Shown: one piece after another, positions 1 to 64,000 of the stretch | Layout: every line of letters begins with the position of its first letter | Numbering within the stretch: the stretch's first letter is position 1 | Assembly (NCBI RefSeq): GCF_017916505.1 | Contig: NZ_JAFMSZ010000002.1 | Location: forward strand, 62,001-126,000 | Length of the DNA: 64,000 nt | Direction: 5' to 3' | From: Naasia sp. SYSU D00057 | GTDB taxonomy: Bacteria; Actinomycetota; Actinomycetes; Actinomycetales; Microbacteriaceae | Notes under the pieces: model-generated | What the model saw: only the letters and a program-made list of their open reading frames with translations | Told to the model about the DNA's origin: nothing | Databases searched by the model: none | Program-made: the position numbers and the translations under genes

Positions 1-249
1 CGCGATCGGCACCGACTTCACGGTGATGCCCTGCTGCGCGAGTGCGGTGACCACGGGCTCGTCGGGGCGGCCGGGCAGGACGGCGAGAGTGCTGCCGGCG
101 AAGCGGTGCAGGGCGATGCTCACGTTCACGCCCTTGCCGGCGGGACTCGCCGTGGACGAGATCGCGCGGAGCACGGCTCCACGCTCGAGCGGGCCGACGA
201 GCCCCACCGTCCGGTCCATGGACGGGTTGGCGGTGAGGGTGACGATCAT
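1..249 (-). CDS. fruK: 1-phosphofructokinase, N-terminal part (runs off left edge)
   Basis: PfkB/ribokinase-family kinase that converts fructose 1-phosphate to fructose 1,6-bisphosphate after PTS uptake of fructose. Only the first 83 codons are inside the window. The N-terminus MIVTLTANPSMDRTV and the loop AGKGVNV (residues 37-43, sugar-binding region) are characteristic of the family. The ATG sits in an ATGA overlap with the stop of the DeoR-type regulator upstream, so the two are translationally coupled. By analogy with other actinobacteria a fructose PTS permease gene is expected next, outside the window. The alternative, a tagatose-6-phosphate kinase, is less likely beside a fructose-type regulator. 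Confidence 0.85.
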   Translation of the reverse strand, partial: MIVTLTANPSMDRTVGLVGPLERGAVLRAISSTASPAGKGVNVSIALHRFAGSTLAVLPGRPDEPVVTALAQQGITVKSVPIA

Positions 250-1031
250 GCGACGACCACCTCGACCTCGGCGTCCGCGAGGGCGCGGGCGAGCGGCGCG
301 GGCGGGGCGGCGTCGGTGACGAGCACGTCGATGTCGGCCAGGCCCGCGAACAGGACGAGGGCCTCCTCGTCGAACTTGGTGGCGTCGGCGAGCAGGATGA
401 CGCGGCGGGCGGCGCGGACGATGGCGGTCTTGACCGCGGCCTCGCCCTCGTCCGGCGTGGTGAGGCCGGCGGCGGAGATCCCGTTCGTGCCGAGGACCGC
501 GACGTCCGGTCGGAGCCGGGAGATCTGCTCGACCGTGCCGGGGCCGACGGCGGCGTCCGTCACGCGGCGGACGCGCCCGCCGAGCAGGTGCAGCTCCACG
601 GCAGGCGCGTGCAGGAGGAGGGTCGCGGCCGTGACCGAGTGGGTGATCACGGAGAGGACGTCGTCGGTCCGCTCCCCCCGCCAGTCGGCGAGGAGCTCGG
701 CGAGGACGCCCGTGCTGGTGCCCGCGTCGAGCAGGACCGCGGAACGGCCGTCGGAGGGGATGTAGCGGAAGGCGGCCTGCGCGATGCGCTGCTTCGCCTG
801 CCGGGCGAGGTCGGTGCGCTGGGCGACCGCCGCCTCCACGGCGCTGGTGCGGTTGGGGGCCACTGCTCCCCCGTGCACGCGGCGGAGGAGACCCGCGCGC
901 TCGAGGAGGTCCAGGTCGCGCCTGATGGTCTCCGTCGTGACGTCGAACCGCTCGGCCAGATCGGTGACTCCTGCTCGGCCCTGGGCCGTGATCACCGCGG
1001 AGATCGCGGCCTGTCGCTCTGGTGCGTACAT
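246..1031 (-). CDS. fruR: DeoR-family transcriptional regulator of the fructose operon
   Basis: 261-residue sugar-phosphate-responsive repressor. Residues 1-57 form a DeoR winged helix-turn-helix with the recognition helix TTETIRRDLDLLE (about 32-44) followed by the conserved HGGAV stretch. The remainder is the DeoR C-terminal sensor domain, with LDAGTSTGVLAELL and LGTNGISAAGLTTPDEGEA as typical effector-site segments. The ATG at 1031 was preferred over an in-frame upstream ATG because MYAPERQAAI is the standard family start and a weak AAGGCGACAGG lies just upstream. It is coupled to fruK by an ATGA overlap, so it probably represses its own operon and responds to fructose 1-phosphate (inference). 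Confidence 0.87.
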   Translation of the reverse strand: MYAPERQAAISAVITAQGRAGVTDLAERFDVTTETIRRDLDLLERAGLLRRVHGGAVAPNRTSAVEAAVAQRTDLARQAKQRIAQAAFRYIPSDGRSAVLLDAGTSTGVLAELLADWRGERTDDVLSVITHSVTAATLLLHAPAVELHLLGGRVRRVTDAAVGPGTVEQISRLRPDVAVLGTNGISAAGLTTPDEGEAAVKTAIVRAARRVILLADATKFDEEALVLFAGLADIDVLVTDAAPPAPLARALADAEVEVVVA

Positions 1032-1055
1032 CCTGTCGCCTTCGACTAGGGGGAA

Positions 1056-1070
1056 AGTTGGCCAACTATA
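1056..1070 (-). promoter_or_regulatory. fruR promoter -10 with overlapping palindromic operator
   Basis: Reading leftward, TATAGT (1070-1065) is a good -10 box, with a TTGTTT -35-like element 18 bases further upstream. A perfect 12-bp palindrome AGTTGGCCAACT (1056-1067) overlaps the -10 and the likely start site, about 25 bases from the fruR ATG. Its position suggests autorepression by FruR. Direct repeats of TGTTGG/GTTTG in the same stretch may be further half-sites. Confidence 0.5.
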
Positions 1071-1160
1071 CGCAGACAAACCAACACGAAACAACAGAAT
1101 CCCACGCCCCACTTCTGCGCTGGACGATCGGAGAGGCGCCCCCGTTCCGCTCGGATCACC

Positions 1161-1342
1161 CCGGCAGCATCGCCGCGGGCTCAGCAGCATCGCCACGGGC
1201 TCAGCAGGAACGTCGCGGGCTCAGCAGGCACGTCAAGGGCTCAGCAGGCAGAAGGGGCCGGCCGATGCCTGCCGTGGCCTCGCCGCGCCTGCCGTGGCCT
1301 CGCCGCGCCTGCTGAGGCCTCGCCGCGCCTGCTGAACCACGA
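1161..1342. repeat. Intergenic 20-bp-period array A (TCAGCAGGCA / TGCCTGCTGA core)
   Basis: Left half: five units starting at 1161, 1181, 1201, 1221 and 1241, each 20 bp, most beginning TCAGCAG and ending GGGC. Right half: inverted units starting at 1267, 1287, 1307 and 1327, again exactly 20 bp apart, of the form GCCTGCYGNGGCCTCGCCGC. No coding sequence is credible here. The array fills the gap between the fruR promoter and the terminator of the oligopeptide transporter operon. Related arrays occur at 24658, 30355 and 38246. Confidence 0.8.
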
Positions 1343-1363
1343 GCTGTCGATCCTCCGAGCACG

Positions 1364-1408
1364 AGAAAAGGCCCCGGTCCGGCGGGAGAATCCGCCGGGC
1401 CGGGGCCC
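1364..1408 (-). terminator. Rho-independent terminator of the oligopeptide ABC operon
   Basis: A near-perfect G+C-rich hairpin of about 17 bp (arms 1370-1386 and 1391-1407) is followed on the minus strand by TTTTCTC. It lies 16 bases beyond the stop of the ATPase gene that ends the operon. Confidence 0.85.
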
Positions 1409-1423
1409 GAATTCAGCAGTGCG

Positions 1424-3177
<1,754 letters not shown>

Positions 3178-3181
<4 letters not shown>

Positions 3182-4149
3182 CGGAGAGCCCTCGCCTTCG
3201 GGTCGAGCGCGTCGCGCAGCGCCTCACCGAGCAGGATGAAGCTCAGCACGGTGGTCGTCAGCGCGATGGACGGGATGATCAGCGTCTGCGGATCGGTCCG
3301 CAGGTCGCGCTGGGCCTGGCTGATGTCGTTGCCCCACGACATGACGCTGCCGGGAAGGCCGACGCCGAGGAATGACAGGGTCGCCTCCGCCGTGATGGCC
3401 GCGCCGAGCGACAGGGTCGTGACGACGATGACGGGCGCGATCGAGTTCGGCAGCACGTGCCGGAACAGGATCCCGAGCTTCGACAGGCCGGTGGCGGTGG
3501 CCGCGGCGACGAAGTCGGAGTTCTTGACCCTCAGCACCTCGGAGCGGAGCACGCGGGCCGTGGTCGGCCATGCGAACACCCCGATCGCGAGCGCGATGAC
3601 GAGGACGTTCCGGTGCGCCGAGAACACGGACATGATCACGACGGCCGCGAGGATGTAGGGGATCGAGAAGAAGATGTCGCCCGCGCGCATCAGCACGGTG
3701 TCCACCCAGCCGCCGAAGAAGCCGGCGAGGGCGCCGAAGACGATGCCCGTGATCGTGGTCAGCGCGATCACGATGAAGCCCACCGACAGCGACGTCGAGG
3801 CGCCGTGCACGACGCGCGAGTAGATGTCGCAGCCCTGCTTCGTGTAGCCCCACGGGTGGCCGGCGGACGGGCCGGCGTTGCTGTTCGACAGCTCGCAGCC
3901 GCTGTCGGGCGGCGTCGAGGTGAACAGGCCCGGGAACATCGCCACGAAGACGATGAACAGGATGAGCGCTCCGGAGATCCAGAAGATGGGGCGGCGGCGC
4001 AGGTCGCGCCAGGCGTCCCGCCACAGGTTGCTGGGCTTCTCGTCGAGCTTGACGGCGTCGACGTCGGCGACCGGCGTCTCGTCGACGTCGGCGACGAAGT
4101 GGTTCGCCGAGCGGGTGGGCCGCACGGCGGCCGGCGTCTCACTTGACAT
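3178..4149 (-). CDS. Oligopeptide ABC transporter permease (OppC/DppC family)
   Basis: 323-residue inner-membrane permease. A cytoplasmic N-terminal extension of about 45 residues precedes the first membrane segment (IFWISGALILFIVFVAMFPG). About five more segments follow, as is usual for the OppC type. The EAA loop, AAATATGLSKLGILFRHVLP, docks to the ATPase. The gene overlaps the upstream permease by 11 bases and the downstream ATPase by 4, so the subunits are made in stoichiometric amounts. The substrate cannot be told from the permease alone. Confidence 0.9.
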
Positions 4150-5068
4150 AGCGGATCCTCGGGTCGAGAAGTGCGTAGATGAGGTCGACGATGATGTTGA
4201 CGACCAGGTAGAGCAGCACCATCACCGTGACGAACGACACGACCGTCGGCCGCTCCCCGCGGATGATCGCCTGGTAGAGCGTGTTGCCGACGCCGGGCAC
4301 GTTGAAGATTCCCTCGGTGACGGTCGCGCCGACGATGAGCAGGCCGAAGTCGGCGCCGAACTGCGTCGTCACCGGGATGAGCGAGTTGCGCAGGATGTGC
4401 ACCGGCACGATGCGGCGGCGCGAGAGGCCCTTGCTGTAGGCGGTGCGCACGAAGTCGGCGCCCGCCGTCTCGATGACGGACGACCGGGTGAGCCGGATGG
4501 CCGTCGCGATGACGAACAGCGCGAGCACGATGGCGGGCAGGATCAGCTTCGGCAGCGAGGCGTCGGCGCCCACCGTCGGGCTGAACCAGCCGAGCTGGAC
4601 CGCGAAGAAGAACTGCGCGATGAAGCACAGCACGAAGATCGGCACGGAGATGAGCAGCAGACTGACGACGAGCGCGCTCGCGTCGAAGATGCCGCCCTTG
4701 CGCAGGCCGCTCCAGAGACCGACCGTCAGCGCGACGACCATCTCGATGACGATCGCGATGAACGCGAGCCGGAGCGTGACGGGGAACGTGCGGCCGAGGA
4801 TCTCGTTGACCGACTGGCCCGAGAACGAGATGCCGAAGTCGCCCTGGAAGATGTTGCCGAGGTAGTTCAGGTACTGGATGAAGAACGGCTCGTTGAGGTG
4901 GTACTGCTCCTCGAGCCGCTCCAGCAGTGCGGGGTTCGGAGCCTTGTCGCCGAAGAGGGCGAGCAGCGGGTTCCCCGGCATCGCGAAGACCATGAAGTAG
5001 ATGAGGAACGTCGTGCCGAGGAGCACGGGGATGGCCTGCAGCAGGCGGCGGACGATGTAGTACGCCAT
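4139..5068 (-). CDS. Oligopeptide ABC transporter permease (OppB/DppB family)
   Basis: 309-residue permease beginning MAYYIVRRLLQAIPVLLGTT, the classical OppB N-terminal membrane segment. A periplasmic loop with the conserved NPLLALFGDKAP segment follows, then about five further membrane spans. The EAA loop RTAYSKGLSRRRIVPVHILR is visible. It is separated from the receptor gene upstream by 132 bases that contain a strong hairpin rather than a clear promoter. It is read here as co-transcribed with the receptor but at a lower level. Confidence 0.9.
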   Translation of the reverse strand: MAYYIVRRLLQAIPVLLGTTFLIYFMVFAMPGNPLLALFGDKAPNPALLERLEEQYHLNEPFFIQYLNYLGNIFQGDFGISFSGQSVNEILGRTFPVTLRLAFIAIVIEMVVALTVGLWSGLRKGGIFDASALVVSLLLISVPIFVLCFIAQFFFAVQLGWFSPTVGADASLPKLILPAIVLALFVIATAIRLTRSSVIETAGADFVRTAYSKGLSRRRIVPVHILRNSLIPVTTQFGADFGLLIVGATVTEGIFNVPGVGNTLYQAIIRGERPTVVSFVTVMVLLYLVVNIIVDLIYALLDPRIRYVK

Positions 5069-5112
5069 GGGTCAGGCCCGGATTTCGCCGGTGAGCATGG
5101 GGGGAAACATTA

Positions 5113-5173
5113 CCTTCTGAAAACTGATCGTCTGGTCAGAAGGATGGGGCGGCAGCTTGCGCTGCCGCCCCAT
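5113..5173 (-). terminator. Attenuator-like hairpins between the receptor gene and the permeases
   Basis: A perfect 13-bp stem with a 4-base loop (arms 5144-5156 and 5161-5173, G+C-rich) lies 28 bases past the stop codon of the peptide-binding protein. A second inverted repeat, CCTTCTGA (5113-5120) with TCAGAAGG (5136-5143), abuts it. There is no T-run after the stem on the minus strand. This fits a partial terminator or an mRNA-stabilising 3' stem that keeps receptor expression above permease expression. Confidence 0.65.
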
Positions 5174-5200
5174 CTCTGTTGGGAGCGAAGTGCTCGGGTA

Positions 5201-6856
5201 CTACTTGGTGATCTCGTGGTACAGCGGGACCGAGTGCCAGTCGAACTCGACGTTCTCGACACCCTCGCCGTAGCCACCGGTCACGTTGGAGTACCACAGC
5301 GGGATCGCCGGGAGGTCCTGCAGGAGGATCTCCTGGGCCTGCTGGAACTTGGCGTTGGCCTCGTCCGCGTCCGCGGTCGCCGCACCCTCGGTGAGAAGGG
5401 CGTCGACCTCGGGGTTGGAGTAGTCACCGTCGTTCGAGCTCGCGTTGGTCGCGTAGAGCGGTCCGAGGAAGTTGAACAGACCCGGGTAGTCCGCCTGCCA
5501 GCCGGTGCGGAACGCGGAGGTCGAGGTCTTCTCGGTGATCTGCGTGCGCGCCTCGGCGAACGTGGGGATGGGGTTGCCCGCCGCGTCGATGCCCAGCGTG
5601 TTCTTGATGTTGTTGGCAACCGCGTCGACCCAGCCCTGGTGGCCGCCGTCGGCGTTGTAGGCGATGGTGAACGTGCCGCTCCACGGGGAGATCGCGTCCG
5701 CCTCGGCCCACAGCTTCTTGGCCTCGTCCGGGTTGTACTCGAGAACCTCGGCGCCCTCGAGGCTGTCGGTCCAGCCGTCGATGGTCGGCGACGTGAAGTC
5801 GCTCGCCGGGGTGCGGGTGCCCTCGAAGATCACCTCGGTGATCTCCTCGCGGTTGATGGCCATCGACAGCGCCTGGCGGCGGAGCTTGCCCTCCTCGCCC
5901 TGGAAGTGCGCGAACGCCTCCGGGTTCCACGACCCCTCGCCGACGGCGGACGGGATGGTGAAGGACTGGAAGATCGCAGCCGGGTTGTTGATGGCGCGCT
6001 CGCCCAGGTCGTCCTCGAAGGTCGCGAAGTTCGCGTCCGGGATCGCGTCGAGCACGTCGAGGTTGCCGGCGAGCAGGTCGGCGTACGCGGCCTCCTGGGT
6101 CGCGTAGAAGACGATGGAGAGGCCGTCGTTCTGCGGGGCACGCGGACCGTCGTAGTCCGGGTTCACCGCGAGGTCGATCTGGACGTCGTGCTGCCACGCG
6201 CCCTCGCCGTCGAGCATGTACGGGCCGTTGCCGATCGGGTTCTCGCCGAAGGTGTCGACGACCTTGCCGCTCTCGTCGAACGCCGAGGCGGGCAGCGGGT
6301 AGAACGCCGAGTAGCCGAGGCGCAGCGGGAAGTCCGAGCGCGGCTCGTTGAGCGTCACCGTGAAGGTGTAGTCGTCGACCTTCTGGAGGCCCGTGAGCTC
6401 GCTGTCGGCGTCGTACGAGAAGCCCTGGATGTCCTCGAAGAAGTACGAGTTGAGCTGCTCGTTGGAGAGCAGGGCGCCGAACTTCCACGCGTTGATGAAC
6501 GAGTCGGCGTCGACCGGGTCACCGTTCGTGAACTCGTGGCCCTCCTCCACCTTGATGGTGAAGGTCTGGGAGTCCTCGGTCTCGATGGACTCCGCCATGT
6601 CGAGCTGCGCGGTTCCGTCGGCCTCGTAGTACTGCAGACCGGCGAAGATCGCGTCGAGGATCTTGCCGCCACCGGTCTCGTTGGTGTTGGTGGGAACCAG
6701 CGGGTTCTGCGGCTCCGAGCCGTTCGCGGTGATGACCGCTCCCGAGTCGGACGAGGACGTGTCGCCCCCGCCGTCTCCACTGGCGCAACCGGCGAGCGCG
6801 AGGACGCCGGCGGTAGCCAGCGCGGTCGCACCCAGACCGAGTCGTCTGAAATTCAC
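5201..6856 (-). CDS. Oligopeptide-binding lipoprotein (ABC substrate-binding protein, family 5)
   Basis: 551-residue extracytoplasmic receptor anchored by lipid. It starts with a GTG and a signal peptide whose lipobox LALAGC places the lipidated cysteine at residue 24. An acidic, Ser/Gly-rich linker precedes the SBP_bac_5 domain. Family features include YYEADGTAQLDMAESIE, the TFTIKVEEGHEFTNGDPV segment and a YNPDEAKKLWAEA segment near residue 365. A GAGGAAGAG ribosome site precedes the start. It is the first gene of the operon and is followed by the hairpin at 5113-5173. The peptide or other ligand is unknown. Confidence 0.92.
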   Translation of the reverse strand: MNFRRLGLGATALATAGVLALAGCASGDGGGDTSSSDSGAVITANGSEPQNPLVPTNTNETGGGKILDAIFAGLQYYEADGTAQLDMAESIETEDSQTFTIKVEEGHEFTNGDPVDADSFINAWKFGALLSNEQLNSYFFEDIQGFSYDADSELTGLQKVDDYTFTVTLNEPRSDFPLRLGYSAFYPLPASAFDESGKVVDTFGENPIGNGPYMLDGEGAWQHDVQIDLAVNPDYDGPRAPQNDGLSIVFYATQEAAYADLLAGNLDVLDAIPDANFATFEDDLGERAINNPAAIFQSFTIPSAVGEGSWNPEAFAHFQGEEGKLRRQALSMAINREEITEVIFEGTRTPASDFTSPTIDGWTDSLEGAEVLEYNPDEAKKLWAEADAISPWSGTFTIAYNADGGHQGWVDAVANNIKNTLGIDAAGNPIPTFAEARTQITEKTSTSAFRTGWQADYPGLFNFLGPLYATNASSNDGDYSNPEVDALLTEGAATADADEANAKFQQAQEILLQDLPAIPLWYSNVTGGYGEGVENVEFDWHSVPLYHEITK

Positions 6857-7031
6857 TCTTCCTCCATCGATGCAAGGTTACGCCGTGGCAGGCAGAGCCC
6901 CCACGGCGCGGATGTCAGTACCCTAGGTGGGGTACAGGACGGGGCCAAATCGCCGCGCCATATCGTTACCTGCTGGAAACCAACACAGAGATTCCTTGCG
7001 CATCACGCAGGAATGTTGTCGAAGGGGCACC

Positions 7032-7397
7032 GTGAGACCCGACATCGTTCTGATCTTCGACGGCGACTGCAGCTTCTGCTCGTCCTGCGTCGACTGGCTG
7101 GAGCGGAACCTCACCGCCATGCCGGAGGCGATCCCCTATCAGTGGGCCGACCTCGAGGGGTACGGCCTGAGCCAGGCCGAGGCGGAGTCGCAGGTCTGGC
7201 TCGTCACGCCGGAGAAGCACTACGGCGGTGCGGCGGCGTTCAGCGCGATCCTCCGCCATCAGCCGGACGGCGCGTGGCGCTTCCTCGGCTGGGTCCTGCA
7301 GGCGCCTCCCCTGTCCTGGGTGGCCGACGGGGCGTACTGGGTGGTCTCCAAGCTGCGGCACATCCTCCCCGGGGGCACCCCCGCCTGCCGCCGGTGA
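7032..7397 (+). CDS. DUF393 thiol-disulfide oxidoreductase-like protein
   Basis: 121-residue small protein of the DUF393 (YuxK) family. The motif IFDGDCSFCSSC near the N-terminus gives a CxxC (Cys13, Cys16) in a thioredoxin-like position, which is the family hallmark. GGAAAFSAILRHQP and a hydrophobic C-terminal part (VADGAYWVVSKLRH) are also typical. The GTG start was chosen because AAGGGG lies 6 bases upstream and the FDGDCSFC motif normally falls near the N-terminus. It overlaps the following CPBP protease gene by 4 bases (GTGA). The physiological substrate is unknown. Confidence 0.82.
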   Translation: MRPDIVLIFDGDCSFCSSCVDWLERNLTAMPEAIPYQWADLEGYGLSQAEAESQVWLVTPEKHYGGAAAFSAILRHQPDGAWRFLGWVLQAPPLSWVADGAYWVVSKLRHILPGGTPACRR

Positions 7398-8167
7398 CGG
7401 CACCGGAGGCGACGGTCTCCCGCCGCGGACTGCGGCTCGAGATCGCGATCGTCCTCGGCCTCTCGCTCGGCGCCTCCGCCGTGTACTCGATCGTCGCGAT
7501 CGCGAACCGGCTGACGCAGGACGTGCCGATCTCCCGGCAGACCGCCACGCTCAACCAGTCGCTCAGCGACCGGCCGGTGTTCGACCTCGTCTACCAGCTG
7601 CTCGCCATCGGGTTCGACCTGGTCCCGGTGCTGCTCGTGCTCTACCTCCTGGCGCAGGCCGGCGGGTCGCCGTTCCGCCGGATCGGCTTCGACGCGACGC
7701 GTCCCGGCCGGGATGCGGGGTCCGGCCTGCTGCTCGCCGCCGTCATCGGCATCCCCGGGCTCGGCCTCTACGCGCTCGGGCGCATCCTCGGCCTGACTCC
7801 GACGATCGTCACCTCCGGGCTCTCCGAGTACTGGTGGACGATCCCGGTGCTGATCCTGTCGGCGCTGCGGTCCGCCCTCACCGAGGAGCTGATCGTCGTC
7901 GGCTACCTCTTCACCCGGCTGCGCGAGCTCGGCGTCGGCACGTGGCCGATCATCCTCGGCAGCGCCGTGCTGCGCGGGAGCTACCACCTGTACCAGGGGT
8001 TCGGCTCGTTCGCGGGGAACGTGGCGATGGGCGTCGTCTTCGGCTGGGTCTACTCCCGCTGGGGCCGGACGGCCCCCCTCGTGGTGGCCCACTTCATCCT
8101 CGACGTGGTGAGCTTCGTCGGCTACCCGCTGGCCCTCGCCTGGTTCCCTTCCCTCTTCACGACGTAG
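7394..8167 (+). CDS. CPBP-family intramembrane metalloprotease (CAAX protease-like)
   Basis: 257-residue polytopic membrane protein with about seven hydrophobic segments. The putative active site is spread over three helices: EELIVVGYLFTRLRE (Glu-Glu), SYHLYQGF (His) and AHFILDVVSF (His and Asp). The first motif is usually EExxxR; here the Arg position is Val, a variant remembered from other actinobacterial members. The GTG start overlaps the DUF393 stop, so translation is coupled. Possible roles are membrane-protein processing or bacteriocin self-immunity; nothing in the context decides. Confidence 0.82.
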   Translation: MTAPEATVSRRGLRLEIAIVLGLSLGASAVYSIVAIANRLTQDVPISRQTATLNQSLSDRPVFDLVYQLLAIGFDLVPVLLVLYLLAQAGGSPFRRIGFDATRPGRDAGSGLLLAAVIGIPGLGLYALGRILGLTPTIVTSGLSEYWWTIPVLILSALRSALTEELIVVGYLFTRLRELGVGTWPIILGSAVLRGSYHLYQGFGSFAGNVAMGVVFGWVYSRWGRTAPLVVAHFILDVVSFVGYPLALAWFPSLFTT

Positions 8168-8174
8168 GGCGGTC

Positions 8175-8345
8175 GCCCTCCCGGTGATCGAGGAGGCCGC
8201 GCAGCGGCCGTGCCCTCCCGGTGATTGAGGAGGCCGCGCAGCGGCCGTCTCGAAATCAGGCGACCTCGACCTTGGACTGAGCCACGAGATGGTTGCGTCC
8301 GAAGACGAGGTCGCGTGATTTCGAGACGCGAGCCTTCGGCTCGCT
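8175..8345. repeat. Palindromic intergenic element (REP/BIME-like) with tandem 37-bp repeat
   Basis: Two tandem 37-bp copies (8175-8211 and 8212-8248, one mismatch) each contain the hairpin GGCCGCGCAGCGGCC. The second copy continues into a 23-bp arm (8246-8268) that is repeated inverted at 8306-8328 with one mismatch. The inverted half continues into another hairpin, GCGAGCCTTCGGCTCGC (8329-8345), and TCCTCACTCAAC. The two halves are homologous in inverted orientation, yet their hairpins differ in sequence while keeping base pairing. It lies between the convergent ends of the CPBP gene and gcvP. Confidence 0.75.
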
Positions 8346-8366
8346 CCTCACTCAACGGGGGTGGGC

Positions 8367-11296
<2,930 letters not shown>

Positions 11297-11300
<4 letters not shown>

Positions 11301-11665
11301 GCGCGGGTCAGGGCCTCGTACTCGTCGGCGCCGAGCAGCTCGGGCAGCTCGGCGTAGTCGACGCGCACCAGCCAGCCCTCGCCGAGCGGGTCCGCGTTCA
11401 CGGTCTCCGGGGCGTCGACGACCGCGGCGTTGACCTCGGTGACCGTGCCGGTGACCGGCGCGTACAGCTCGCCGACCGACTTCGTCGACTCGATCTCGCC
11501 GATCACCGTGCCGGCCTGGACCGCGGCGCCCACCTCGGGGAGATCCACGTAGACCACGTCGCCGAGCCGCTCGGCGGCGTATGCGGTGATGCCGATCGTG
11601 GCGACGCCGTCGCGGGCATCGACCCACTCGTGCTCGGCGGTGTAGCGGAGGTCCTTGTCGGACAT
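11297..11665 (-). CDS. gcvH: Glycine cleavage system H protein
   Basis: 122-residue lipoyl carrier of the glycine cleavage complex. The lipoylation site is Lys62 in [16 protein letters not shown]. The start [14 protein letters not shown] and the C-terminal [10 protein letters not shown] are classical. It lies 8 bases downstream of gcvT and overlaps gcvP by 4 bases, as expected for a coordinately translated operon. Confidence 0.95.
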
Positions 11666-11673
11666 GGTGCTCC

Positions 11674-12855
11674 TCAGTGCGCGGCGCGCGTGTAGAAGGG
11701 AAGGGGAGTGACGGTGGCGGGGATCCTCGTGCCGCGGACGTCGACGGAGAGCGTGGTGCCCGGCTCGCCGCGGTCGGCGTCCACGTAGGCGAGGGCGACG
11801 GGGTGGCCGAGCGTCGGCGACAGCGCCCCGCTGGTGATGAACCCGACGCGGCCGCCGCCGTCCTCGTGCACGGCGTAGCCGGCCCGGCCGGCGCGCTTGC
11901 CCTCGGACGCGAGGCCGACGAGCACCCGGCCCGCGAAGTCGGAACGCGGGTCGGCGGGCTCGCCGCGCTCGATCGCGGCCCGGCCGACGAAGTCGCCCTT
12001 GCCGTCGAGGGACACCGCCCGGCCGATTCCGGCCTGGGCGGGCAGGACGCTGAGGCCGAGCTCGTGCCCGTAGAGGGGCATTCCGGCCTCGAGCCGCAGC
12101 GTGTCGCGGGCGGCGAGGCCGGCGGGGACGAGGCCGGCGCCCGCGCCGATCTCGAGGAGGGACTCCCAGAGGGTGCGGAGGATCTCGGGCGACGTGTAGA
12201 GCTCGAAGCCGTCCTCGCCGGTGTATCCGGTTCGGGCGACGAGGATGCGCCGCCCCTCGTACTCGCCGGGGATGGCGCGGTAGTACCGGAGCGCCGCGAC
12301 GGCGTCCGCGGTGCTCGTGCCCGGCTCGATGTCGGCGCGCAGGTCGAGGCCGTCGAGGTTCTGCAGGATCTCGAGCGCCCGCGGCCCCTGCAGGGCGAGG
12401 AGGCCGATGTCGCCGCTCTCGTCCTCGACGAGGGCGTCGAAGCCGTCCGCCCGCTCGCGCAGGCGAGCCGCCACCACCTCGCGGTTGGACGCGTTCGCGA
12501 CGACGAGGTAGCGGTCCTCACCCGTCCGGTAGACGACGAGGTCGTCGATGATCCCGCCGTTCTCGTCGAGCATCAGCGTGTACTTCGCCTGCCGCTCGGC
12601 GAGGCGCGACATCGGGCCGGACAGGGCGAAGTCGAGCGCGGCGGCGGACTGCGGACCGACGACGAGGATCTCGCCCATGTGCGACAGGTCGAAGAGCCCG
12701 GCGGCGGTGCGGACGGCGGCGTGCTCGGCGAGGTCGCTGCTGTAGCGGACCGGCATCTGCCAGCCGGCGAAGTCGGTGAAGGTGGCCCCGGCCGCCGCGT
12801 GCACGTCGTGCAGCGGGGAACGGCGGGAGGCGGGATCGGGCGAGAGGTCGGTCAC
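11674..12855 (-). CDS. gcvT: Aminomethyltransferase, T-protein of the glycine cleavage system
   Basis: 393-residue tetrahydrofolate-dependent aminomethyltransferase. It contains [20 protein letters not shown] and LFDLSHMGE (folate domain), [32 protein letters not shown] (about residue 205), and the C-terminal barrel [12 protein letters not shown] and [20 protein letters not shown]. The start is GTG, with GAGGAG 8 bases upstream. That Shine-Dalgarno lies inside the perfect palindrome CTCCTCGAGGAG, so it can be masked. It is the first gene of the operon, directly downstream of the tandem glycine riboswitch. Confidence 0.95.
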
Positions 12856-12863
12856 GAGTTCTT

Positions 12864-12890
12864 CTCCTCGAGGAGGCGCGGCGAAGCGCC
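12864..12890 (-). promoter_or_regulatory. Expression platform: Shine-Dalgarno-masking palindrome upstream of gcvT
   Basis: CTCCTCGAGGAG (12864-12875) is self-complementary and contains the gcvT ribosome site GAGGAG. A second stem, GGCGCTTCGCCGCGCC, is immediately upstream (12890-12875). No T-run is seen, so control is more likely at translation initiation than at transcription termination. Confidence 0.5.
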
Positions 12891-12902
12891 CTGCGGCAAG
12901 AA

Positions 12903-13085
12903 CTCCCCCTCTGTCATGGCGCCTGAGAGATTCGCGCGCCGCGCTAGCGGGTCGCTTTCACCGTGGGCGAGGCGCCCGGTGGCGCCTGCTTTCCAGAGCG
13001 GCCGGTCGTCGCGGTACGTGCACCTGAGAGATTGGCGGGGAGGCTTGCTCCTTCGGTGTCCGATCTTGCCGGACTCTCCCGCGAC
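12903..13085 (-). promoter_or_regulatory. Tandem glycine riboswitch
   Basis: Two glycine aptamers sit in series on the minus strand. The first shows GGGAGAGTCC (13080-13071), a CCGAAGGAGCAAG internal segment, and the conserved CTCTCAGG. The second shows GCTCTGGAAAGCAGG, ACGGTGAAAG and a second CTCTCAGG, ending GACAGAGGG near 12906. These are the Rfam glycine-riboswitch hallmarks, and the gene downstream is gcvT, the standard target. Glycine binding is expected to switch on glycine breakdown. Confidence 0.93.
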
Positions 13086-13142
13086 GGCCTGTGGCCCGAT
13101 GTTCGGTTGTGGTCGCGAGCCTACCCCGCGGAGCCGCCCGGG

Positions 13143-13706
13143 TCACTCCCGGCGCGCGCCCGACCGCCGTCCGAGCAGCACCGCCGCGAGCACGCCGGCG
13201 ACGGCGAGCAGCACCACGCCGGCGGCGGCGCCCAGCAGGATCGCGTCGTCGCCGCCCTCGGCCGGAGCGGCGGCCGCGCTCCCGCAGGCGGGCTCCGCCG
13301 ATCCGTCCGCCTCCGCTGCGCCGGCGGCCGGCGTGTAGGCGAAGGTGTAGCTGCCGGAGGTGGGATGGCCGTCCGAGGAGACGACCTGCCAGACGACCTC
13401 GTACTCCCCCGCCCCGCCGAGCGCCACGGGCGTCGACACGTTGCGCCCCTCGATCGTCGGGCACTCGGTCTCGTAGTACCGGTCCTCCTGCCGGACCTGG
13501 ATGGCAGTGGAGCGCTGATCCTCGCCGAGCGCCAGCACGACGTTCGAGAAGGTCAGCGAGACCGCGTCGGCGACCTCGACGGTCGAGTCCGCGGCGGGCG
13601 ACGACGAGGTGAGCGAGTCATGCGCGGAAGCGGCGAGTGGGGCGGCCACGGCGAGCGCGGCGCCGAGCCCGAGAGCGGCGACGAGCCGGAGAGGGTTCCT
13701 GCGCAT
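13143..13706 (-). CDS. CopC-domain copper-resistance-like exported protein with C-terminal anchor
   Basis: 187 residues. A signal peptide (1-28, ending AASA) is followed by His29, the usual N-terminal copper ligand, and the CopC/YcnJ N-terminal fold (HDSLTSSSPAADSTVEVADAVSLTFSN). The SSDGHPTSGSYTFAY motif carries the second conserved His. An Ala/Gly/Glu-rich linker leads to a transmembrane helix (about 157-179) and a basic tail. It therefore sits on the outer face of the membrane. The CopD domain common in this family is absent. No YcnI neighbour is seen, so its partner is unclear. Confidence 0.85.
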   Translation of the reverse strand: MRRNPLRLVAALGLGAALAVAAPLAASAHDSLTSSSPAADSTVEVADAVSLTFSNVVLALGEDQRSTAIQVRQEDRYYETECPTIEGRNVSTPVALGGAGEYEVVWQVVSSDGHPTSGSYTFAYTPAAGAAEADGSAEPACGSAAAAPAEGGDDAILLGAAAGVVLLAVAGVLAAVLLGRRSGARRE

Positions 13707-13821
13707 GCCTCGATCCTTCCAGCCCCCGCCCGATGCGGCGCTGGGAGGAGTTCGGGTCCGGCCGGAGGCGCGGATTGCCGAGGCACCGCGTTCCACGCGG
13801 GCCCGGATCTCGCGCGGTGGC

Positions 13822-14184
13822 TCAGGGCACGAGCTCGACGAGCACCACGAGGTTGCCGTCCGGGTCCCGGATGGCGGCGTGCCACTCGTCCGCCCCGGCC
13901 GGCCCGATCGCGTCGTCGGGATGGGTGAAGATCCGCTCCGGCGGGCCCAGCAGCTCGGCCCCGTCGGGCAGCCGGCCGAGGACCTCCTCGAGGTGCGGCA
14001 CGCGGATGTAGACGAGGGCGGCCGGTGCGCGCTCCTCGAAGAGGAGCCGGGAGTCGCCGAATCGGAAGAAGAGGAGCCCGGGCGGATCGAACCGGCCGGC
14101 GGGTGGAACGCCGAGCAGCTGCTCGTAGAAGACCGCCGTCCGGTCGAGGTCGGAGGCGCGCAGCGCCACCTGCAGCAGTTCCAT
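13822..14184 (-). CDS. VOC-family (glyoxalase/bleomycin-resistance fold) protein
   Basis: 120 residues with a single glyoxalase-fold unit. LLQVALRASDLDRTAVFYEQLL at the start and AIRDPDGNLVVLVE at the end are the two typical repeat motifs. The N-terminal metal ligand position is Gln/Ala rather than His, so a classical lactoylglutathione lyase is unlikely. The ATG at 14184 was chosen because the fold begins there; the longer in-frame extension upstream has no homology-like features. Substrate unknown. Confidence 0.75.
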   Translation of the reverse strand: MELLQVALRASDLDRTAVFYEQLLGVPPAGRFDPPGLLFFRFGDSRLLFEERAPAALVYIRVPHLEEVLGRLPDGAELLGPPERIFTHPDDAIGPAGADEWHAAIRDPDGNLVVLVELVP

Positions 14185-14599
14185 GGGGCAGGAGTACCAC
14201 CCGCTCCCCCGGCGGGGCAACGGGGTGGCGGACGACCAGGCACGCGAGCGGGGCAGGCGGCCCCGGCGCCAGCCTCGCATGAGCGGCGGCCCGGCAGACG
14301 GCGTGCGGCACGGTGACCGGCTTGCAGACCCGTCACCGCCCACACCCGCGAGCGCGACCACCGCCGTGACCGCGTATGCGGTCGGCACCGCCCAGATGCC
14401 GGGGATCCACCGAGATCGCCGCCGCGTGACGGTCAGCGTGAAGACGGAGAAGAGGAACGCGGCGCAACGGGCGACCACGCTGATCGGCCGCTGGCGAGTG
14501 TCGAGTCACACTCGCCCGCCGCCTGCGAGGAGCACGGCCGCCGCCCGCCCCATGACCGGGGCGCCGTCGGCGGGGGAACCGAGGCGCCCCGGATCAGGG

Positions 14600-14647
14600 C
14601 AGGAGTCTCAGGGGCCGGAATGGTGGCTCCGGCTCCCGAGACTCCTG
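14600..14647. repeat. Inverted repeat (imperfect 20-bp arms)
   Basis: CAGGAGTCTC begins the left arm at 14600 and its complement GAGACTCCTG ends the right arm at 14647. The inner ten pairs contain two mismatches, and the loop is 8 bases. There is no T-run on either side, so it is not a classical terminator. Confidence 0.6.
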
Positions 14648-14774
14648 ACAGAGAGGGACAGAAACACCCGGGCTACCCGAATGCCGGGCGCTCCCTCTCC
14701 ATCGATGCGACCACCCTAGGCACGCCGAATTCCCGGAACGAGGGGGTACCAGTGGGATCGTGTTCTGAGGTAAT

Positions 14775-14788
14775 GGGACTTTTGTCCC
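14775..14788 (+). promoter_or_regulatory. Possible DevR/DosR-type box
   Basis: GGGACTTTTGTCCC matches the DevR/DosR-family consensus GGGACTWWAGTCCC at 13 of 14 positions, and fits the wider actinobacterial form RGGRCYWWNGKCCY. It lies about 110 bases upstream of the alpha/beta hydrolase gene. The role is unproven. Confidence 0.35.
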
Positions 14789-14871
14789 TACTGGGTGCCG
14801 GACCGTTTCGGCAAGACCCCCGAGCGGGGGTCACGACGGCGACGGCCGGTGGGAGCATCTCGGCGAGGGCG

Positions 14872-14877
14872 TAGCCT
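14872..14877 (+). promoter_or_regulatory. -10 box of a leaderless-type promoter (hydrolase gene)
   Basis: TAGCCT ends 6 bases before the GTG at 14884 and no Shine-Dalgarno is present, so transcription should begin at or next to the start codon. Confidence 0.6.
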
Positions 14878-14883
14878 CGCACC

Positions 14884-15534
14884 GTGCAGACCGACCTGCC
14901 CACCTCGCTCGGGCCCGCCCGCCTCACCGTGGCGGCGGCCGCGGAGCCGCGGGCCCTCCTCTGGCTGGGGCATGGCGCGGGCGGCGGCATCGGGTCCGCC
15001 GACCTCACCGCGCTCGCGTCCCGCCTGCCGGCGCAGGGCGTCACCGTCGCCCGGCACGAGCAGCCGTGGCGCGTCGCGGGCGGCCGGGTCGCCGCGCGTC
15101 CCTCGCTGCTCGACACGGGGTGGCGGGAGTCGTTCCCGGCCGTCGCGGAGCTCGCCGCCGGCGTGCCGCTGATCGTCGGCGGTCGCAGCGCGGGCGCTCG
15201 CGTCGCGTGCCGCACGGCCGGCGAGCTCGGCGCCGTGGGCGTCGTGTGCCTGGGCTTCCCGCTGCACCCGCCGGGTCGGCCGCAGGTGTCGAGACTCGAG
15301 GAGCTGCTGACCCCCGAGGTGCCGGTGCTCGTCCTGCAGGGTGAGCGGGACACGTTCGGCTCGGCCGCCGACGTCGAGCGGGAGGTGGACGGACGGCGGC
15401 GGATCCGGGTGGTCGCGGTGCCGGGCGCCGATCACGGCATGAAGGTCCTGAAGTCCTCGCCGATCTCGGGCGCGGAGGTCTCGGACCTGATCGTCACCGC
15501 CGTAGCGGAGTTCGTCGACGAGGTGCTCGGCTAA
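14884..15534 (+). CDS. Alpha/beta-fold hydrolase (dienelactone-hydrolase/KANL3-Tex30 type)
   Basis: 216 residues. It begins at a GTG with the sheet segment RALLWLGHGAGGGIGSADL, the oxyanion region of this subfamily. The nucleophile elbow is GGRSAGARVA (Ser near 102). The acid lies in VLQGERDTFG and the catalytic His in PGADHGMKV (about 182), so the triad looks complete. There is no signal peptide, so it is cytosolic. Homologues are annotated only as alpha/beta hydrolases; the substrate is unknown. It stands alone with its own leaderless-type promoter. Confidence 0.82.
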   Translation: MQTDLPTSLGPARLTVAAAAEPRALLWLGHGAGGGIGSADLTALASRLPAQGVTVARHEQPWRVAGGRVAARPSLLDTGWRESFPAVAELAAGVPLIVGGRSAGARVACRTAGELGAVGVVCLGFPLHPPGRPQVSRLEELLTPEVPVLVLQGERDTFGSAADVEREVDGRRRIRVVAVPGADHGMKVLKSSPISGAEVSDLIVTAVAEFVDEVLG

Positions 15535-15544
15535 TCGGCCGGAG

Positions 15545-15625
15545 TCACCCGCCCCACACGATCAGGCAGCCGCTGAGCAGGAGCGAGGTGGCGACCGCGA
15601 GTGCTGTGCTTCCGATGATCCTCAT
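15545..15625 (-). CDS. Candidate 26-residue mini-lipoprotein
   Basis: The translation is MRIIGSTALAVATSLLLSGC followed by LIVWGG: almost nothing except a lipoprotein signal peptide with a good lipobox (LLSGC) and a six-residue lipidated stub. Size and layout recall entericidin-like peptides. The only Shine-Dalgarno-like GAGG is 1 base from the ATG, which is too close, so expression is uncertain. It lies alone in the gap between the hydrolase and GNAT genes. Confidence 0.35.
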   Translation of the reverse strand: MRIIGSTALAVATSLLLSGCLIVWGG

Positions 15626-15817
15626 ACCTCGACGCTAGTTCGGGGCTGCCGACCGGTGCAGGGGCTTGCGCGGACCGGCGCCCTGCTCGCGATCGTCAGG
15701 TCCGGCCGTCTCAGGCCCGGAGGCGGAGCCCGCGCAGACGCGGCTCGAGTGGCACGATGGGCGCACCGGCGCCGCCGACGACCGCGGCCGCTCGATTTCT
15801 TTGCGGAGGGAGTGCCG

Positions 15818-16393
15818 ATGCCGATCGAGGTGAAGCCCGCGCACGACTTCGACGACATGGCGACGATGTTCGCGCCGAAGAGCCCCGACTCGTCGGTGTG
15901 CTGGTGCCTGTCCTGGCGACTGAGCTCGAAGGAGAACCGGTCACTCGTCGGCGTCGCGCGGGCCGAGAAGGTCCGGGAGCTGTGTGCCCGCGAGCTGGCG
16001 CCCGGCGTCCTCGCGTACCGGGACGGCGAGGTCGCGGGCTGGGCCGGGATCGCCCCACGAGCCGAGCTGCACCCGTTCGCCAACTCCCGCAAGATCCCGC
16101 ACCTCGACGACCTCCCCGTCTGGTCGCTCTGGTGCATCCGGGTTCGGCCCGGCTTCCGCAAGCAAGGAGTGACGCCGGCACTCATCGAGGGGGCCGTCGA
16201 CTACGCCCGGGCGAACGGAGCGCCCGTCGTCGAGAGCTACCCGGCCGAGAACGGCGGCGAGAGGGTCGACCAGACGATGGCGTTCGTCGGCACCCGGAGC
16301 ATGTTCGAGCGCGCCGGCTTCCGGAAGGCCGCCGACACGACGTCGGTGGTGGGAGGGTTCCCGCGGATCCTGATGCGGCTCGACCTACGCTGA
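15818..16393 (+). CDS. GNAT-family N-acetyltransferase
   Basis: 191 residues. The acetyl-CoA-binding region is WCIRVRPGFRKQGVTPALIEGAVDYARANGA (positions about 106-136), where RPGFRKQGV corresponds to the GNAT Q/RxxGxG/A loop with one change. The C-terminal MFERAGFRKAADT is the usual last strand and helix. The N-terminal CWCLSWRL and PHEPAELHPFANSR-like segments match a subgroup of unknown function. The ATG at 15818 has GGAGGG 7 bases upstream. The acceptor substrate cannot be deduced. Confidence 0.78.
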   Translation: MPIEVKPAHDFDDMATMFAPKSPDSSVCWCLSWRLSSKENRSLVGVARAEKVRELCARELAPGVLAYRDGEVAGWAGIAPRAELHPFANSRKIPHLDDLPVWSLWCIRVRPGFRKQGVTPALIEGAVDYARANGAPVVESYPAENGGERVDQTMAFVGTRSMFERAGFRKAADTTSVVGGFPRILMRLDLR

Positions 16394-16581
16394 TCCCGCT
16401 GCCGGTCGAGGCCGCCCACCGGCCGGCCGTGTCCTCCAAATGACGGGCACTCGCAATGGGGGGCGCGGACGGGGCACACGGTCAGGGATGCTGTAACCAC
16501 GCCGCAAGCGGGGAAACGTATTCGGGTTACGACTTCCCTTCGCGGCTTGGATAACACCTGACACGTCTCTTGGGCGTTATT
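16394..16581 (+). ncRNA. Possible structured RNA or long 3' UTR between GNAT and LON-domain genes
   Basis: This 190-base stretch has no ORF. It contains nested complementary segments around 16501-16550 (CCGCAAGCGGGGAA facing TTCCCTTCGCGG) and leads into the strong terminator at 16582-16625. A terminator this far from the GNAT stop suggests either a structured 3' UTR or a separate small RNA. No Rfam family was recognised. Confidence 0.25.
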
Positions 16582-16625
16582 GGGGCCGCGTTCCTAGGGG
16601 TAGGAGCAGCGGCCCCCTTTCTTTT
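16582..16625 (+). terminator. Rho-independent terminator
   Basis: GGGGCCGC (16582-16589) pairs with GCGGCCCC (16609-16616), with an inner TCCTA/TAGGA stem and GGGG loop. It is followed by TTTCTTTT. It is oriented for plus-strand transcription from the GNAT side, facing the convergent LON-domain gene. Confidence 0.85.
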
Positions 16626-16655
16626 CCCCGGCGAGGGGCCGGGCAGGATCGCAGG

Positions 16656-17303
16656 CTAGGGCTCGCCGAGCTGGTCGAGCCCGTCGTCGTCCCCGAGCAG
16701 CGAGCTCGTCAGCGTCTCCAGTGCCGCCGTCGCCAGTCGCTGCACGTCGGTGAGCAGACCCTCGACCGTCGACGCGCGGAGGAGGGCAACCTGGTCCAGC
16801 TCACCGAGCGGCGCGATGCCGGCCAGCTGCCACGCGGCCGCCACGGGGTCGTCGACGAGCTCCACATCCGCGCTCCACCGCTGCTCGGCGAACTCGCTCG
16901 CCTGCGCGAGCACCCGGCGCACGACCCGCTCCGTCTCCTCGAGCAGAGGACGGAAGGACTCGTCCCACTCGAGGTCGGGCAGGAGGCGCACCTCCGCTCG
17001 CGGGTACGGGTCGTCGGGCAGCCAGCGCTCCACCTCGAACCGCTGCGCGCCCTCGGCGACCAGCCCGACGAAGCCCTCTCCCTGCATCAGCTGGGTGATC
17101 CGGGCGAAGGTGCCGACGCGGAACCGGTGGTCGCCGCCGCCGACCTCCATGCCGCGCTCGATGAGCACGACCCCGAACTCGGCGGGCTCCTCCTGCAGCA
17201 CCGACGCGAGCATCGCGAGGTAGCGCTCCTCGAAGACGCGCAGCACGGCCGGCATCGACGGGAAGAGCACCGTGCCGAGAGGGAACATCGGGCGAGCGGT
17301 CAT
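16656..17303 (-). CDS. LON peptidase substrate-binding (N-terminal) domain protein
   Basis: 215 residues covering only the LON N-terminal domain: MFPLGTVLFPSMPAVLRVFEERY at the start, then FGVVLIERGMEVGGGDHRF and an all-helical C-terminal part. The AAA+ and protease domains of Lon are absent, as in many stand-alone actinobacterial homologues. It is cytosolic and presumably recognises unfolded or specific protein substrates, but no partner protease is encoded nearby. It faces the terminator at 16582-16625. Confidence 0.85.
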   Translation of the reverse strand: MTARPMFPLGTVLFPSMPAVLRVFEERYLAMLASVLQEEPAEFGVVLIERGMEVGGGDHRFRVGTFARITQLMQGEGFVGLVAEGAQRFEVERWLPDDPYPRAEVRLLPDLEWDESFRPLLEETERVVRRVLAQASEFAEQRWSADVELVDDPVAAAWQLAGIAPLGELDQVALLRASTVEGLLTDVQRLATAALETLTSSLLGDDDGLDQLGEP

Positions 17304-17348
17304 CTGATCAGCCTGCCAGGTGGACGCCGTCGAATCCTCGGAGGTCCG

Positions 17349-18080
17349 TCAGGCTCCGAAGTTGGGCGAGGGAGCGCGCAGATCCTGGAGGACGTCGGTC
17401 GGGTCTTCGTCGAAGAGCCAGACCTGCCACCGGTACTCCGCGTTGTAGTCCGGGCTGTCCTCCGGGATCGGCGGCAGAACGGCCCCGAGGAAGATGTCAT
17501 AGCGGGAGGTGATCGACTCCCCCTCGGTCCTCTGGCCCGCGTCGGGGTAGCGCTCCAATACCTCGGTCGTGGGATCTCCCACCCGGATCCCGTCGACCGT
17601 CTCGACGGAGATACCCCGCGCGGTCGGCGCCGAGGCTCGGACGGTCCAGCGGGCCAGGTAGTCGGGGAGCTCCTCGTCCGGCAGCGTCGCCCACCGGTTC
17701 TCGGAGGAGACGGAGAACGCGTCCCACTCGTACCGGGTGCCCTCGCCGAGGTGGCTGGTCGACGGGAACGGCACTTCCGACGGCTCACCGAGAAACGCAC
17801 TGAGCCCCTTGACCACCTCCGACGTGAGCTGCCGGTAGTCGAACGTCGTCAGCGCGTCGCCATCCTGAGTCAGCACCGACACGGATTGCGCGGTGACGAG
17901 GATGCGCGCCGCCGGCGCCGCGGTGACCGTCGGTGTCGGCGTCGGTTCTGCGGGTGCGGACGACGCGGTCGCGGTCGGCGTCGACTCCCCGGCCTGCGGC
18001 ATGCAGGCGGACAGCCCTGTCGCGGCGAGCGCGGCGAGCGCCGCGGCGAACACGGTGCGGCGGAATCTGACAGCCCCCAT
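17349..18080 (-). CDS. Predicted lipoprotein of unknown function
   Basis: 243 residues. A signal peptide with lipobox LSAC gives a lipidated Cys26, followed by a Ser/Thr/Pro/Ala-rich linker (about 27-60). The remaining 180 residues form a soluble domain with two similar-looking segments (LTTFDYRQL..VVKGLSAFLGEP and ETVDGIRVGDPTTEVLERYP). The second resembles the start of small peptidoglycan- or regulator-associated folds with a GIRVGDP turn. No family was recognised. A leaderless-type promoter abuts the ATG. Confidence 0.75.
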   Translation of the reverse strand: MGAVRFRRTVFAAALAALAATGLSACMPQAGESTPTATASSAPAEPTPTPTVTAAPAARILVTAQSVSVLTQDGDALTTFDYRQLTSEVVKGLSAFLGEPSEVPFPSTSHLGEGTRYEWDAFSVSSENRWATLPDEELPDYLARWTVRASAPTARGISVETVDGIRVGDPTTEVLERYPDAGQRTEGESITSRYDIFLGAVLPPIPEDSPDYNAEYRWQVWLFDEDPTDVLQDLRAPSPNFGA

Positions 18081-18086
18081 GGGGTC

Positions 18087-18092
18087 ACCCTA
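18087..18092 (-). promoter_or_regulatory. -10 box of a leaderless-type promoter (lipoprotein gene)
   Basis: On the minus strand TAGGGT ends 6 bases before the ATG at 18080, with no Shine-Dalgarno between. Confidence 0.6.
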
Positions 18093-18143
18093 GAAGATCC
18101 GGCCGGGCATCGACCCTGCCCCGGGCCATCGCGACCGGCCGCG

Positions 18144-18545
18144 TCAGCTCGCCACGACCGCCGCGACAGCGCTCACCTCGATGAGCGCGCCCGGCACGCC
18201 GAGTCCGGCGACCACCGCGGCGGTGACGAGCGGAGGGGCGCCGCCCGTGGCGAGCCGCGGCGCGACGGCACCGTACGCGGCACGCAGGTCGGCGTCCGCG
18301 GTGATCAGCACCGTCCACTGGACGACGTCGGCGAGTGTCGCCCCCGCCGCTTCGAGCGCGACCGTCGCGTTCTCGACGGCCCGGACCGACTGCTCGGCGA
18401 CGTCCGGCGAGACGACGGCACCGGTCGCGTCGACGCCGTTCTGGCCGCCGACGTAGATCGTCGTCGCGCCGGGCGGCACGACGGCGACGTGACTGAACGC
18501 CGGGCTGACGACGAGTCCGGCCGGCTGGATGCGGGTGATCTCCAT
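18144..18545 (-). CDS. RidA/YjgF-family protein
   Basis: 133 residues, the normal size for the RidA (YjgF/YER057c/UK114) family. Family features are AFSHVAVVPPGATTIYVGGQNGVDATGAVV, TVALEAAGATLADVVQWTVLI and the C-terminal GLGVPGALIEVSAVAAV. In true enamine/imine deaminases an Arg in the segment R-V-(E)-x-(D/E) near position 105 contacts the carboxylate. That position is not Arg here (TGGAPPLVTAAVV), so it may belong to a Rid subgroup with a different activity. Single gene, divergent from the M20 peptidase. Confidence 0.8.
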   Translation of the reverse strand: MEITRIQPAGLVVSPAFSHVAVVPPGATTIYVGGQNGVDATGAVVSPDVAEQSVRAVENATVALEAAGATLADVVQWTVLITADADLRAAYGAVAPRLATGGAPPLVTAAVVAGLGVPGALIEVSAVAAVVAS

Positions 18546-18661
18546 GGCGGACACCGTGGCACGCACCGCGGACAGCCGACAGCCCCGCGCGCCGAGTGCA
18601 GGCACGGGCACGGCCCGCGAGCCGATGGACCAGGCGCCGGGCCGCTGCGCAGCGCCGCTCC

Positions 18662-18667
18662 TAGACT
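18662..18667 (+). promoter_or_regulatory. -10 box of a leaderless-type promoter (M20 peptidase gene)
   Basis: TAGACT ends 7 bases before the ATG at 18675, and the spacer CGCGAGC is not a Shine-Dalgarno. Confidence 0.6.
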
Positions 18668-18674
18668 CGCGAGC

Positions 18675-20012
18675 ATGACCGTTCCGCGCCCGGGAGCAGC
18701 CGAGCGCCTGTCCCGGATGGTGCAGCTCCCCACCGTGTCCGCCGAGCTCGCCGCCCGCGGCCTCGCCGACTTCGACCGCTTCCGGACGCTGATCGCCGAG
18801 CTGTATCCGCTTGTGGCGGAGCACCTCGAGTTCGAGCGGGTGGGCGACCTGGGGCTCCTGTACCGGTGGCGCGGGCGCGGCGACGACGACCCTGTCGTCC
18901 TGATGGCGCACTTCGACGTCGTTCCCGCCGCCGAGGCCGACCGCTGGCGGATGCCGCCCTTCGAGGGCCGCATCCACGACGGCGCGGTGTGGGGCCGCGG
19001 CACGCTCGACGACAAGGGCCCGCTCCTCGTCGTGCTCGAGGCGGTCGAGAACCTGCTCGACGAGGGATACGTGCCCGCCCGCGACGTCTACCTCTCCTTC
19101 GGCGGCGACGAGGAGAGCTTCGGCGGCGCCGCCCGCGGGATCGCCGACTTGCTGCACGGGCGCGGCATCACGCCGTGGCTCGTCCTCGACGAGGGCGGCG
19201 CAGTCGTGGATGCGCCGCTCCCCTTCGTCCGAGTGCCCTCCGCCATGGTCGGCGTCGGCGAGAAGGGCGTGCTCACCGTCCGGCTGCGGGCCGTGAGCGA
19301 GGGCGGCCACGCGTCGGCGCCGCCCCGGCTGACCGCCGCCGGGCGAGTGGGCCGTGCGGTCGCGCGCCTCTTCCCGAACCCGTTCCGGGCGCGGACTCCC
19401 CTGTCGACGCGCGCGATGCTCGCGGCCTTCTTGCCGCACACGAGCGGCCCGGCGCGCATCCTGCTCCGGGTGCTGGCCGGCTGGCCGTGGCTCACCGCTC
19501 GTCTGTTCTCGCGGATGGGCGGTGAGCCGGCCGCGCTCGTCCGCACGACCGTGGCGCCGACGATGCTGCAGGGCGGCAGCGCGCAGAACGTGCTCCCGGC
19601 GGAGGCGTCCGCCATCGTAAACCTGCGCATCGCGGTCGGCGAGACGGTCGAGACCGCGGTGCGTCGGGTGCGCCGCGCGGTCCGGGATCCGCTGGTCACC
19701 GTCGAGGTGGTCGAGGGCAGCGACCCCTCCCCCGAGTCCCCCGTCGACGACGCCCGCTTCGCCGCCATCCGGGATGCCGTCGCGGTCGCCTATCCGGACG
19801 CCATCACTGCGCCGTACCTGATGATGGCGGCGACCGACTCGCGCTGGTTCGCCCGCTACTGCACGGGCGTGTACCGCTTCGCGCCTCTCGCGATGACCGC
19901 CGCCCAGCGCGCGACGATCCACGGCATCGACGAGCACGTCACGCTCGACAGCTTGGAACGCGGCGAGCGCTTCCACCGCGCCCTGCTCACCGGGCTGCCC
20001 GGCGGCCAGTAG
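18675..20012 (+). CDS. M20/M25/M40-family dizinc metallopeptidase
   Basis: 445 residues of the carboxypeptidase G2/PM20D1-like branch. The zinc ligand motif MAHFDVVPA (His79, Asp81) and the bridging Asp in GRGTLDDKGPL (112) are present, with the catalytic Glu pair in SFGGDEESFGG and a C-terminal His (TIHGIDEHV). The inserted dimerisation domain (about 195-330) starts VGEKGVLTVRLRAVSEGGHAS. There is no signal peptide. It probably hydrolyses N-acyl amino acids or dipeptides, but the substrate is not determined by the sequence. Confidence 0.88.
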   Translation: MTVPRPGAAERLSRMVQLPTVSAELAARGLADFDRFRTLIAELYPLVAEHLEFERVGDLGLLYRWRGRGDDDPVVLMAHFDVVPAAEADRWRMPPFEGRIHDGAVWGRGTLDDKGPLLVVLEAVENLLDEGYVPARDVYLSFGGDEESFGGAARGIADLLHGRGITPWLVLDEGGAVVDAPLPFVRVPSAMVGVGEKGVLTVRLRAVSEGGHASAPPRLTAAGRVGRAVARLFPNPFRARTPLSTRAMLAAFLPHTSGPARILLRVLAGWPWLTARLFSRMGGEPAALVRTTVAPTMLQGGSAQNVLPAEASAIVNLRIAVGETVETAVRRVRRAVRDPLVTVEVVEGSDPSPESPVDDARFAAIRDAVAVAYPDAITAPYLMMAATDSRWFARYCTGVYRFAPLAMTAAQRATIHGIDEHVTLDSLERGERFHRALLTGLPGGQ

Positions 20013-20056
20013 GGTTTCGACACCCCCAGCCGGGGCCCGTCCTGCGAGGAGCGCCG

Positions 20057-21532
20057 ATGCCCCGTGCCGCCACCCGACCCGACCGCGCCGTGCTCGGCCC
20101 GCTGGCCGCGGTCGTCGGCTTCCTCGCCTTCGTCGAGTTCACGAGCGGCATCCTGCAGGGCTACTACACGCCGATGCTCACGGACATCGCGCGGAACCTC
20201 GCGATCTCGGACGCCGACGTCAACTGGCTGGAGGGCTCGCAGCTCGCCCTGTCGGCGCTCGTCGTGCCCGCACTCGCGAAGCTCGGCGACATGGTCGGCC
20301 ACAAGCGGATCCTGCTGTGGTCGACGGCGATCACCGCGGCCGCGTCGCTCGTGCTGCCGTTCACGGACTCCTTCCCGGTGTTCCTCGCGGCGTGGGCACT
20401 GCAGGGCTTCTACGTCGTCTGGCTGCCGCTCGAGGTGGCGCTCATCTGGTCGCGGTCGCGGGCGGCCGGCCACTCGGCCGCGGTGACGGCGAAGGCGGCG
20501 GGGCTGCTCGTCGCGGCCCTCGAGCTCGGCGCCATCTCGGGCGCCCTGGCGGGAGGCGCCCTCATCGACGTGCTCCCCCTTCCCGTCGTGCTGCTGATCC
20601 CGGCCCTCGCCGTGGTCGCCTGCTTCTTCGTCATCCGCCTGGGCGTGCGCGAGTCCCCCGATCTCGCCGGCGGCCGACTCGACCTCCGAGGGCTCGTCCT
20701 CATCTCCCTCGCGCTCGTCGCGCTGACGGGCGGCCTCAGCTTCCTGCGCCTGGGCGGCGTCGGCGACCCGCTCTCCTGGGCGCTGGTCGCGCTCGGCGTG
20801 CTGCTCGTCGTGCCGTTCGCGCGCTGGGAGCTGCGCTCGCCCGACCCGCTCATCGACGTGCGCCTGTTCCGCTCCCCCGCCCTGTGGCCGGTGTTCCTCA
20901 CCGCGGGCCTCTTCGGCGTGAGCGTGCTCGGCGCACAGGCGCCCCTCTCCACCTTCGCCCGCACCGACCCCGCCGAGGTCGGCTACGGTCTCGGCACCAC
21001 GGGCTTCGCGACCTCGCTGATCATCGGGATCTACCTCATCGCGATGATCGCCGGGGCACTCGCCTTCCCCGCGGTGTCCCGGCGTCTCACGCCGCGGGTC
21101 ACCCTCATGGGCGCGTCCGCGCTGGTCGCGATCGGGTACCTGCTGTTCCTGCCGTTCCACGACACGTACGCGCAGGCGATCACGAACATGGTGGTCGCCG
21201 GCCTCGGCTCGGGCGCGCTGGTCGCGGCGCTGCCGGCCGCCGCAGCCGCCGCGGCCCCTGCCCTGCAGACGGGCGTCGCCACCGGGCTCACCAACTCGGT
21301 GAAGACCATCGGCGGCGCGATCGCATCCTGCGTGTTCGGGATCGCTCTCGCGAGCCACCTCATCGGGGAGGGCGGTGCCGCCGCAGGGACGACGGCGGGG
21401 TCGCTGGCCGGGTACTACACCGTGTGGCTCGTGTGCGGGGTGACGGCGGTGGTCGCGACGGTGCTGCTCGCGTTCGTCCCGCGGGCGGCGTTCACGGATG
21501 CGCCGGGGGTGGCGGCTGCGGCGTTGCGTTGA
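20057..21532 (+). CDS. MFS transporter (DHA2/EmrB-QacA-like drug exporter type)
   Basis: 491 residues with 14 predicted membrane segments, the DHA2 layout. The N-terminal segment AVVGFLAFVEFTSGILQGYY carries the motif position before WLEGSQLALSALVVPALAKLGDMVGHKRILL, in which GDMVGHKR is the MFS motif A loop (GxxxDRxGRR-like). The last segment is followed by a short tail. It begins 44 bases after the M20 gene with GAGGAGCG near the ATG, so the two may be co-transcribed. Substrate unknown. Confidence 0.85.
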   Translation: MPRAATRPDRAVLGPLAAVVGFLAFVEFTSGILQGYYTPMLTDIARNLAISDADVNWLEGSQLALSALVVPALAKLGDMVGHKRILLWSTAITAAASLVLPFTDSFPVFLAAWALQGFYVVWLPLEVALIWSRSRAAGHSAAVTAKAAGLLVAALELGAISGALAGGALIDVLPLPVVLLIPALAVVACFFVIRLGVRESPDLAGGRLDLRGLVLISLALVALTGGLSFLRLGGVGDPLSWALVALGVLLVVPFARWELRSPDPLIDVRLFRSPALWPVFLTAGLFGVSVLGAQAPLSTFARTDPAEVGYGLGTTGFATSLIIGIYLIAMIAGALAFPAVSRRLTPRVTLMGASALVAIGYLLFLPFHDTYAQAITNMVVAGLGSGALVAALPAAAAAAAPALQTGVATGLTNSVKTIGGAIASCVFGIALASHLIGEGGAAAGTTAGSLAGYYTVWLVCGVTAVVATVLLAFVPRAAFTDAPGVAAAALR

Positions 21533-21544
21533 GTCGGGCGCCGC

Positions 21545-21973
21545 TCAGCCCGTGAGGGTCTTGACGAAGAAGGCTCGGCGGAAGTCGTTCTCGATGGCGC
21601 GGTGCGTCTCCACGAAGCCGCAGCGCGGGTAGTACGAGAGGTTCTCCGTCATCACCTCGTTGGTGTAGAGCCGCAGCGAGGAACGGCCCGCCGTTCGGGC
21701 GATGTGCTCGGCGACGGTGAGGAGGTGCGATCCGATGCCCAGCCCCTGGGCTCGCGGCGAGACCGCCAGAGTGTCGATGCGCACGGCGTCGTCCTCAATC
21801 GCGGTCAGCATCACCCGGAGCAGCACCCCATCGGGTCCCCGAGCCAGCAGCGCCTCGTCGCCTGAGCGGGCGATGGCCCCGAAGTCGCAGGCTGAGGAGA
21901 TCGAGAGCACGGGGCGCACGTCCGGCTCGAAGGACTGATCAGGCTCGCGGTGGATGAGGCCGGCCCGCCACAT
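21545..21973 (-). CDS. GNAT acetyltransferase domain protein, apparently N-terminally truncated
   Basis: Up to 142 residues. The acetyl-CoA site is clear: VRIDTLAVSPRAQGLGIGSHLLTVAEHIA (RAQGLGIG loop), then LRLYTNEVMTENLSYYPRCGFVETHR, a signature of one common GNAT subgroup. In that subgroup the protein starts with an IRPATPAD-like strand and helix of about 40 residues. That part is missing, replaced by unrelated WRAGLIHREPDQSFEP. The chosen start overlaps the zinc-ribbon gene upstream. It may be a pseudogene or a recombinant; it borders the accessory patch at 22.2-22.8 kb. Confidence 0.6.
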   Translation of the reverse strand: MWRAGLIHREPDQSFEPDVRPVLSISSACDFGAIARSGDEALLARGPDGVLLRVMLTAIEDDAVRIDTLAVSPRAQGLGIGSHLLTVAEHIARTAGRSSLRLYTNEVMTENLSYYPRCGFVETHRAIENDFRRAFFVKTLTG

Positions 21974-22106
21974 CTCCGGGATGAGCGGGGCCCATCACGT
22001 CGCGGCCGCCCTTCCCGCACCTCGCGCACGCCTCATAGGTGATCTCGGCATCCCGTTGCAGCACCCAGTGATGCAGCCCCAGCCGGCAACGAAGCGCCTT
22101 CGCCAT
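21939..22106 (-). CDS. Small zinc-ribbon-like protein (55 aa)
   Basis: 55 residues. The start MAKALRCRLGLHHWVLQRD and a following CARCGK knuckle (CxxC) match short actinobacterial proteins whose N-terminal Cys/His and CxxC pair probably bind one zinc. The C-terminal 20 residues are Gly/Pro/His-rich and probably disordered. An AGGGTCCCC precedes the ATG weakly. It overlaps the 5' end of the GNAT reading frame by 35 bases in another frame, which is unusual and supports disturbance of the GNAT start. Confidence 0.55.
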   Translation of the reverse strand: MAKALRCRLGLHHWVLQRDAEITYEACARCGKGGRDVMGPAHPGDVAGRPHPPRA

Positions 22107-22212
22107 CGAGGGTCCCCTTGTCTGTCGTGGGGTGAGCCTACGCGGGCACAAGCCGAAGCACGTGCTGTCGTGGTCCGTCACGCCGGGGACCATCGACCGG
22201 GCCCCTATTCAG

Positions 22213-22254
22213 ACGTTGAAGCGGAACTCGACTACCTCGCCGTCCTGACCCACG
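22213..22254 (-). pseudogene. Duplicated 3'-end fragment of ychF (relic attachment site)
   Basis: On the minus strand this reads QDGEVVEFRFNV followed by a stop at 22209-22211. It matches the true YchF C-terminus QDGDVVEFRFNV at 22804-22846. At DNA level 36 of 42 bases agree, including 17 consecutive ones (ACGTTGAAGCGGAACTC on the plus strand). Upstream of the fragment homology stops abruptly. It is therefore a displaced second copy of the gene end, in the same orientation, 591 bases away. Confidence 0.7.
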
Positions 22255-22317
22255 GTGCGTGGGAGCGGGTTATCCGTCTGAGGATCATGGCGGGTGAGGT
22301 CTTGCCCTTCCGCGCTC

Positions 22318-22596
22318 TCAACGCGCGTGTTCTTGCTCCTCCTGCTTCAGGGCGATTCCGAGAGCGAAGAACGTGGGTGCCCAGTGACCGATGAAGATTC
22401 CCCACCGATCAGCTTGAGCACGATCCGAGTTGGTGCGAAGAGAGATCGCCCATGCAGCCAGACTGAGGCCGATCGAAGCGAAGCCGGCGATGTAGGCCGA
22501 CCCGCTGCGGAATCCCGCGTCACTGAGCGCTTTGACCGGATCGCCCGTCCCGATCGTGTTCGCGCGCTTCTGAGCCTGCCGACCAAATCCGCCCAT
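22318..22596 (-). CDS. Small membrane protein in accessory patch
   Basis: 92 residues. A polar N-terminus (MGGFGRQAQKRANTIGTGDP) is followed by two hydrophobic helices, GSAYIAGFASIGLSLAAWAI (about 32-51) and IGHWAPTFFALGIALKQE (about 69-86). The GHWAPTFFALGIAL segment resembles short actinobacterial membrane proteins of unknown function. It lies between the two copies of the ychF 3' end, so it may be cargo of the lost element. Confidence 0.55.
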   Translation of the reverse strand: MGGFGRQAQKRANTIGTGDPVKALSDAGFRSGSAYIAGFASIGLSLAAWAISLRTNSDRAQADRWGIFIGHWAPTFFALGIALKQEEQEHAR

Positions 22597-22800
22597 GGTG
22601 TCGTCCCTTCACGTTGGTAACGACGCTCATCGTCTACCGCTTACCGAACGTGCGGCATCGATTGAGGGAGAACTGGCAGACTCGCGATGCTGTCCCCGGT
22701 CAGGAGTCCGCTCGCTCACCGCTGCCGCGCGGGTGCCATTCGTCTCTCGACTGTGCGAACGTCCCAGAGCACCAGAGGCAGTGGGGCGGTTGAGGGGCGG

Positions 22801-23874
22801 CTACACGTTGAAGCGGAACTCCACGACGTCGCCGTCCTGCATCACGTAGTCCTTGCCCTCGATCCGCGCCTTGCCCTTGGCGCGCGCCTCGGCGACCGAG
22901 CCCACCTCGATGAGGTCGTCGAACGAGATGACCTCCGCCTTGATGAAGCCCTTCTGGAAGTCGGTGTGGATGACGCCGGCGGCCTGCGGAGCGGTCCAGC
23001 CCTTGCCGATCGTCCAGGCCCGCGACTCCTTCGGGCCCGCCGTCAGGTAGGTCTGCAGGCCGAGGGCGCCGAAGCCGACCCGGGCGAGCTGGTCGAGGCC
23101 GCTCTCCTCCTGGCCGGTGCTCGCGAGCAGCTCGGCGGCGTCCGCCGGGTCGAGGTCGACGAGCTCCGACTCGAGCTTCGCGTCGAGGAAGACGGCCTCC
23201 GCCGGCGCGACGAGGTCGGCGAGCTGCTGCCGCTTCTCCGGGTGGGTGAGGATCGTCTCGTCGACGTTGAAGACGTAGATGAACGGCTTCGCCGTCAGTA
23301 GGCCCAGCTCGCGGATCGGCGAGACGTCGACGCCGGACGACGACAGCGTCTTCCCGGCGTTGAGCACCTCCTGCGCCTTCTGGGCGGCGTCGAGGACGGC
23401 CGGCTCCAGCTTCTTGCCCCGCACCTCCTTCTCGTAGCGCGGGATGGCACGCTCGAGGGTCTGCAGGTCGGCGAGGATCAGCTCGGTGTTGATCGTCTCC
23501 AGGTCGCTCGCCGGGTTCACCGCGCCTTCGACGTGCACCACGTCCGGGTCGTCGAAGCCGCGGACCACCTCGGCGATGGCGTCCGCCTCGCGGATGTTCG
23601 CGAGGAACTGGTTGCCGAGGCCCTCGCCCTCGCTCGCGCCGCGCACGATGCCCGCGATGTCGACGAAGGACACGGTGGCCGGGACGGTCCGCTCGCTCGC
23701 GAAGAGCTCGGCGAGCTTGTCGAGGCGCGGGTCGGGCAGGCCGACGACGCCGACGTTCGGCTCGATGGTCGCGAACGGGTAGTTCGCCGCGAGCACCTCG
23801 TTGCGGGTGAGGGCGTTGAAGAGGGTGGACTTGCCGACGTTGGGCAGGCCGACGATGCCGATGGTGAGAGCCAC
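22801..23874 (-). CDS. ychF: Redox-regulated ATPase YchF (Obg-family P-loop protein)
   Basis: 357 residues, the family's usual length. G1 is GIVGLPNVGKST (about 6-17), G3 is FVDIAGIVRGASEGEG, and the specificity motif is NVDE instead of NKxD, which is why YchF prefers ATP. A coiled-coil insertion and the C-terminal TGS domain (FQKGFIKAEVISFDDLI..YVMQDGDVVEFRFNV) follow. The protein binds ribosomes and 50S subunits. The start is GTG, 8 bases after a TAGCCT -10 box. A second copy of its last 40 bases lies at 22213-22254. Confidence 0.95.
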   Translation of the reverse strand: MALTIGIVGLPNVGKSTLFNALTRNEVLAANYPFATIEPNVGVVGLPDPRLDKLAELFASERTVPATVSFVDIAGIVRGASEGEGLGNQFLANIREADAIAEVVRGFDDPDVVHVEGAVNPASDLETINTELILADLQTLERAIPRYEKEVRGKKLEPAVLDAAQKAQEVLNAGKTLSSSGVDVSPIRELGLLTAKPFIYVFNVDETILTHPEKRQQLADLVAPAEAVFLDAKLESELVDLDPADAAELLASTGQEESGLDQLARVGFGALGLQTYLTAGPKESRAWTIGKGWTAPQAAGVIHTDFQKGFIKAEVISFDDLIEVGSVAEARAKGKARIEGKDYVMQDGDVVEFRFNV

Positions 23875-23882
23875 GGGGTCCA

Positions 23883-23888
23883 AGGCTA
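23883..23888 (-). promoter_or_regulatory. -10 box near ychF start
   Basis: On the minus strand TAGCCT ends 8 bases before the GTG at 23874. The spacing is slightly longer than in the other leaderless-type promoters of this window, so a very short leader is possible. Confidence 0.45.
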
Positions 23889-24042
23889 CCGTCGCCGCGA
23901 CGAGTGCCCGTTCCGGTGCCGAGTGGCGGCTGCGGCGGGCACCTCGCGACGGAACGGGCACCCGGCGTGTCGCGGGGGACGGTTCGGCAGTCGGCGGCGG
24001 GGCGTCTCTATGGCGTCGGAGGGCGATGGAAGCATCGCGCTC

Positions 24043-24648
24043 ATGCCAGTGGACTTCACCGCGATCGACTTCGAGACCGCCAACAACTCGAGGGCGTCGG
24101 CCTGCTCGGTGGGTCTGGTGAAGGTCCGCGACGGCCGCGTCGTCGACAAGGCCTGGTGGTACATCCGCCCGCCGTTCGGCCACGACTGGTTCTCCGAGTG
24201 GAACACGCGCATCCACGGCATCGACGAGTCCCACATCGTCGACGCCCTGCTCTGGAGCGACCAGCTCGACGACCTCATCGCCTTCGCCGAGGACGACGTC
24301 TTCGTCGCCCACAACGCCGGTTTCGACATGGGCGTCATCACCGGCGCGTGCGAGGCGAGCGGCCTCCCGGCCCCCGACTACGCCTACCTCTGCAGCCTGC
24401 AGGTGGCGCGGAAGACCTATCACCTCGACTCGTACAAGCTCCCGGTCGCCGCCATGGCCGCCGGCTTCGAGGACTTCCGCCACCACGACGCGCTCGCCGA
24501 CGCCGAGGCCTGCGCGGCCATCATCGTCCACGCCGCCAAGCGGCACGACGCCGAGGACCTCGACGGCCTCTCCGCAGCCACCGGCGCCCGGATCCGCCGG
24601 ATCGGCGCGGGGGCGATGGACGACCGGCCCGCTGTCCTCGTCGGCTGA
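24043..24648 (+). CDS. DnaQ-like 3'-5' exonuclease (DEDDh)
   Basis: 201 residues. Exo I is FTAIDFETANN, Exo II lies in VFVAHNAGFDMGV, and Exo III is HHDALADAEACA with the catalytic His, so all DEDDh residues are present. It is a stand-alone exonuclease domain with a short variable C-terminal tail and no polymerase. The ATG at 24043 is preferred because homologues start MPVDFTAIDFETANN; an upstream in-frame ATG at 24010 would add 11 residues. It probably acts in DNA repair or RNA trimming. Confidence 0.85.
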   Translation: MPVDFTAIDFETANNSRASACSVGLVKVRDGRVVDKAWWYIRPPFGHDWFSEWNTRIHGIDESHIVDALLWSDQLDDLIAFAEDDVFVAHNAGFDMGVITGACEASGLPAPDYAYLCSLQVARKTYHLDSYKLPVAAMAAGFEDFRHHDALADAEACAAIIVHAAKRHDAEDLDGLSAATGARIRRIGAGAMDDRPAVLVG

Positions 24649-24657
24649 GTCCGACGG

Positions 24658-24847
24658 TTCAGCAGGCAGAACCGGTCCTCAGCAGGCACGGCGGCGGCGA
24701 TTGTTCCTGCTGAACACCGTCGGCGCCTGCTGAACCAGCTCGGCGCTTATCAGCAGCACACCCGGGACCGCACTCGGCAGGACTTTCTGCATTCGGCAGG
24801 AGATTCCGGACCGGAAAGTCCTGCCGAATGCAGAAGATCCTGCTGAG
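24658..24847. repeat. Intergenic array B (TCAGCAGGCA core) with strong hairpin
   Basis: Units TTCAGCAGGCA at 24658 and CTCAGCAGGCA at 24678 (20 bp apart) face inverted units TTCCTGCTGA at 24704 and CGCCTGCTGA at 24725. A second set follows: TCAGCAGCAC near 24749, TCGGCAGGAC near 24774 and TCGGCAGGAG near 24793, then inverted GTCCTGCCGA near 24818 and ATCCTGCTGA near 24838. Within it a perfect 16-bp stem (24786-24801 with 24819-24834) could terminate both convergent genes (exonuclease and mmsA). Confidence 0.75.
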
Positions 24848-24864
24848 GGACGGCCGCCGACCGG

Positions 24865-26358
24865 TCAGTGCGTGGTCTGCGGGAACCCGAGGTTGATGCC
24901 GCCATGGCTGGGGTCGAGCCAGCGGCTCGTGACCGCTTTCTGCCGGGTGAAGAAGTGGAACGCGTCCGGGCCGTAGGCCTTCGTGTCGCCGAACAGCGAG
25001 TTCTTCCAGCCGCCGAACGAGTAGTACGACACCGGGACGGGGATCGGCACGTTGATGCCGATCATTCCGACCTCCACCTCGTTCTGGAAGCGGCGGGCCG
25101 CTCCCCCGTCGTTGGTGAAGATCGCCGTGCCGTTGCCGTACGGGGAGGAGTTGATGAGGTCGACGCCGTCCTCGTAGGACGCGACCCGGACCACCGAGAG
25201 CACGGGCCCGAAGATCTCGTCCGTGTACACGCGGGAGGTGACGGGCACCTTGTCGACGAGGGTGGGGCCGAGCCAGAAGCCGTCCGCCTCCCCGTCCACC
25301 TCGACGCCGCGGCCGTCGACGACGACGTCGGCGCCGTCCTCGACCGCGAGGTCGATGTAGGAGCCCACCTTGTCGCGGTGCTCGCCGGTGATGAGCGGAC
25401 CCATGTCGCAGGATCGGCGGCCGTCGCCCACCTTGAGCCCGGCCATCCGCTCGGTGATCTTCGCGATCAGGTCGTCGGCGACAGGCTCCACCGCGACGAC
25501 CACGGAGATCGCCATGCAGCGCTCACCCGCTGAGCCGAAGCCGGCGTTGACGGCCGCGTCCGCGGTGAGGTCGAGGTCGGCGTCGGGCAGCACGAGCATG
25601 TGGTTCTTGGCGCCGCCGAGCGCCTGCACGCGCTTGCCGTTGCGGGACGCGGTCTCGTAGATGTACTTCGCGATGGGGGTGGAGCCGACGAACGAGATCG
25701 ACTTCACGTCCGGGTGGTTCAGCAGGCCGTCGACCGCCACCTTGTCGCCGTGCAGCACGTTGAACGCGCCGTCCGGCAGGCCCGCCTCCTTGAGGAGGGC
25801 GGCGATCCAGTTCGCGGCGGACGGGTCCTTCTCGCTCGGCTTCAGCACGACCGTGTTGCCGGCGGCGAGCGCGATCGGGAAGAACCACATCGGCACCATC
25901 GCCGGGAAGTTGAACGGCGAGATGATGCCGACGACGCCGAGCGGCTGACGCAGGGAGTAGACGTCGACGCCCGTCGACGCGTTCTCGGTGAACTCGCCCT
26001 TCAGCAGGTGCGGGAACCCGGTGGCGAACTCGACGACCTCCAGGCCGCGTGCGATCTCGCCGGCGGCGTCGGAGAGCACCTTGCCGTGCTCGGAGGTGAG
26101 GATGGCGGCGAGCTCGTCCTTGCGAGCGTTGAGCAGCTCGCGGAACGCGAAGAGCACCTGCGAGCGCTTCGCGATGGAGGTGTCCCGCCAGGCGGGGAAC
26201 GCGGCCTTCGCCGCGGCGACGGCGGCCTCGATCTCGGCCTCGCCCGCGAGCACGACCTCGTGCTGCTGCACACCGCGGGCGGGGTCGAACACGGGGCCCG
26301 TGCGCTCGGTCCCGTTGGGGTGCGCCTTGCCGCCGATCCAGTGCTCGATGAGGGTCAT
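24865..26358 (-). CDS. mmsA: CoA-acylating methylmalonate-semialdehyde dehydrogenase
   Basis: 497-residue aldehyde dehydrogenase that converts methylmalonate semialdehyde to propionyl-CoA (or malonate semialdehyde to acetyl-CoA) in valine and inositol catabolism. MmsA hallmarks are IGGKAHPNGTERTGPVFDPA, ISPFNFPAMVPMWFFPIALA, GGAKNHMLVLPDADLD and the catalytic Cys in FGSAGERCMAISV. The C-terminal SYYSFGGWKNSLFGD and TRQKAVTSRW are diagnostic. It stands alone here, with no other valine or inositol genes. A leaderless-type promoter abuts the ATG. Confidence 0.93.
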   Translation of the reverse strand: MTLIEHWIGGKAHPNGTERTGPVFDPARGVQQHEVVLAGEAEIEAAVAAAKAAFPAWRDTSIAKRSQVLFAFRELLNARKDELAAILTSEHGKVLSDAAGEIARGLEVVEFATGFPHLLKGEFTENASTGVDVYSLRQPLGVVGIISPFNFPAMVPMWFFPIALAAGNTVVLKPSEKDPSAANWIAALLKEAGLPDGAFNVLHGDKVAVDGLLNHPDVKSISFVGSTPIAKYIYETASRNGKRVQALGGAKNHMLVLPDADLDLTADAAVNAGFGSAGERCMAISVVVAVEPVADDLIAKITERMAGLKVGDGRRSCDMGPLITGEHRDKVGSYIDLAVEDGADVVVDGRGVEVDGEADGFWLGPTLVDKVPVTSRVYTDEIFGPVLSVVRVASYEDGVDLINSSPYGNGTAIFTNDGGAARRFQNEVEVGMIGINVPIPVPVSYYSFGGWKNSLFGDTKAYGPDAFHFFTRQKAVTSRWLDPSHGGINLGFPQTTH

Positions 26359-26364
26359 GGCGAC

Positions 26365-26370
26365 ACTCTA
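26365..26370 (-). promoter_or_regulatory. -10 box of a leaderless-type promoter (mmsA)
   Basis: On the minus strand TAGAGT ends 6 bases before the ATG at 26358, with spacer GTCGCC and no Shine-Dalgarno. Confidence 0.6.
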
Positions 26371-26508
26371 TTGCGGTCCGGAACGGATGCTTCCGGGCAA
26401 TTCCGGAGGGCGGATCCGGATCTCCGAGCGGGCTCGTTCGCGCGCTCGGCAAGCGAGGACGGGCGCGTCGCCGAGAGCGATGTCGGACCTCCGCGCAACA
26501 CTGCCGAC

Positions 26509-27975
26509 ATGGACCTCGCGCTGTTCCTCCTCCTCGGCCTCCTCGTCGGCGTCGCCCTCGGCATCCCGGCCGGCGTCGCCCTGGTCAAGCGCCGCGGCAG
26601 CGCCGGCGCCGTCGCCGTCGACCCGGCGGTCGTCGAGGCACGGCACCAGGCGGCGCTGCTGCAGGTGCGCGCCGAGGAGGCGACCGCGAAGATGACGCTC
26701 GAGCGGGAGCTCGCCTCGATCCAGGCCACCGCGGAGGGGCTGCGCTCGCAGGTGGCCGCCCACGAGCTGCGCTTCCGCGATCTGATGGAGCGGCAGGCGT
26801 CCGAGCAGGCCGCGCAGAAGCAGCGGGACGCGGTCGAGAGCCGGGTGCTCCAGGCGCTGACGCCGGTGCAGGAGACGCTCCGCACGATGCAGGGCAAGGT
26901 CGCCGAGCTCGAGTCGCAGCGGTCGCAGCAGTACGGTGCCATCGCCGAGCAGCTGAGCCAGACGCGGCAGTCCAACGAGCAGATCCGGGCGACGGCGGAG
27001 TCGCTCGCGTCCGCCCTGCGCAACAACAGCACCCGCGGCGTGTGGGGCGAGACGCAGCTGCGCAACGTCGTGGAGGCGGCAGGGCTCACGAACCGAGTCG
27101 ACTTCTCGCTGCAGACGACGATCGCGGGCGAGGCCGGCGCGGGCCGGCCCGACATGGTGGTGCGGCTGCCGGGCGGCAAGTCCATCGCCGTCGACTCGAA
27201 GGTGCCCTACTCGAAGTACCTCGACGCGAGCGCGATCCCGGTCACCGCCACCGGCGACGAGGACGGCCGCCGCCGCGCCCTCCTCGCCGAGCACGCCAAG
27301 CAGGTGAAGGCGCACATCGACGCCCTGGCGGGCAAGGCGTACTGGACCGGCCTCGACGCGAGCCCCGAGTTCACCATCGCCTTCATCCCCAGCGAGTCCT
27401 TGCTAGCCGCGGCCCTCGAGCAGGACCCCGGTCTGCTGGAGTACGCCTTCAACAAGCGCGTGCCGCTCGCCTCGCCCGTCAGCCTCTGGGCGGTGCTCAA
27501 GACGGTGGCGTTCACGTGGCAGCAGGACGTGCTGACCGAGGACGCCAAGCGCCTCTTCGACCTCGGCAAGACGCTCTACCAGCGCCTCGCGACGCTGAGC
27601 GAGCACGCGGAGGGTCTGCGCAAGTCGATCGAGCGGACGGTGGACAGCTACAACAGGTTCGCGGGCTCGCTCGAGGGGCGTGTCCTCGTGACGGCCCGCG
27701 CCCTCGACAAGCTCGACCCGTCGAAGGTCATCCCGACCCCGCAGCACATCGAGTCGACGCCCAAGAAGCTGACCGCGGGCGAGCTGACGGAGGCCCTCCC
27801 CGACGAGGACGACACGGTGGCTGAGGACTCGGGGCCGGCGGTCGCGGAACGGGACGCGGCGATCCTCGCGGTGATCGAGCACGAGCTCGAGGCGATCGCC
27901 CCGCACGAGCCGGAGCTCATGGACCCGGTCCCCGCTCCCGAAGCCGGACGGAATCCGGAGGAGCAGTCGGCGTAG
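26509..27975 (+). CDS. rmuC: DNA recombination protein RmuC homologue
   Basis: 488 residues. An N-terminal membrane helix (LALFLLLGLLVGVALGIPAG) is followed by a long coiled coil (about 45-165). The RmuC domain then begins RGVWGETQLRNVVEAAGL and contains KSIAVDSKVPYSKYL, FIPSESLLAAALEQDP and SPVSLWAVLKTVAFTWQQ, a PD-(D/E)xK nuclease-like fold. The C-terminus is acidic and probably disordered. RmuC limits sequence inversions and acts in DNA repair. It is divergent from mmsA and convergent with glpX. Confidence 0.93.
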   Translation: MDLALFLLLGLLVGVALGIPAGVALVKRRGSAGAVAVDPAVVEARHQAALLQVRAEEATAKMTLERELASIQATAEGLRSQVAAHELRFRDLMERQASEQAAQKQRDAVESRVLQALTPVQETLRTMQGKVAELESQRSQQYGAIAEQLSQTRQSNEQIRATAESLASALRNNSTRGVWGETQLRNVVEAAGLTNRVDFSLQTTIAGEAGAGRPDMVVRLPGGKSIAVDSKVPYSKYLDASAIPVTATGDEDGRRRALLAEHAKQVKAHIDALAGKAYWTGLDASPEFTIAFIPSESLLAAALEQDPGLLEYAFNKRVPLASPVSLWAVLKTVAFTWQQDVLTEDAKRLFDLGKTLYQRLATLSEHAEGLRKSIERTVDSYNRFAGSLEGRVLVTARALDKLDPSKVIPTPQHIESTPKKLTAGELTEALPDEDDTVAEDSGPAVAERDAAILAVIEHELEAIAPHEPELMDPVPAPEAGRNPEEQSA

Positions 27976-28027
27976 CCAGCACCATGATCGCCGAAGGGCT
28001 CGAATCGTCACGCCAGCCGTAGGCGAG

Positions 28028-28111
28028 GCGGGGCGGGGATGCCGGTTTTCTTGCGAGTTTCGGCGGCGCAGCCGCCGATGTCTGAGCTGAAAACCGGCAT
28101 CCCCGCCCCGC
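28028..28111. repeat. Long perfect inverted repeat between rmuC and glpX
   Basis: The 23-base arms at 28028-28050 and 28089-28111 are exact reverse complements (ATGCCGGTTTTC end the left arm, GAAAACCGGCAT begin the right one). The 38-base spacer holds a second hairpin, CGGCGGCGCAGCCGCCG (28061-28077). It lies between two convergent genes and could act as a bidirectional terminator, but the arms and size also fit a small palindromic mobile repeat. Confidence 0.8.
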
Positions 28112-28147
28112 CGCCACCGCCGAATCAGAAGACGAGGAGCCCGCCCC

Positions 28148-29134
28148 CTAGAGCCAACGCTCGGCGAGGTGATCCGCGATCACGCGGCGGATGGTGCCCG
28201 ACCGGGATCGGAGCACGATCGACTCGGTGCGGATGATCGGACCCTTGCGACGGACGCCCTCGACGAGGCCGCCGTCGGTGACGCCGGTGGCGACGAAGAA
28301 GGTGTTGTCGCTGCGGACCAGCTCGTCGGCCTCGTAGACGTGGTCGAACTTGAGGCCGGCGTCGAGGCCCTTCTGCCGCTCCTCGTCGGTCTTCGGGGCG
28401 AGGCGGCCCTGGATGTGGCCGCCGAGAGCCTTGATCGCGCAGGCCGTGGCGACGCCCTCCGGGCTGCCGCCGATCCCGACGCACATGTCGATGCGGGTCT
28501 CGTACCGCGCGGCGTTGATGCCGCCCGCGACGTCGCCGTCGAGCAGCAGTCGGGTGCCGGCGCCGGCGGCGCGGATCTCCTCGATGAGCTGCGCGTGACG
28601 GGGCCGATCGAGCACCGCGATCTGCATCTCGCCGACCGGCTTGCCCTTCGCCTTCGAGAGGGCGCGGATGTTCTCGCCGATCGGCTGGCGGATGTCCACG
28701 ACGCCCCTGCCCTCCGGCCCGGTGACCAGCTTCTCCATGTAGAAGACGGTGGAGGCGTCGAGCATCGAGCCGCGGTCGGCGACCGCGATCATCGACAAGG
28801 CGTTCATCCGCCCGGCCGCCGTGAGCGACGTGCCGTCGATGGGGTCGACGGCGATGTCGCAGGAGGGCCCGTTGCCGGTGCCGACGTGCTCGCCGTTGTA
28901 GAGCATCGGCGCGTTGTCCTTCTCGCCCTCGCCGATGACGACGACGCCGTCGAAGTCGACGGTGCCGAGGAACTTGCGCATGGCGTCGACCGCGGCCTTG
29001 TCGGCGGCGTTCTTGTCGCCGCGGCCGATGAAGGGGACGGCCCGGATCGCGGCGGCCTCCGTCGCGCGCACCAGCTCCATGGCGAGGTTGCGGTCGGGGC
29101 GCTCGTAGACGATCGCGGATTCCTGGTCGGCCAT
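28148..29134 (-). CDS. glpX: Class II fructose-1,6-bisphosphatase
   Basis: 328-residue GlpX-type gluconeogenic phosphatase. Features are IGRGDKNAADKAAVDAMR, VVVIGEGEKDNAPMLYNGE (metal site), CDIAVDPIDGTSLTAAG, GSPEGVATACAIKALGG and YEADELVRSDNTFFVATGVTDG. The ATG has a GAAGGAGAC site upstream. It is divergent from fba across 130 bases, so the gluconeogenic phosphatase and aldolase share an intergenic control region. Actinobacteria usually rely on this class as their main fructose-bisphosphatase. Confidence 0.95.
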   Translation of the reverse strand: MADQESAIVYERPDRNLAMELVRATEAAAIRAVPFIGRGDKNAADKAAVDAMRKFLGTVDFDGVVVIGEGEKDNAPMLYNGEHVGTGNGPSCDIAVDPIDGTSLTAAGRMNALSMIAVADRGSMLDASTVFYMEKLVTGPEGRGVVDIRQPIGENIRALSKAKGKPVGEMQIAVLDRPRHAQLIEEIRAAGAGTRLLLDGDVAGGINAARYETRIDMCVGIGGSPEGVATACAIKALGGHIQGRLAPKTDEERQKGLDAGLKFDHVYEADELVRSDNTFFVATGVTDGGLVEGVRRKGPIIRTESIVLRSRSGTIRRVIADHLAERWL

Positions 29135-29221
29135 GGCGTCTCCTTCTGGCGGCGGTGCTCGGGCCGAGCCTATCGGCGGGCCCGCCGCCGCCTCCACGGG
29201 AGCCGACTCGGAGCGTCTCGC

Positions 29222-29227
29222 TAGACT
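29222..29227 (+). promoter_or_regulatory. -10 box of the fba promoter
   Basis: TAGACT lies 37 bases before the fba ATG, leaving a leader of about 30 bases that contains the ribosome site GAGGAG (29251-29256). Confidence 0.5.
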
Positions 29228-29264
29228 GCGGCGAGGATCCGCCCCCGACCGAGGAGAACTCCCG

Positions 29265-30290
29265 ATGCCGATCGCCACCCCGGACCAGTACGCCGAGATG
29301 CTCGACCGCGCGAAGAACGAGGGGTTCGCCTATCCGGCGATCAACGTCTCGTCCTCGCAGACCATCAACGCGGTGCTGCAGGGTCTCACCGAGGCCGGCT
29401 CGGACGGCATCATCCAGGTCACGACGGGCGGCGCCGACTACTTCGCCGGTCAGACGGTGAAGAACCGCGCGTCCGGCGCGCTCGCGTTCGCCGCGTTCGC
29501 GACCGAGGTGGCCAAGAACTACCCCATCACGGTGGCGCTGCACACCGACCACTGCCCGAAGGATGCGCTCGACGGCTTCGTCCGTCCGCTGCTCGCCGCG
29601 TCCGAGGACGAGGTGCGGGCCGGCCGCAACCCGATCTTCCAGTCGCACATGTGGGACGGCTCCGCGGTGCCGCTCGACGAGAACCTCGAGGTGGCGCAGG
29701 AGCTGCTCGCCCGCACGAAGTCGATCGGCGCGATCCTCGAGATCGAGATCGGCGTCGTCGGCGGCGAGGAGGACGGCGTCAGCCACGAGATCAACGAGCA
29801 CCTCTACACGACTCTCGGCGACGCGACGCAGACGGTCGAGGCCCTCGGCCTTGGCGAGAACGGCCGCTACATGGCGGCGCTCACCTTCGGCAACGTACAC
29901 GGCGTCTACAAGCCGGGCAACGTGCGCCTGCGCCCCGAGCTGCTCGGCGAGATCCAGAAGGGCCTGACCGAGAAGTACGGCCGCGGCCCGAAGCCGCTCG
30001 ACCTCGTGTTCCACGGCGGCTCCGGCTCCACTCAGGAGGAGATCGCGGAGGCCGTGAGCAACGGCGTCATCAAGATGAACATCGACACGGACACGCAGTA
30101 CGCGTTCACCCGCTCGATCGCCGACACGATGTTCCGCAACTACGACGGCGTGCTCAAGGTCGACGGTGAGGTCGGCAACAAGAAGGTCTACGACCCGCGC
30201 TCGTGGGGCAAGACGGCCGAGACGGCCATGTCGAAGCGCGTCGTGGAGGCGACCCGCGAGCTCGGCTCGTACGGCAAGTCCAAGTCCTGA
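29265..30290 (+). CDS. fba: Fructose-bisphosphate aldolase, class II
   Basis: 341 residues, class IIA. Zinc ligand motifs are VALHTDHCPKDALDGF and, further on, NVHGVYKPGNVRL and LVFHGGSGSTQEEI. The C-terminal MFRNYDGVLKVDGEVGNKK is typical of the longer class IIA enzymes. GAGGAG precedes the ATG by 8 bases. It acts in glycolysis and gluconeogenesis and lies divergently beside glpX. A hairpin (30307-30341) follows the stop codon. Confidence 0.96.
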   Translation: MPIATPDQYAEMLDRAKNEGFAYPAINVSSSQTINAVLQGLTEAGSDGIIQVTTGGADYFAGQTVKNRASGALAFAAFATEVAKNYPITVALHTDHCPKDALDGFVRPLLAASEDEVRAGRNPIFQSHMWDGSAVPLDENLEVAQELLARTKSIGAILEIEIGVVGGEEDGVSHEINEHLYTTLGDATQTVEALGLGENGRYMAALTFGNVHGVYKPGNVRLRPELLGEIQKGLTEKYGRGPKPLDLVFHGGSGSTQEEIAEAVSNGVIKMNIDTDTQYAFTRSIADTMFRNYDGVLKVDGEVGNKKVYDPRSWGKTAETAMSKRVVEATRELGSYGKSKS

Positions 30291-30306
30291 TCCGCGCTGG
30301 ATCTGG

Positions 30307-30341
30307 ACGGGGTGCGACCTCAGCACGAGGGCGCACCCCGT
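30307..30341 (+). terminator. Hairpin after fba
   Basis: ACGGGGTGCG (30307-30316) pairs perfectly with CGCACCCCGT (30332-30341). There is no T-run, as is common for actinobacterial terminators. It lies 17 bases past the fba stop. Confidence 0.6.
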
Positions 30342-30354
30342 CGCCGTCTGCGCG

Positions 30355-30428
30355 CTCGGCAGGACTTCCCGCCGTCAGCAGGACGGATGACCCCCAGAAT
30401 TCCTGCTGAGTGCAGGAAGTCCTGCTGG
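30355..30428. repeat. Intergenic array C (TCAGCAGGAC core)
   Basis: Units TCGGCAGGAC (30356) and TCAGCAGGAC (30375) are 19 bp apart and face inverted units TTCCTGCTGA (30400) and GTCCTGCTGG (30419). It lies between the convergent ends of fba and the DUF6264-like gene. It is the same family as arrays A, B and D. Confidence 0.7.
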
Positions 30429-30486
30429 CGGCCGCCCCGCGAGTCCGAGCGTCACCGCCGATGCACGCACGGAGGCCCGGCGGGCG

Positions 30487-31005
30487 TCAGGGCGCGGTGC
30501 CGCCCTGCTCGAGGTAGGCGGCGAGCGTCGGGTCGCTGAGCATGGCGACCGCGAGCAGCACGATGGTCGCGATCACCGCGAGCACGCCGGCGACGACGGG
30601 CACCCAGAACGCGATCCTCCCGGCGCGCAGCCGCGCCACCGAGAGGGCCACGGCGCCGAGCAGCAGCAGGACGTTCACCACGTTGATCCCGACGCCGACG
30701 GCGGACGCGAGCGAGTCGGCCGTGAAGTCGCCGAAGCCCTGCAGCGCGTACGCCTCGTCGAGCGTCTCGGGCAGGCGCAGGAACTGCGGGATGCTGCTCA
30801 GCACGTTGAGCACGCCGAGCACGAGCAGACCGATCGTGAGCACGCGGTCCCAGGTCGGCCCGCGGCGGCCGGCGGCAGCCGGCGCGGTGTCGGCCACCGG
30901 CTCGGGCTGCGGCTCGGCCGCGGCGGGCACCTCCGGCAGCTCCGGCGGGACGGGGGCGTACTCGCCGTAGCGGGGCGCCGGTCCCGAGGTGGGCCGATCG
31001 GTCAT
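30487..31005 (-). CDS. DUF6264-like small membrane protein
   Basis: 172 residues. The cytosolic, Pro/Glu/Ala-rich N-terminus (about 1-48) carries PAPRYGEYAP, typical of actinobacterial membrane proteins of this kind. Four hydrophobic segments follow (about 52-72, 90-115 and 125-160). The ATG at 31005 was preferred over an upstream in-frame ATG that would lie inside ispH. It starts 5 bases after the ispH stop and is probably co-transcribed with it. Function unknown; the family assignment is from memory and tentative. Confidence 0.7.
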   Translation of the reverse strand: MTDRPTSGPAPRYGEYAPVPPELPEVPAAAEPQPEPVADTAPAAAGRRGPTWDRVLTIGLLVLGVLNVLSSIPQFLRLPETLDEAYALQGFGDFTADSLASAVGVGINVVNVLLLLGAVALSVARLRAGRIAFWVPVVAGVLAVIATIVLLAVAMLSDPTLAAYLEQGGTAP

Positions 31006-31009
31006 CGCG

Positions 31010-32071
31010 TCAGTCCCGACCGCGCCCGCCGAGGGCGCGCGCATCCTGCTTGCCGCTGACGTCGCGGCGCAGCTCCTTGGGCAGGGAGAAGATGAGGTCC
31101 TCCTCGGCGGTCTGCACCTGCTGCACCTCGCCGTAGCCGGCGTCGGCGAGATCGGCGAGCAGCTCCTGAACCAGCTCCTCCGGCACGGATGCGCCGCTCG
31201 TGACGCCGACGGTGGCGACGCCGTCGAGCCACTCCTGCTTGACCTCGCTCGCGTAGTCCACGCGGTAGGCGGCCTTCGCGCCGTACTCGAGCGCGACCTC
31301 GACGAGGCGCACCGAGTTCGACGAGTTCGCGGAGCCGACGACGATCACGAGGTCCGAGTCCCGCGCGACCTTCTTGATCGCGACCTGACGGTTCTGGGTG
31401 GCGTAGCAGATGTCGTCGCTCGGCGGATCCTGCAGGTTCGGGAAGCGCTCACGGAGGCGGCGGACCGTCTCCATCGTCTCGTCGACCGACAGCGTGGTCT
31501 GCGACAGCCAGACGACCTTGTCGGGGTTCTTCACCTCGATGTTCGGCACATCGTCCGGCGAGTTCACGAGGGTGATGTGCTCCGGCGCCTCGCCCGCGGT
31601 GCCCTCGACCTCCTCGTGGCCGGCGTGGCCGATGAGCAGGATCTCGTGGTCCGTCTTCGCGAACCGAACGGCCTCGCGGTGCACCTTCGTGACGAGCGGG
31701 CAGGTCGCGTCGATGGCGTGCAGGCCGCGCTGCGCGGCGGACTGCACGACCGCCGGCGAGACGCCGTGCGCGCTGAAGACGACGTGCGCGCCCTCGGGGA
31801 CCTCGTCGACCTCCTCGACGAAGATCGCGCCCTTCTTCTCCAGCTCGGAGACGACGTGCACGTTGTGCACGATCTGCTTGCGGACGTAGACGGGTGCGCC
31901 ATAGTGCTCGAGGGCCTTCTCGACCGCGACGACCGCGCGGTCCACCCCGGCGCAGTAGCCGCGGGGGGAGGCGAGGAGCACACGCTTCGACCCGGTGACG
32001 GGGGTATCGGTTAGCCTGTTGCGCGCCCGGGGGATACGAGGCATGCCGAGGCCGATGGTGGCGTTGCTCAC
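31010..32071 (-). CDS. ispH: 4-Hydroxy-3-methylbut-2-enyl diphosphate reductase
   Basis: 353-residue iron-sulfur enzyme, last step of the MEP isoprenoid pathway, giving IPP and DMAPP. The three cluster cysteines are in [27 protein letters not shown] and [11 protein letters not shown]. The segment [11 protein letters not shown] carries the catalytic His. The GTG at 32071 is chosen because TAGAAT lies exactly 6 bases upstream (leaderless); an ATG ten codons later is possible. It is divergent from xseA, the common actinobacterial arrangement. Confidence 0.95.
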
Positions 32072-32077
32072 CCCGGG

Positions 32078-32083
32078 ATTCTA
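32078..32083 (-). promoter_or_regulatory. -10 box of a leaderless-type promoter (ispH)
   Basis: On the minus strand TAGAAT ends 6 bases before the GTG at 32071 and the spacer is CCCGGG. Confidence 0.6.
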
Positions 32084-32133
32084 GTTCGGCGCGCGTGCGC
32101 GACTGCTGAGAGCGGCGCCACGGGAAGGAATCG

Positions 32134-33357
32134 ATGACCGACGCCCGTCCCACCGCCGACGCTCCGTGGCCGGTGGGCCTGCTCGCCGCGAAGATCGGCG
32201 CCTACATCGACCGGCTCGGCACCGCCTGGGTCGAGGGCGAGATCACGCAGTGGAGCATGTCCGGCGGCACGGTCTACGGCAAGCTCAAGGACCTCGAGCA
32301 GGACGCGACGATCAGCTTCAGCGTGTGGTCGTCGGTGCGCGGCCGGATCCCGAAGGACCTCAAGCAGGGCGACCGCGTCGTCGCGCTGATCAAGCCGAAC
32401 TACTGGATCAAGGGCGGCACCCTCACGATGCAGGTGTACGAGATCCGGCACGTCGGCCTCGGCGACCTGCTGGAACGCCTCGAGCGCCTCCGCGCGACGC
32501 TCGGCGCCGAGGGCCTCTTCTCCCCCGAGCGGAAGCGGCGGCTGCCCTTCCTGCCCGCGAAGATCGGCCTCGTCACCGGCAAGGACTCGGACGCCGAGAA
32601 GGACGTGCTCCGCAACGCGCAGCTGCGCTGGCCGGCGGTGCAGTTCCGGATCGTCCACGCGGCGGTGCAGGGCGACCGCGCCGCGGCGGAGGTGACGGGC
32701 GCGATCCGGGCCCTCGACGCGGACCCGGAGGTCGACGTCATCATCGTCGCGCGCGGCGGCGGCGACTTCCAGAACCTGCTCTGCTTCAGCGACGAGAAGC
32801 TGATCCGCGCCGTCGCCGCGATCACGACGCCGCTCGTCAGCGCGATCGGGCACGAGGCGGACCGGCCGCTGCTCGACGACGTCGCCGACCTGCGCGCGTC
32901 GACGCCGACCGACGCGGCGAAGCGGGTGGTGCCGGACGTGAGCGAGGAGCTGGCCCGCATCGAGCAGGCGCGGGCCCGGATGCGCAGCCGCGTGACGCAC
33001 ACGGTCGCGATCGAGGTGGACCGCATCGCCGCGCTGCGCAGCCGTCCGTCGCTCGCGACGCCCGTGACGATCGTCGATCGCCGCGAGGACGAGCTCGCGC
33101 GGTACCTCGCCCGGGGCGGCGAGCTGCTCGACCGCGAGCTGGAGCGGGCCGACACGACGACGCACCATCTGACCGGACGGCTGCGCGCCCTGTCGCCGAA
33201 GAGCACCCTCGCGCGCGGCTACGCGATCGCCCTCCGCGAGGACGGACACGTCCTCCGCACGGTCGACGAGGCGCCCGCGGGCACCCTCCTGCGGCTCCGT
33301 CTCGCCGACGGGTCGCTGGGAGCCGTGAGCGACGGCCCTGTCAGCGGCCGCGAATAG
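32134..33357 (+). CDS. xseA: Exodeoxyribonuclease VII large subunit
   Basis: 407 residues. The N-terminal OB-fold (about 10-115) includes [17 protein letters not shown] and the catalytic domain contains [41 protein letters not shown] and [31 protein letters not shown]. The C-terminal coiled coil binds XseB. GGAAGGAATCG precedes the ATG. It degrades single-stranded DNA in both directions. Its TAG stop codon is also the first half of the -10 box of xseB. Confidence 0.96.
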
Positions 33358-33360
33358 ACT
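33355..33360 (+). promoter_or_regulatory. -10 box of an internal leaderless-type promoter (xseB)
   Basis: TAGACT begins with the TAG stop codon of xseA and ends 7 bases before the xseB ATG at 33368. xseB could therefore be transcribed on its own in addition to the xseA transcript. Confidence 0.5.
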
Positions 33361-33367
33361 GGACGGC

Positions 33368-33586
33368 ATGCCGGATCAGGCCCTCCCCGTCTCAGAGCTC
33401 AGCTACGAGCAGGCTCGCGACGAGCTCATCCGCGTCGTGAACGAGCTCGAGCACGGCGCGGAGACGCTCGAGCGGTCGCTGCAGCTCTGGGAGCGCGGCG
33501 AGGAGCTGGCCCGCCGGTGCGAGGAGTGGCTCCTCGACGCCCGCGCCCGTCTCGACGCCGCCCGCGCGGCGCGCCCCACGCAATGA
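33368..33586 (+). CDS. xseB: Exodeoxyribonuclease VII small subunit
   Basis: 72 residues, the usual size. The family core [20 protein letters not shown] and LEQ-like [21 protein letters not shown] form the helical pair that coats XseA. It begins 11 bases after xseA. Its stop overlaps the ATG of the DUF4245 gene (ATGA). Confidence 0.93.
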
Positions 33587-34221
33587 GCCGGAAGCGCCCG
33601 CCGGCCATCGTCGCGGAGCTCGGCAGGCCGGAGACCCCCGAGGAGTACGCGGCGCGCAAGGCCGAGGCGAGCCGCCTCCGCCGCTCCCGCCAGACCACGA
33701 AGAACCTGTGGCTCTCGATCCTCGCCACGCTGGTCGTCGTGCTCGGCCTCGTGCTCGTCGTCCCCCGCGGCGACATGCGATTCACCCCCGACGTCGACTA
33801 CGCCGCCGTCGCCGCCGACGCGCAGGGCACGATCGACGTCCCCCTCGCCGTCCCGGAGCTCGGCGACGGCTGGCGCTCGAACTCGGCGGGCACCCGGACC
33901 GGCGCCGACAAGGTCCGCTCCTGGTACATCGGCCTGCTGACCCCGGAGAACGACTACCTCGGCTTCAGCCAGGGAATCGACGCGAACGAGACCTGGCTCT
34001 CAGCGCTGCTCAACGAGAGCCGCGCCGACGGAACCCAGCGCATCGGCGGATTGGAGTGGACCGTGTACGACAACCGCGAGAGCGGGGCGAAGGGCAACGT
34101 GGAGTACGCCCTCGCCGCGACGGCCGACGACAGCATCTACGCGGTGTACGGCACCGCGTCGCCGGCGGAGGCCGAGACGCTCGCCGCCGCGGTCGCCGCC
34201 TCGATCGGGTCCGCCTCGTGA
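33583..34221 (+). CDS. DUF4245-domain membrane-anchored protein
   Basis: 212 residues. A basic cytosolic N-terminus (about 1-40) is followed by one membrane helix ([20 protein letters not shown], about 42-61). An extracytoplasmic DUF4245 domain follows, including [34 protein letters not shown] and [13 protein letters not shown]. It overlaps xseB upstream and the carbonic anhydrase gene downstream by 4 bases each, so it is translated in series with both. This order is conserved in related actinobacteria as far as I recall. Function unknown. Confidence 0.85.
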
Positions 34222-34874
34222 GCACGCGCCTCAGTCCCGCGCAGGCGTGGGAGGAGATGGTGCGCGGCAACGAGCGCTTCGTCCGCGGCGTGCCCTCGCA
34301 TCCCCGTCAGGACGTGGAGCGCCGCACCGAGCTCGCGCACGTGCAGAACCCGTCCGCCGCCCTCCTCGGCTGCAGCGACTCCCGCCTCGCGGCGGAGATC
34401 ATCTTCGACACGGGGCTCGGCGACCTGTTCGTGGTGCGCAACGCGGGTCAGGTCGTCACCGACTCGTCCGTCGCGTCCCTCGAGTACGCGGTCGCGGTGC
34501 TCGGAGTGCCGCTCATCGTGGTGCTCGCCCACGACGAGTGCGGCGCCGTGCGCGCGGCGATCGACTCGCAGGGCGGGGAGGCGCCTCCCCTGCCGCCGCT
34601 CATCCGCCGCCTCGTCGAGGGCATCGTGCCCGCGGTGCGCGAGGTCGGCGTCGTCGCCGAGGACGGCACCATCGACCCGAAGGCCGTCGACCCGGCGGAG
34701 GTGGGCCGCCGCCATCTCCGCAACACCGTGGCCGAGCTCATGACCCGGTCGGAGCTGATCGCCCAGGCGATCGCCGACGGTAGCCTTGCTGTGGTCGGAG
34801 CCCACTACCGCCTCGCGGAGGGCCGCGCCGGCCTCGACCTCGTGATCGGCGAGATCGCACCGACCGTCGCCTGA
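34218..34874 (+). CDS. Beta-class carbonic anhydrase
   Basis: 218 residues. Zinc ligands are Cys52 in CSDSR (with the Asp54-Arg56 dyad), His105 and Cys108 in [21 protein letters not shown] near the start and [16 protein letters not shown] near the end are typical. It interconverts CO2 and bicarbonate in the cytosol. The GTG start overlaps the DUF4245 stop (GTGA). It may supply bicarbonate for carboxylations, but nothing nearby shows a specific use. Confidence 0.92.
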
Positions 34875-34908
34875 GTTCTTTTTCCACGCCTACAGAGGGA
34901 GCCACACA

Positions 34909-36303
34909 GTGGTGGACGCCGACTACCGCATCGAGCACGACACGATGGGCGAGGTGCGGGTCCCCGCCCGCGCCCTCTATGCCGCGCAGACCCAGCGGGC
35001 GGTCGAGAACTTCCCCATTTCCGGCGATCGCCTCGAGGACGCGCAGATCATCGCGCTCGCCCGCATCAAGCGAGCCGCCGCCCTCGTCAACGGCGAGCTC
35101 GGCGTCGTCAAGCCGGACGTCGCTCAGGCCATCGTCAACGCCGCGGACCAGATCATCGCGGGTGAGCACCTCGACCAGTTCCCGATCGACGTCTACCAGA
35201 CCGGCAGCGGCACCTCGTCGAACATGAACATGAACGAGGTCCTCGCCTCCCTCGCGAGCACGGACCTCGGGTCGAGCGTGCACCCCAACGACCACGTGAA
35301 CGCGTCCCAGTCGAGCAACGACGTGTTCCCCACCTCGGTGCACGTCGCCGTGACGGAGGCGCTCCTCCGCGAGCTCGTCCCCGCCCTGTCGCACCTCGCC
35401 TCCTCCCTCGAGGTGAAGGCGCAGCTGTGGAAGGACGTCGTCAAGTCGGGCCGCACGCACCTGATGGATGCGACGCCGGTCACCTTCGGGCAGGAGTTCG
35501 GCGGCTACGCGCGCCAGATCCGCCTGGGCATCGAGCGCGTCAACGCCGCGATCCCCCGTGTGGCCGAGGTTCCGCTCGGCGGCACCGCGACCGGCACGGG
35601 CATCAACACGCCGCCCGGGTTCCCGCAGAAGGTCATCGCGATCCTCGCCGAGGACACCGGCCTTCCCATCACCGAGGCTCAGGACCACTTCGAGGCCCAG
35701 GGCGCGCGCGACTCGCTCGTGGAGGCATCGGGCGCGCTGCGAGTGCTCGCTGTCAGCCTCACCAAGATCTGCAACGACATCCGCTGGATGGGGTCCGGCC
35801 CGAACACCGGGCTCGGCGAGCTGCACATCCCCGACCTGCAGCCCGGGTCGTCGATCATGCCCGGCAAGGTCAACCCGGTCATCCCGGAGGCCGTGCTCAT
35901 GGTCACCTCGCGCGTCGTCGGCAACGACGCGAGCATCGCGTGGTCGGGCGCCTCCGGCTTCTTCGAGCTCAACGTCGCCATCCCGGTGATGGGCACCGCG
36001 CTGCTGGAGTCCATCCGGCTGCTCTCCAGCGCGAGCCGGCTCCTCGCCGACAAGACGATCGACGGCCTCGAGGTGAACGTCGAGCGCGCCCGGGCCCTCG
36101 CGGAGTCGTCGCCCTCGATCGTGACGCCGCTCAACCGGGTCATCGGCTACGAGGCGGCGGCGAAGGTCGCCAAGCACGCGGTCGCGAAGGGCCTCACCAT
36201 CCGCGAGGCGGTCGTCGACCTCGGCTTCGTGGAGCGCGGCGAGGTGACCGAGCAGCAGCTCGACACCGCGCTCGACGTGCTCTCGATGACGCACCCGGGC
36301 TAG
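34909..36303 (+). CDS. fumC: Class II fumarate hydratase
   Basis: 464-residue TCA-cycle enzyme of the fumarase/aspartase superfamily. It shows [66 protein letters not shown] (catalytic His) and the signature [11 protein letters not shown] beginning at Gly313. The GTG start has GAGGGAG 8 bases upstream. It begins 34 bases after the carbonic anhydrase gene, and a terminator-like hairpin follows at 36318-36351. Confidence 0.96.
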
Positions 36304-36317
36304 GCCCGAGTCATGAC

Positions 36318-36351
36318 GGAAGGGGCGGGGATTGCGGTCCCCGCCCCTTCC
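36318..36351. terminator. Bidirectional terminator between fumC and the Hsp20 gene
   Basis: Perfect 14-bp G+C-rich arms (36318-36331 and 36338-36351) with a 6-base loop lie between two convergent genes. The arm ends (GGAA/TTCC) give short T-containing tails on both strands. Confidence 0.8.
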
Positions 36352-36362
36352 TCATCGTTCCG

Positions 36363-36851
36363 CTAGGACTGCGCCTCGTGCTGCGCGACCGGCTGCGCCT
36401 GCTGCTCCCCCGACGAGGAGCGGCTCGCCTCGACGCTGCGCTGCCCGGAACCGCCCGCGGCGATCTGGATCTTGCGCGGCTTCACCCGCTCGGCCATCGG
36501 GATCACGACGCTCAGCACGCCGTTCTCGTAGTTGGCGCTGATGTGCTCGACGTCGATGCCGTCGCCGAGCGTGAACTGGCGCACGAAGGAGGCGTCCGGC
36601 CGCTCGCGGAGCAGCCACTGCACCCCTTCGGCGGCGCCGACCGTGCGCTCCGCGCGCAGCGTCAGCGTCTGCCCGTCCACCGAGATGTCGACCGACCCCG
36701 GGTCCACCCCGGGCAGGTCGGCGGTGAGCACGAAGTGGTCCCCCTCGCGGTAGAGGTCGACCGGCATCACAGCGGTGCTCGCACGACGGAGCAGGGAGCC
36801 CGTGATGCGGTCCAGCTCCTGGAAGGGATCGAAGAACATCGTCATCGTCAT
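36363..36851 (-). CDS. Hsp20/alpha-crystallin-family small heat-shock protein
   Basis: 162 residues. The alpha-crystallin domain (about 38-130) begins MPVDLYREGDHFVLTADLPG and contains VDISVDGQTLTLRAER and the terminal YENGVLSVVIP. A short flexible tail rich in Ser, Gln and Glu follows. The start region has three in-frame ATGs (MTMTMFFDP); the first is used, with AGGAGAATG upstream. No HAIR or CIRCE element was found, so its heat control is not visible. Confidence 0.92.
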   Translation of the reverse strand: MTMTMFFDPFQELDRITGSLLRRASTAVMPVDLYREGDHFVLTADLPGVDPGSVDISVDGQTLTLRAERTVGAAEGVQWLLRERPDASFVRQFTLGDGIDVEHISANYENGVLSVVIPMAERVKPRKIQIAAGGSGQRSVEASRSSSGEQQAQPVAQHEAQS

Positions 36852-36958
36852 TCTCCTTTCGCATCCAGATGACGGATCCTCAGGTCGATGGGGATGACGC
36901 GGGAGCGCGCGCGGTTATTCCCGATTCAGCGATTCTCAGCGAACTCGAAGAAAGCGGC

Positions 36959-37504
36959 TCAGCCGGCCCCGGTGTGCATCGGCTCGTCCGCCGGAGTGCC
37001 GTGCTCGACGGCGACGGACATCGGCACCTCGCGGGCGATGGCGTCGCGCACGGTGGAGTGCATGATCGCCCAGTCGATGACCTCGCGGGTCGCGGCATCG
37101 TCCCGGTTCGAGGATGCGTAGCGCACGATGATCGTCATCTCGAGCGGTCCGGCGGGGATCTCCGGGCTCATGCCCAGAGCTCCCCGATCGTCGGACTCGG
37201 CCTCGACGAGCACCTCGAGCCCCTCGAGCGACAGCTCCATCTCAGCGGACCGCATCGCGATGAACATGGCGACGCTCGAGGCGAGCGCCGCGCGCAGGTA
37301 CCACCCGGGCGACGGCACCGAGGCACTGTCGCCGATGCCCGCCACCATGTCCTTCGGGATGCCGCCCGGCCCGGACACGCGGACGAGGAGGTCGCGCTCG
37401 ATCGTCGCCCGAGCGGGAGTGTCGTGATAGCGGGCGAGCGCCGGGAGGTTGTGAAGGTACTCCCTGGCGCGCTCGACCCCCGCCTTGATGTCCTGCTGGT
37501 CCAC
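36959..37504 (-). CDS. OsmC-fold protein lacking both catalytic cysteines
   Basis: 181 residues with the OsmC/Ohr layout: an N-terminal strand pair, PSPGWYLRAALASSVAMFIAMRS (central helix), MTIIVRYASSNRDD and a C-terminal helix ending REVPMSVAVEHG. In peroxidase members the central helix has ASC and the end has CPV. Here both cysteines are replaced (ASS, VPM) and the protein contains no Cys at all. It cannot be a thiol peroxidase of the usual kind. The GTG start at 37504 has AAGGAG 5 bases upstream and is preferred over the ATG at 37528. Confidence 0.78.
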   Translation of the reverse strand: MDQQDIKAGVERAREYLHNLPALARYHDTPARATIERDLLVRVSGPGGIPKDMVAGIGDSASVPSPGWYLRAALASSVAMFIAMRSAEMELSLEGLEVLVEAESDDRGALGMSPEIPAGPLEMTIIVRYASSNRDDAATREVIDWAIMHSTVRDAIAREVPMSVAVEHGTPADEPMHTGAG

Positions 37505-37571
37505 GGCTGCTCCTTCGCTGCCCCGCAACCAGGGTGATCCTGCGGGGTCGGCACCGCAAGCCCCTCGACGG

Positions 37572-38141
37572 TCATGCCGACGCGAGCAGGGCGACCCAGA
37601 ATCCGGCGAGCAGGAACGGGCCGAACGGCAGGCGGGCGCGGCGTCCGGAGCGGGCCAGCACGAGCAGGGCGCCGACCCCGCCCGCGAGGAACGCGACGAC
37701 GAGGAAGAGGATCACCGAGGCGGCACCGAGGAGGCCCAGCACCACTCCGAGGGCGCCGGCCAGCTTGACGTCCCCGAGCCCCATCCCGCCCGCGACGGCG
37801 AGCACGAGGAACAGCGCGAGCACCCCCGCGCCGGCGAGGAGGGCCGGCAGCATCGGCTGTCCTGCGGCTCCGGCGAGCGCGACACCCACGAGGCCCGCAG
37901 CGCAAGCGGGCAGGGTGAGCGCGTCCGGCAGGCGATGCTCCGCGACGTCGACGCGGACGAGCTCCGGGGTGACCGCGGCCAGGCAGGCCACGCCGACGAG
38001 GGCTGGAACCGGCCCGTGCACGGCGGCGGCGAGCGCGACCAGGGCTGCAGCGGCGGGCGCCTGCCAGACCAGCATCGCCGGCCGCCAGGGCGCTCGGGTG
38101 CGCAGTGCGACCGCCCCTGTCCGCAGTCCCGTCATCGACAT
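37572..38141 (-). CDS. Prepilin peptidase A24 family (TadV/CpaA-like)
   Basis: 189 residues with about six membrane segments. The two aspartates of the aspartyl protease are in VRVDVAEHRLPDALTLP and GGMGLGDVKLAGALG (the GxGD motif). The N-terminal methylase domain of PilD is absent, as in TadV/CpaA enzymes that process Flp-type pilins. No tad/flp genes are in the window. A leaderless-type promoter abuts the ATG, next to repeat array D. Confidence 0.87.
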   Translation of the reverse strand: MSMTGLRTGAVALRTRAPWRPAMLVWQAPAAAALVALAAAVHGPVPALVGVACLAAVTPELVRVDVAEHRLPDALTLPACAAGLVGVALAGAAGQPMLPALLAGAGVLALFLVLAVAGGMGLGDVKLAGALGVVLGLLGAASVILFLVVAFLAGGVGALLVLARSGRRARLPFGPFLLAGFWVALLASA

Positions 38142-38147
38142 GCGGGA

Positions 38148-38153
38148 ACCCTA
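38148..38153 (-). promoter_or_regulatory. -10 box of a leaderless-type promoter (prepilin peptidase)
   Basis: On the minus strand TAGGGT ends 6 bases before the ATG at 38141. Confidence 0.55.
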
Positions 38154-38245
38154 GGGATGGGGAGGCCATCCGACTCCGTCGCTGTCCACAGCGGTGGGGC
38201 CCCGGTCCCCTTGCCCGGCCTGCCGCCGCAGGCGCTCCGTCTGCG

Positions 38246-38446
38246 TTCAGCAGGCACTCCTGGGCTTCAGCAGGCAGAACAAGACCGGTCATGCCTGCTG
38301 AAGGGCCTCGGTGCCTGCTGAAGGAGATTCGCGTACCTGCTGAAGGGCCTCGGTCGCTGCTGAAGAGGACCCCGCACCTCCTGACGGATCGCAGCTCCTG
38401 CTGGCGCAATCGCCCGCCTGCCGAGGACGCCGACGTTCCTGCCGAA
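38246..38446. repeat. Intergenic array D (longest; ten units, 20-22 bp period)
   Basis: Two direct units TTCAGCAGGCA start at 38246 and 38266. Eight inverted units follow, with cores starting at 38292, 38312, 38334, 38354, 38375, 38395, 38415 and 38436, drifting from TGCCTGCTGA to NNCCTGCCGA. Spacings are 20, 22, 20, 21, 20, 20 and 21. The sequence between cores is not conserved. The array fills the gap between phoH2 and the prepilin peptidase promoter and has no coding potential. Confidence 0.8.
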
Positions 38447-38497
38447 GAGGCATGGCGCCGGGCGGACGACCGCCCGGCGCCATACTCCGGTCAGCGC

Positions 38498-39853
38498 TCA
38501 GGCGAGCTCGTTGGACTCCAGCATCTCGGTGACGAGGGCGGCGATGGCGCTGCGCTCGGATCGGGTGAGCGTCATGTGCCCGAAGAGCGGGTGGCCCTTG
38601 AGGGTCTCGATGACACTCGCGACCCCGTCGTGGCGGCCGACGCGCAGGTTGTCGCGCTGGGCGACGTCGTGGGTGAGCACGACACGCGAGTTCTGTCCGA
38701 CGCGGCTGAGCACCGTGAGCAGGACGTTCCGCTCGAGGGACTGCGCCTCGTCGACGATCACGAAAGCGTCGTGCAGCGAGCGTCCGCGGATGTGGGTGAG
38801 CGGCAGCACCTCGAGGATGCCGCGCTCCATCACCTCGTCGAGCACGTTCTGCGAGACGAGCGCGCCGAGGGTGTCGAAGACCGCCTGACCCCAGGGCGAC
38901 ATCTTCTCGCCCTGGTCGCCGGGCAGGAAGCCGAGCTCCTGGCCGCCGACCGCGTACAGCGGCCGGAACACCATGATCTTCTTGTGCTGCTGCTTCTCGA
39001 GCACGGCCTCGAGCCCGGCGCACAGCGCGAGCGCCGACTTGCCGGTGCCGGCGCGGCCGCCGAGGGAGACGATGCCGATCGACGGGTCGAGGAGCATGTC
39101 GATCGCGAGCCGCTGCTCCGCCGAGCGGCCGTGCAGGCCGAACACCTCGCGGTCGCCGCGGACGAGCCGGAACTCCCCCTTGCCCGTGACCCGGCCGAGG
39201 GCGGATCCGCGCTCGGACGAGAGGACGAGCCCGGTGTTGATCGGCAGGTCGCGCACGAGGTCGCTGCGCATCCGCTCGCCGTCGTAGAGGTCGGCCATCT
39301 CGCTGCCGCTCAGCGCGACCTCCGCGAGGCCCGTGTAGCTCGGGTCGTGGGCCAGCTCGGCGCGGTACTCCTCCGCCGCGATGCCGATCGACGACGCCTT
39401 CACGCGCATCGGCAGGTCCTTCGAGACGACGACGACGTCGAGCCCGTCGTTCTTGAGGTTCAACGCGACCGCGAGGATGCGCGAGTCGTTGTCGCCGAGC
39501 TGCAGGCCGGACGGGAGGACCGCCAGGTTCGAGTGGTTGAGCTCCACGCGGAGGCTGCCGCCCTCGTCGCCGATCGGGATGGGGAAGTCGAGGCGCTCGT
39601 GCTGCACGCGCAGGTCGTCGAGGTTGCGCAGCGCCTGGCGGGCGAAGTAGCCGATCTCGGGGTCGTTCCGCTTCGCCTCCAGCTCGGTGACGACGATCAC
39701 CGGGAGGACGACGGCGTGCTCCGCGAAGCGGAACACGGCCTTGGGATCCGAGAGCAGAACCGACGTGTCCAGCACGTAGGTGCGTTCGGCCTGGGCCGCC
39801 CGCTCCTCGCTCGACGCGTTCACCGCGGACTGGGGACGGGCGGCTGTGGCCAC
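38498..39853 (-). CDS. phoH2: PhoH2-type protein: PIN nuclease domain fused to PhoH ATPase
   Basis: 451 residues. The N-terminal PIN domain (about 20-165) has [22 protein letters not shown] and [12 protein letters not shown], supplying the acidic metal ligands. The C-terminal PhoH domain has Walker [21 protein letters not shown] and Walker [11 protein letters not shown]. The GTG at 39853 is chosen because GGTGGGAG lies 5 bases upstream; a GTG at 39865 is possible. In mycobacteria PhoH2 is an RNA helicase/RNase toxin with a small antitoxin encoded just upstream. No such ORF is seen here; the upstream gap holds only hairpins. Confidence 0.9.
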
Positions 39854-39867
39854 AGTAACTCCCACCT

Positions 39868-39964
39868 CGAGCGCGAGCTTCGCGCTCGAATCAGCGACGC
39901 GGCCACGGTGGGACGTTAGCGAAACGTACTTATGTGGCCGTTTCGATCAGGTGCCGTACCTGAT
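39868..39964 (-). promoter_or_regulatory. phoH2 upstream region with two palindromes
   Basis: CGAGCGCGAGCTTCGCGCTCG (split stem, 39868-39888) would form a hairpin in the mRNA just before the phoH2 ribosome site. A perfect 7-bp inverted repeat ATCAGGT/ACCTGAT with a 5-base spacer (39946-39964) is further upstream and is a candidate operator. No clear -35/-10 pair was settled. Confidence 0.35.
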
Positions 39965-40041
39965 GCCGTGAACGCTACGCATTGCGCCCGACACGCGCGC
40001 GATCGACACACCCCGGGTTCGTTACGGCTGCGTGAACGCGT

Positions 40042-41172
40042 TCATCGGATGCGCGACGCCGCGGCCCAGCTGGTGAGGGCCCCGCGGAGCATCGAGAGGG
40101 TCTCGTCCCCGGTGCCGGCGTGGGCGGCCAGCCGGACCGCACCCTGACGCACGGTGACGGCGACTCCGGCGTTGTGCAGCGACGCGGTCAGCGGGGTGAG
40201 GTGCTCGGGGGCGGGCTGGACGACGACGATCCCGGCGCGCTCCCGCTCGTCACGCGGGGACACGACGGGCAGAGCGAACTCGTCGGCGAGCTCGATGATG
40301 CGACCGGCCCGCTCGGCGACGGCGGACGCGACGGCCGGGATGCCGGCGGCGGTCAGGTCCTCGACGGCGGCGGAGAGGCGCGCCGCGGCCATCGGATCAG
40401 CGCCCGTCATGCGGAAGGCGACCGCGCCGCGCGCGGGCGCCGGCACCTCGTCCCAGGGGATGAGGTCGTCGTCGGCGGTGCCGAGGTAGCCCGAGAAGAC
40501 GGGGGTGAGGCGGTCGGCGGCGCGGTCGCTCACCGCGAGGTATCCCGTGCTCCAGCCGGCCCGGAGCCACTTCTGCCCGGCGCCGGCGACGATGTCCGCG
40601 AGCTCGAGCGGGGCGTCGACCACGCCGAAGCCCTGGATGGCGTCGACGATGAGCAGGCGGTCGCCGATGACCTGGCGGATGCCCTCGAGGTCGGCGACGT
40701 AGCCGGTGCGCGAGTCGACGAGGCTCACCGCGACCGCCGCGGTGGTCGAGGTGAGCTGGTCGCGAATCTGCCCCGGCGTCACGCGCCCGTGGTCGGTCTC
40801 GAGCCAGAGCGGCGCCGTCACGCTGAGGGTCTGCTCCGCCCGCACGGCCGCGAAGGTCAGACTGGGGAACTCGGCGCGGGACAGCAGGACTCCCCCGGTG
40901 ACCCCGAACATCGCGTGCATGAGGCCGGTGCTCGTGTTCGGCTGAAGGACGACCTGGTCCGCGCGGAACCCGAGCGCCTCGGCGAGCGCCCCCCGAGCGC
41001 GCCCCTCCTGCTCCTGCAGAGCCGACGTCGAGCCGAACCGGGAGCGGGAGACGAGCTCGCGCTGCCAGTCCATCTCGGCGACCACGGCGGCCGACAGCGG
41101 CCCGTAGGACGCGTAGTTCAGGTAGCCGGGCTCCTCGACGAAGCCCGCGGTGAAGGAGTCGATCGCGCTCAT
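40042..41172 (-). CDS. Class V aminotransferase-like PLP enzyme
   Basis: 376 residues. The PLP lysine is in VAGAGQKWLRAGWSTGYLA, preceded by the Asp motif LLIVDAIQGFGVVDAP. Residues near the N-terminus (EEPGYLNYASYGPLS) match the cysteine-desulfurase/kynureninase superfamily. There is no desulfurase active-site Cys loop, so a desulfurase is unlikely. The ATG at 41172 is chosen because TAGAGT lies 7 bases upstream; the GTG at 41181 would fall inside that -10 box. Exact reaction unknown. Confidence 0.82.
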   Translation of the reverse strand: MSAIDSFTAGFVEEPGYLNYASYGPLSAAVVAEMDWQRELVSRSRFGSTSALQEQEGRARGALAEALGFRADQVVLQPNTSTGLMHAMFGVTGGVLLSRAEFPSLTFAAVRAEQTLSVTAPLWLETDHGRVTPGQIRDQLTSTTAAVAVSLVDSRTGYVADLEGIRQVIGDRLLIVDAIQGFGVVDAPLELADIVAGAGQKWLRAGWSTGYLAVSDRAADRLTPVFSGYLGTADDDLIPWDEVPAPARGAVAFRMTGADPMAAARLSAAVEDLTAAGIPAVASAVAERAGRIIELADEFALPVVSPRDERERAGIVVVQPAPEHLTPLTASLHNAGVAVTVRQGAVRLAAHAGTGDETLSMLRGALTSWAAASRIR

Positions 41173-41179
41173 CCTCGCC

Positions 41180-41185
41180 ACTCTA
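41180..41185 (-). promoter_or_regulatory. -10 box of a leaderless-type promoter (class V aminotransferase)
   Basis: On the minus strand TAGAGT ends 7 bases before the ATG at 41172. Confidence 0.55.
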
Positions 41186-41238
41186 AGCGGCAGGGCGAGC
41201 CGCCCCCGCGGGGTTGCGGCGCCTCCGGAGCGCGCCGC

Positions 41239-42024
41239 TCAGCTGCCGAAGCGGCGGTGGCGCTGGCCGTAGTCGCGGAGGGCGCGCAGGAAGTCGACCT
41301 CGCGCAGGTCGGGCCCGAGCGCCTCCACGAAGTAGAGCTCGCTGTGCGCGCTCTGCCACAGCATGAAGTCGGACAGGCGCTGCTCGCCGGACGTGCGGAT
41401 GACGAGGTCGGGATCGGGCTGACCGCCGGTGTAGAGGTGCTCGGCGATCAGCTCCGGCGTCAGCAGCGCCGCGAGCTCCTCGATCGCCCCGCCCTGCAGG
41501 TGGTGCGACTCGACGATGCTCCGCATGGCGTGGGCGATCTCGGTGCGGCCGCCGTAGCCGACCGCGAGGTTGACGTGCAGCCCGGACCGGCCGGCTCCCC
41601 GCTCCTCCGCCTCGGCCAGGGTGCGCACGAGGGACTCCGGCAGCCCGGCCGTGGTCCCGACGTGCTTCACCCGCCAGTCGCGGTAGCGGGAGAGGTCGTC
41701 GGCGAGCTCGCCGATGATCTCGATGAGGGCCTGCAGCTCGTCGGTGTCCCGGGCGGACAGGTTGTCCGTCGAGAGCAGGTACAGCGTGACGACCTCGATG
41801 CCGATGTCGTCGCACCAGACGAGGAACTCGCGGATCTTGTCGGCGCCGGCCCGGTGCCCGTGGGCTGCGCTCTCGAGCCCCACCTGGCGCGCCCAGCGCC
41901 GGTTGCCGTCGAGGATCATCGCGAGGTGGTGCGGCAGCTCCGCCGAGTCGAGGGAGCGCCGGATCCGCCGCTGATACAGGGCGTACACCGGGTTGCGAGA
42001 CGCACTCTTCTGCCCACCGAGCAC
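41239..42024 (-). CDS. uppS: Isoprenyl transferase (undecaprenyl/decaprenyl diphosphate synthase)
   Basis: 261-residue cis-prenyltransferase that makes the lipid carrier for cell-wall synthesis. Conserved regions are HHLAMILDGNRRWARQVGLE (catalytic Asp), AHGHRAGADKIREFLVWC, VTLYLLSTDNLSARDTDEL, NLAVGYGGRTEIAHA and PDLVIRTSGEQRLSDFMLWQ. Chain length (short Z-farnesyl or long deca/undecaprenyl) cannot be read off. The GTG start follows a TAACGT -10 box by 6 bases. Confidence 0.93.
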   Translation of the reverse strand: MLGGQKSASRNPVYALYQRRIRRSLDSAELPHHLAMILDGNRRWARQVGLESAAHGHRAGADKIREFLVWCDDIGIEVVTLYLLSTDNLSARDTDELQALIEIIGELADDLSRYRDWRVKHVGTTAGLPESLVRTLAEAEERGAGRSGLHVNLAVGYGGRTEIAHAMRSIVESHHLQGGAIEELAALLTPELIAEHLYTGGQPDPDLVIRTSGEQRLSDFMLWQSAHSELYFVEALGPDLREVDFLRALRDYGQRHRRFGS

Positions 42025-42030
42025 GCTCTC

Positions 42031-42036
42031 ACGTTA
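42031..42036 (-). promoter_or_regulatory. -10 box of a leaderless-type promoter (uppS)
   Basis: On the minus strand TAACGT ends 6 bases before the GTG at 42024. Confidence 0.5.
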
Positions 42037-42098
42037 GTCCTCCCGGACGCGTCGACCCGACCACCGGGGGCGTGCGGCGGGGGCGCGGCCGGGCCCGA

Positions 42099-42104
42099 TA
42101 GCCT
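42099..42104 (+). promoter_or_regulatory. -10 box of a leaderless-type promoter (hemolysin III)
   Basis: TAGCCT ends 6 bases before the GTG at 42111, spacer GAGGCC. Confidence 0.55.
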
Positions 42105-42110
42105 GAGGCC

Positions 42111-42899
42111 GTGGCGGACGACACTGCTTCGGCTCGGAACGACGAGGAGTCGCGGAAGGAGCTCGCCGACGAGGCGCAGGCGGCGCGCGCTGACCAGGAG
42201 GCGGGCGCGGACCTGCCCAACATCCCGCTGCTCGCGGACGAGCTCGACCAGCCGGCCGAGGCGCGTCCCACCTGGCGCGGCTGGATCCACGCGGGCACGT
42301 TCCCGCTCGCCCTCGTGCTCGGGATCGTGCTCATCCTGCTCGCGGACGGCGGCGTCGCGAAGACCGCGAGCGCCGTGTTCACGGCGTCATCGCTGCTGCT
42401 GTTCGGCAACTCCGCGCTGTACCACCGGTTCGACTGGAAGCCGAAGACGAAGCGGCTGCTCAAGCGCATCGACCACGCGAACATCTTCCTGCTGATCGCG
42501 GGCACCTACACGCCGCTGTCGCTGCTCGCGCTGCCCCCCGAGAAGGGCCTCGTGCTGCTCGCGGCGGTGTGGGGCGGCGCGCTGCTCGGGATCGGCTTCC
42601 GCGTGTTCTGGATCACCGCCCCTCGCTGGCTGTACGTCCCCATCTACCTCGGGCTGGGCTGGGCCGCGGTCGTGTTCTTCGGCGACCTGTTCACGGTGGA
42701 CCCGGCGATGATGACGCTCGTCCTCGTCGGCGGCCTGCTCTACACGGCGGGTGCGCTCGTCTACGGCTTCAAGCGGCCCAACCCGGTGCCCGGCCACTTC
42801 GGCTTCCACGAGATCTTCCACACCTGCACGGTGCTGGCGTTCGTCTGCCACTGGACGGCCACGCTGCTCATCGCGATGGAGCCCGCCTACAACGGCTGA
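42111..42899 (+). CDS. Hemolysin III (PAQR/TrhA-like) family membrane protein
   Basis: 262 residues. A charged cytosolic N-terminus of about 55 residues precedes seven membrane segments. Conserved family sites are GNSALYHRFDW, RIDHANIFLLIAGTYTPLSL and the C-terminal FHEIFHTCTVLAFVCHW, whose His residues with the early His/Asp bind the metal in PAQR proteins. Members have been linked to membrane-lipid homeostasis; haemolysis is only historical. It is divergent from uppS across 86 bases, each with its own leaderless-type promoter. Confidence 0.9.
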   Translation: MADDTASARNDEESRKELADEAQAARADQEAGADLPNIPLLADELDQPAEARPTWRGWIHAGTFPLALVLGIVLILLADGGVAKTASAVFTASSLLLFGNSALYHRFDWKPKTKRLLKRIDHANIFLLIAGTYTPLSLLALPPEKGLVLLAAVWGGALLGIGFRVFWITAPRWLYVPIYLGLGWAAVVFFGDLFTVDPAMMTLVLVGGLLYTAGALVYGFKRPNPVPGHFGFHEIFHTCTVLAFVCHWTATLLIAMEPAYNG

Positions 42900-42936
42900 G
42901 GCCGGCCGGCCATCCGGCAGCCGGATCGGACTCGCG

Positions 42937-43128
42937 TCACTCGGGGCGGTTCTTCCCCTCGGTGCCGGAGTCCCGCTGCTCCTGCTCGAGGCGCTCCCGC
43001 ACCTCCTCGCGGTAGCGCGTGCGGCGGATCCGGCGCGTCATGTCGAGGATCAGCAGGATCGTGATGACCGAGATCCCGAAGAAGATGATGAAGCCCCACG
43101 GCCCGGGGGTGACGATGTTCGGGTCCAC
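42937..43128 (-). CDS. Small single-span membrane protein
   Basis: 63 residues from a GTG: DPNIVTPGPWGFIIFFGISV and ITILLILDM form one membrane helix, followed by a very basic stretch (TRRIRRTRYREEVRERLEQE) and a charged tail. The frame stays open upstream through SIVDLIALAATSTPSPAE, which looks like genuine coding sequence. A CTG at 43185 preceded by GGAAGGAC would give an 82-residue protein. Function unknown. It is divergent from the DUF4307 gene. Confidence 0.65.
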   Translation of the reverse strand: MDPNIVTPGPWGFIIFFGISVITILLILDMTRRIRRTRYREEVRERLEQEQRDSGTEGKNRPE

Positions 43129-43266
43129 CTCGGCGGGCGAGGGAGTGGAGGTCGCGGCCAGCGCGATCAGATCGACGATGCTCAGCGCGATCGGTCCTTC
43201 CGGCCCTTTCGCTCAGCAGGGCCTTGTAGCGTTGAACCCACACTAATCCGCGCAGCAGGGAGCATC

Positions 43267-43695
43267 GTGACGCGAACGGCCGGACCGGTCGCCCCTCCGG
43301 AGGACCCGGACCTCGCGGCCCGCTACGGCCGCACGCCCGGAGCACGCCGCCGGACGCTCGCGCTCGGCATCAGCGCCGCCGTCGCGGTCGCCGTCGTGAT
43401 GATCCTGTGGGTCGTGTGGGCCGGCTTCGACGGCGACTCCCCCACCATGGATGTGCAGGACATCGGCTACGAGCGGATCAGCGACGACGAGGTGCGGGTG
43501 CGCTGGCAGCTGACCCTCGAGCCGGGCAACGAGGCGCAGTGCACGGTGAAGGCGCTCGACGAGAACTACGAGATCGTCGGCTGGAAGACGGTGACCATCC
43601 CCGCCTCGGACGAGGAGGTGCGGGTGTTCGCCGAGACGGTGCGGACCGTCTCGCCCTTCAACGCCGGCTTGATCTCGCAGTGCTGGCTCCCGTAA
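43267..43695 (+). CDS. DUF4307-domain membrane-anchored protein
   Basis: 142 residues. An N-terminal LAARYGRTPGARRR motif is typical of the family. One membrane helix (about 36-57, ALGISAAVAVAVVMILWVVW) is followed by an extracytoplasmic domain with DDEVRVRWQLTLEPGNEAQCTVKALDE and a second Cys at the very end (ISQCWLP), which could form a disulfide. The GTG start has AGGGAG 6 bases upstream. It precedes greA, a neighbour seen elsewhere in actinobacteria. Function unknown. Confidence 0.85.
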   Translation: MTRTAGPVAPPEDPDLAARYGRTPGARRRTLALGISAAVAVAVVMILWVVWAGFDGDSPTMDVQDIGYERISDDEVRVRWQLTLEPGNEAQCTVKALDENYEIVGWKTVTIPASDEEVRVFAETVRTVSPFNAGLISQCWLP

Positions 43696-43806
43696 CGTAA
43701 GGGCCTCGCCTTCTCACACGGGTGCCCCCTGCCCCGTGGAGGCCGAAGCGGCTCCGCCATTCCGCCCGCGGGCCCCCGATTCGTCTCGTTCCCCTCAGGA
43801 GTACCC

Positions 43807-44298
43807 ATGTCGCAGGAAACGCCCGTCACCTGGCTGACGCAGGACGCGTTCGACCGCCTCTCGGCCGAGCTCGAGCAGCTGTCCGGCCCGGGGCGCCTCG
43901 AGATCGCCAAGCGGATCGAGCAGGCCCGCGAGGAGGGCGACCTCAAGGAGAACGGCGGCTACCACGCCGCCAAGGAGGAGCAGGGCAAGATCGAGGCGCG
44001 CATCCGCCAGCTCACCCAGCTCCTGCGCCACGCCGAGGTGGGCCAGGCGCCCGCCTCCACCGGCACCGTCGCCCTCGGCACGGTCGTGACCGCGACGATC
44101 GCGGGCGAGGACAGCGTCTTCCTCATCGGCAACCGGGAGATCGCGGGCGACAGCGACCTCGACGTCTACAGCGAGCAGAGCCCGCTCGGCCAGGCCATCC
44201 TCGGGCTCGCCGTCGGCGCGTCGACCACCTACACGGCCCCGAACGGGCGCGACATCACGGTCAAGGTGCTGAAGGTCGAGGCCTACTCCGGGCAGTGA
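43807..44298 (+). CDS. greA: Transcription elongation factor GreA
   Basis: 163 residues. The N-terminal coiled coil (about 1-80) holds the acidic tip REEGDLKENGGYHAAKEEQG, which enters the RNA polymerase secondary channel. The C-terminal FKBP-like domain contains SPLGQAILGLAVGASTTYTAPNG. It rescues backtracked polymerase by stimulating transcript cleavage. CCCTCAGGAG precedes the ATG. Confidence 0.96.
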   Translation: MSQETPVTWLTQDAFDRLSAELEQLSGPGRLEIAKRIEQAREEGDLKENGGYHAAKEEQGKIEARIRQLTQLLRHAEVGQAPASTGTVALGTVVTATIAGEDSVFLIGNREIAGDSDLDVYSEQSPLGQAILGLAVGASTTYTAPNGRDITVKVLKVEAYSGQ

Positions 44299-44365
44299 GC
44301 CCGGCGCCCGTTCGCATGGGCGCTCGCCCCCTCGCAACCGGATGCGGGCGCTCAGGCCCCCTCGA

Positions 44366-44371
44366 TACTGT
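44366..44371 (+). promoter_or_regulatory. -10 box of a leaderless-type promoter (TPM-domain protein)
   Basis: TACTGT ends 6 bases before the GTG at 44378. Confidence 0.5.
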
Positions 44372-44377
44372 GGGGGC

Positions 44378-46411
44378 GTGGCACCGAAGAAGGTGAGGCG
44401 CGCTCCGCTGTGGGCGACGATCCTCCTGTCCGTACTCGGCTCCGCCGTGCTCGCAGGGCCCGCGGCGCCGGCGTTCGCGGTCTCCCCCGTCGAGTTCGGC
44501 GGCTCGGACGTCGTCGACCAGGCGGAGGTGCTGAGCGCGGCCCAGGAGTCCGAGGTGCAGGCCGCGCTCGACGATCTGCAGCAGAGCACCGGGGTCACCC
44601 TCCTCGTCGCGTACATCGACACCCCGACGCAGCCGTCCGATCTCGACGCGTGGCTCAACGAGGTCGCGGAACTCAACGGGCTCGGCGCCGACAACGCGCT
44701 CCTCGTCGTTGCGGTAGACGACCGTCAGTACCAGTTCACGCCCGGTTCGTCGGTACCCGGGACCGCGGAGCAGTTCGCCACCATTCGACAGGAGGACATC
44801 GTCCCCGCCCTCAGTCAGAGCGACTGGGCGGGCGGCGCGATCGGCGCCGCCGAGGGCCTTGCACGCGAGATCTCCGGCGAGGATCCCGCAGCCGGCGGGG
44901 CGGGCGGCTCGTCCGCGCCATCCTTCAACTTCCTGCCGACGCTGCTCATCCTCGGCGGCTTCGTGCTCGCCCTGATCCTCATCGTCCGCATCGCCCGGGC
45001 GCGCAAGAACCGGGAGGTGCGGAAGGGGCAGGAGCAGGACCAGAAGCAGCTCGACCTGCGCGCCGGGGCCCTGCTCGTCGAGCTCGACGACTCGCTCAAG
45101 ACCAGCGAGCAGGAGCTCGGCTTCGCCGAGGCCGAGTTCGGAGCGGAGCAGACGGCCCCGTTCCACGCGACGCTCGACTCCGCTCGCAGCAAGGTGCGCG
45201 AGGCGTTCCGCATCAAGCAGCGGCTCGACGACGCCGAGCCGGAGACGCCTGAGCAGCGGCGCGAGCTGACCGGGCAGATCATCGCCCTGTGCGAGCAGGC
45301 GGATCAGGAGCTCGACGCCCAGTCCGACGCGTTCGACGAGCTGCGGCAGCTGGGCCGCAATGCGCCGCAGGCGCTGCAGGCCATGACCACCGACGCCGAG
45401 CGGCTCGACGCCCGCGTCGCGGCGGCGGAGGCGACCCTCGCGTCGCTGCAGTCCCGCTACGACGAGGGCGCCCTCGCGAGCATCCGCGGCAACCCCGACC
45501 AGGCCCGCAAGCTGCTGGCGTTCGCAGCGGCGGAGGGCGGGCGCGCCGCGGAGAGCATCCGCGCCGGGAAGCCCGGTGCCGCCGCGGTGTCCGTGCGCAC
45601 CGCGCAGCAGTCGCTCGGCCAGGCGGCCCAGCTGCTCGACGCCGTCGACCGTGCCGGCAGCGAGCTGGAGCAGGCGCAGCGCCAGATCGCGGCGGCCGCC
45701 GCGGCCCTGCAGGAGGACCTCGACGAGGCCTCGCGGATGCGCCCCGAGGCGCGCGCCTCCGTCCCGGAGCTCGACGGCGTGGTGGCGGAGGCGCGGCGGA
45801 CCCTGTCCATCACGAGCGGAGCGGGGCGCGACCCGGTGGCAGCGCTCACGGCGATCACGGCGGCCGAGCAGCGCATCGACACCGCCCTCGCTCCCGCGCG
45901 GGAGCGGGCCCAGCGGGAGCAGCGCGCCCGTGCCGCACTGCAGCGGGCGCTTCCGTCCGCGGAGGCGCAGGTGAGCGCGGCCCGCGACTTCATCACCACC
46001 CGGCGCGGCGGAGTCGGCGCGGAGGCACGGACCCGCCTCGCGGAGGCCGAGCGCTACCTCGCCCAGGCCCACGGGAACGCGGCCGTCGATCCGGAGGCGG
46101 CGGTCGCCGCGGCGCAGTCCGCGTCCTCCCTCGCGGCCAGCGCGCTGAGCGTCGCCCAGACCGACGTCACCGACTTCTGGGGTACCGGCGGCGGCGGACC
46201 CACGACGACCGTCTACCGGGGCGGCGGGGGCGGCGACCTGACGAGCGCCATCCTCGGCGGCATCATCGGCAGCGCGCTCGGCGGCGGCCGGGGCGGTGGC
46301 TTCGGCGGGGGGTTCGGCGGCGGCGGCTTCCGCAGCGGCGGGGGCGGCTTCGGCGGTTCCCGCGGGTTCGGCGGCTCCGGTGGCCGCCGCAGCGGGGGCG
46401 GGCGCTTCTAG
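44378..46411 (+). CDS. Large TPM-domain (YgcG-like) membrane-anchored protein with coiled coils and Gly-rich tail
   Basis: 677 residues. A signal peptide (1-33, ending AFA) is followed by a TPM domain (about 40-170: VVDQAEVLSAAQESEVQAAL..TLLVAYIDTP..NALLVVAVDDRQYQF). One membrane helix follows (FLPTLLILGGFVLALILIV, about 184-203), then some 400 residues of alpha-helical, Ala/Gln/Glu-rich coiled coil. The last 60 residues are almost only Gly, Phe, Ser and Arg. Typical YgcG proteins are about 250-300 residues, so the cytosolic coiled-coil extension is large. It lies directly upstream of pspA, which suggests a joint membrane-stress role. Confidence 0.85.
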   Translation: MAPKKVRRAPLWATILLSVLGSAVLAGPAAPAFAVSPVEFGGSDVVDQAEVLSAAQESEVQAALDDLQQSTGVTLLVAYIDTPTQPSDLDAWLNEVAELNGLGADNALLVVAVDDRQYQFTPGSSVPGTAEQFATIRQEDIVPALSQSDWAGGAIGAAEGLAREISGEDPAAGGAGGSSAPSFNFLPTLLILGGFVLALILIVRIARARKNREVRKGQEQDQKQLDLRAGALLVELDDSLKTSEQELGFAEAEFGAEQTAPFHATLDSARSKVREAFRIKQRLDDAEPETPEQRRELTGQIIALCEQADQELDAQSDAFDELRQLGRNAPQALQAMTTDAERLDARVAAAEATLASLQSRYDEGALASIRGNPDQARKLLAFAAAEGGRAAESIRAGKPGAAAVSVRTAQQSLGQAAQLLDAVDRAGSELEQAQRQIAAAAAALQEDLDEASRMRPEARASVPELDGVVAEARRTLSITSGAGRDPVAALTAITAAEQRIDTALAPARERAQREQRARAALQRALPSAEAQVSAARDFITTRRGGVGAEARTRLAEAERYLAQAHGNAAVDPEAAVAAAQSASSLAASALSVAQTDVTDFWGTGGGGPTTTVYRGGGGGDLTSAILGGIIGSALGGGRGGGFGGGFGGGGFRSGGGGFGGSRGFGGSGGRRSGGGRF

Positions 46412-46462
46412 CCCGGGAACCTCCGAGAAGGACCGAGTACATCAACTGAAAGAGAGGAAGAC

Positions 46463-47206
46463 ATGGCGAAGCAGACCATCTTCGGCCGGATCGCGAACCT
46501 CGCGCGGGCCAACATCAACGCTCTGATCGACCAGGCGGAGGACCCGCAGCTGATGCTCGACCAGCTGGTCCGCGACTACACGGGCAGCATCGCGGAGGCG
46601 GAGAACGCGATCGCGCAGACGATCGGAAACCTCCGTCTGCTCGAGGACGACTACCGCGAGGATGTCGAGAGCGCCCAGGAGTGGGGTCGCAAGGCGCTCG
46701 CCGCCAGCCAGAAGGCCGACGAGATGCGCGCCTCCGGCGACACCGCGTCCGCGGACAAGTTCGACGCTCTGGCCCGGGTCGCGCTGACCCGGCAGATGCA
46801 GTCCGAGAACGAGGCGAAGAGCGCCGAGCCGAGCATCGCGTCGCAGACCGAGGTCGTCGAGAAGCTGAAGGCCGGCCTCGAGAAGATGCGGCAGAAGCTC
46901 GGCGAGCTCACCGCGAAGCGGAACGAGCTGGTCGCCCGGCAGAAGACCGTCGAGGCGCAGGCCACCGTGCACGACGCCATCAAGTCGATCGACATCATGG
47001 ACTCGACGAGCGAGGTGAGCCGCTTCGAGGAGAAGATCCGCCGCGAGGAGGCCCGCGTCCGCGGTCAGCAGGAGCTCGCCGCGTCGAGCCTCGACGCTCA
47101 GTTCGAGCAGCTCGAGGACGTCGGCGAGCTGACCGAGGTCGAGGCGCGCCTCGCCGCCCTCAAGGCCGGCGGCGGTGCACCGAAGGCGGTCACGTCCGGC
47201 AGCTGA
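46463..47206 (+). CDS. pspA: PspA/IM30-family membrane-stress protein
   Basis: 247 residues, nearly all coiled coil. The N-terminus MAKQTIFGRIANLARANINALIDQAEDPQLML contains the amphipathic helix of ESCRT-III-like PspA/Vipp1 proteins. The body continues to LEDVGELTEVEARLAALKAG. The ribosome site AGAGAGGAAG is 5 bases before the ATG. It follows the TPM-domain gene by 51 bases and ends at a clear terminator, so the two form a likely operon that repairs or stabilises the membrane. Confidence 0.92.
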   Translation: MAKQTIFGRIANLARANINALIDQAEDPQLMLDQLVRDYTGSIAEAENAIAQTIGNLRLLEDDYREDVESAQEWGRKALAASQKADEMRASGDTASADKFDALARVALTRQMQSENEAKSAEPSIASQTEVVEKLKAGLEKMRQKLGELTAKRNELVARQKTVEAQATVHDAIKSIDIMDSTSEVSRFEEKIRREEARVRGQQELAASSLDAQFEQLEDVGELTEVEARLAALKAGGGAPKAVTSGS

Positions 47207-47225
47207 GCCGTCAGCAGCACAGAGG

Positions 47226-47253
47226 GGGCGGGGCTTCGGCTCCGCCCTTTCTG
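47226..47253 (+). terminator. Rho-independent terminator of the TPM-pspA operon
   Basis: A 9-bp stem (47226-47234 with 47239-47247, one G-U pair) closed by a TTCG tetraloop is followed by TTTCT. It lies 20 bases after the pspA stop. Confidence 0.85.
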
Positions 47254-47287
47254 GGTGTCCCCACCCTCGGGTGAGGCGCGGCCGGCC

Positions 47288-48538
47288 CTACGAGGCGACG
47301 ACGCGCGGGTCGTAGCCCTCCCGGCGGAGGGTCTCGACGACGAGGGCCGCGTGGTCGCGGCCGCGGGTCTCGACGCTCACCTCGAGCTCCACCTCGCTGA
47401 TCTGCAGGCCCTTGCCGTGGCGCGTGTGCAGCACCTCGACGACGTTCGCGTTCGCGTCCGCGATGAGCCGGGAGATCACGGCGAGCTGGCCCGGCCGGTC
47501 GGGCAGCCCGATGCGCAGCGTCAGGTAGCGGTCGGACGCTGCGAGGCCGCGGCTGATCACGCGCTCCATCATGAGCGGGTCGATGTTGCCGCCCGAGAGG
47601 ATCACGACCGTCTTGCCGAGGCCCGGTCCGAGCTTGCCGGCGAGGATCGCGGCGACGCCGACGGCCCCGGCCGGCTCCACGACCAGCTTCGCTCGCTCGA
47701 GCAGCACGACGAGCGCCTGGGCCATCTCGTCGTCGGAGACGGTGACGACGTCGTCGACGGCGGTCCGGATGATCTCGAAGTTGAGGGCACCGGGACGCGA
47801 CACCGCGATGCCGTCGGCGATCGTGGCCGCGATCTCGATCGACACGGGCTCCCCCGCCTGGATCGACGCGGGATAGGGCGCGGCGTTCTCGGCCTGCACC
47901 CCGATGATGCGCACCGGCCGTCCGGCCTTCTGCTTGATGGCGCTGGCGACGCCGGCGATCAGGCCGCCGCCGCCGATCGGCACGAGGACGGTCTCGACGT
48001 CCGGCACCTCGTCGAGGATCTCGAGCCCGAGGGTCCCCTGACCGGTGACCACGTCGTGGTGGTCGAACGGCGGGATCAGCACCGCGCCGGTCTTCTGCGA
48101 GTACTCGGCGGCGGCGCGCAGCGGCTCGTCCACGGTGTGACCCTGCAGGATCACCTCCGCGCCGTAGGAGCGGGTCGCCTGCAGCTTCGGCAGGGGGACG
48201 CCGATCGGCATGAAGATCGTGGCGCGGATGCCGAGCTCGCGGGCGGCGAGGGCGACTCCCTGGGCGTGGTTGCCGGCGGACGCCGCGACGACGCCCTGCT
48301 TCCGCTCCTCCGGCGTGAGGCGGGACAGGCGGTAGTACGCGCCGCGGATCTTGTACGAACCGGTGCGCTGCAGGTTCTCGCACTTCAGGTGCACCTCGGT
48401 GCCGAGCACCCCGGACAGGAAGTGGGAGTCCTGCATCGGCGTGCGCTCGGCGACGGCGGCGACCGCCTCCCGGGCACGCTCGAAGTCGGCGAGAGAGGGC
48501 CCGGCGAAGGCGGTGGCGACGGGCGTGGTGTCAGGCAT
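47288..48538 (-). CDS. ilvA: Threonine ammonia-lyase (threonine deaminase) with ACT domain
   Basis: 416-residue PLP enzyme converting threonine to 2-oxobutanoate, first step of isoleucine synthesis. The PLP lysine is in RTGSYKIRGAYYRLS (about 66). The Gly-rich phosphate loop is VPIGGGGLIAGVA and ASAGNHAQGVALAA is also conserved. The C-terminal 80 residues form one ACT domain (LTLRIGLPDRPGQLAVISRLIADANANVVEV). The single ACT makes it shorter than the two-ACT E. coli IlvA (about 514). The start overlaps the AI-2E-family gene by 8 bases. Confidence 0.93.
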   Translation of the reverse strand: MPDTTPVATAFAGPSLADFERAREAVAAVAERTPMQDSHFLSGVLGTEVHLKCENLQRTGSYKIRGAYYRLSRLTPEERKQGVVAASAGNHAQGVALAARELGIRATIFMPIGVPLPKLQATRSYGAEVILQGHTVDEPLRAAAEYSQKTGAVLIPPFDHHDVVTGQGTLGLEILDEVPDVETVLVPIGGGGLIAGVASAIKQKAGRPVRIIGVQAENAAPYPASIQAGEPVSIEIAATIADGIAVSRPGALNFEIIRTAVDDVVTVSDDEMAQALVVLLERAKLVVEPAGAVGVAAILAGKLGPGLGKTVVILSGGNIDPLMMERVISRGLAASDRYLTLRIGLPDRPGQLAVISRLIADANANVVEVLHTRHGKGLQISEVELEVSVETRGRDHAALVVETLRREGYDPRVVAS

Positions 48539-49769
48539 CCGGTACGACGTCCTCCAGTTGCGGCTTCGGGTTCACCCGCCAGGTTCCCTGGGCGATGTAC
48601 TTGGCCATCACGTTCAGCGTGGCCACGACGGGCACGGCGAACAGCGTTCCCGGCAGACCGCCGAGGATACCGCCGGCGACGACCGCGAGGACGACGGCGA
48701 GCGGGTGGACCTTCACCGCGGTGCCCATGATGAGCGGCTGCAGCACGTGCCCCTCGATCTGCTGCACGAGCAGGACGATGCCGAGCATGATCAGCGCGGG
48801 CACGGCGCCGTTGTAGACGAGCACGATGAACACGGCCAGGGCGCCCGTGACGACCGCGCCGACGACCGGGATGAACGAGCCGAGGAAGACGAGCACCGCG
48901 ATCGGGATGGCGAGGGGCGCCTGCAGGAAGAAGGCGCCGAGCCCGATGCCGACGGCGTCGATGAACGCGACGAGGATCTGGACGCGCACGAAGTTGCCGA
49001 GCGTGTGCCAGCCGGCCCGGCCGGCCCCGTCGATCGCCGGGCGGGCCCGCCGCGGGAACAGCCGGACGATCCAGTGCCAGATGCCGCGGCCGTCGATCAG
49101 CAGGAACAGGGTGCTGAAGAGCACGAGCAGGAAGCCGGCCAGCACGTGGCCGAGGGTGGTGCCGACCGAGAGCGCGCCGGTCAGCAGGACGCCGTTGTCC
49201 TGCTGCAGGCTCTGCACGCCCTGGTCGATCCACTCGTTGAGCTGCGCCTCGCTGATCTGGAAGGGCGAGTCGCGGAGGAAGCCCTGGAACTGCTCGTAGG
49301 ACTCGAGGCTCTGCCTCCGGAGGTCGTCGAATCCGCGGATCACCTGGGTGACGACGAGGTAGATGAGTCCGCCGACGGCGACCAGCGTGCCGATCTCGGC
49401 GAGCGCGATCGCGAGCCAGCGCGGCCAGCGGTGGCGGACGAGGAAGTGCACGAGAGGCACGAGCAGGGCGGCGACGAGCACCGAGATCAGCAGCGGGATG
49501 ATGATCTCGCGCAGCTGGATGACGAGGAAGATGACCACGGCGACCATCGCCGCGATCACGAGGAAGCGCCACGACCACGCCGCCGCGATGCGGAGCCCCG
49601 GGGGCACCGAGTCGTCGCGGTCCGCCCGGTTGCCCGCGACGAGGTGACTCTCGGGCCGGGCCGCTCGCGCCGCTGGGGCCTGCTGCTCGATCGTGCTCTT
49701 CTGCTTGCCGTCCTGCAGCGCGACCGTCGGCTCGCCCGAGGACGGCTGCCGCTTGCGTCCGAGTGCCAT
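48531..49769 (-). CDS. AI-2E-family membrane transporter
   Basis: 412 residues with about eight membrane segments. The N-terminal 45 residues are polar. Family segments are LLISVLVAALLVPLVHFLVRH, FLGSFIPVVGAVVTGALAVFIVLVYNG and IEGHVLQPLIMGTAVKVHPLAVVLAVVAGG, the conserved C-terminal block. The name comes from E. coli TqsA; most members export unknown compounds or ions. It overlaps ilvA by 8 bases. A leaderless-type promoter abuts the ATG. Confidence 0.9.
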   Translation of the reverse strand: MALGRKRQPSSGEPTVALQDGKQKSTIEQQAPAARAARPESHLVAGNRADRDDSVPPGLRIAAAWSWRFLVIAAMVAVVIFLVIQLREIIIPLLISVLVAALLVPLVHFLVRHRWPRWLAIALAEIGTLVAVGGLIYLVVTQVIRGFDDLRRQSLESYEQFQGFLRDSPFQISEAQLNEWIDQGVQSLQQDNGVLLTGALSVGTTLGHVLAGFLLVLFSTLFLLIDGRGIWHWIVRLFPRRARPAIDGAGRAGWHTLGNFVRVQILVAFIDAVGIGLGAFFLQAPLAIPIAVLVFLGSFIPVVGAVVTGALAVFIVLVYNGAVPALIMLGIVLLVQQIEGHVLQPLIMGTAVKVHPLAVVLAVVAGGILGGLPGTLFAVPVVATLNVMAKYIAQGTWRVNPKPQLEDVVPDA

Positions 49770-49775
49770 TGCGCC

Positions 49776-49781
49776 AGTCTA
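49776..49781 (-). promoter_or_regulatory. -10 box of a leaderless-type promoter (AI-2E-family gene, ilvA)
   Basis: On the minus strand TAGACT ends 6 bases before the ATG at 49769. Confidence 0.6.
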
Positions 49782-49842
49782 GGGATGCCGGGGCGGGCCG
49801 CTCAGGGCTTGCCCGCGCCGCTGCGCTGTCGGAGGCCGGCGC

Positions 49843-49848
49843 TAGGGT
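49843..49848 (+). promoter_or_regulatory. -10 box of a leaderless-type promoter (YcaQ-like gene)
   Basis: TAGGGT ends 6 bases before the GTG at 49855. Confidence 0.55.
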
Positions 49849-49854
49849 CGGACC

Positions 49855-51060
49855 GTGGAGACGATGAGCGCCGCTCAGGCCCGGCGTGTGGCTCTCGCCG
49901 CCCAGGGCTTCGGCCGCCCCCAGCCGGGCTCAGTCGGCACGCGGCAGCTCAACGGGCTGATCGCGCGGCTCGGCCTGCTGCAGATCGACTCCGTCAACGT
50001 GTTCGAGCGCAGCCACTACCTGCCGGTGTTCGCCCGGCTCGGCGGCTACGACCGCACCCTGCTCGACCGGCTGCTGTTCACGCCCGGCAGGGGCTACATC
50101 GAGTACCTCGCGCACGTCGCGTGCTTCATCCCCGTCGACGCATGGCCGCTGTTCCGCTGGCGCATGCAGGCATACCGCGAGAAGCATGCGACCGCGCCAT
50201 GGGTGCAGGCCAACGGGGAGATGCTCGACTGGCTGCGCGCCGAGCTCGCCGAGAAGGGCCCGATGGCCGCGAGCGAGATCGAGCACGACGCGAACGTGCG
50301 GCGGGGGCCCTGGTGGGGCTGGTCGGACGTGAAGGAGGGCCTCGAGTACCTCTTCTGGTGGGGTGAGGTGGTCAGCGCGGGCCGGTCCCGCTTCGAGCGG
50401 CGATACGCGCTCGCGGAGCACGTTCTTCCCGCCGCCGTCCTCGACCGCGAGGTGCCGCGCGAGGAGGCCCACCGGGAGCTGCTGCGCCGCGCGTCCGTCG
50501 CGCTCGGGGTCGGCACCGCCCGCGACCTCGCCGACTACTACCGGCTCAAGGGTCCGGAGGTGCGGTCCGCCCTGCGCGACCTGGAGGACGAGGGCGAGCT
50601 CGTCCCCGTCGACGTCCGCGGGTGGGAGCGGGACGGCCGAGCGGCCCCCGCGTGGCGGCACCGCGACGCGCGGGTCCCGCGCCGGATGGACGCGGCGGCC
50701 CTGCTGTCGCCGTTCGATCCGGTCGTGTGGGAGCGCAGCCGCACCGAGCGCATGTTCGGCTTCCACTACCGCATCGAGATCTACACTCCGGCCCCCCAGC
50801 GCCGGTTCGGCTACTACGTCCTCCCCGTCCTCATCGGCGACGAGCTGGTGGGCCGGCTCGACCTCAAGAGCGACCGGCAGGCGGGCGTGCTCCGCGTGCA
50901 GGCCGCCTGGTCGGAGGACGGGCTCGCGGAACCCGCGGCCGACCGCATCGCCGCGCTGCTCGCCGACGCCGCCGCCTGGCAGGGGCTCGGCGACGTGGTG
51001 GTCGAGCCGCGCGGCACCCTCGCGCCGGTCCTCGCCGCCGCCGTCGCCTCCGCCGCCTGA
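49855..51060 (+). CDS. Winged-helix DNA glycosylase-like protein (YcaQ/AlkX family)
   Basis: 401 residues of the HTH_42/DUF1006 family. The N-terminal LIARLGLLQIDSVNVFERSHYLPVFARLG contains the QxD motif (Gln and Asp in LLQIDSV) that is catalytic in E. coli YcaQ and Streptomyces AlkX. Three winged-helix modules follow, and the C-terminal strand-rich part has FDPVVWERSRTERMFGFHYRIE and YYVLPVLIGDELVGRLDLKSDR. It probably unhooks DNA interstrand crosslinks or removes alkylated bases. It stands alone with its own promoter. Confidence 0.87.
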   Translation: METMSAAQARRVALAAQGFGRPQPGSVGTRQLNGLIARLGLLQIDSVNVFERSHYLPVFARLGGYDRTLLDRLLFTPGRGYIEYLAHVACFIPVDAWPLFRWRMQAYREKHATAPWVQANGEMLDWLRAELAEKGPMAASEIEHDANVRRGPWWGWSDVKEGLEYLFWWGEVVSAGRSRFERRYALAEHVLPAAVLDREVPREEAHRELLRRASVALGVGTARDLADYYRLKGPEVRSALRDLEDEGELVPVDVRGWERDGRAAPAWRHRDARVPRRMDAAALLSPFDPVVWERSRTERMFGFHYRIEIYTPAPQRRFGYYVLPVLIGDELVGRLDLKSDRQAGVLRVQAAWSEDGLAEPAADRIAALLADAAAWQGLGDVVVEPRGTLAPVLAAAVASAA

Positions 51061-51137
51061 CCGGGGAGAACCGCAACCGCCGGTGCAAAACGCAACCGGG
51101 GAGCGTTGCGGATTGCGCCGGACGTCGCGTTTCGCCG

Positions 51138-52019
51138 CTAGAAGCTGCCGCCCATCCGCTCGAGGCGGGCCACGCGCTCCGCGATCGGCGGGTGCGTGCT
51201 GAACAGGCGCTCCAGGGCGCCGGGCTTGAGCGGGTCGGCGATCCAGAGGTGGGCCATCGACGAGTTCTGGCGGCGCAGCGGCCTCCCGTACGCCTCGAGC
51301 TTCTCGAGCGCGTTGGCGAGGGCGTCCGGGTGGCGGGTGGTCAGGGCGCCGGTGGCGTCGGCGAGGTACTCGCGCTGGCGGGAGATCGCCATCTGCACGA
51401 GGGTCGCGACGAGCGGCGCGACGATCATCGCGACCAGCCCGAAGACGAGCACGATCGGGTTCGAGTTGCGGCCACGGCCGAAGAACGCCATCCGCAGCAG
51501 GATGTCGGAGAGGATGCCGACCGCGACGACGAGCCCGTAGACGACGAGCGAGACGCGGATGTCGTAGTTGCGGACGTGCCCCAGCTCGTGTGCCATGACG
51601 CCCTCGAGCTCGTCGTCGTCGAGCAGCTCCAGCAGGCCGGTCGTCGCGGCGACCACGGCGTGCTGCGGATCCCGGCCGGTGGCGAACGCGTTCGGCGCGG
51701 GGTCCGGCACGATGTAGACCTTCGGCATCGGCGTGCCGGTCGCGATCGAGAGGTTCTCGACGATCCGGTACAGGCGCGGCTCGTCCGCCTTCTGGATCGG
51801 CCCGATCGCTCCGCTCATCGCGATGGCCTGCCGGTCGGCGAGGAAGTACTGGAAGGCGGCGAACAGGAGGGCGCCGACCACGACGAACACCGTGATGGAG
51901 TAGTCGCCCGGCCGCCCGTAGGCGTAGTTCGCGAGCAGGCCGAGTCCGCCGATGAGCAGGACGAAGAACAGCAGGATCAGGACCGTGTTGCGCTTGTTGC
52001 GCGCGATCGCTCGGTACAC
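51138..52019 (-). CDS. htpX: M48-family membrane zinc metalloprotease (HtpX-like)
   Basis: 293 residues with two N-terminal membrane segments (about 12-50) and two internal ones. The zinc site HELGH is in LEGVMAHELGHVRNYDIR (about 142-146). The third ligand Glu lies in REYLADATGALTTRHPDAL. The C-terminal STHPPIAERVARLERM is the usual family end. It degrades misfolded membrane proteins. It follows the lemA gene by 29 bases; a LemA-HtpX pair is common, and they are probably co-expressed. Confidence 0.93.
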   Translation of the reverse strand: MYRAIARNKRNTVLILLFFVLLIGGLGLLANYAYGRPGDYSITVFVVVGALLFAAFQYFLADRQAIAMSGAIGPIQKADEPRLYRIVENLSIATGTPMPKVYIVPDPAPNAFATGRDPQHAVVAATTGLLELLDDDELEGVMAHELGHVRNYDIRVSLVVYGLVVAVGILSDILLRMAFFGRGRNSNPIVLVFGLVAMIVAPLVATLVQMAISRQREYLADATGALTTRHPDALANALEKLEAYGRPLRRQNSSMAHLWIADPLKPGALERLFSTHPPIAERVARLERMGGSF

Positions 52020-52048
52020 GACGACCTACCGGCCGCGACGCTGCGGGG

Positions 52049-52615
52049 TCAGAACTGGACCCGCGGCGGCTCTGCGATCGCCGCCGGCTCGGTCACCTCG
52101 AAGAACTCGCGCTCGCGGAACCCGAGGGAGCGCGCGAACAGGTTGTTCGGGAAGATCTTGATCTTCGTGTTCAGCTCGCGGACGCCGCCGTTGAAGAAGC
52201 GGCGCGACGCCTGGATCTTGTCCTCGGTGTCGACCAGCTCGCTCTGCAGCTGGAGGAAGTTCTGGCTCGCCTGCAGCTGCGGATACGCCTCCGCCACGGC
52301 GAAGATGCTCTTCAGCGCGGCCTGCATGTGGTTCTCGGCGGCGGACGCCTCGCCCGGCGTCGATGCGCTCAGCGTCTCCGCCCGCGCACGCGTCACATCC
52401 TCGAAGACCCCGCGCTCGTGAGCCGCGTATCCCTTCACCGACTGGATGAGGTTGGGGATCAGGTCGGCCCGACGTTTCAGCTGCACCGTGATGTCGCTCC
52501 ACGCCTCGTCGACCCGCACCCCGAGGCTCACCAGCGAGTTGTAGGTGGCCCAGAGGTAGATGCCGACGATGAGGACGAGCGCGACCACGATGAGAATCGG
52601 GATCAGGATTTCCAT
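52049..52615 (-). CDS. lemA: LemA-family protein
   Basis: 188 residues. One N-terminal membrane helix (ILIPILIVVALVLIVGIYLW) is followed by a four-helix extracytoplasmic or cytoplasmic bundle with the family motifs VDEAWSDITVQLKRRADLIPNL and the C-terminal NTKIKIFPNNLFARSLGF and FFEV. The ATG at 52615 sits 7 bases after TATAGT. It precedes htpX. Biochemical function unknown; often linked to membrane quality control. Confidence 0.92.
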   Translation of the reverse strand: MEILIPILIVVALVLIVGIYLWATYNSLVSLGVRVDEAWSDITVQLKRRADLIPNLIQSVKGYAAHERGVFEDVTRARAETLSASTPGEASAAENHMQAALKSIFAVAEAYPQLQASQNFLQLQSELVDTEDKIQASRRFFNGGVRELNTKIKIFPNNLFARSLGFREREFFEVTEPAAIAEPPRVQF

Positions 52616-52622
52616 GAGCGTC

Positions 52623-52628
52623 ACTATA
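52623..52628 (-). promoter_or_regulatory. -10 box of a leaderless-type promoter (lemA-htpX)
   Basis: On the minus strand TATAGT ends 7 bases before the ATG at 52615. Confidence 0.6.
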
Positions 52629-52719
52629 GCGACGCTCACTTCTGCGGCCCCCGACTCTCAGGGGCCGCGCGGCCAGTGCGCGGCGGGCCCGCAACCCCGG
52701 CGATGAGGCGCGGTGCGAT

Positions 52720-52834
52720 CCACCGAGTGCGCCTCGCAGCACCGAGTGCGCCCGTTGCACCGGGTGCACTCGGTGCTTCAGGGAGCACTCGGTGGATGCA
52801 GAAAGCGACCGTCCTGCGGACGATCGCTTTCTGC
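52720..52834. repeat. Intergenic array E (CACCGAGTGC core) plus hairpin
   Basis: CACCGAGTGC occurs at 52721 and 52740 (19 bp apart) and is followed by the inverse GCACTCGGTG at 52766 and 52785 (19 bp apart). The layout matches arrays A-D but the core is unrelated. A further near-perfect hairpin (52798-52834, GCAGAAAGCGA pairing with TCGCTTTCTGC) abuts the 3' end of the tRNA gene and may terminate it. Confidence 0.7.
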
Positions 52835-52835
52835 G

Positions 52836-52909
52836 TACCCCCGGTGGGGTTCGAACCCACACTCGGACGATTTTAAGTCGTCTGCCTCTGCCGGTTGGGC
52901 TACGGGGGC
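52836..52909 (-). tRNA. tRNA-Leu(UAA), short variable arm
   Basis: 74 bases. The 7-bp acceptor stem begins GCCCCCG and pairs with CGGGGGT (first pair G-U). The D arm follows, then an anticodon stem GACGA/TCGTC with loop CTTAAAA (anticodon UAA, decoding the rare leucine codon UUA). The T arm is GTGGG-TTCGAAC-CCCAC. CCA is not encoded. The variable region is only about 5 bases, whereas leucine tRNAs normally have a long one. The amino-acid assignment rests on the anticodon. Confidence 0.85.
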
Positions 52910-52914
52910 GGACG

Positions 52915-54363
52915 CTACTTGCCCTGGTTCGGCGTCGCGTAGACCGGCGCCGACACGCCCTCCGCACCGGGCAGCTTGTCCTTCGACGTGTCCTTCGCGA
53001 TCTTCGACTCCTGCGCGACCGGCCCGGGCGCGGCGGCGTCGGCCGCAGGCTTCGGGCGGGAGGCGAACGCCTCGAAGAACGCGCGGGGGTTGTCGAGGTT
53101 CTCGATCGGCGCGATGTCGCGGCCGAGCACGAACCCGAACACCCAGTTGCCGATGACGCGGATCTTGCGCTCCCACGTCGGGATGGCGAGACCGTGGTAG
53201 CCGCGGTGCATCAGCCAGGCGATCGGACCGGTCAGGCCGATCTTGCCGGACTGGAACGCACCGTGGCCGGGCCCGAGGCCTGCGACGGCGCCGAGGTTCT
53301 GGTGGTAGTAGTCCCGCGGCTCCTCGCCGCGGAGGACCGCCGCGATGTTCTTCGCGAGCTGCTTGCCCTGGCGGACCGCGTGCTGGGCGTTCGGCACGCA
53401 GAAGCCGCCGACGCCGCCACCCGTGAGGTCCGGGACGGCCGACACGTCGCCGGCGCCCCAGGCGCCCTCGACGATGCCGTCGTCGCCCTCGACCCGGAGG
53501 TCGGCGCGGACGCGGAGTCGGCCGCGCTGCTCGACGGGCAGGTCGGTGTTCTTCAGCATCGGGCTCGCCATGACGCCGGCGGTCCAGACGATGACGTCCG
53601 ACTCGAGGGTCTCACCGGTGGAGAGCTGGCAGACGCCGCCCTCGGCCGACTGGAGCTGGGTGTCGAGGTGCACGTACGCGCCGCGCTCCGCGAGGTTCTT
53701 CAGCACCTTGTGGCTGGTCTTCAGCGAGACCTCCGGCATGATCCGGCCCATGGCCTCGATCAGGTGGAAGCTCGTGTCCTCGAAGGTCAGCTGCGGGTAG
53801 AACTTCAGCAGCGCGCTGGCGAGGGAGCGCATCTCGGCGAAGACCTCGATGCCGGCGAAGCCGCCGCCGACGACGACGAAGGTGAGGAGACGCTGGCGCT
53901 CCGGCCCCGGAGGAAGGGTCGCGGCCTTGTCGAAGTTGGTCATGATCCGGTTGCGGATCTCGACGGCCTCCTCGATCGCCTTCAGGCCGATCGCCTGGTC
54001 GGCGACGCCCGGGATGGGGAAGGTGCGGCTCACCGAGCCGGCGGTGACGACGATGACGTCGTAGGTGATGTCCCACGGGTCGCCGACCTCGGGGGTGATC
54101 GTGGCGGTGCGCGCCGCGTGGTTGATCTGGGTGACCCGAGCGGTGATGACCGTGCTGCGCTTCAGGTGCTTGCGCTGGGCGACGATCGCGTGGCGGGGCT
54201 CGACGTTGCCGCCGACGACCTCGGGCAGGAAGGGCTGGTAGGTGAGGTACGGCAGCGGGTCGACGACCACGATCTCCGCCTCGCCCTTGGCGAGCTGCTT
54301 CTCGAGCTTCCACGCGGTGTAGAAGCCGGCGTAGCCGCCGCCGACAATGAGGATTCTGGGCAC
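52915..54363 (-). CDS. ndh: Type II NADH dehydrogenase (NDH-2), FAD-dependent
   Basis: 482 residues. FAD site ILIVGGGYAGFYTAWKLEK at the N-terminus, NADH site TFVVVGGGFAGIEVFAEM (about 165-182), and the quinone-side motif GVGGFCVPNAQHAVRQGKQLAKNI near 305. The C-terminal stretch LMHRGYHGLAIPTWERKIRV and VIGNWVFGFVLGRDI attaches it to the membrane, and a 40-residue polar tail follows. It passes electrons from NADH to menaquinone without pumping protons. The GTG start has AAGGAGAAG about 9 bases upstream. Confidence 0.94.
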   Translation of the reverse strand: MPRILIVGGGYAGFYTAWKLEKQLAKGEAEIVVVDPLPYLTYQPFLPEVVGGNVEPRHAIVAQRKHLKRSTVITARVTQINHAARTATITPEVGDPWDITYDVIVVTAGSVSRTFPIPGVADQAIGLKAIEEAVEIRNRIMTNFDKAATLPPGPERQRLLTFVVVGGGFAGIEVFAEMRSLASALLKFYPQLTFEDTSFHLIEAMGRIMPEVSLKTSHKVLKNLAERGAYVHLDTQLQSAEGGVCQLSTGETLESDVIVWTAGVMASPMLKNTDLPVEQRGRLRVRADLRVEGDDGIVEGAWGAGDVSAVPDLTGGGVGGFCVPNAQHAVRQGKQLAKNIAAVLRGEEPRDYYHQNLGAVAGLGPGHGAFQSGKIGLTGPIAWLMHRGYHGLAIPTWERKIRVIGNWVFGFVLGRDIAPIENLDNPRAFFEAFASRPKPAADAAAPGPVAQESKIAKDTSKDKLPGAEGVSAPVYATPNQGK

Positions 54364-54415
54364 CGGCCTGCTTCTCCTTGGTTCTGTTCACCCCTACAGG
54401 AACTGTCCAAGGGTA

Positions 54416-55675
54416 CTACCTGCGTTCCGCCCGCCTCGCCGCCCGCACCGTGCCGACGACCCCGCCCGCCAGCAGGAGGCCGAATCCGGTGAACAGCCCC
54501 GCCGGGAGCACCGCCTCGGAGAGGAGCGATGTGCGGGGCAGCGCCTGCCGCAGCCACTCGGGCAGCAGTTCGACGGGGTCGCGCGGGCCCTGCGGCTCGG
54601 CGGGGGCGGGCGCCGCTCCGGCCGTCTCCGATGGCTCGGGCATCGGCGTCTTCGCCTGCCGGTAGAGCTCGACCCACTTCTTCAGGTCGTAGGGCACGGC
54701 GAGGGGGTTCGCGTCGACGGCGGGCACCTCGGCGGTGACGGCCGCCTCCGCATCGATCAGGCCGTGGCCGTAGATCGGCCCCGGCACGGGATCGCCCTTC
54801 GGCGTCGCGGTGCGGATCAGCCGGTTGATCACGTTGTTCGCGTCCAGCTCCGGATGCGCGGACCGGATGAGAGCGACGACGCCCGAGACGATGGGAGCGG
54901 CGCCGCTCGTGCCCGACCAGTACACGGGGTCGCCCTCCGGCACGACGCCGACGAGCTCCTCCGAGGGCGCGGCGACGGCGATCGTGATGCCCTGACTGGA
55001 CGCGTCGAAGCTCGCGTCGCCCTCCCGGTCGACCCCGGCGACCGCGACGACGCCCGGGATGGTGGCCGGGGCGCCCACCTCGGTGGTGCCCGACCCGCGG
55101 TTCCCGGCGGCGGCGACGACCACCACGTCCTTCTCGAACGCGTAGAGGAACGCGTCGTCCCAGCTCTCCGGCCAGTCGAGCGTGTTCGTGGTGAGCGACA
55201 TGTTGATGACGTCGGCGCCATTGTCGACGGACCAGCGGACCGCCTGCGCGATCTGGTCCTCCACCTCGAGGCCGGCGCCGAAGCCGACCGAGACGGAGAG
55301 CAGCTTCGCCTCCGGGGCGACGCCGATCATCCCGGCGCCGGGCGCCGTGCCCCGTCCGGCGAGGATCGTGCCGACGAGGGTCCCGTGCTCCTTCCCGTTG
55401 CCGACGGGGGTGCGGCCGTCCGGGCTGCCGGCTCCGGACACGTCGATGCCGCCGACGACCGCCCCCTCGAGCTCGGGCACGTCCGCGATCCCGGAGTCGA
55501 TGACCGCGACCGTCACGCCGGCGCCGCGCGTGGTCGACCAGGCGTCGCTGATGCCGTAGTCGTCGAGCCAGTACTCGAGGTCGCGCACCGTGTCGGCGTG
55601 CGCGGGCAGCGGCGCCGCGAGCAGGAGCGCCGCGGCGCAGACGGCGGCCGCGAGCGCGCGGGGGCCTCGTCTCAC
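54416..55675 (-). CDS. Mycosin-type subtilisin-like serine protease (type VII secretion-associated)
   Basis: 419 residues. Signal peptide (1-27, ending AHA); S8 domain with Asp in VTVAVIDSGIAD, His in GKEHGTLVGTILAGRG and Ser in WSGTSGAAPIVSGVVALIR. The C-terminal membrane helix (AGLFTGFGLLLAGGVVGTV, about 393-412) and basic tail anchor it with the protease outside, exactly the mycosin plan. Mycosins belong to ESX/type VII secretion loci, but no eccC, esx or eccD gene is near. The GTG start has GGGGAGG 8 bases upstream. Confidence 0.88.
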   Translation of the reverse strand: MRRGPRALAAAVCAAALLLAAPLPAHADTVRDLEYWLDDYGISDAWSTTRGAGVTVAVIDSGIADVPELEGAVVGGIDVSGAGSPDGRTPVGNGKEHGTLVGTILAGRGTAPGAGMIGVAPEAKLLSVSVGFGAGLEVEDQIAQAVRWSVDNGADVINMSLTTNTLDWPESWDDAFLYAFEKDVVVVAAAGNRGSGTTEVGAPATIPGVVAVAGVDREGDASFDASSQGITIAVAAPSEELVGVVPEGDPVYWSGTSGAAPIVSGVVALIRSAHPELDANNVINRLIRTATPKGDPVPGPIYGHGLIDAEAAVTAEVPAVDANPLAVPYDLKKWVELYRQAKTPMPEPSETAGAAPAPAEPQGPRDPVELLPEWLRQALPRTSLLSEAVLPAGLFTGFGLLLAGGVVGTVRAARRAERR

Positions 55676-55764
55676 GCCTCCATCCTCCCCTCCTCGCACC
55701 GGTGGCGGCTCCCGCCTCGCGGGGCGCACTGTTCACGAAGCCGCGCGGTGGCCAGGATGGCGGC

Positions 55765-56334
55765 ATGAGCTTCCCGTTCTTCGACATGGGCGACGGCTAC
55801 GACCTCGTCCTGCGCGACCTCCACACCGTCGACGCTCTGCACGACCGCATCCGGCGCAACCGTCCTCGCCTGCGACTCATCGAGCCGTGGGCGGCGGAGG
55901 AGACGTCCCTCGACGCCGACCGTGCGCACACGCGGGCGCAGCTGGAGGAGTGGATGGAGGGCCGCGCGCTCCCTCTCGCCATCCGCTACCTGGAGGTGCC
56001 GATCGGGGCCGTCGGCCTCCGGATCGACCGCGAGATGGGCACCGCGACCCTCGCCTACTGGGTCGACGCCGCTGTGGAGGGACGCGGGGCCGTCACGCGC
56101 GCGGTGTCGGCCGTGGTCGCCTACGGCTTCAGCACGCTGGAGCTCGCGCGGATCGAGATCCGCACGTCCGCGTCGAACGAGCGGGCGCGAGCGGTCGCGG
56201 AGCGGGCCGGCTTCACTCTCGAGGGGGTGCTCCGCAGCGCCGCGGTGGTCGGCGACGAGCGGCAGGACGTGGCCGTGTACGGTCGGCTGGCGGGAGCCGC
56301 CGTGGCCGAGGAGGCGCCGCCCGAGGGCGACTGA
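55765..56334 (+). CDS. GNAT acetyltransferase (RimJ/RimL-like)
   Basis: 189 residues of the Acetyltransf_3 type. LRLIEPWAAEETS early on, TLAYWVDAAVEGRGAVTRAVSAVVAYGF (CoA loop EGRGAV) and IEIRTSASNERARAVAERAGFTLEGVLRSA are all characteristic of RimL-like ribosomal-protein N-acetyltransferases. The AGGATGG before the ATG is a weak ribosome site. It is divergent from the mycosin gene and convergent with DUF501. The true substrate may differ from RimL's. Confidence 0.85.
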   Translation: MSFPFFDMGDGYDLVLRDLHTVDALHDRIRRNRPRLRLIEPWAAEETSLDADRAHTRAQLEEWMEGRALPLAIRYLEVPIGAVGLRIDREMGTATLAYWVDAAVEGRGAVTRAVSAVVAYGFSTLELARIEIRTSASNERARAVAERAGFTLEGVLRSAAVVGDERQDVAVYGRLAGAAVAEEAPPEGD

Positions 56335-56865
56335 TCAGGCGGGCCGCCGGTCCCCCGTGGCCGGGTCGCCGGCGCGGCCGTCGTCCGGGCTCCAGTCGGC
56401 GAGCTCGAGGGCGAGATCCCCGATCGGGTTCACTCCTGGACCGGCCGCGAGGGAGTGCGCGGCGAGGGCGTGCAGGCATTTCACGCGGTTCGGCATGCCG
56501 CCGGCGCTGATGCCCGCCAGCTCCGGGACCACCTGGATGCTGTCGCGGTCGGCGAGGTACGCCTCGTGCGCCGCGCGGTAGCGGTCGCGGAGGTCCTCGT
56601 CCTGCTCGAGCCGCTCGTTGAGCTCGCGCATCAGCCCGTCGGCCTCGAGCTGCGAGATCGCGGCCGTGGCGCCCGGGTGGCTGAGGTAGTAGAGGGTCGG
56701 GAACGGCGTGCCGTCCGACAGCCGCGGCGCGGTCGCGACCACGGTCGGCGTGCCGGACGCCGTGCGCGCGGCGATGCCGAGCACGTCGCGGGCGGGCCGG
56801 CCGAGCTGCTCGGACACCAGCTCGATGTCGATCGGCTCCGGCGCCGGGAACGGCGGCCGGGTCAT
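56335..56865 (-). CDS. DUF501-domain protein
   Basis: 176 residues. IELVSEQLGRPARDVLGIAAR at the start, PFPTLYYLSHPGATAAISQLEADGLM and AGISAGGMPNRVKCLHALAAHSLAAGPGVNPIGD (with the conserved Cys-His) are the DUF501 hallmarks. It overlaps the ftsB-like gene by 4 bases and belongs to the eno-ftsB-DUF501 block conserved in actinobacteria. Function unknown; the Cys/His segment suggests metal binding or catalysis (inference). It ends directly against the convergent GNAT stop. Confidence 0.9.
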   Translation of the reverse strand: MTRPPFPAPEPIDIELVSEQLGRPARDVLGIAARTASGTPTVVATAPRLSDGTPFPTLYYLSHPGATAAISQLEADGLMRELNERLEQDEDLRDRYRAAHEAYLADRDSIQVVPELAGISAGGMPNRVKCLHALAAHSLAAGPGVNPIGDLALELADWSPDDGRAGDPATGDRRPA

Positions 56866-57344
56866 CCCTGGCCCCCCACCGGGGCGTCGCTGAGCCCCGC
56901 CGCGAAGTACGACGACAGCAGGGACGATGCCCAGTCGACCTTCGTCTCCTCGATGCCGGTGCTCGCCGGCTCCGGGTCGACGGCCTCGCCGGCGGCGACG
57001 TCGTCGATGATCAGGTACGGGTACTCGCCCGGCATCACGTAGAACAGGCGGTCGCGGGCCTGCGCCTTGATGTAGGCGGGATCGTCCCAGCGGGCGCGCT
57101 GCTCCTGCAGGTCCTCGACCGTCTGCCGCTGCTGCTCGAGGCTCGCCTCGAGCTGCGCGATCTCCTGGCGCTGCTCGATGAGCATCCGGAGGCTCGGCGC
57201 CAGGACCACGATCGACAGCACGACGAGCGCGAGCACGAGGATCGAGAACCCGGACAGCCGGATGCCGCGGAGCCAGGACTCCGCCGCGCTCTCCCGGGGA
57301 AGAGCGGGCGGGACCACGACGCGGGGCTTCGAGCGCTGGGGCAT
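56862..57344 (-). CDS. FtsB/DivIC-family septum formation initiator
   Basis: 160 residues. A basic N-terminal tail (about 1-30), one membrane helix (GFSILVLALVVLSIVVLAPS, about 31-50), then an extracytoplasmic coiled coil (RQEIAQLEASLEQQRQTVED) and the conserved ARWDDPAYIKAQARDRLFYVMPGE block. It is a structural partner of FtsL/FtsQ in the divisome. It begins 18 bases after eno and overlaps DUF501. Confidence 0.9.
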   Translation of the reverse strand: MPQRSKPRVVVPPALPRESAAESWLRGIRLSGFSILVLALVVLSIVVLAPSLRMLIEQRQEIAQLEASLEQQRQTVEDLQEQRARWDDPAYIKAQARDRLFYVMPGEYPYLIIDDVAAGEAVDPEPASTGIEETKVDWASSLLSSYFAAGLSDAPVGGQG

Positions 57345-57361
57345 CGATCCCCCTTCTCGCC

Positions 57362-59145
<1,784 letters not shown>

Positions 59146-59209
59146 CGCAGCTCTCCGGCCCTGCTCCGCCTGAACGGGATGCCGGCCGGGAGCCGCGAGG
59201 ATGGGAAGG

Positions 59210-59371
59210 ATGCGCCGATCCCCCCTGCTCATGCTGGCTCTGCTGATGGCGGTGGCGGGGATCGTCCTGCTGCACGCGGTGGGCGCGCCCCCGCTCTTCG
59301 TCCTCGGGTTCGCGGCGGTCGTGGTCGTGCCCGCCCTCGTCGTCACCGTCCGGCGCCGTCGCGCGCGCTGA
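59210..59371 (+). CDS. Small two-span membrane protein (53 aa)
   Basis: 53 residues: RRSPLLMLALLMAVAGIVLL, a short AVGAPPL turn, then FVLGFAAVVVVPALVVTV and a terminal RRRRAR. It forms a helical hairpin in the membrane with a basic end. The ATG follows GAGG at 9 bases. It lies between the YjbR-like gene and the convergent ACT-domain gene. Function unknown. Confidence 0.55.
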   Translation: MRRSPLLMLALLMAVAGIVLLHAVGAPPLFVLGFAAVVVVPALVVTVRRRRAR

Positions 59372-59399
59372 GCGGCCGGGGCCGCCGGGCCCCTCTGCG

Positions 59400-59798
59400 T
59401 CAGCCCCGCTGCGAGAGCCCGCGCAGGGCGCCCAGCGCGTCGTCCGCCCGGTCGAGGGGGACGAGCAGGTGGTCGTGGTGGTAGCCGGCGAACATGTTGC
59501 AGGGGATGCCGGCGCCGGCGAGCGCGGCGCTCACCGCGGCCGCCATGCCGACCGCCTCGAGGGACGAGTGCACCGTGAGGGTGATCCAGGCGCCCGTGAA
59601 GGCCCCGGCGAGCCGGCGCCGGTCGGCCTCCGGCTGCGTCAGCACGAGCGTGACGCCCTCGGCCTCACGGATCACCGCCGTGGCGGCGGCGAGGTCCTCG
59701 GGCGCCGGCTCGCGCACCGTGACGAGCACGTGCGGGTCGGGATGGCGCACCGGCTCGAGGGAGTTCAGCAGCTCGTCGAGGTCGGTGATGCCCGCCAT
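59400..59798 (-). CDS. ACT-domain protein
   Basis: 132 residues made of two ACT-like halves: LVTVREPAPEDLAAATAVIREAEGVTLVLT and WITLTVHSSLEAVGMAAAVSAALAGAGIPCNMFAGYHHDHLLVP, the second resembling ACT_7 domains with the YHHDHLLV end. Such proteins are thought to bind amino acids. The ATG overlaps the hisS stop (ATGA), so it is translated together with histidyl-tRNA synthetase. A regulatory link to histidine or amino-acid level is an attractive but untested idea. Confidence 0.82.
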   Translation of the reverse strand: MAGITDLDELLNSLEPVRHPDPHVLVTVREPAPEDLAAATAVIREAEGVTLVLTQPEADRRRLAGAFTGAWITLTVHSSLEAVGMAAAVSAALAGAGIPCNMFAGYHHDHLLVPLDRADDALGALRGLSQRG

Positions 59799-61042
59799 CA
59801 GCCGATCGGGCGCTGCTCGCCGAGGTTCCCCTCGGCGTCGAGGGTCGCGAACGACGTGTACCCGGTCGCCGCGACGGTGTCGAGCAGGCCCTTGAGGTTG
59901 CGGGGGCGGCGCTCCAGGCGCACCCGGGGCGCCGCGGCGAGCAGCTCGCGCTTGGCCGCGAGAAGCCGATCCGGCGGCACGTCGGCCCCGTGCACGAGCA
60001 CGACGCCGCCGGCGACCGAGCCGGCGTCGTCGGGCAGGAGATCGAGGATGCGCTCGAAGCCGATGGAGAAGCCGACGGCGGGCACCTCGGCGCCGAGGAA
60101 TCGGCCGATCATGCCGTCGTACCGGCCCCCGCCCGCGACCGAGCTGCCCGAGCCGGGGTGCGCGATCTCGAAGATCGTTCCCGTGTAGTAGCCCATCCCG
60201 CGCACGAGCGTGGGGTCGAACACCAGCTCGGCGGACGGGACGGCGGCGCGGAGCGCGAGCAGGTGCTCGTAGGCGGGGACGTCGAGCCACTCCGGCGTGG
60301 CGCCGTCGAGGAGGCTCCAGCCGGCCGACTCGATCAGCCGGAGCGAGTCCGCGATGCCGTCGGTCGGAACGCCGAGGTCGGCCAGCTCGGAGACGACGCC
60401 GTCGACGCCGACCTTGTCGAGCTTGTCGATCGTGATGAGGGCCCGCTCGCCGAAGTGCTCCGGGATGCCCCACGAGGCGAGAAGCCGGCTGAGGATGCGC
60501 CGGTCGTTGATGCGGACGCTGCTCCCGGTGAGGCCGAGGGCGTCGAGCGCGGCGGTGGTGGCGGTGATGAGCTCGAGCTCGGCGAGGGGACCGGGCTCGC
60601 CGAGGATGTCGATGTCGCACTGCACGAACTGGCGGTAGCGGCCCTTCTGCGGGCGCTCCGCGCGCCAGACCGGCCCGGTCTGCAGCGACCGGAACACGGT
60701 CGGCAGCTCCGCCCGGTGCGACGCGTAGTAGCGGGCGAGCGGCACGGTCAGGTCGTAGCGGAGGCCGAGGTCCGCGAGGCGCAGCGGATCCGAGGCGGTG
60801 GCGGCCTCCGTCAGGTCCTCGGCGGTGAGTCCGCGCTTCAGGACGCTGTACGCGAGCTTCTCGTTGTCCCCGCCCACGCCCGAGTGCAGGCGGGCGATGT
60901 CCTCGAGGGCCGGCGTCTCGATCTCGTCGAACCCGTGCTGGGCGTAGACGCGCTTGATGACGCCCAGCGCGCGCTCGCGGCGGGCCTTCTCGACGGGGAG
61001 GAAGTCGCGCATGCCGCGCGGCGGATTGACGGGGGAAGCCAC
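59798..61042 (-). CDS. hisS: Histidine-tRNA ligase
   Basis: 414-residue class II aminoacyl-tRNA synthetase. Motif 1 region is RGMRDFLPVEKARRERALGVI. Motif 2 is in FRSLQTGPVWRAERPQKGRYRQFVQCDID. The histidine-specific segments are LVRGMGYYTGTIFEI and the motif 3 AVGFSIGFERIL. The anticodon-binding domain is at the C-terminus. The GTG at 61042 (VASPVNPPRGMRD) is preferred to an upstream ATG that adds 20 unrelated residues. Confidence 0.94.
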   Translation of the reverse strand: MASPVNPPRGMRDFLPVEKARRERALGVIKRVYAQHGFDEIETPALEDIARLHSGVGGDNEKLAYSVLKRGLTAEDLTEAATASDPLRLADLGLRYDLTVPLARYYASHRAELPTVFRSLQTGPVWRAERPQKGRYRQFVQCDIDILGEPGPLAELELITATTAALDALGLTGSSVRINDRRILSRLLASWGIPEHFGERALITIDKLDKVGVDGVVSELADLGVPTDGIADSLRLIESAGWSLLDGATPEWLDVPAYEHLLALRAAVPSAELVFDPTLVRGMGYYTGTIFEIAHPGSGSSVAGGGRYDGMIGRFLGAEVPAVGFSIGFERILDLLPDDAGSVAGGVVLVHGADVPPDRLLAAKRELLAAAPRVRLERRPRNLKGLLDTVAATGYTSFATLDAEGNLGEQRPIG

Positions 61043-61075
61043 CGTCCGATTCTTCCATCCCGCCGGAACGCGCCC

Positions 61076-61116
61076 TCGCGCGGGTCGTGCGGACGACTGC
61101 ACCCCGCAGACCGCCG
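61076..61116. repeat. GCGCGGGTCG repeat, copy 1
   Basis: GCGCGGGTCGTGCGGACGAC followed by TGCACCCCGCAGACCGCCG occurs here just upstream of hisS. A closely similar stretch (GCGCGGGTCGCGCGGACAGC, then TGCACACCCCGCAGACCGTC) occurs at 63207-63248. Both are in short intergenic gaps. Confidence 0.55.
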
Positions 61117-61168
61117 CAGCCCCGCGGCGCGCCGCGAACGCGGTGCCGCGCGCTCCCCGGCGGACCGC

Positions 61169-61174
61169 TAGCGT
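61169..61174 (+). promoter_or_regulatory. -10 box of a leaderless-type promoter (ABC exporter operon)
   Basis: TAGCGT ends 6 bases before the GTG at 61181. Confidence 0.5.
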
Positions 61175-61180
61175 GACGCC

Positions 61181-62161
61181 GTGACCACGGACGCAGCCGC
61201 AGCCGGCCCCGCCGAGGGCGCGGCGTCAGCCGGCATCGTCGTCGCCGGGGTCGCCCGCAGCTTCGGCAAGGTCCACGCCGTCCGTGACGCGACGCTGACC
61301 GTCCCGTACGGATCCGTCACCGCGCTCGTCGGCCCCAACGGCTCGGGCAAGACGACGCTGCTGCTGATGCTCGCGTCGCTGCTGCGGCCCGACGCGGGAC
61401 GGATCCTGATCGCCGGCTCCGACCCGGTGACCGATCCGCGGGCGGTGCGGGCGGCGATGGGCTGGATGCCGGACATCCTCGGCTCGTGGGCGAGCCTGAC
61501 CGTGCGAGTCACCCTCGAGCTGACCGGCCGCCTGCACGGCATGCCGCGCGAGCGCGCCCGGCGCCGGGCGGACGAGCTCGTCGCCCTGGTTGGCCTCGAG
61601 GCGCTCGCCGACCAGCCCACGCGGGTGCTCTCCCGCGGCCAGAAGCAGCGGCTCAGCCTCGCCCGGTCGCTCGTGCACGACCCGCGCGTCCTCCTCCTCG
61701 ACGAGCCGGCGAGCGGCCTCGATCCCGCGGCCCGCGTCGAGCTGCGCACGCTCGTCCGCCGCTTCGCCGACGAGGGGCGCAGCGTCCTCGTCTCGAGTCA
61801 CGTGCTCGCCGAGCTCGAGGAGATGGCGGATGCGGCCGTCTACCTCGACGCGGGCACCACTGTCAGCGCGGAGCGCATCCGCCGGGCTCGGACCAGCCTG
61901 CGGGACTGGCGCATCCGAGCGCTCGACGCCGCCGCCCTCGAGGCTGCGCTCACCCGCCTCGGCGTGCCGGCTCGGCGCGACCACCTCGGCACGCTCGTGG
62001 GCGTCCGCTCCGAGACCGACGCCGCGGGGCTGCTCACCCGGCTGGTCGGCGAGGGCGTGCCGGTGGCGGTCTTCACTCCCGCGGTCGGCGAGCTCGAGCA
62101 CACCTTCCTCGACCTCACCCGCGACGCCGGCGCTCAGCCCGAGATCGGGAGCGAGTCGTGA
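61181..62161 (+). CDS. ABC transporter ATP-binding protein (exporter type)
   Basis: 326 residues. Walker A is VGPNGSGKTTLLLMLASLLRP (about 48-56), signature VLSRGQKQRLSLARSL (LSRGQ instead of LSGGQ), Walker B RVLLLDEPASGLDP. The C-terminal 100 residues (LRDWRIRALDAAALEAAL..EHTFLDLTRD) are typical of CcmA/DrrA-like ATPases. It overlaps the permease gene by 4 bases. Substrate unknown; no resistance or lantibiotic genes lie nearby. Confidence 0.9.
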   Translation: MTTDAAAAGPAEGAASAGIVVAGVARSFGKVHAVRDATLTVPYGSVTALVGPNGSGKTTLLLMLASLLRPDAGRILIAGSDPVTDPRAVRAAMGWMPDILGSWASLTVRVTLELTGRLHGMPRERARRRADELVALVGLEALADQPTRVLSRGQKQRLSLARSLVHDPRVLLLDEPASGLDPAARVELRTLVRRFADEGRSVLVSSHVLAELEEMADAAVYLDAGTTVSAERIRRARTSLRDWRIRALDAAALEAALTRLGVPARRDHLGTLVGVRSETDAAGLLTRLVGEGVPVAVFTPAVGELEHTFLDLTRDAGAQPEIGSES

Positions 62162-63201
62162 GCCGCTTCCTCTCCGGCGTCGGCACCGTCCTCGCCCTCG
62201 AGCTCCGGCAGCGGGTCCGCGCGCGCGGCTGGTACATCCTGCTCGGCGTCTACGTGCTGCTCATCGGCATCGTCACGCTGCTGCTGAGCCTGTCGCTCGG
62301 CACCTTCGCCGGCGGTGACGCCGGCAGCGGAGTGCTGTCGACGATCATCTACTTCGTGCTGCTGCTCGGCACGCTGGTGACGCCCGCCCTCAGCGGCAAC
62401 GCGATCAACGGCGACCGGACCGACGGAACGCTCGCGACGACACAGGTCACCCAGATCAGCACCGGTCAGCTGGTGGTCGGCAAGTTCGTGGCGGCCTGGG
62501 TTTCGGCGCTCGCGTTCCTCGCCGCGAGCGTTCCCTTCCTTCTCGGCGCCGTGCTGCTCGGCGGGGTCCGGGCGGACACTGCGCTCGTGTCGATCGTCGT
62601 GCTCGCCGTGGAGCTCGGCGTGGTGGCGGCGATCGGCGTCGGCCTGTCCGGGCTGCTCGCGCGGCCGCTGTTCTCGATCGTCGTCACCTACCTCGTCGTG
62701 GCGGCGCTGAGCATCGGCACGCTCATCCTCTTCACCCTCGCGGGGCTCGCCACGCAGAGCACGGTGACGAGCACCTACCGCTACGCCGAGTCGATCGACG
62801 AGGACGGCGATCCCGTCTGCAGCGCCGTGCAGGAGGACACCTACACGATCCCGCGCTTCGACCCCTACTGGGGCGTGCTCGTCGCGAACCCCTACGTCGT
62901 CCTCGCCGACGCCGTGCCCACGGCCTTCGACGACGACGGGAACCCCGTCGACCTGTTCGGCTTCCTCAAGACGGGGGTGCGACAGGCGCAGATCCCGCCG
63001 GACCTCGACGTCGAGTACGACGACTGCGCCGGCGAGTTCCCGCCCTCCCCCACCGCCCAGGAGATCATCGAGCGCACCGTCCCGGGCTGGTTCGTCGGGC
63101 TGGGCCTCCACGCCCTGCTGGCGGGCGGCCTGCTGGCGGCCGGCTGGTCCGCGACGCGCACCCCGGCTCGGCGCCTGGCCCGCGGCAGCCGCATCGCCTA
63201 G
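62158..63201 (+). CDS. ABC transporter permease (ABC-2 type)
   Basis: 347 residues with about six membrane segments. LALELRQRVRARGWYILLGVYVLLIG opens the first and TPALSGNAINGDRTDGTLATTQVTQISTGQLVVGKF is the conserved cytosolic loop of ABC-2/NosY-like permeases. A large external domain (about 195-300) holds two cysteines (DPVCSAVQ and DDCAGEF) that may pair. The GTG start overlaps the ATPase stop (GTGA). It ends convergent with mazG. Confidence 0.88.
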   Translation: MSRFLSGVGTVLALELRQRVRARGWYILLGVYVLLIGIVTLLLSLSLGTFAGGDAGSGVLSTIIYFVLLLGTLVTPALSGNAINGDRTDGTLATTQVTQISTGQLVVGKFVAAWVSALAFLAASVPFLLGAVLLGGVRADTALVSIVVLAVELGVVAAIGVGLSGLLARPLFSIVVTYLVVAALSIGTLILFTLAGLATQSTVTSTYRYAESIDEDGDPVCSAVQEDTYTIPRFDPYWGVLVANPYVVLADAVPTAFDDDGNPVDLFGFLKTGVRQAQIPPDLDVEYDDCAGEFPPSPTAQEIIERTVPGWFVGLGLHALLAGGLLAAGWSATRTPARRLARGSRIA

Positions 63202-63206
63202 CGCGC

Positions 63207-63270
63207 GGCGCGGGTCGCGCGGACAGCTGCACACCCCGCAGACCGTCGCGAGTCGTCCGCAGGGCCCGCG
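63207..63270. repeat. GCGCGGGTCG repeat, copy 2
   Basis: This copy is followed by GTCGTCCGCAG, which is the inverse of the CGGAC-containing part, so the whole 60 bases can fold back on itself. It fills the gap between the ABC permease and mazG and could act as a bidirectional terminator. Confidence 0.5.
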
Positions 63271-63277
63271 CGAGCGG

Positions 63278-63910
63278 TCAGGAGGCGGCGGGCTCCCCGG
63301 CGCGGATCTCGTCCTCGAGGCCGCGGAGCGTGGTGCGCAGTGCCCGCTCGGCGTCGAGTCCGCGAGCGCGGGCGGACAGCACGAGCGCGAGCAGGAGCGG
63401 GCCGAGCTCGTCCTCCGACTCGAACGGGACGGCGGCCGCCTCCCCCGCCTCCACGACGCCGACCTGCTCGGCGCGGCCGAGGAGCTTGTCGGCGAGCGCG
63501 AGGGCGGACATGCCGCGCGGGATGCCGTCGAGCACGCTCGTCCGGGACGCCTTCTCGCGCGCCTTGACCTCGAGCCACTGCTCGCGGATCTCGTCCGGCG
63601 TCGACGCGGCGGAGTCGCCGAACACGTGCGGATGCCGGCGCTTCATCTTCTCGGCGGTCGCGGCGGCGACGTCCTGGATGTCGAAGCCCTCCTCGGCGGC
63701 GGCGATGTCGGCGTGGAAGAGCACCTGGTAGAGCACGTCGCCGAGCTCCTCGCGCATGCCGGGCACGTCGTCGGTCTCGATGGCGTCGACGAGCTCGGCG
63801 CTCTCCTCGAGCAGGTAGGGCACGAGCGAGCGGTGGGTCTGCTCGCGATCCCAGGCGCACTCGGCACGCAGCCGGGACATGACGGAGACGAGGTCGTCGA
63901 GGGCGGTCAC
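63278..63910 (-). CDS. mazG: MazG-family nucleoside triphosphate pyrophosphohydrolase
   Basis: 210 residues. The N-terminal block LVSVMSRLRAECAWDREQTHRSLVPYLLEESAELVDAIE contains the EExxE metal site and is followed by the matching MREELGDVLYQVLFHADIA. A second, degenerate MazG half follows (ARGLDAERALRTTLRGLEDEI). It hydrolyses NTPs, including damaged ones, to NMP and PPi. In actinobacteria mazG is commonly close to eno; here a hisS and ABC insertion separates them. Confidence 0.92.
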   Translation of the reverse strand: MTALDDLVSVMSRLRAECAWDREQTHRSLVPYLLEESAELVDAIETDDVPGMREELGDVLYQVLFHADIAAAEEGFDIQDVAAATAEKMKRRHPHVFGDSAASTPDEIREQWLEVKAREKASRTSVLDGIPRGMSALALADKLLGRAEQVGVVEAGEAAAVPFESEDELGPLLLALVLSARARGLDAERALRTTLRGLEDEIRAGEPAAS

Positions 63911-63947
63911 TCCCCCATCCTCCCCCGCCTCTCGGCGCCGGTCGCCG

Positions 63948-64000
63948 TCAGCGCCGCCGCGAACGGTAGGAGTAGCGCGCCGCCTCCGTGAAGCCCGCCC
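63948..64000 (-). CDS. Possible C-terminal end of a gene running off the right edge
   Basis: The minus strand reads AGFTEAARYSYRSRRR and then a stop codon at 63948-63950, 37 bases before the mazG start. The composition is plausible for a protein end. It is too short to identify. Confidence 0.25.
   Translation of the reverse strand, partial: AGFTEAARYSYRSRRR

Follow-up and report, generated by a model that had tools for sequence, protein, structure and literature searches.

Dispersed four-box modules in Naasia sp. SYSU D00057 as candidate cognate sites of a predicted winged-helix/DUF559 nuclease

The intergenic ten-box array described here in Naasia sp. SYSU D00057 is, with a probability that we put at roughly 0.6, one of the dispersed cognate DNA sites of a predicted winged-helix/DUF559 nuclease. 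Judged from the sequences, it is likely that the nuclease recognizes the boxes. That it also drives or drove their spread, as in REP/RAYT pairs, is suggested by analogy and stands at about even odds. Our results comprise the architecture of the modules, their dispersal, matching modules on both sides of nuclease genes, the co-occurrence of both within the genus and the conservation of catalytic-type residues.

The window, that is, the whole stretch of 64,000 nucleotides analyzed, contains ten 10-bp boxes within 38246-38446 that differ from TGCCTGCTGA or its complement at no more than 3 positions (Table 1). They start at 38247 and 38267 on the reverse strand and at 38292, 38312, 38334, 38354, 38375, 38395, 38415 and 38436 on the forward strand, giving steps of 20, 25, 20, 22, 20, 21, 20, 20 and 21 bp. 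Eight of the ten have at most 2 mismatches, whereas 1000 dinucleotide shuffles of the stretch average 0.57 such boxes and never exceed 3. The exact 8-mer CCTGCTGA, counted on both strands, occurs 27 times in the window versus 0-3 times in 20 shuffles. A preliminary description had reported an ordered multi-box array, which is confirmed by all ten boxes, and the genome-wide check of core frequency and period also came out for the pattern. Its strict period of 20-22 bp holds for most steps, but the central step is 25 bp and, over the arrays as a whole, later steps vary between 19 and 24 bp. The right-hand neighbour is presumably phoH, and the inverted repeat next to it is probably the phoH terminator. 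An Rfam search of 37500-39000 gave nothing above a gathering score. The gap 3' of phoH was read by eye across the genus, whose genomes are called G000 (our own) to G008: it holds a type A array in Naasia sp. SYSU D00057, a CAACAGGAC-type module in G005 and a CGCCGAG-type module in G007; no such module was seen in G001, G004 and G006, and in G002, G003 and G008 phoH has a different neighbour.

Table 1. Features of the window, with positions counted from its first nucleotide
Feature	Position	Strand	Basis
Second type A array	1181..1332	.	
Type A module on which the genes for an RNase_T exonuclease and an aldehyde dehydrogenase converge	24659..24733	.	
Type B module, CGGCAGGACTTTCTGCA box, beside the preceding type A module	24773..24847	.	
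Type B module 3' of class II aldolase gene	30357..30427	.	
Type IV leader peptidase (prepilin peptidase) gene, left neighbour of the reported array	37572..38141	-	PF01478
Reported array, ten 10-bp boxes, orientation <<>>>>>>>>	38247..38445	.	
Four-box type A module, 20/25/20 bp	38247..38321	.	Profile R1 matches both strands
One-sided extension: six further boxes at 20-22 bp, 1-3 mismatches each	38334..38445	+	
14-bp inverted repeat just 3' of phoH, separate from the array	38452..38483	.	Sequence and self-match
phoH-like gene, right neighbour of the reported array	38498..39865	-	ORF; orthologues in 9/9 genus genomes
Type C module, CACCGAGTGC box	52720..52795	.	

The basic unit is a 75-bp module, represented by the first four boxes of the array, two left and two right, with the plan TCAGCAGGCA-10-TCAGCAGGCA-15-TGCCTGCTGA-10-TGCCTGCTGA. 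BLAST found 109 matches to the array in our genome, and 64 of 68 modules in the window and in stretches fetched around these matches show exactly the 20/25/20 spacing. Among boxes above the score limit, 134 of 139 steps from box 1 to box 2 measure 20 bp and later steps are 19-24 bp, with mean mismatches of 0.72 and 0.83 at box ranks 1 and 2 and of 1.06-1.41 at ranks 3-7. One stretch, L011, has seven modules in tandem. The DNA between the cores, earlier called unconserved, is mostly so, but a weak consensus adjoins the boxes across the 64 modules. Left and right spacers in our genome are mostly non-complementary beyond the boxes, and no clear covariation between them was found in its modules, which argues, as far as sequence can tell, for binding of double-stranded DNA by a protein. 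The initial proposal of a protein-binding array with its boxes on one helical face, not a hairpin, thereby gains support. An RNA hairpin was rejected on the same spacer evidence and the Rfam result. A DNA uptake sequence, with thousands of copies also outside clusters, was considered too; we take the box to resemble the neisserial DUS. It was rejected because boxes are rare outside arrays: those with at most 1 mismatch reach 0-0.20 per kb in ten control stretches, against 0.83-4.39 per kb in 29 of 30 array stretches and 0.33 per kb in the remaining one (L010).

Modules recur at dozens of intergenic places in our genome. Gene calls and box sorting were made by hand or with our own gene caller, and some of the assemblies are incomplete. 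Of 59 array clusters, 57 are intergenic: 32 lie between convergent, 24 between same-direction and one between divergent genes, against 11, 27 and 17 among 55 background gaps of at least 150 bp, several clusters sharing one gap so that not all are independent. A module finder with 8-mer boxes, built before the link to nucleases was noticed, searched for any 8-mer in the two-direct/two-inverted layout. It returned 18 modules in 264 kb of our genome (the window and ten stretches chosen blind), 5 in 850 kb from loci of 80 named relatives, two of these being tandem copies in Pseudoclavibacter, and 1 in codon-shuffled sequence of our own and the relatives' stretches. The 18 were sorted by hand into 3 type A, 5 type B, 7 type C, 2 type D and 1 type E; box families differing in sequence follow one module plan. 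Type C alone has 36 strict matches in our genome and its reversed-pattern control 0. The search for partner genes yielded none for modules of types D and E. As a side observation, Pseudoclavibacter sp. 125703-2019 carries two near-identical tandem four-box modules with a GGCCAGCC box (L088, 8349-8554), about 2 kb from phoH.

Profile R1, built from the sequences of the 64 modules and counted on both strands, has 156 matches in our genome, 67 in G008, 49 in G004, 39 in G006, 37 in G003, 31 in G007 and 5 in G005, and none in G001 or G002. With stricter filters it matched 12 of 299 family genomes: four belong to the genus and five to one other genus (g17), and the remaining three gave a single weak match each. 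Read by eye, the module core of the relatives is mostly CAGCAGG or CAACAGG with genome-specific flanks, and beyond the outer boxes there is often one more inverted repeat. Few positions are common to species: in a tblastx comparison of flanks with limits on identity and length, 4 of 38 module loci in our genome share a flanking gene with any of 35 loci fetched from four relatives, a sample covering only some of the modules those genomes contain. The most shared site seen is that of the type A module at 24659, whose neighbour gene is accompanied by a module in G003, G004 and G006 as well. Carriage by viruses was rejected. The inner-pair pattern occurs in at least 120 stretches of viral contigs, but the 80 matches listed have one site each, as expected by chance, and none of 49 pattern matches in a viral-contig search with alignment A2 was confirmed as a relative. 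Distant homologues were found in one phage and four plasmid records, all below 60% identity.

Three genes of our genome are flanked by modules; both modules of one gene share a box, and the boxes differ between genes. The gene P0001 (G000:C11:21787-22563, 259 aa), at an array-rich place, lies between two sets of type A modules, its paralogue (56%; L048:11628-12464) between type B modules and an AbiEi-like gene (L043:7998-8927, 309 aa) between type C modules. In the flank tests, the finder used 7-mers with a total of at most 2 mismatches. Among homologue loci taken as the best per genome (n=30), the 8 with the highest scores have modules on both sides; this holds for none of the other 22, of which 3 (L410, L417 and L427) are cut by a contig end. 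These 30, the paralogue and 20 hand-picked loci mostly from module-bearing genomes, one pick repeating a gene already included, gave 50 distinct homologues. Fourteen are flanked on both sides, by the same box in 13 and a near-match in 1, and 36 are not, which is no rate since the set was partly hand-picked. By comparison, pseudo-gene controls were flanked in 0 of 1042 cases in other genomes and in 1 of 260 in ten stretches of our own. A phylum-wide sample had 2 of 30 loci flanked, P0001 itself and L499. Among the PF04480 loci of the genus (n=29, the broken L389 omitted), 4 are flanked on both sides: three genes of the P0001 clade already counted and L373, with another box. Similarity between proteins correlates with similarity between their boxes, picked by eye, across 14 genes (r 0.65, reached in 0 of 5000 permutations); within the nine core genes the correlation is not significant (384 of 5000 permutations). 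Dispersed and gene-flanking boxes sometimes disagree inside a genome, as in G334.

Several other loci were noted beside these. L499 (G611, same class, another order) has GATCCGC modules on both sides, at 19/21-23/19 bp. Two genes of other DUF559 clades, L443 (G004) and L373 (G003), have arrays with steps of about 20 bp on both sides, with boxes GGATCCGTGCAGG and GATCAGGA, read partly by eye. L407 (G216), from another genus, carries a long tandem run of modules with a period of about 92 bp upstream of the gene, at about 697-1227, and further modules downstream, at about 2388-2836; their box is CGGCACG/CGAGCCG. G024 (genus g17) is without type-A-like modules, yet its nuclease genes L408 and L434 are flanked by CGTGTAGG and CGTTCAGGC boxes.

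Within the genus the P0001 clade is present in G000, G003, G004, G006, G007 and, broken, in G008; it is absent from G001 and G002, where no paralogue exceeds 40%. G005 is undecided, being 68% complete and also without a match to sdhB. All six genomes with the clade have modules and neither of the two without it does. PF04480 was rejected as a marker of the partner: it has 2 matches in our genome and 9 in the module-free G001 and misses the G006 and L048 genes. Because of this poor fit to the modules the P0001 clade was used instead. In most cases the gene occupies one locus, with SdhA, SdhB and BrkB as neighbours, and therefore is not a frequently jumping gene. The nuclease there is enclosed by modules in G000 (paralogue), G003, G004 and G008 and has them on a single side in G006; in G007 the finder sees none, and degenerate boxes were read by eye. 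In G001 and G002 sdhB is present, and the 1.5 kb examined contains no nuclease and no module. Box sequences vary between genomes even at this single locus. The nuclease copy of G008 (L447, G008:C8:86500-91500, at 2136-2931) is broken by a stop and a frame change with both flanking modules intact, and the 67 profile matches of that genome persist despite it. P0001 itself adjoins engA, away from the sdhB locus, and groups in the tree with the sdhB-locus genes of other genomes (90/90), not with that of its own, which suggests that it moved or was replaced. A clade with 100/99 support comprises nine genes, eight of them flanked, the ninth being the degenerate case of G007.

The best surviving alternative, which we consider unlikely, is a chromosome-structuring or regulatory array, bound cooperatively by a nucleoid, gyrase or regulator protein between convergent genes and kept for that purpose. 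The strict 20/25/20 geometry fits it, as does the excess of convergent over divergent gaps, some of them shared between clusters, although avoidance of promoters is equally expected of repeats that merely insert. It is opposed by the patchiness of the modules within one genus, the few positions common to species, the existence of several box families with one architecture and the link of modules to nuclease genes. The nucleoid or regulatory array at fixed places of the preliminary description is thus not supported in that form, and the comparison of orthologous positions went mostly against a fixed regulatory site.

The dispersed cognate site of a nuclease, the reading we prefer, draws further on the proteins. 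P0001 matches DUF559 (PF04480) with 28.3 bits against a cut-off of 20.6, and DUF559 and MTES_1575 are its only Pfam matches. The PF04480 cut-off is reached by five of ten proteins scanned (L009, L407, L408, L402 and L443), and some relatives of P0001 score below it. Residues E166, D193, E203, D205, H210, D219 and R220 are invariant in 14 proteins; the catalytic role of all but R220 is assumed from the superfamily. Profile matches in the PDB were to the endonuclease-like 3hrl (1.2e-5) and, weakly (0.033), to the mobile-intron protein 3r3p, which we take to be I-Bth0305I of the EDxHD homing class. The AbiEi winged helix (PF13338) is above its cut-off in L440 only, and P0001 has no Pfam AbiEi match. 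The type C protein L043 has a PADLOC AbiEi match (1.6e-10), and its C-terminal part has no Pfam match. By eye, that part resembles a PD-(D/E)XK domain.

Three further explanations are less probable still. That the modules are MITEs derived from an ordinary transposon, or genuine REP elements mobilized by a RAYT, is very unlikely. They are indeed dispersed, intergenic, palindromic and tandemly repeated, but Y1_Tnp (PF01797), the only transposase searched for, was found in 0 of 9 genus genomes against 5 of 14 in a control set. In addition, the type C pair encloses an AbiEi-like gene and was found without homologue bias, the gene enclosed in the 14 both-side cases being a P0001 homologue by construction of the test. 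Bidirectional transcription terminators sharing a sequence by chance would account for the position of modules at 3' ends and for several modules of G008 and G003 that by eye are nearly self-complementary throughout. We give them slightly less weight again, as spacers in our genome are mostly unpaired and do not covary, the one-sided extensions have no pairing partner, the reported array lies beyond the separate 14-bp hairpin and Rfam gave nothing above a gathering score in the region searched. The least probable explanation is that the modules serve an AbiEi-like repressor or antitoxin as operators or decoys, the nuclease domain being incidental and the spread due to chance duplication. It agrees with one module preceding the nuclease start codon and with AbiEi and Rv2827c binding two and four inverted repeats in their own promoters (PMC7319586), but is at odds with the invariant catalytic-type residues of the 14 proteins, with a module also at the 3' end of the gene and with the lack of an AbiEii-type nucleotidyltransferase toxin among the few neighbours examined at two loci of our genome (EngA, glyoxalase, SdhA, SdhB and BrkB).

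For a nuclease with dispersed cognate sites, the following mechanism may be proposed. A putative N-terminal AbiEi-like winged helix of each monomer would bind one box of about 10 bp. Each arm would carry two monomers, separated by two helical turns; the two pairs would face each other across the 25-bp centre and bring their C-terminal Vsr-type PD-(D/E)XK domains together at the dyad. Nicking or cutting at modules, followed by repair, may copy modules to new places and may also lengthen arrays box by box. With one module 5' of the nuclease start and another at or near the stop codon, the gene probably represses itself. AbiEi of S. agalactiae binds cooperatively to two inverted repeats and bends its own promoter, and Rv2827c binds four (PMC7319586), so a four-box module would be a natural site for four such winged helices.

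The closest parallel is with REP/BIME/REPIN elements and RAYT (TnpA-REP). Both systems have short, many-copy extragenic palindromes with clustered inverted units, and in both an enzyme gene lies between copies of its own repeat. For RAYTs a position between two inverted REPs is described as invariable (PMC2817692), and here such a placement applies to the 14 of 50 homologues and the type C gene. However, the protein here is a predicted wHTH/PD-(D/E)XK protein of Vsr type, instead of an HUH Y1 transposase, and its repeat unit, with four boxes in about 70-75 bp, has a consensus over 64 modules of our genome that lacks the GTAG/CGTC foot. With the AbiEi autoregulators, some members (L440 and the type C protein) have a winged-helix match in common, and in both systems inverted repeats precede the gene. 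The proteins described here differ in ending with a nuclease-type domain, in lacking a toxin gene among those neighbours that were examined and in having sites dispersed genome-wide and also after the gene. The Vsr-like nucleases 3r3p, VsrA and MTES_1575 share the DUF559/Vsr-type domain with conserved acidic and His residues. Caulobacter VsrA carries a DUF559 domain (PMC12907096) and MTES_1575 is a Vsr-type domain (PMC3710099); dispersed multi-box repeats are not mentioned in the passages covered. No report pairing DUF559 or AbiEi-type proteins with dispersed repeats was found in the literature covered, partly in abridged form, most subscription papers and all of bioRxiv lying outside its scope.

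It is only tentatively, at a little below even chances, that we propose a new class of genome-resident system, selfish or domesticated, in which a wHTH/Vsr-type nuclease is paired with its own four-box palindromes, which would multiply by cut-and-repair and not by transposition. Box and protein would diversify together, also at one stable locus, giving every lineage a 'dialect' of its own, and a single genome would contain three such pairs. If true, the repeat-plus-enzyme strategy of REP/RAYT evolved twice, the second time around an unrelated enzyme. A role could then be proposed for actinobacterial proteins now labelled 'DUF559' or 'AbiEi family antitoxin', and dispersed palindromes that look like regulatory arrays would be explained. 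The many natural pairs of nuclease and box would make the specificity of a protein for DNA, and its change over time, directly testable.
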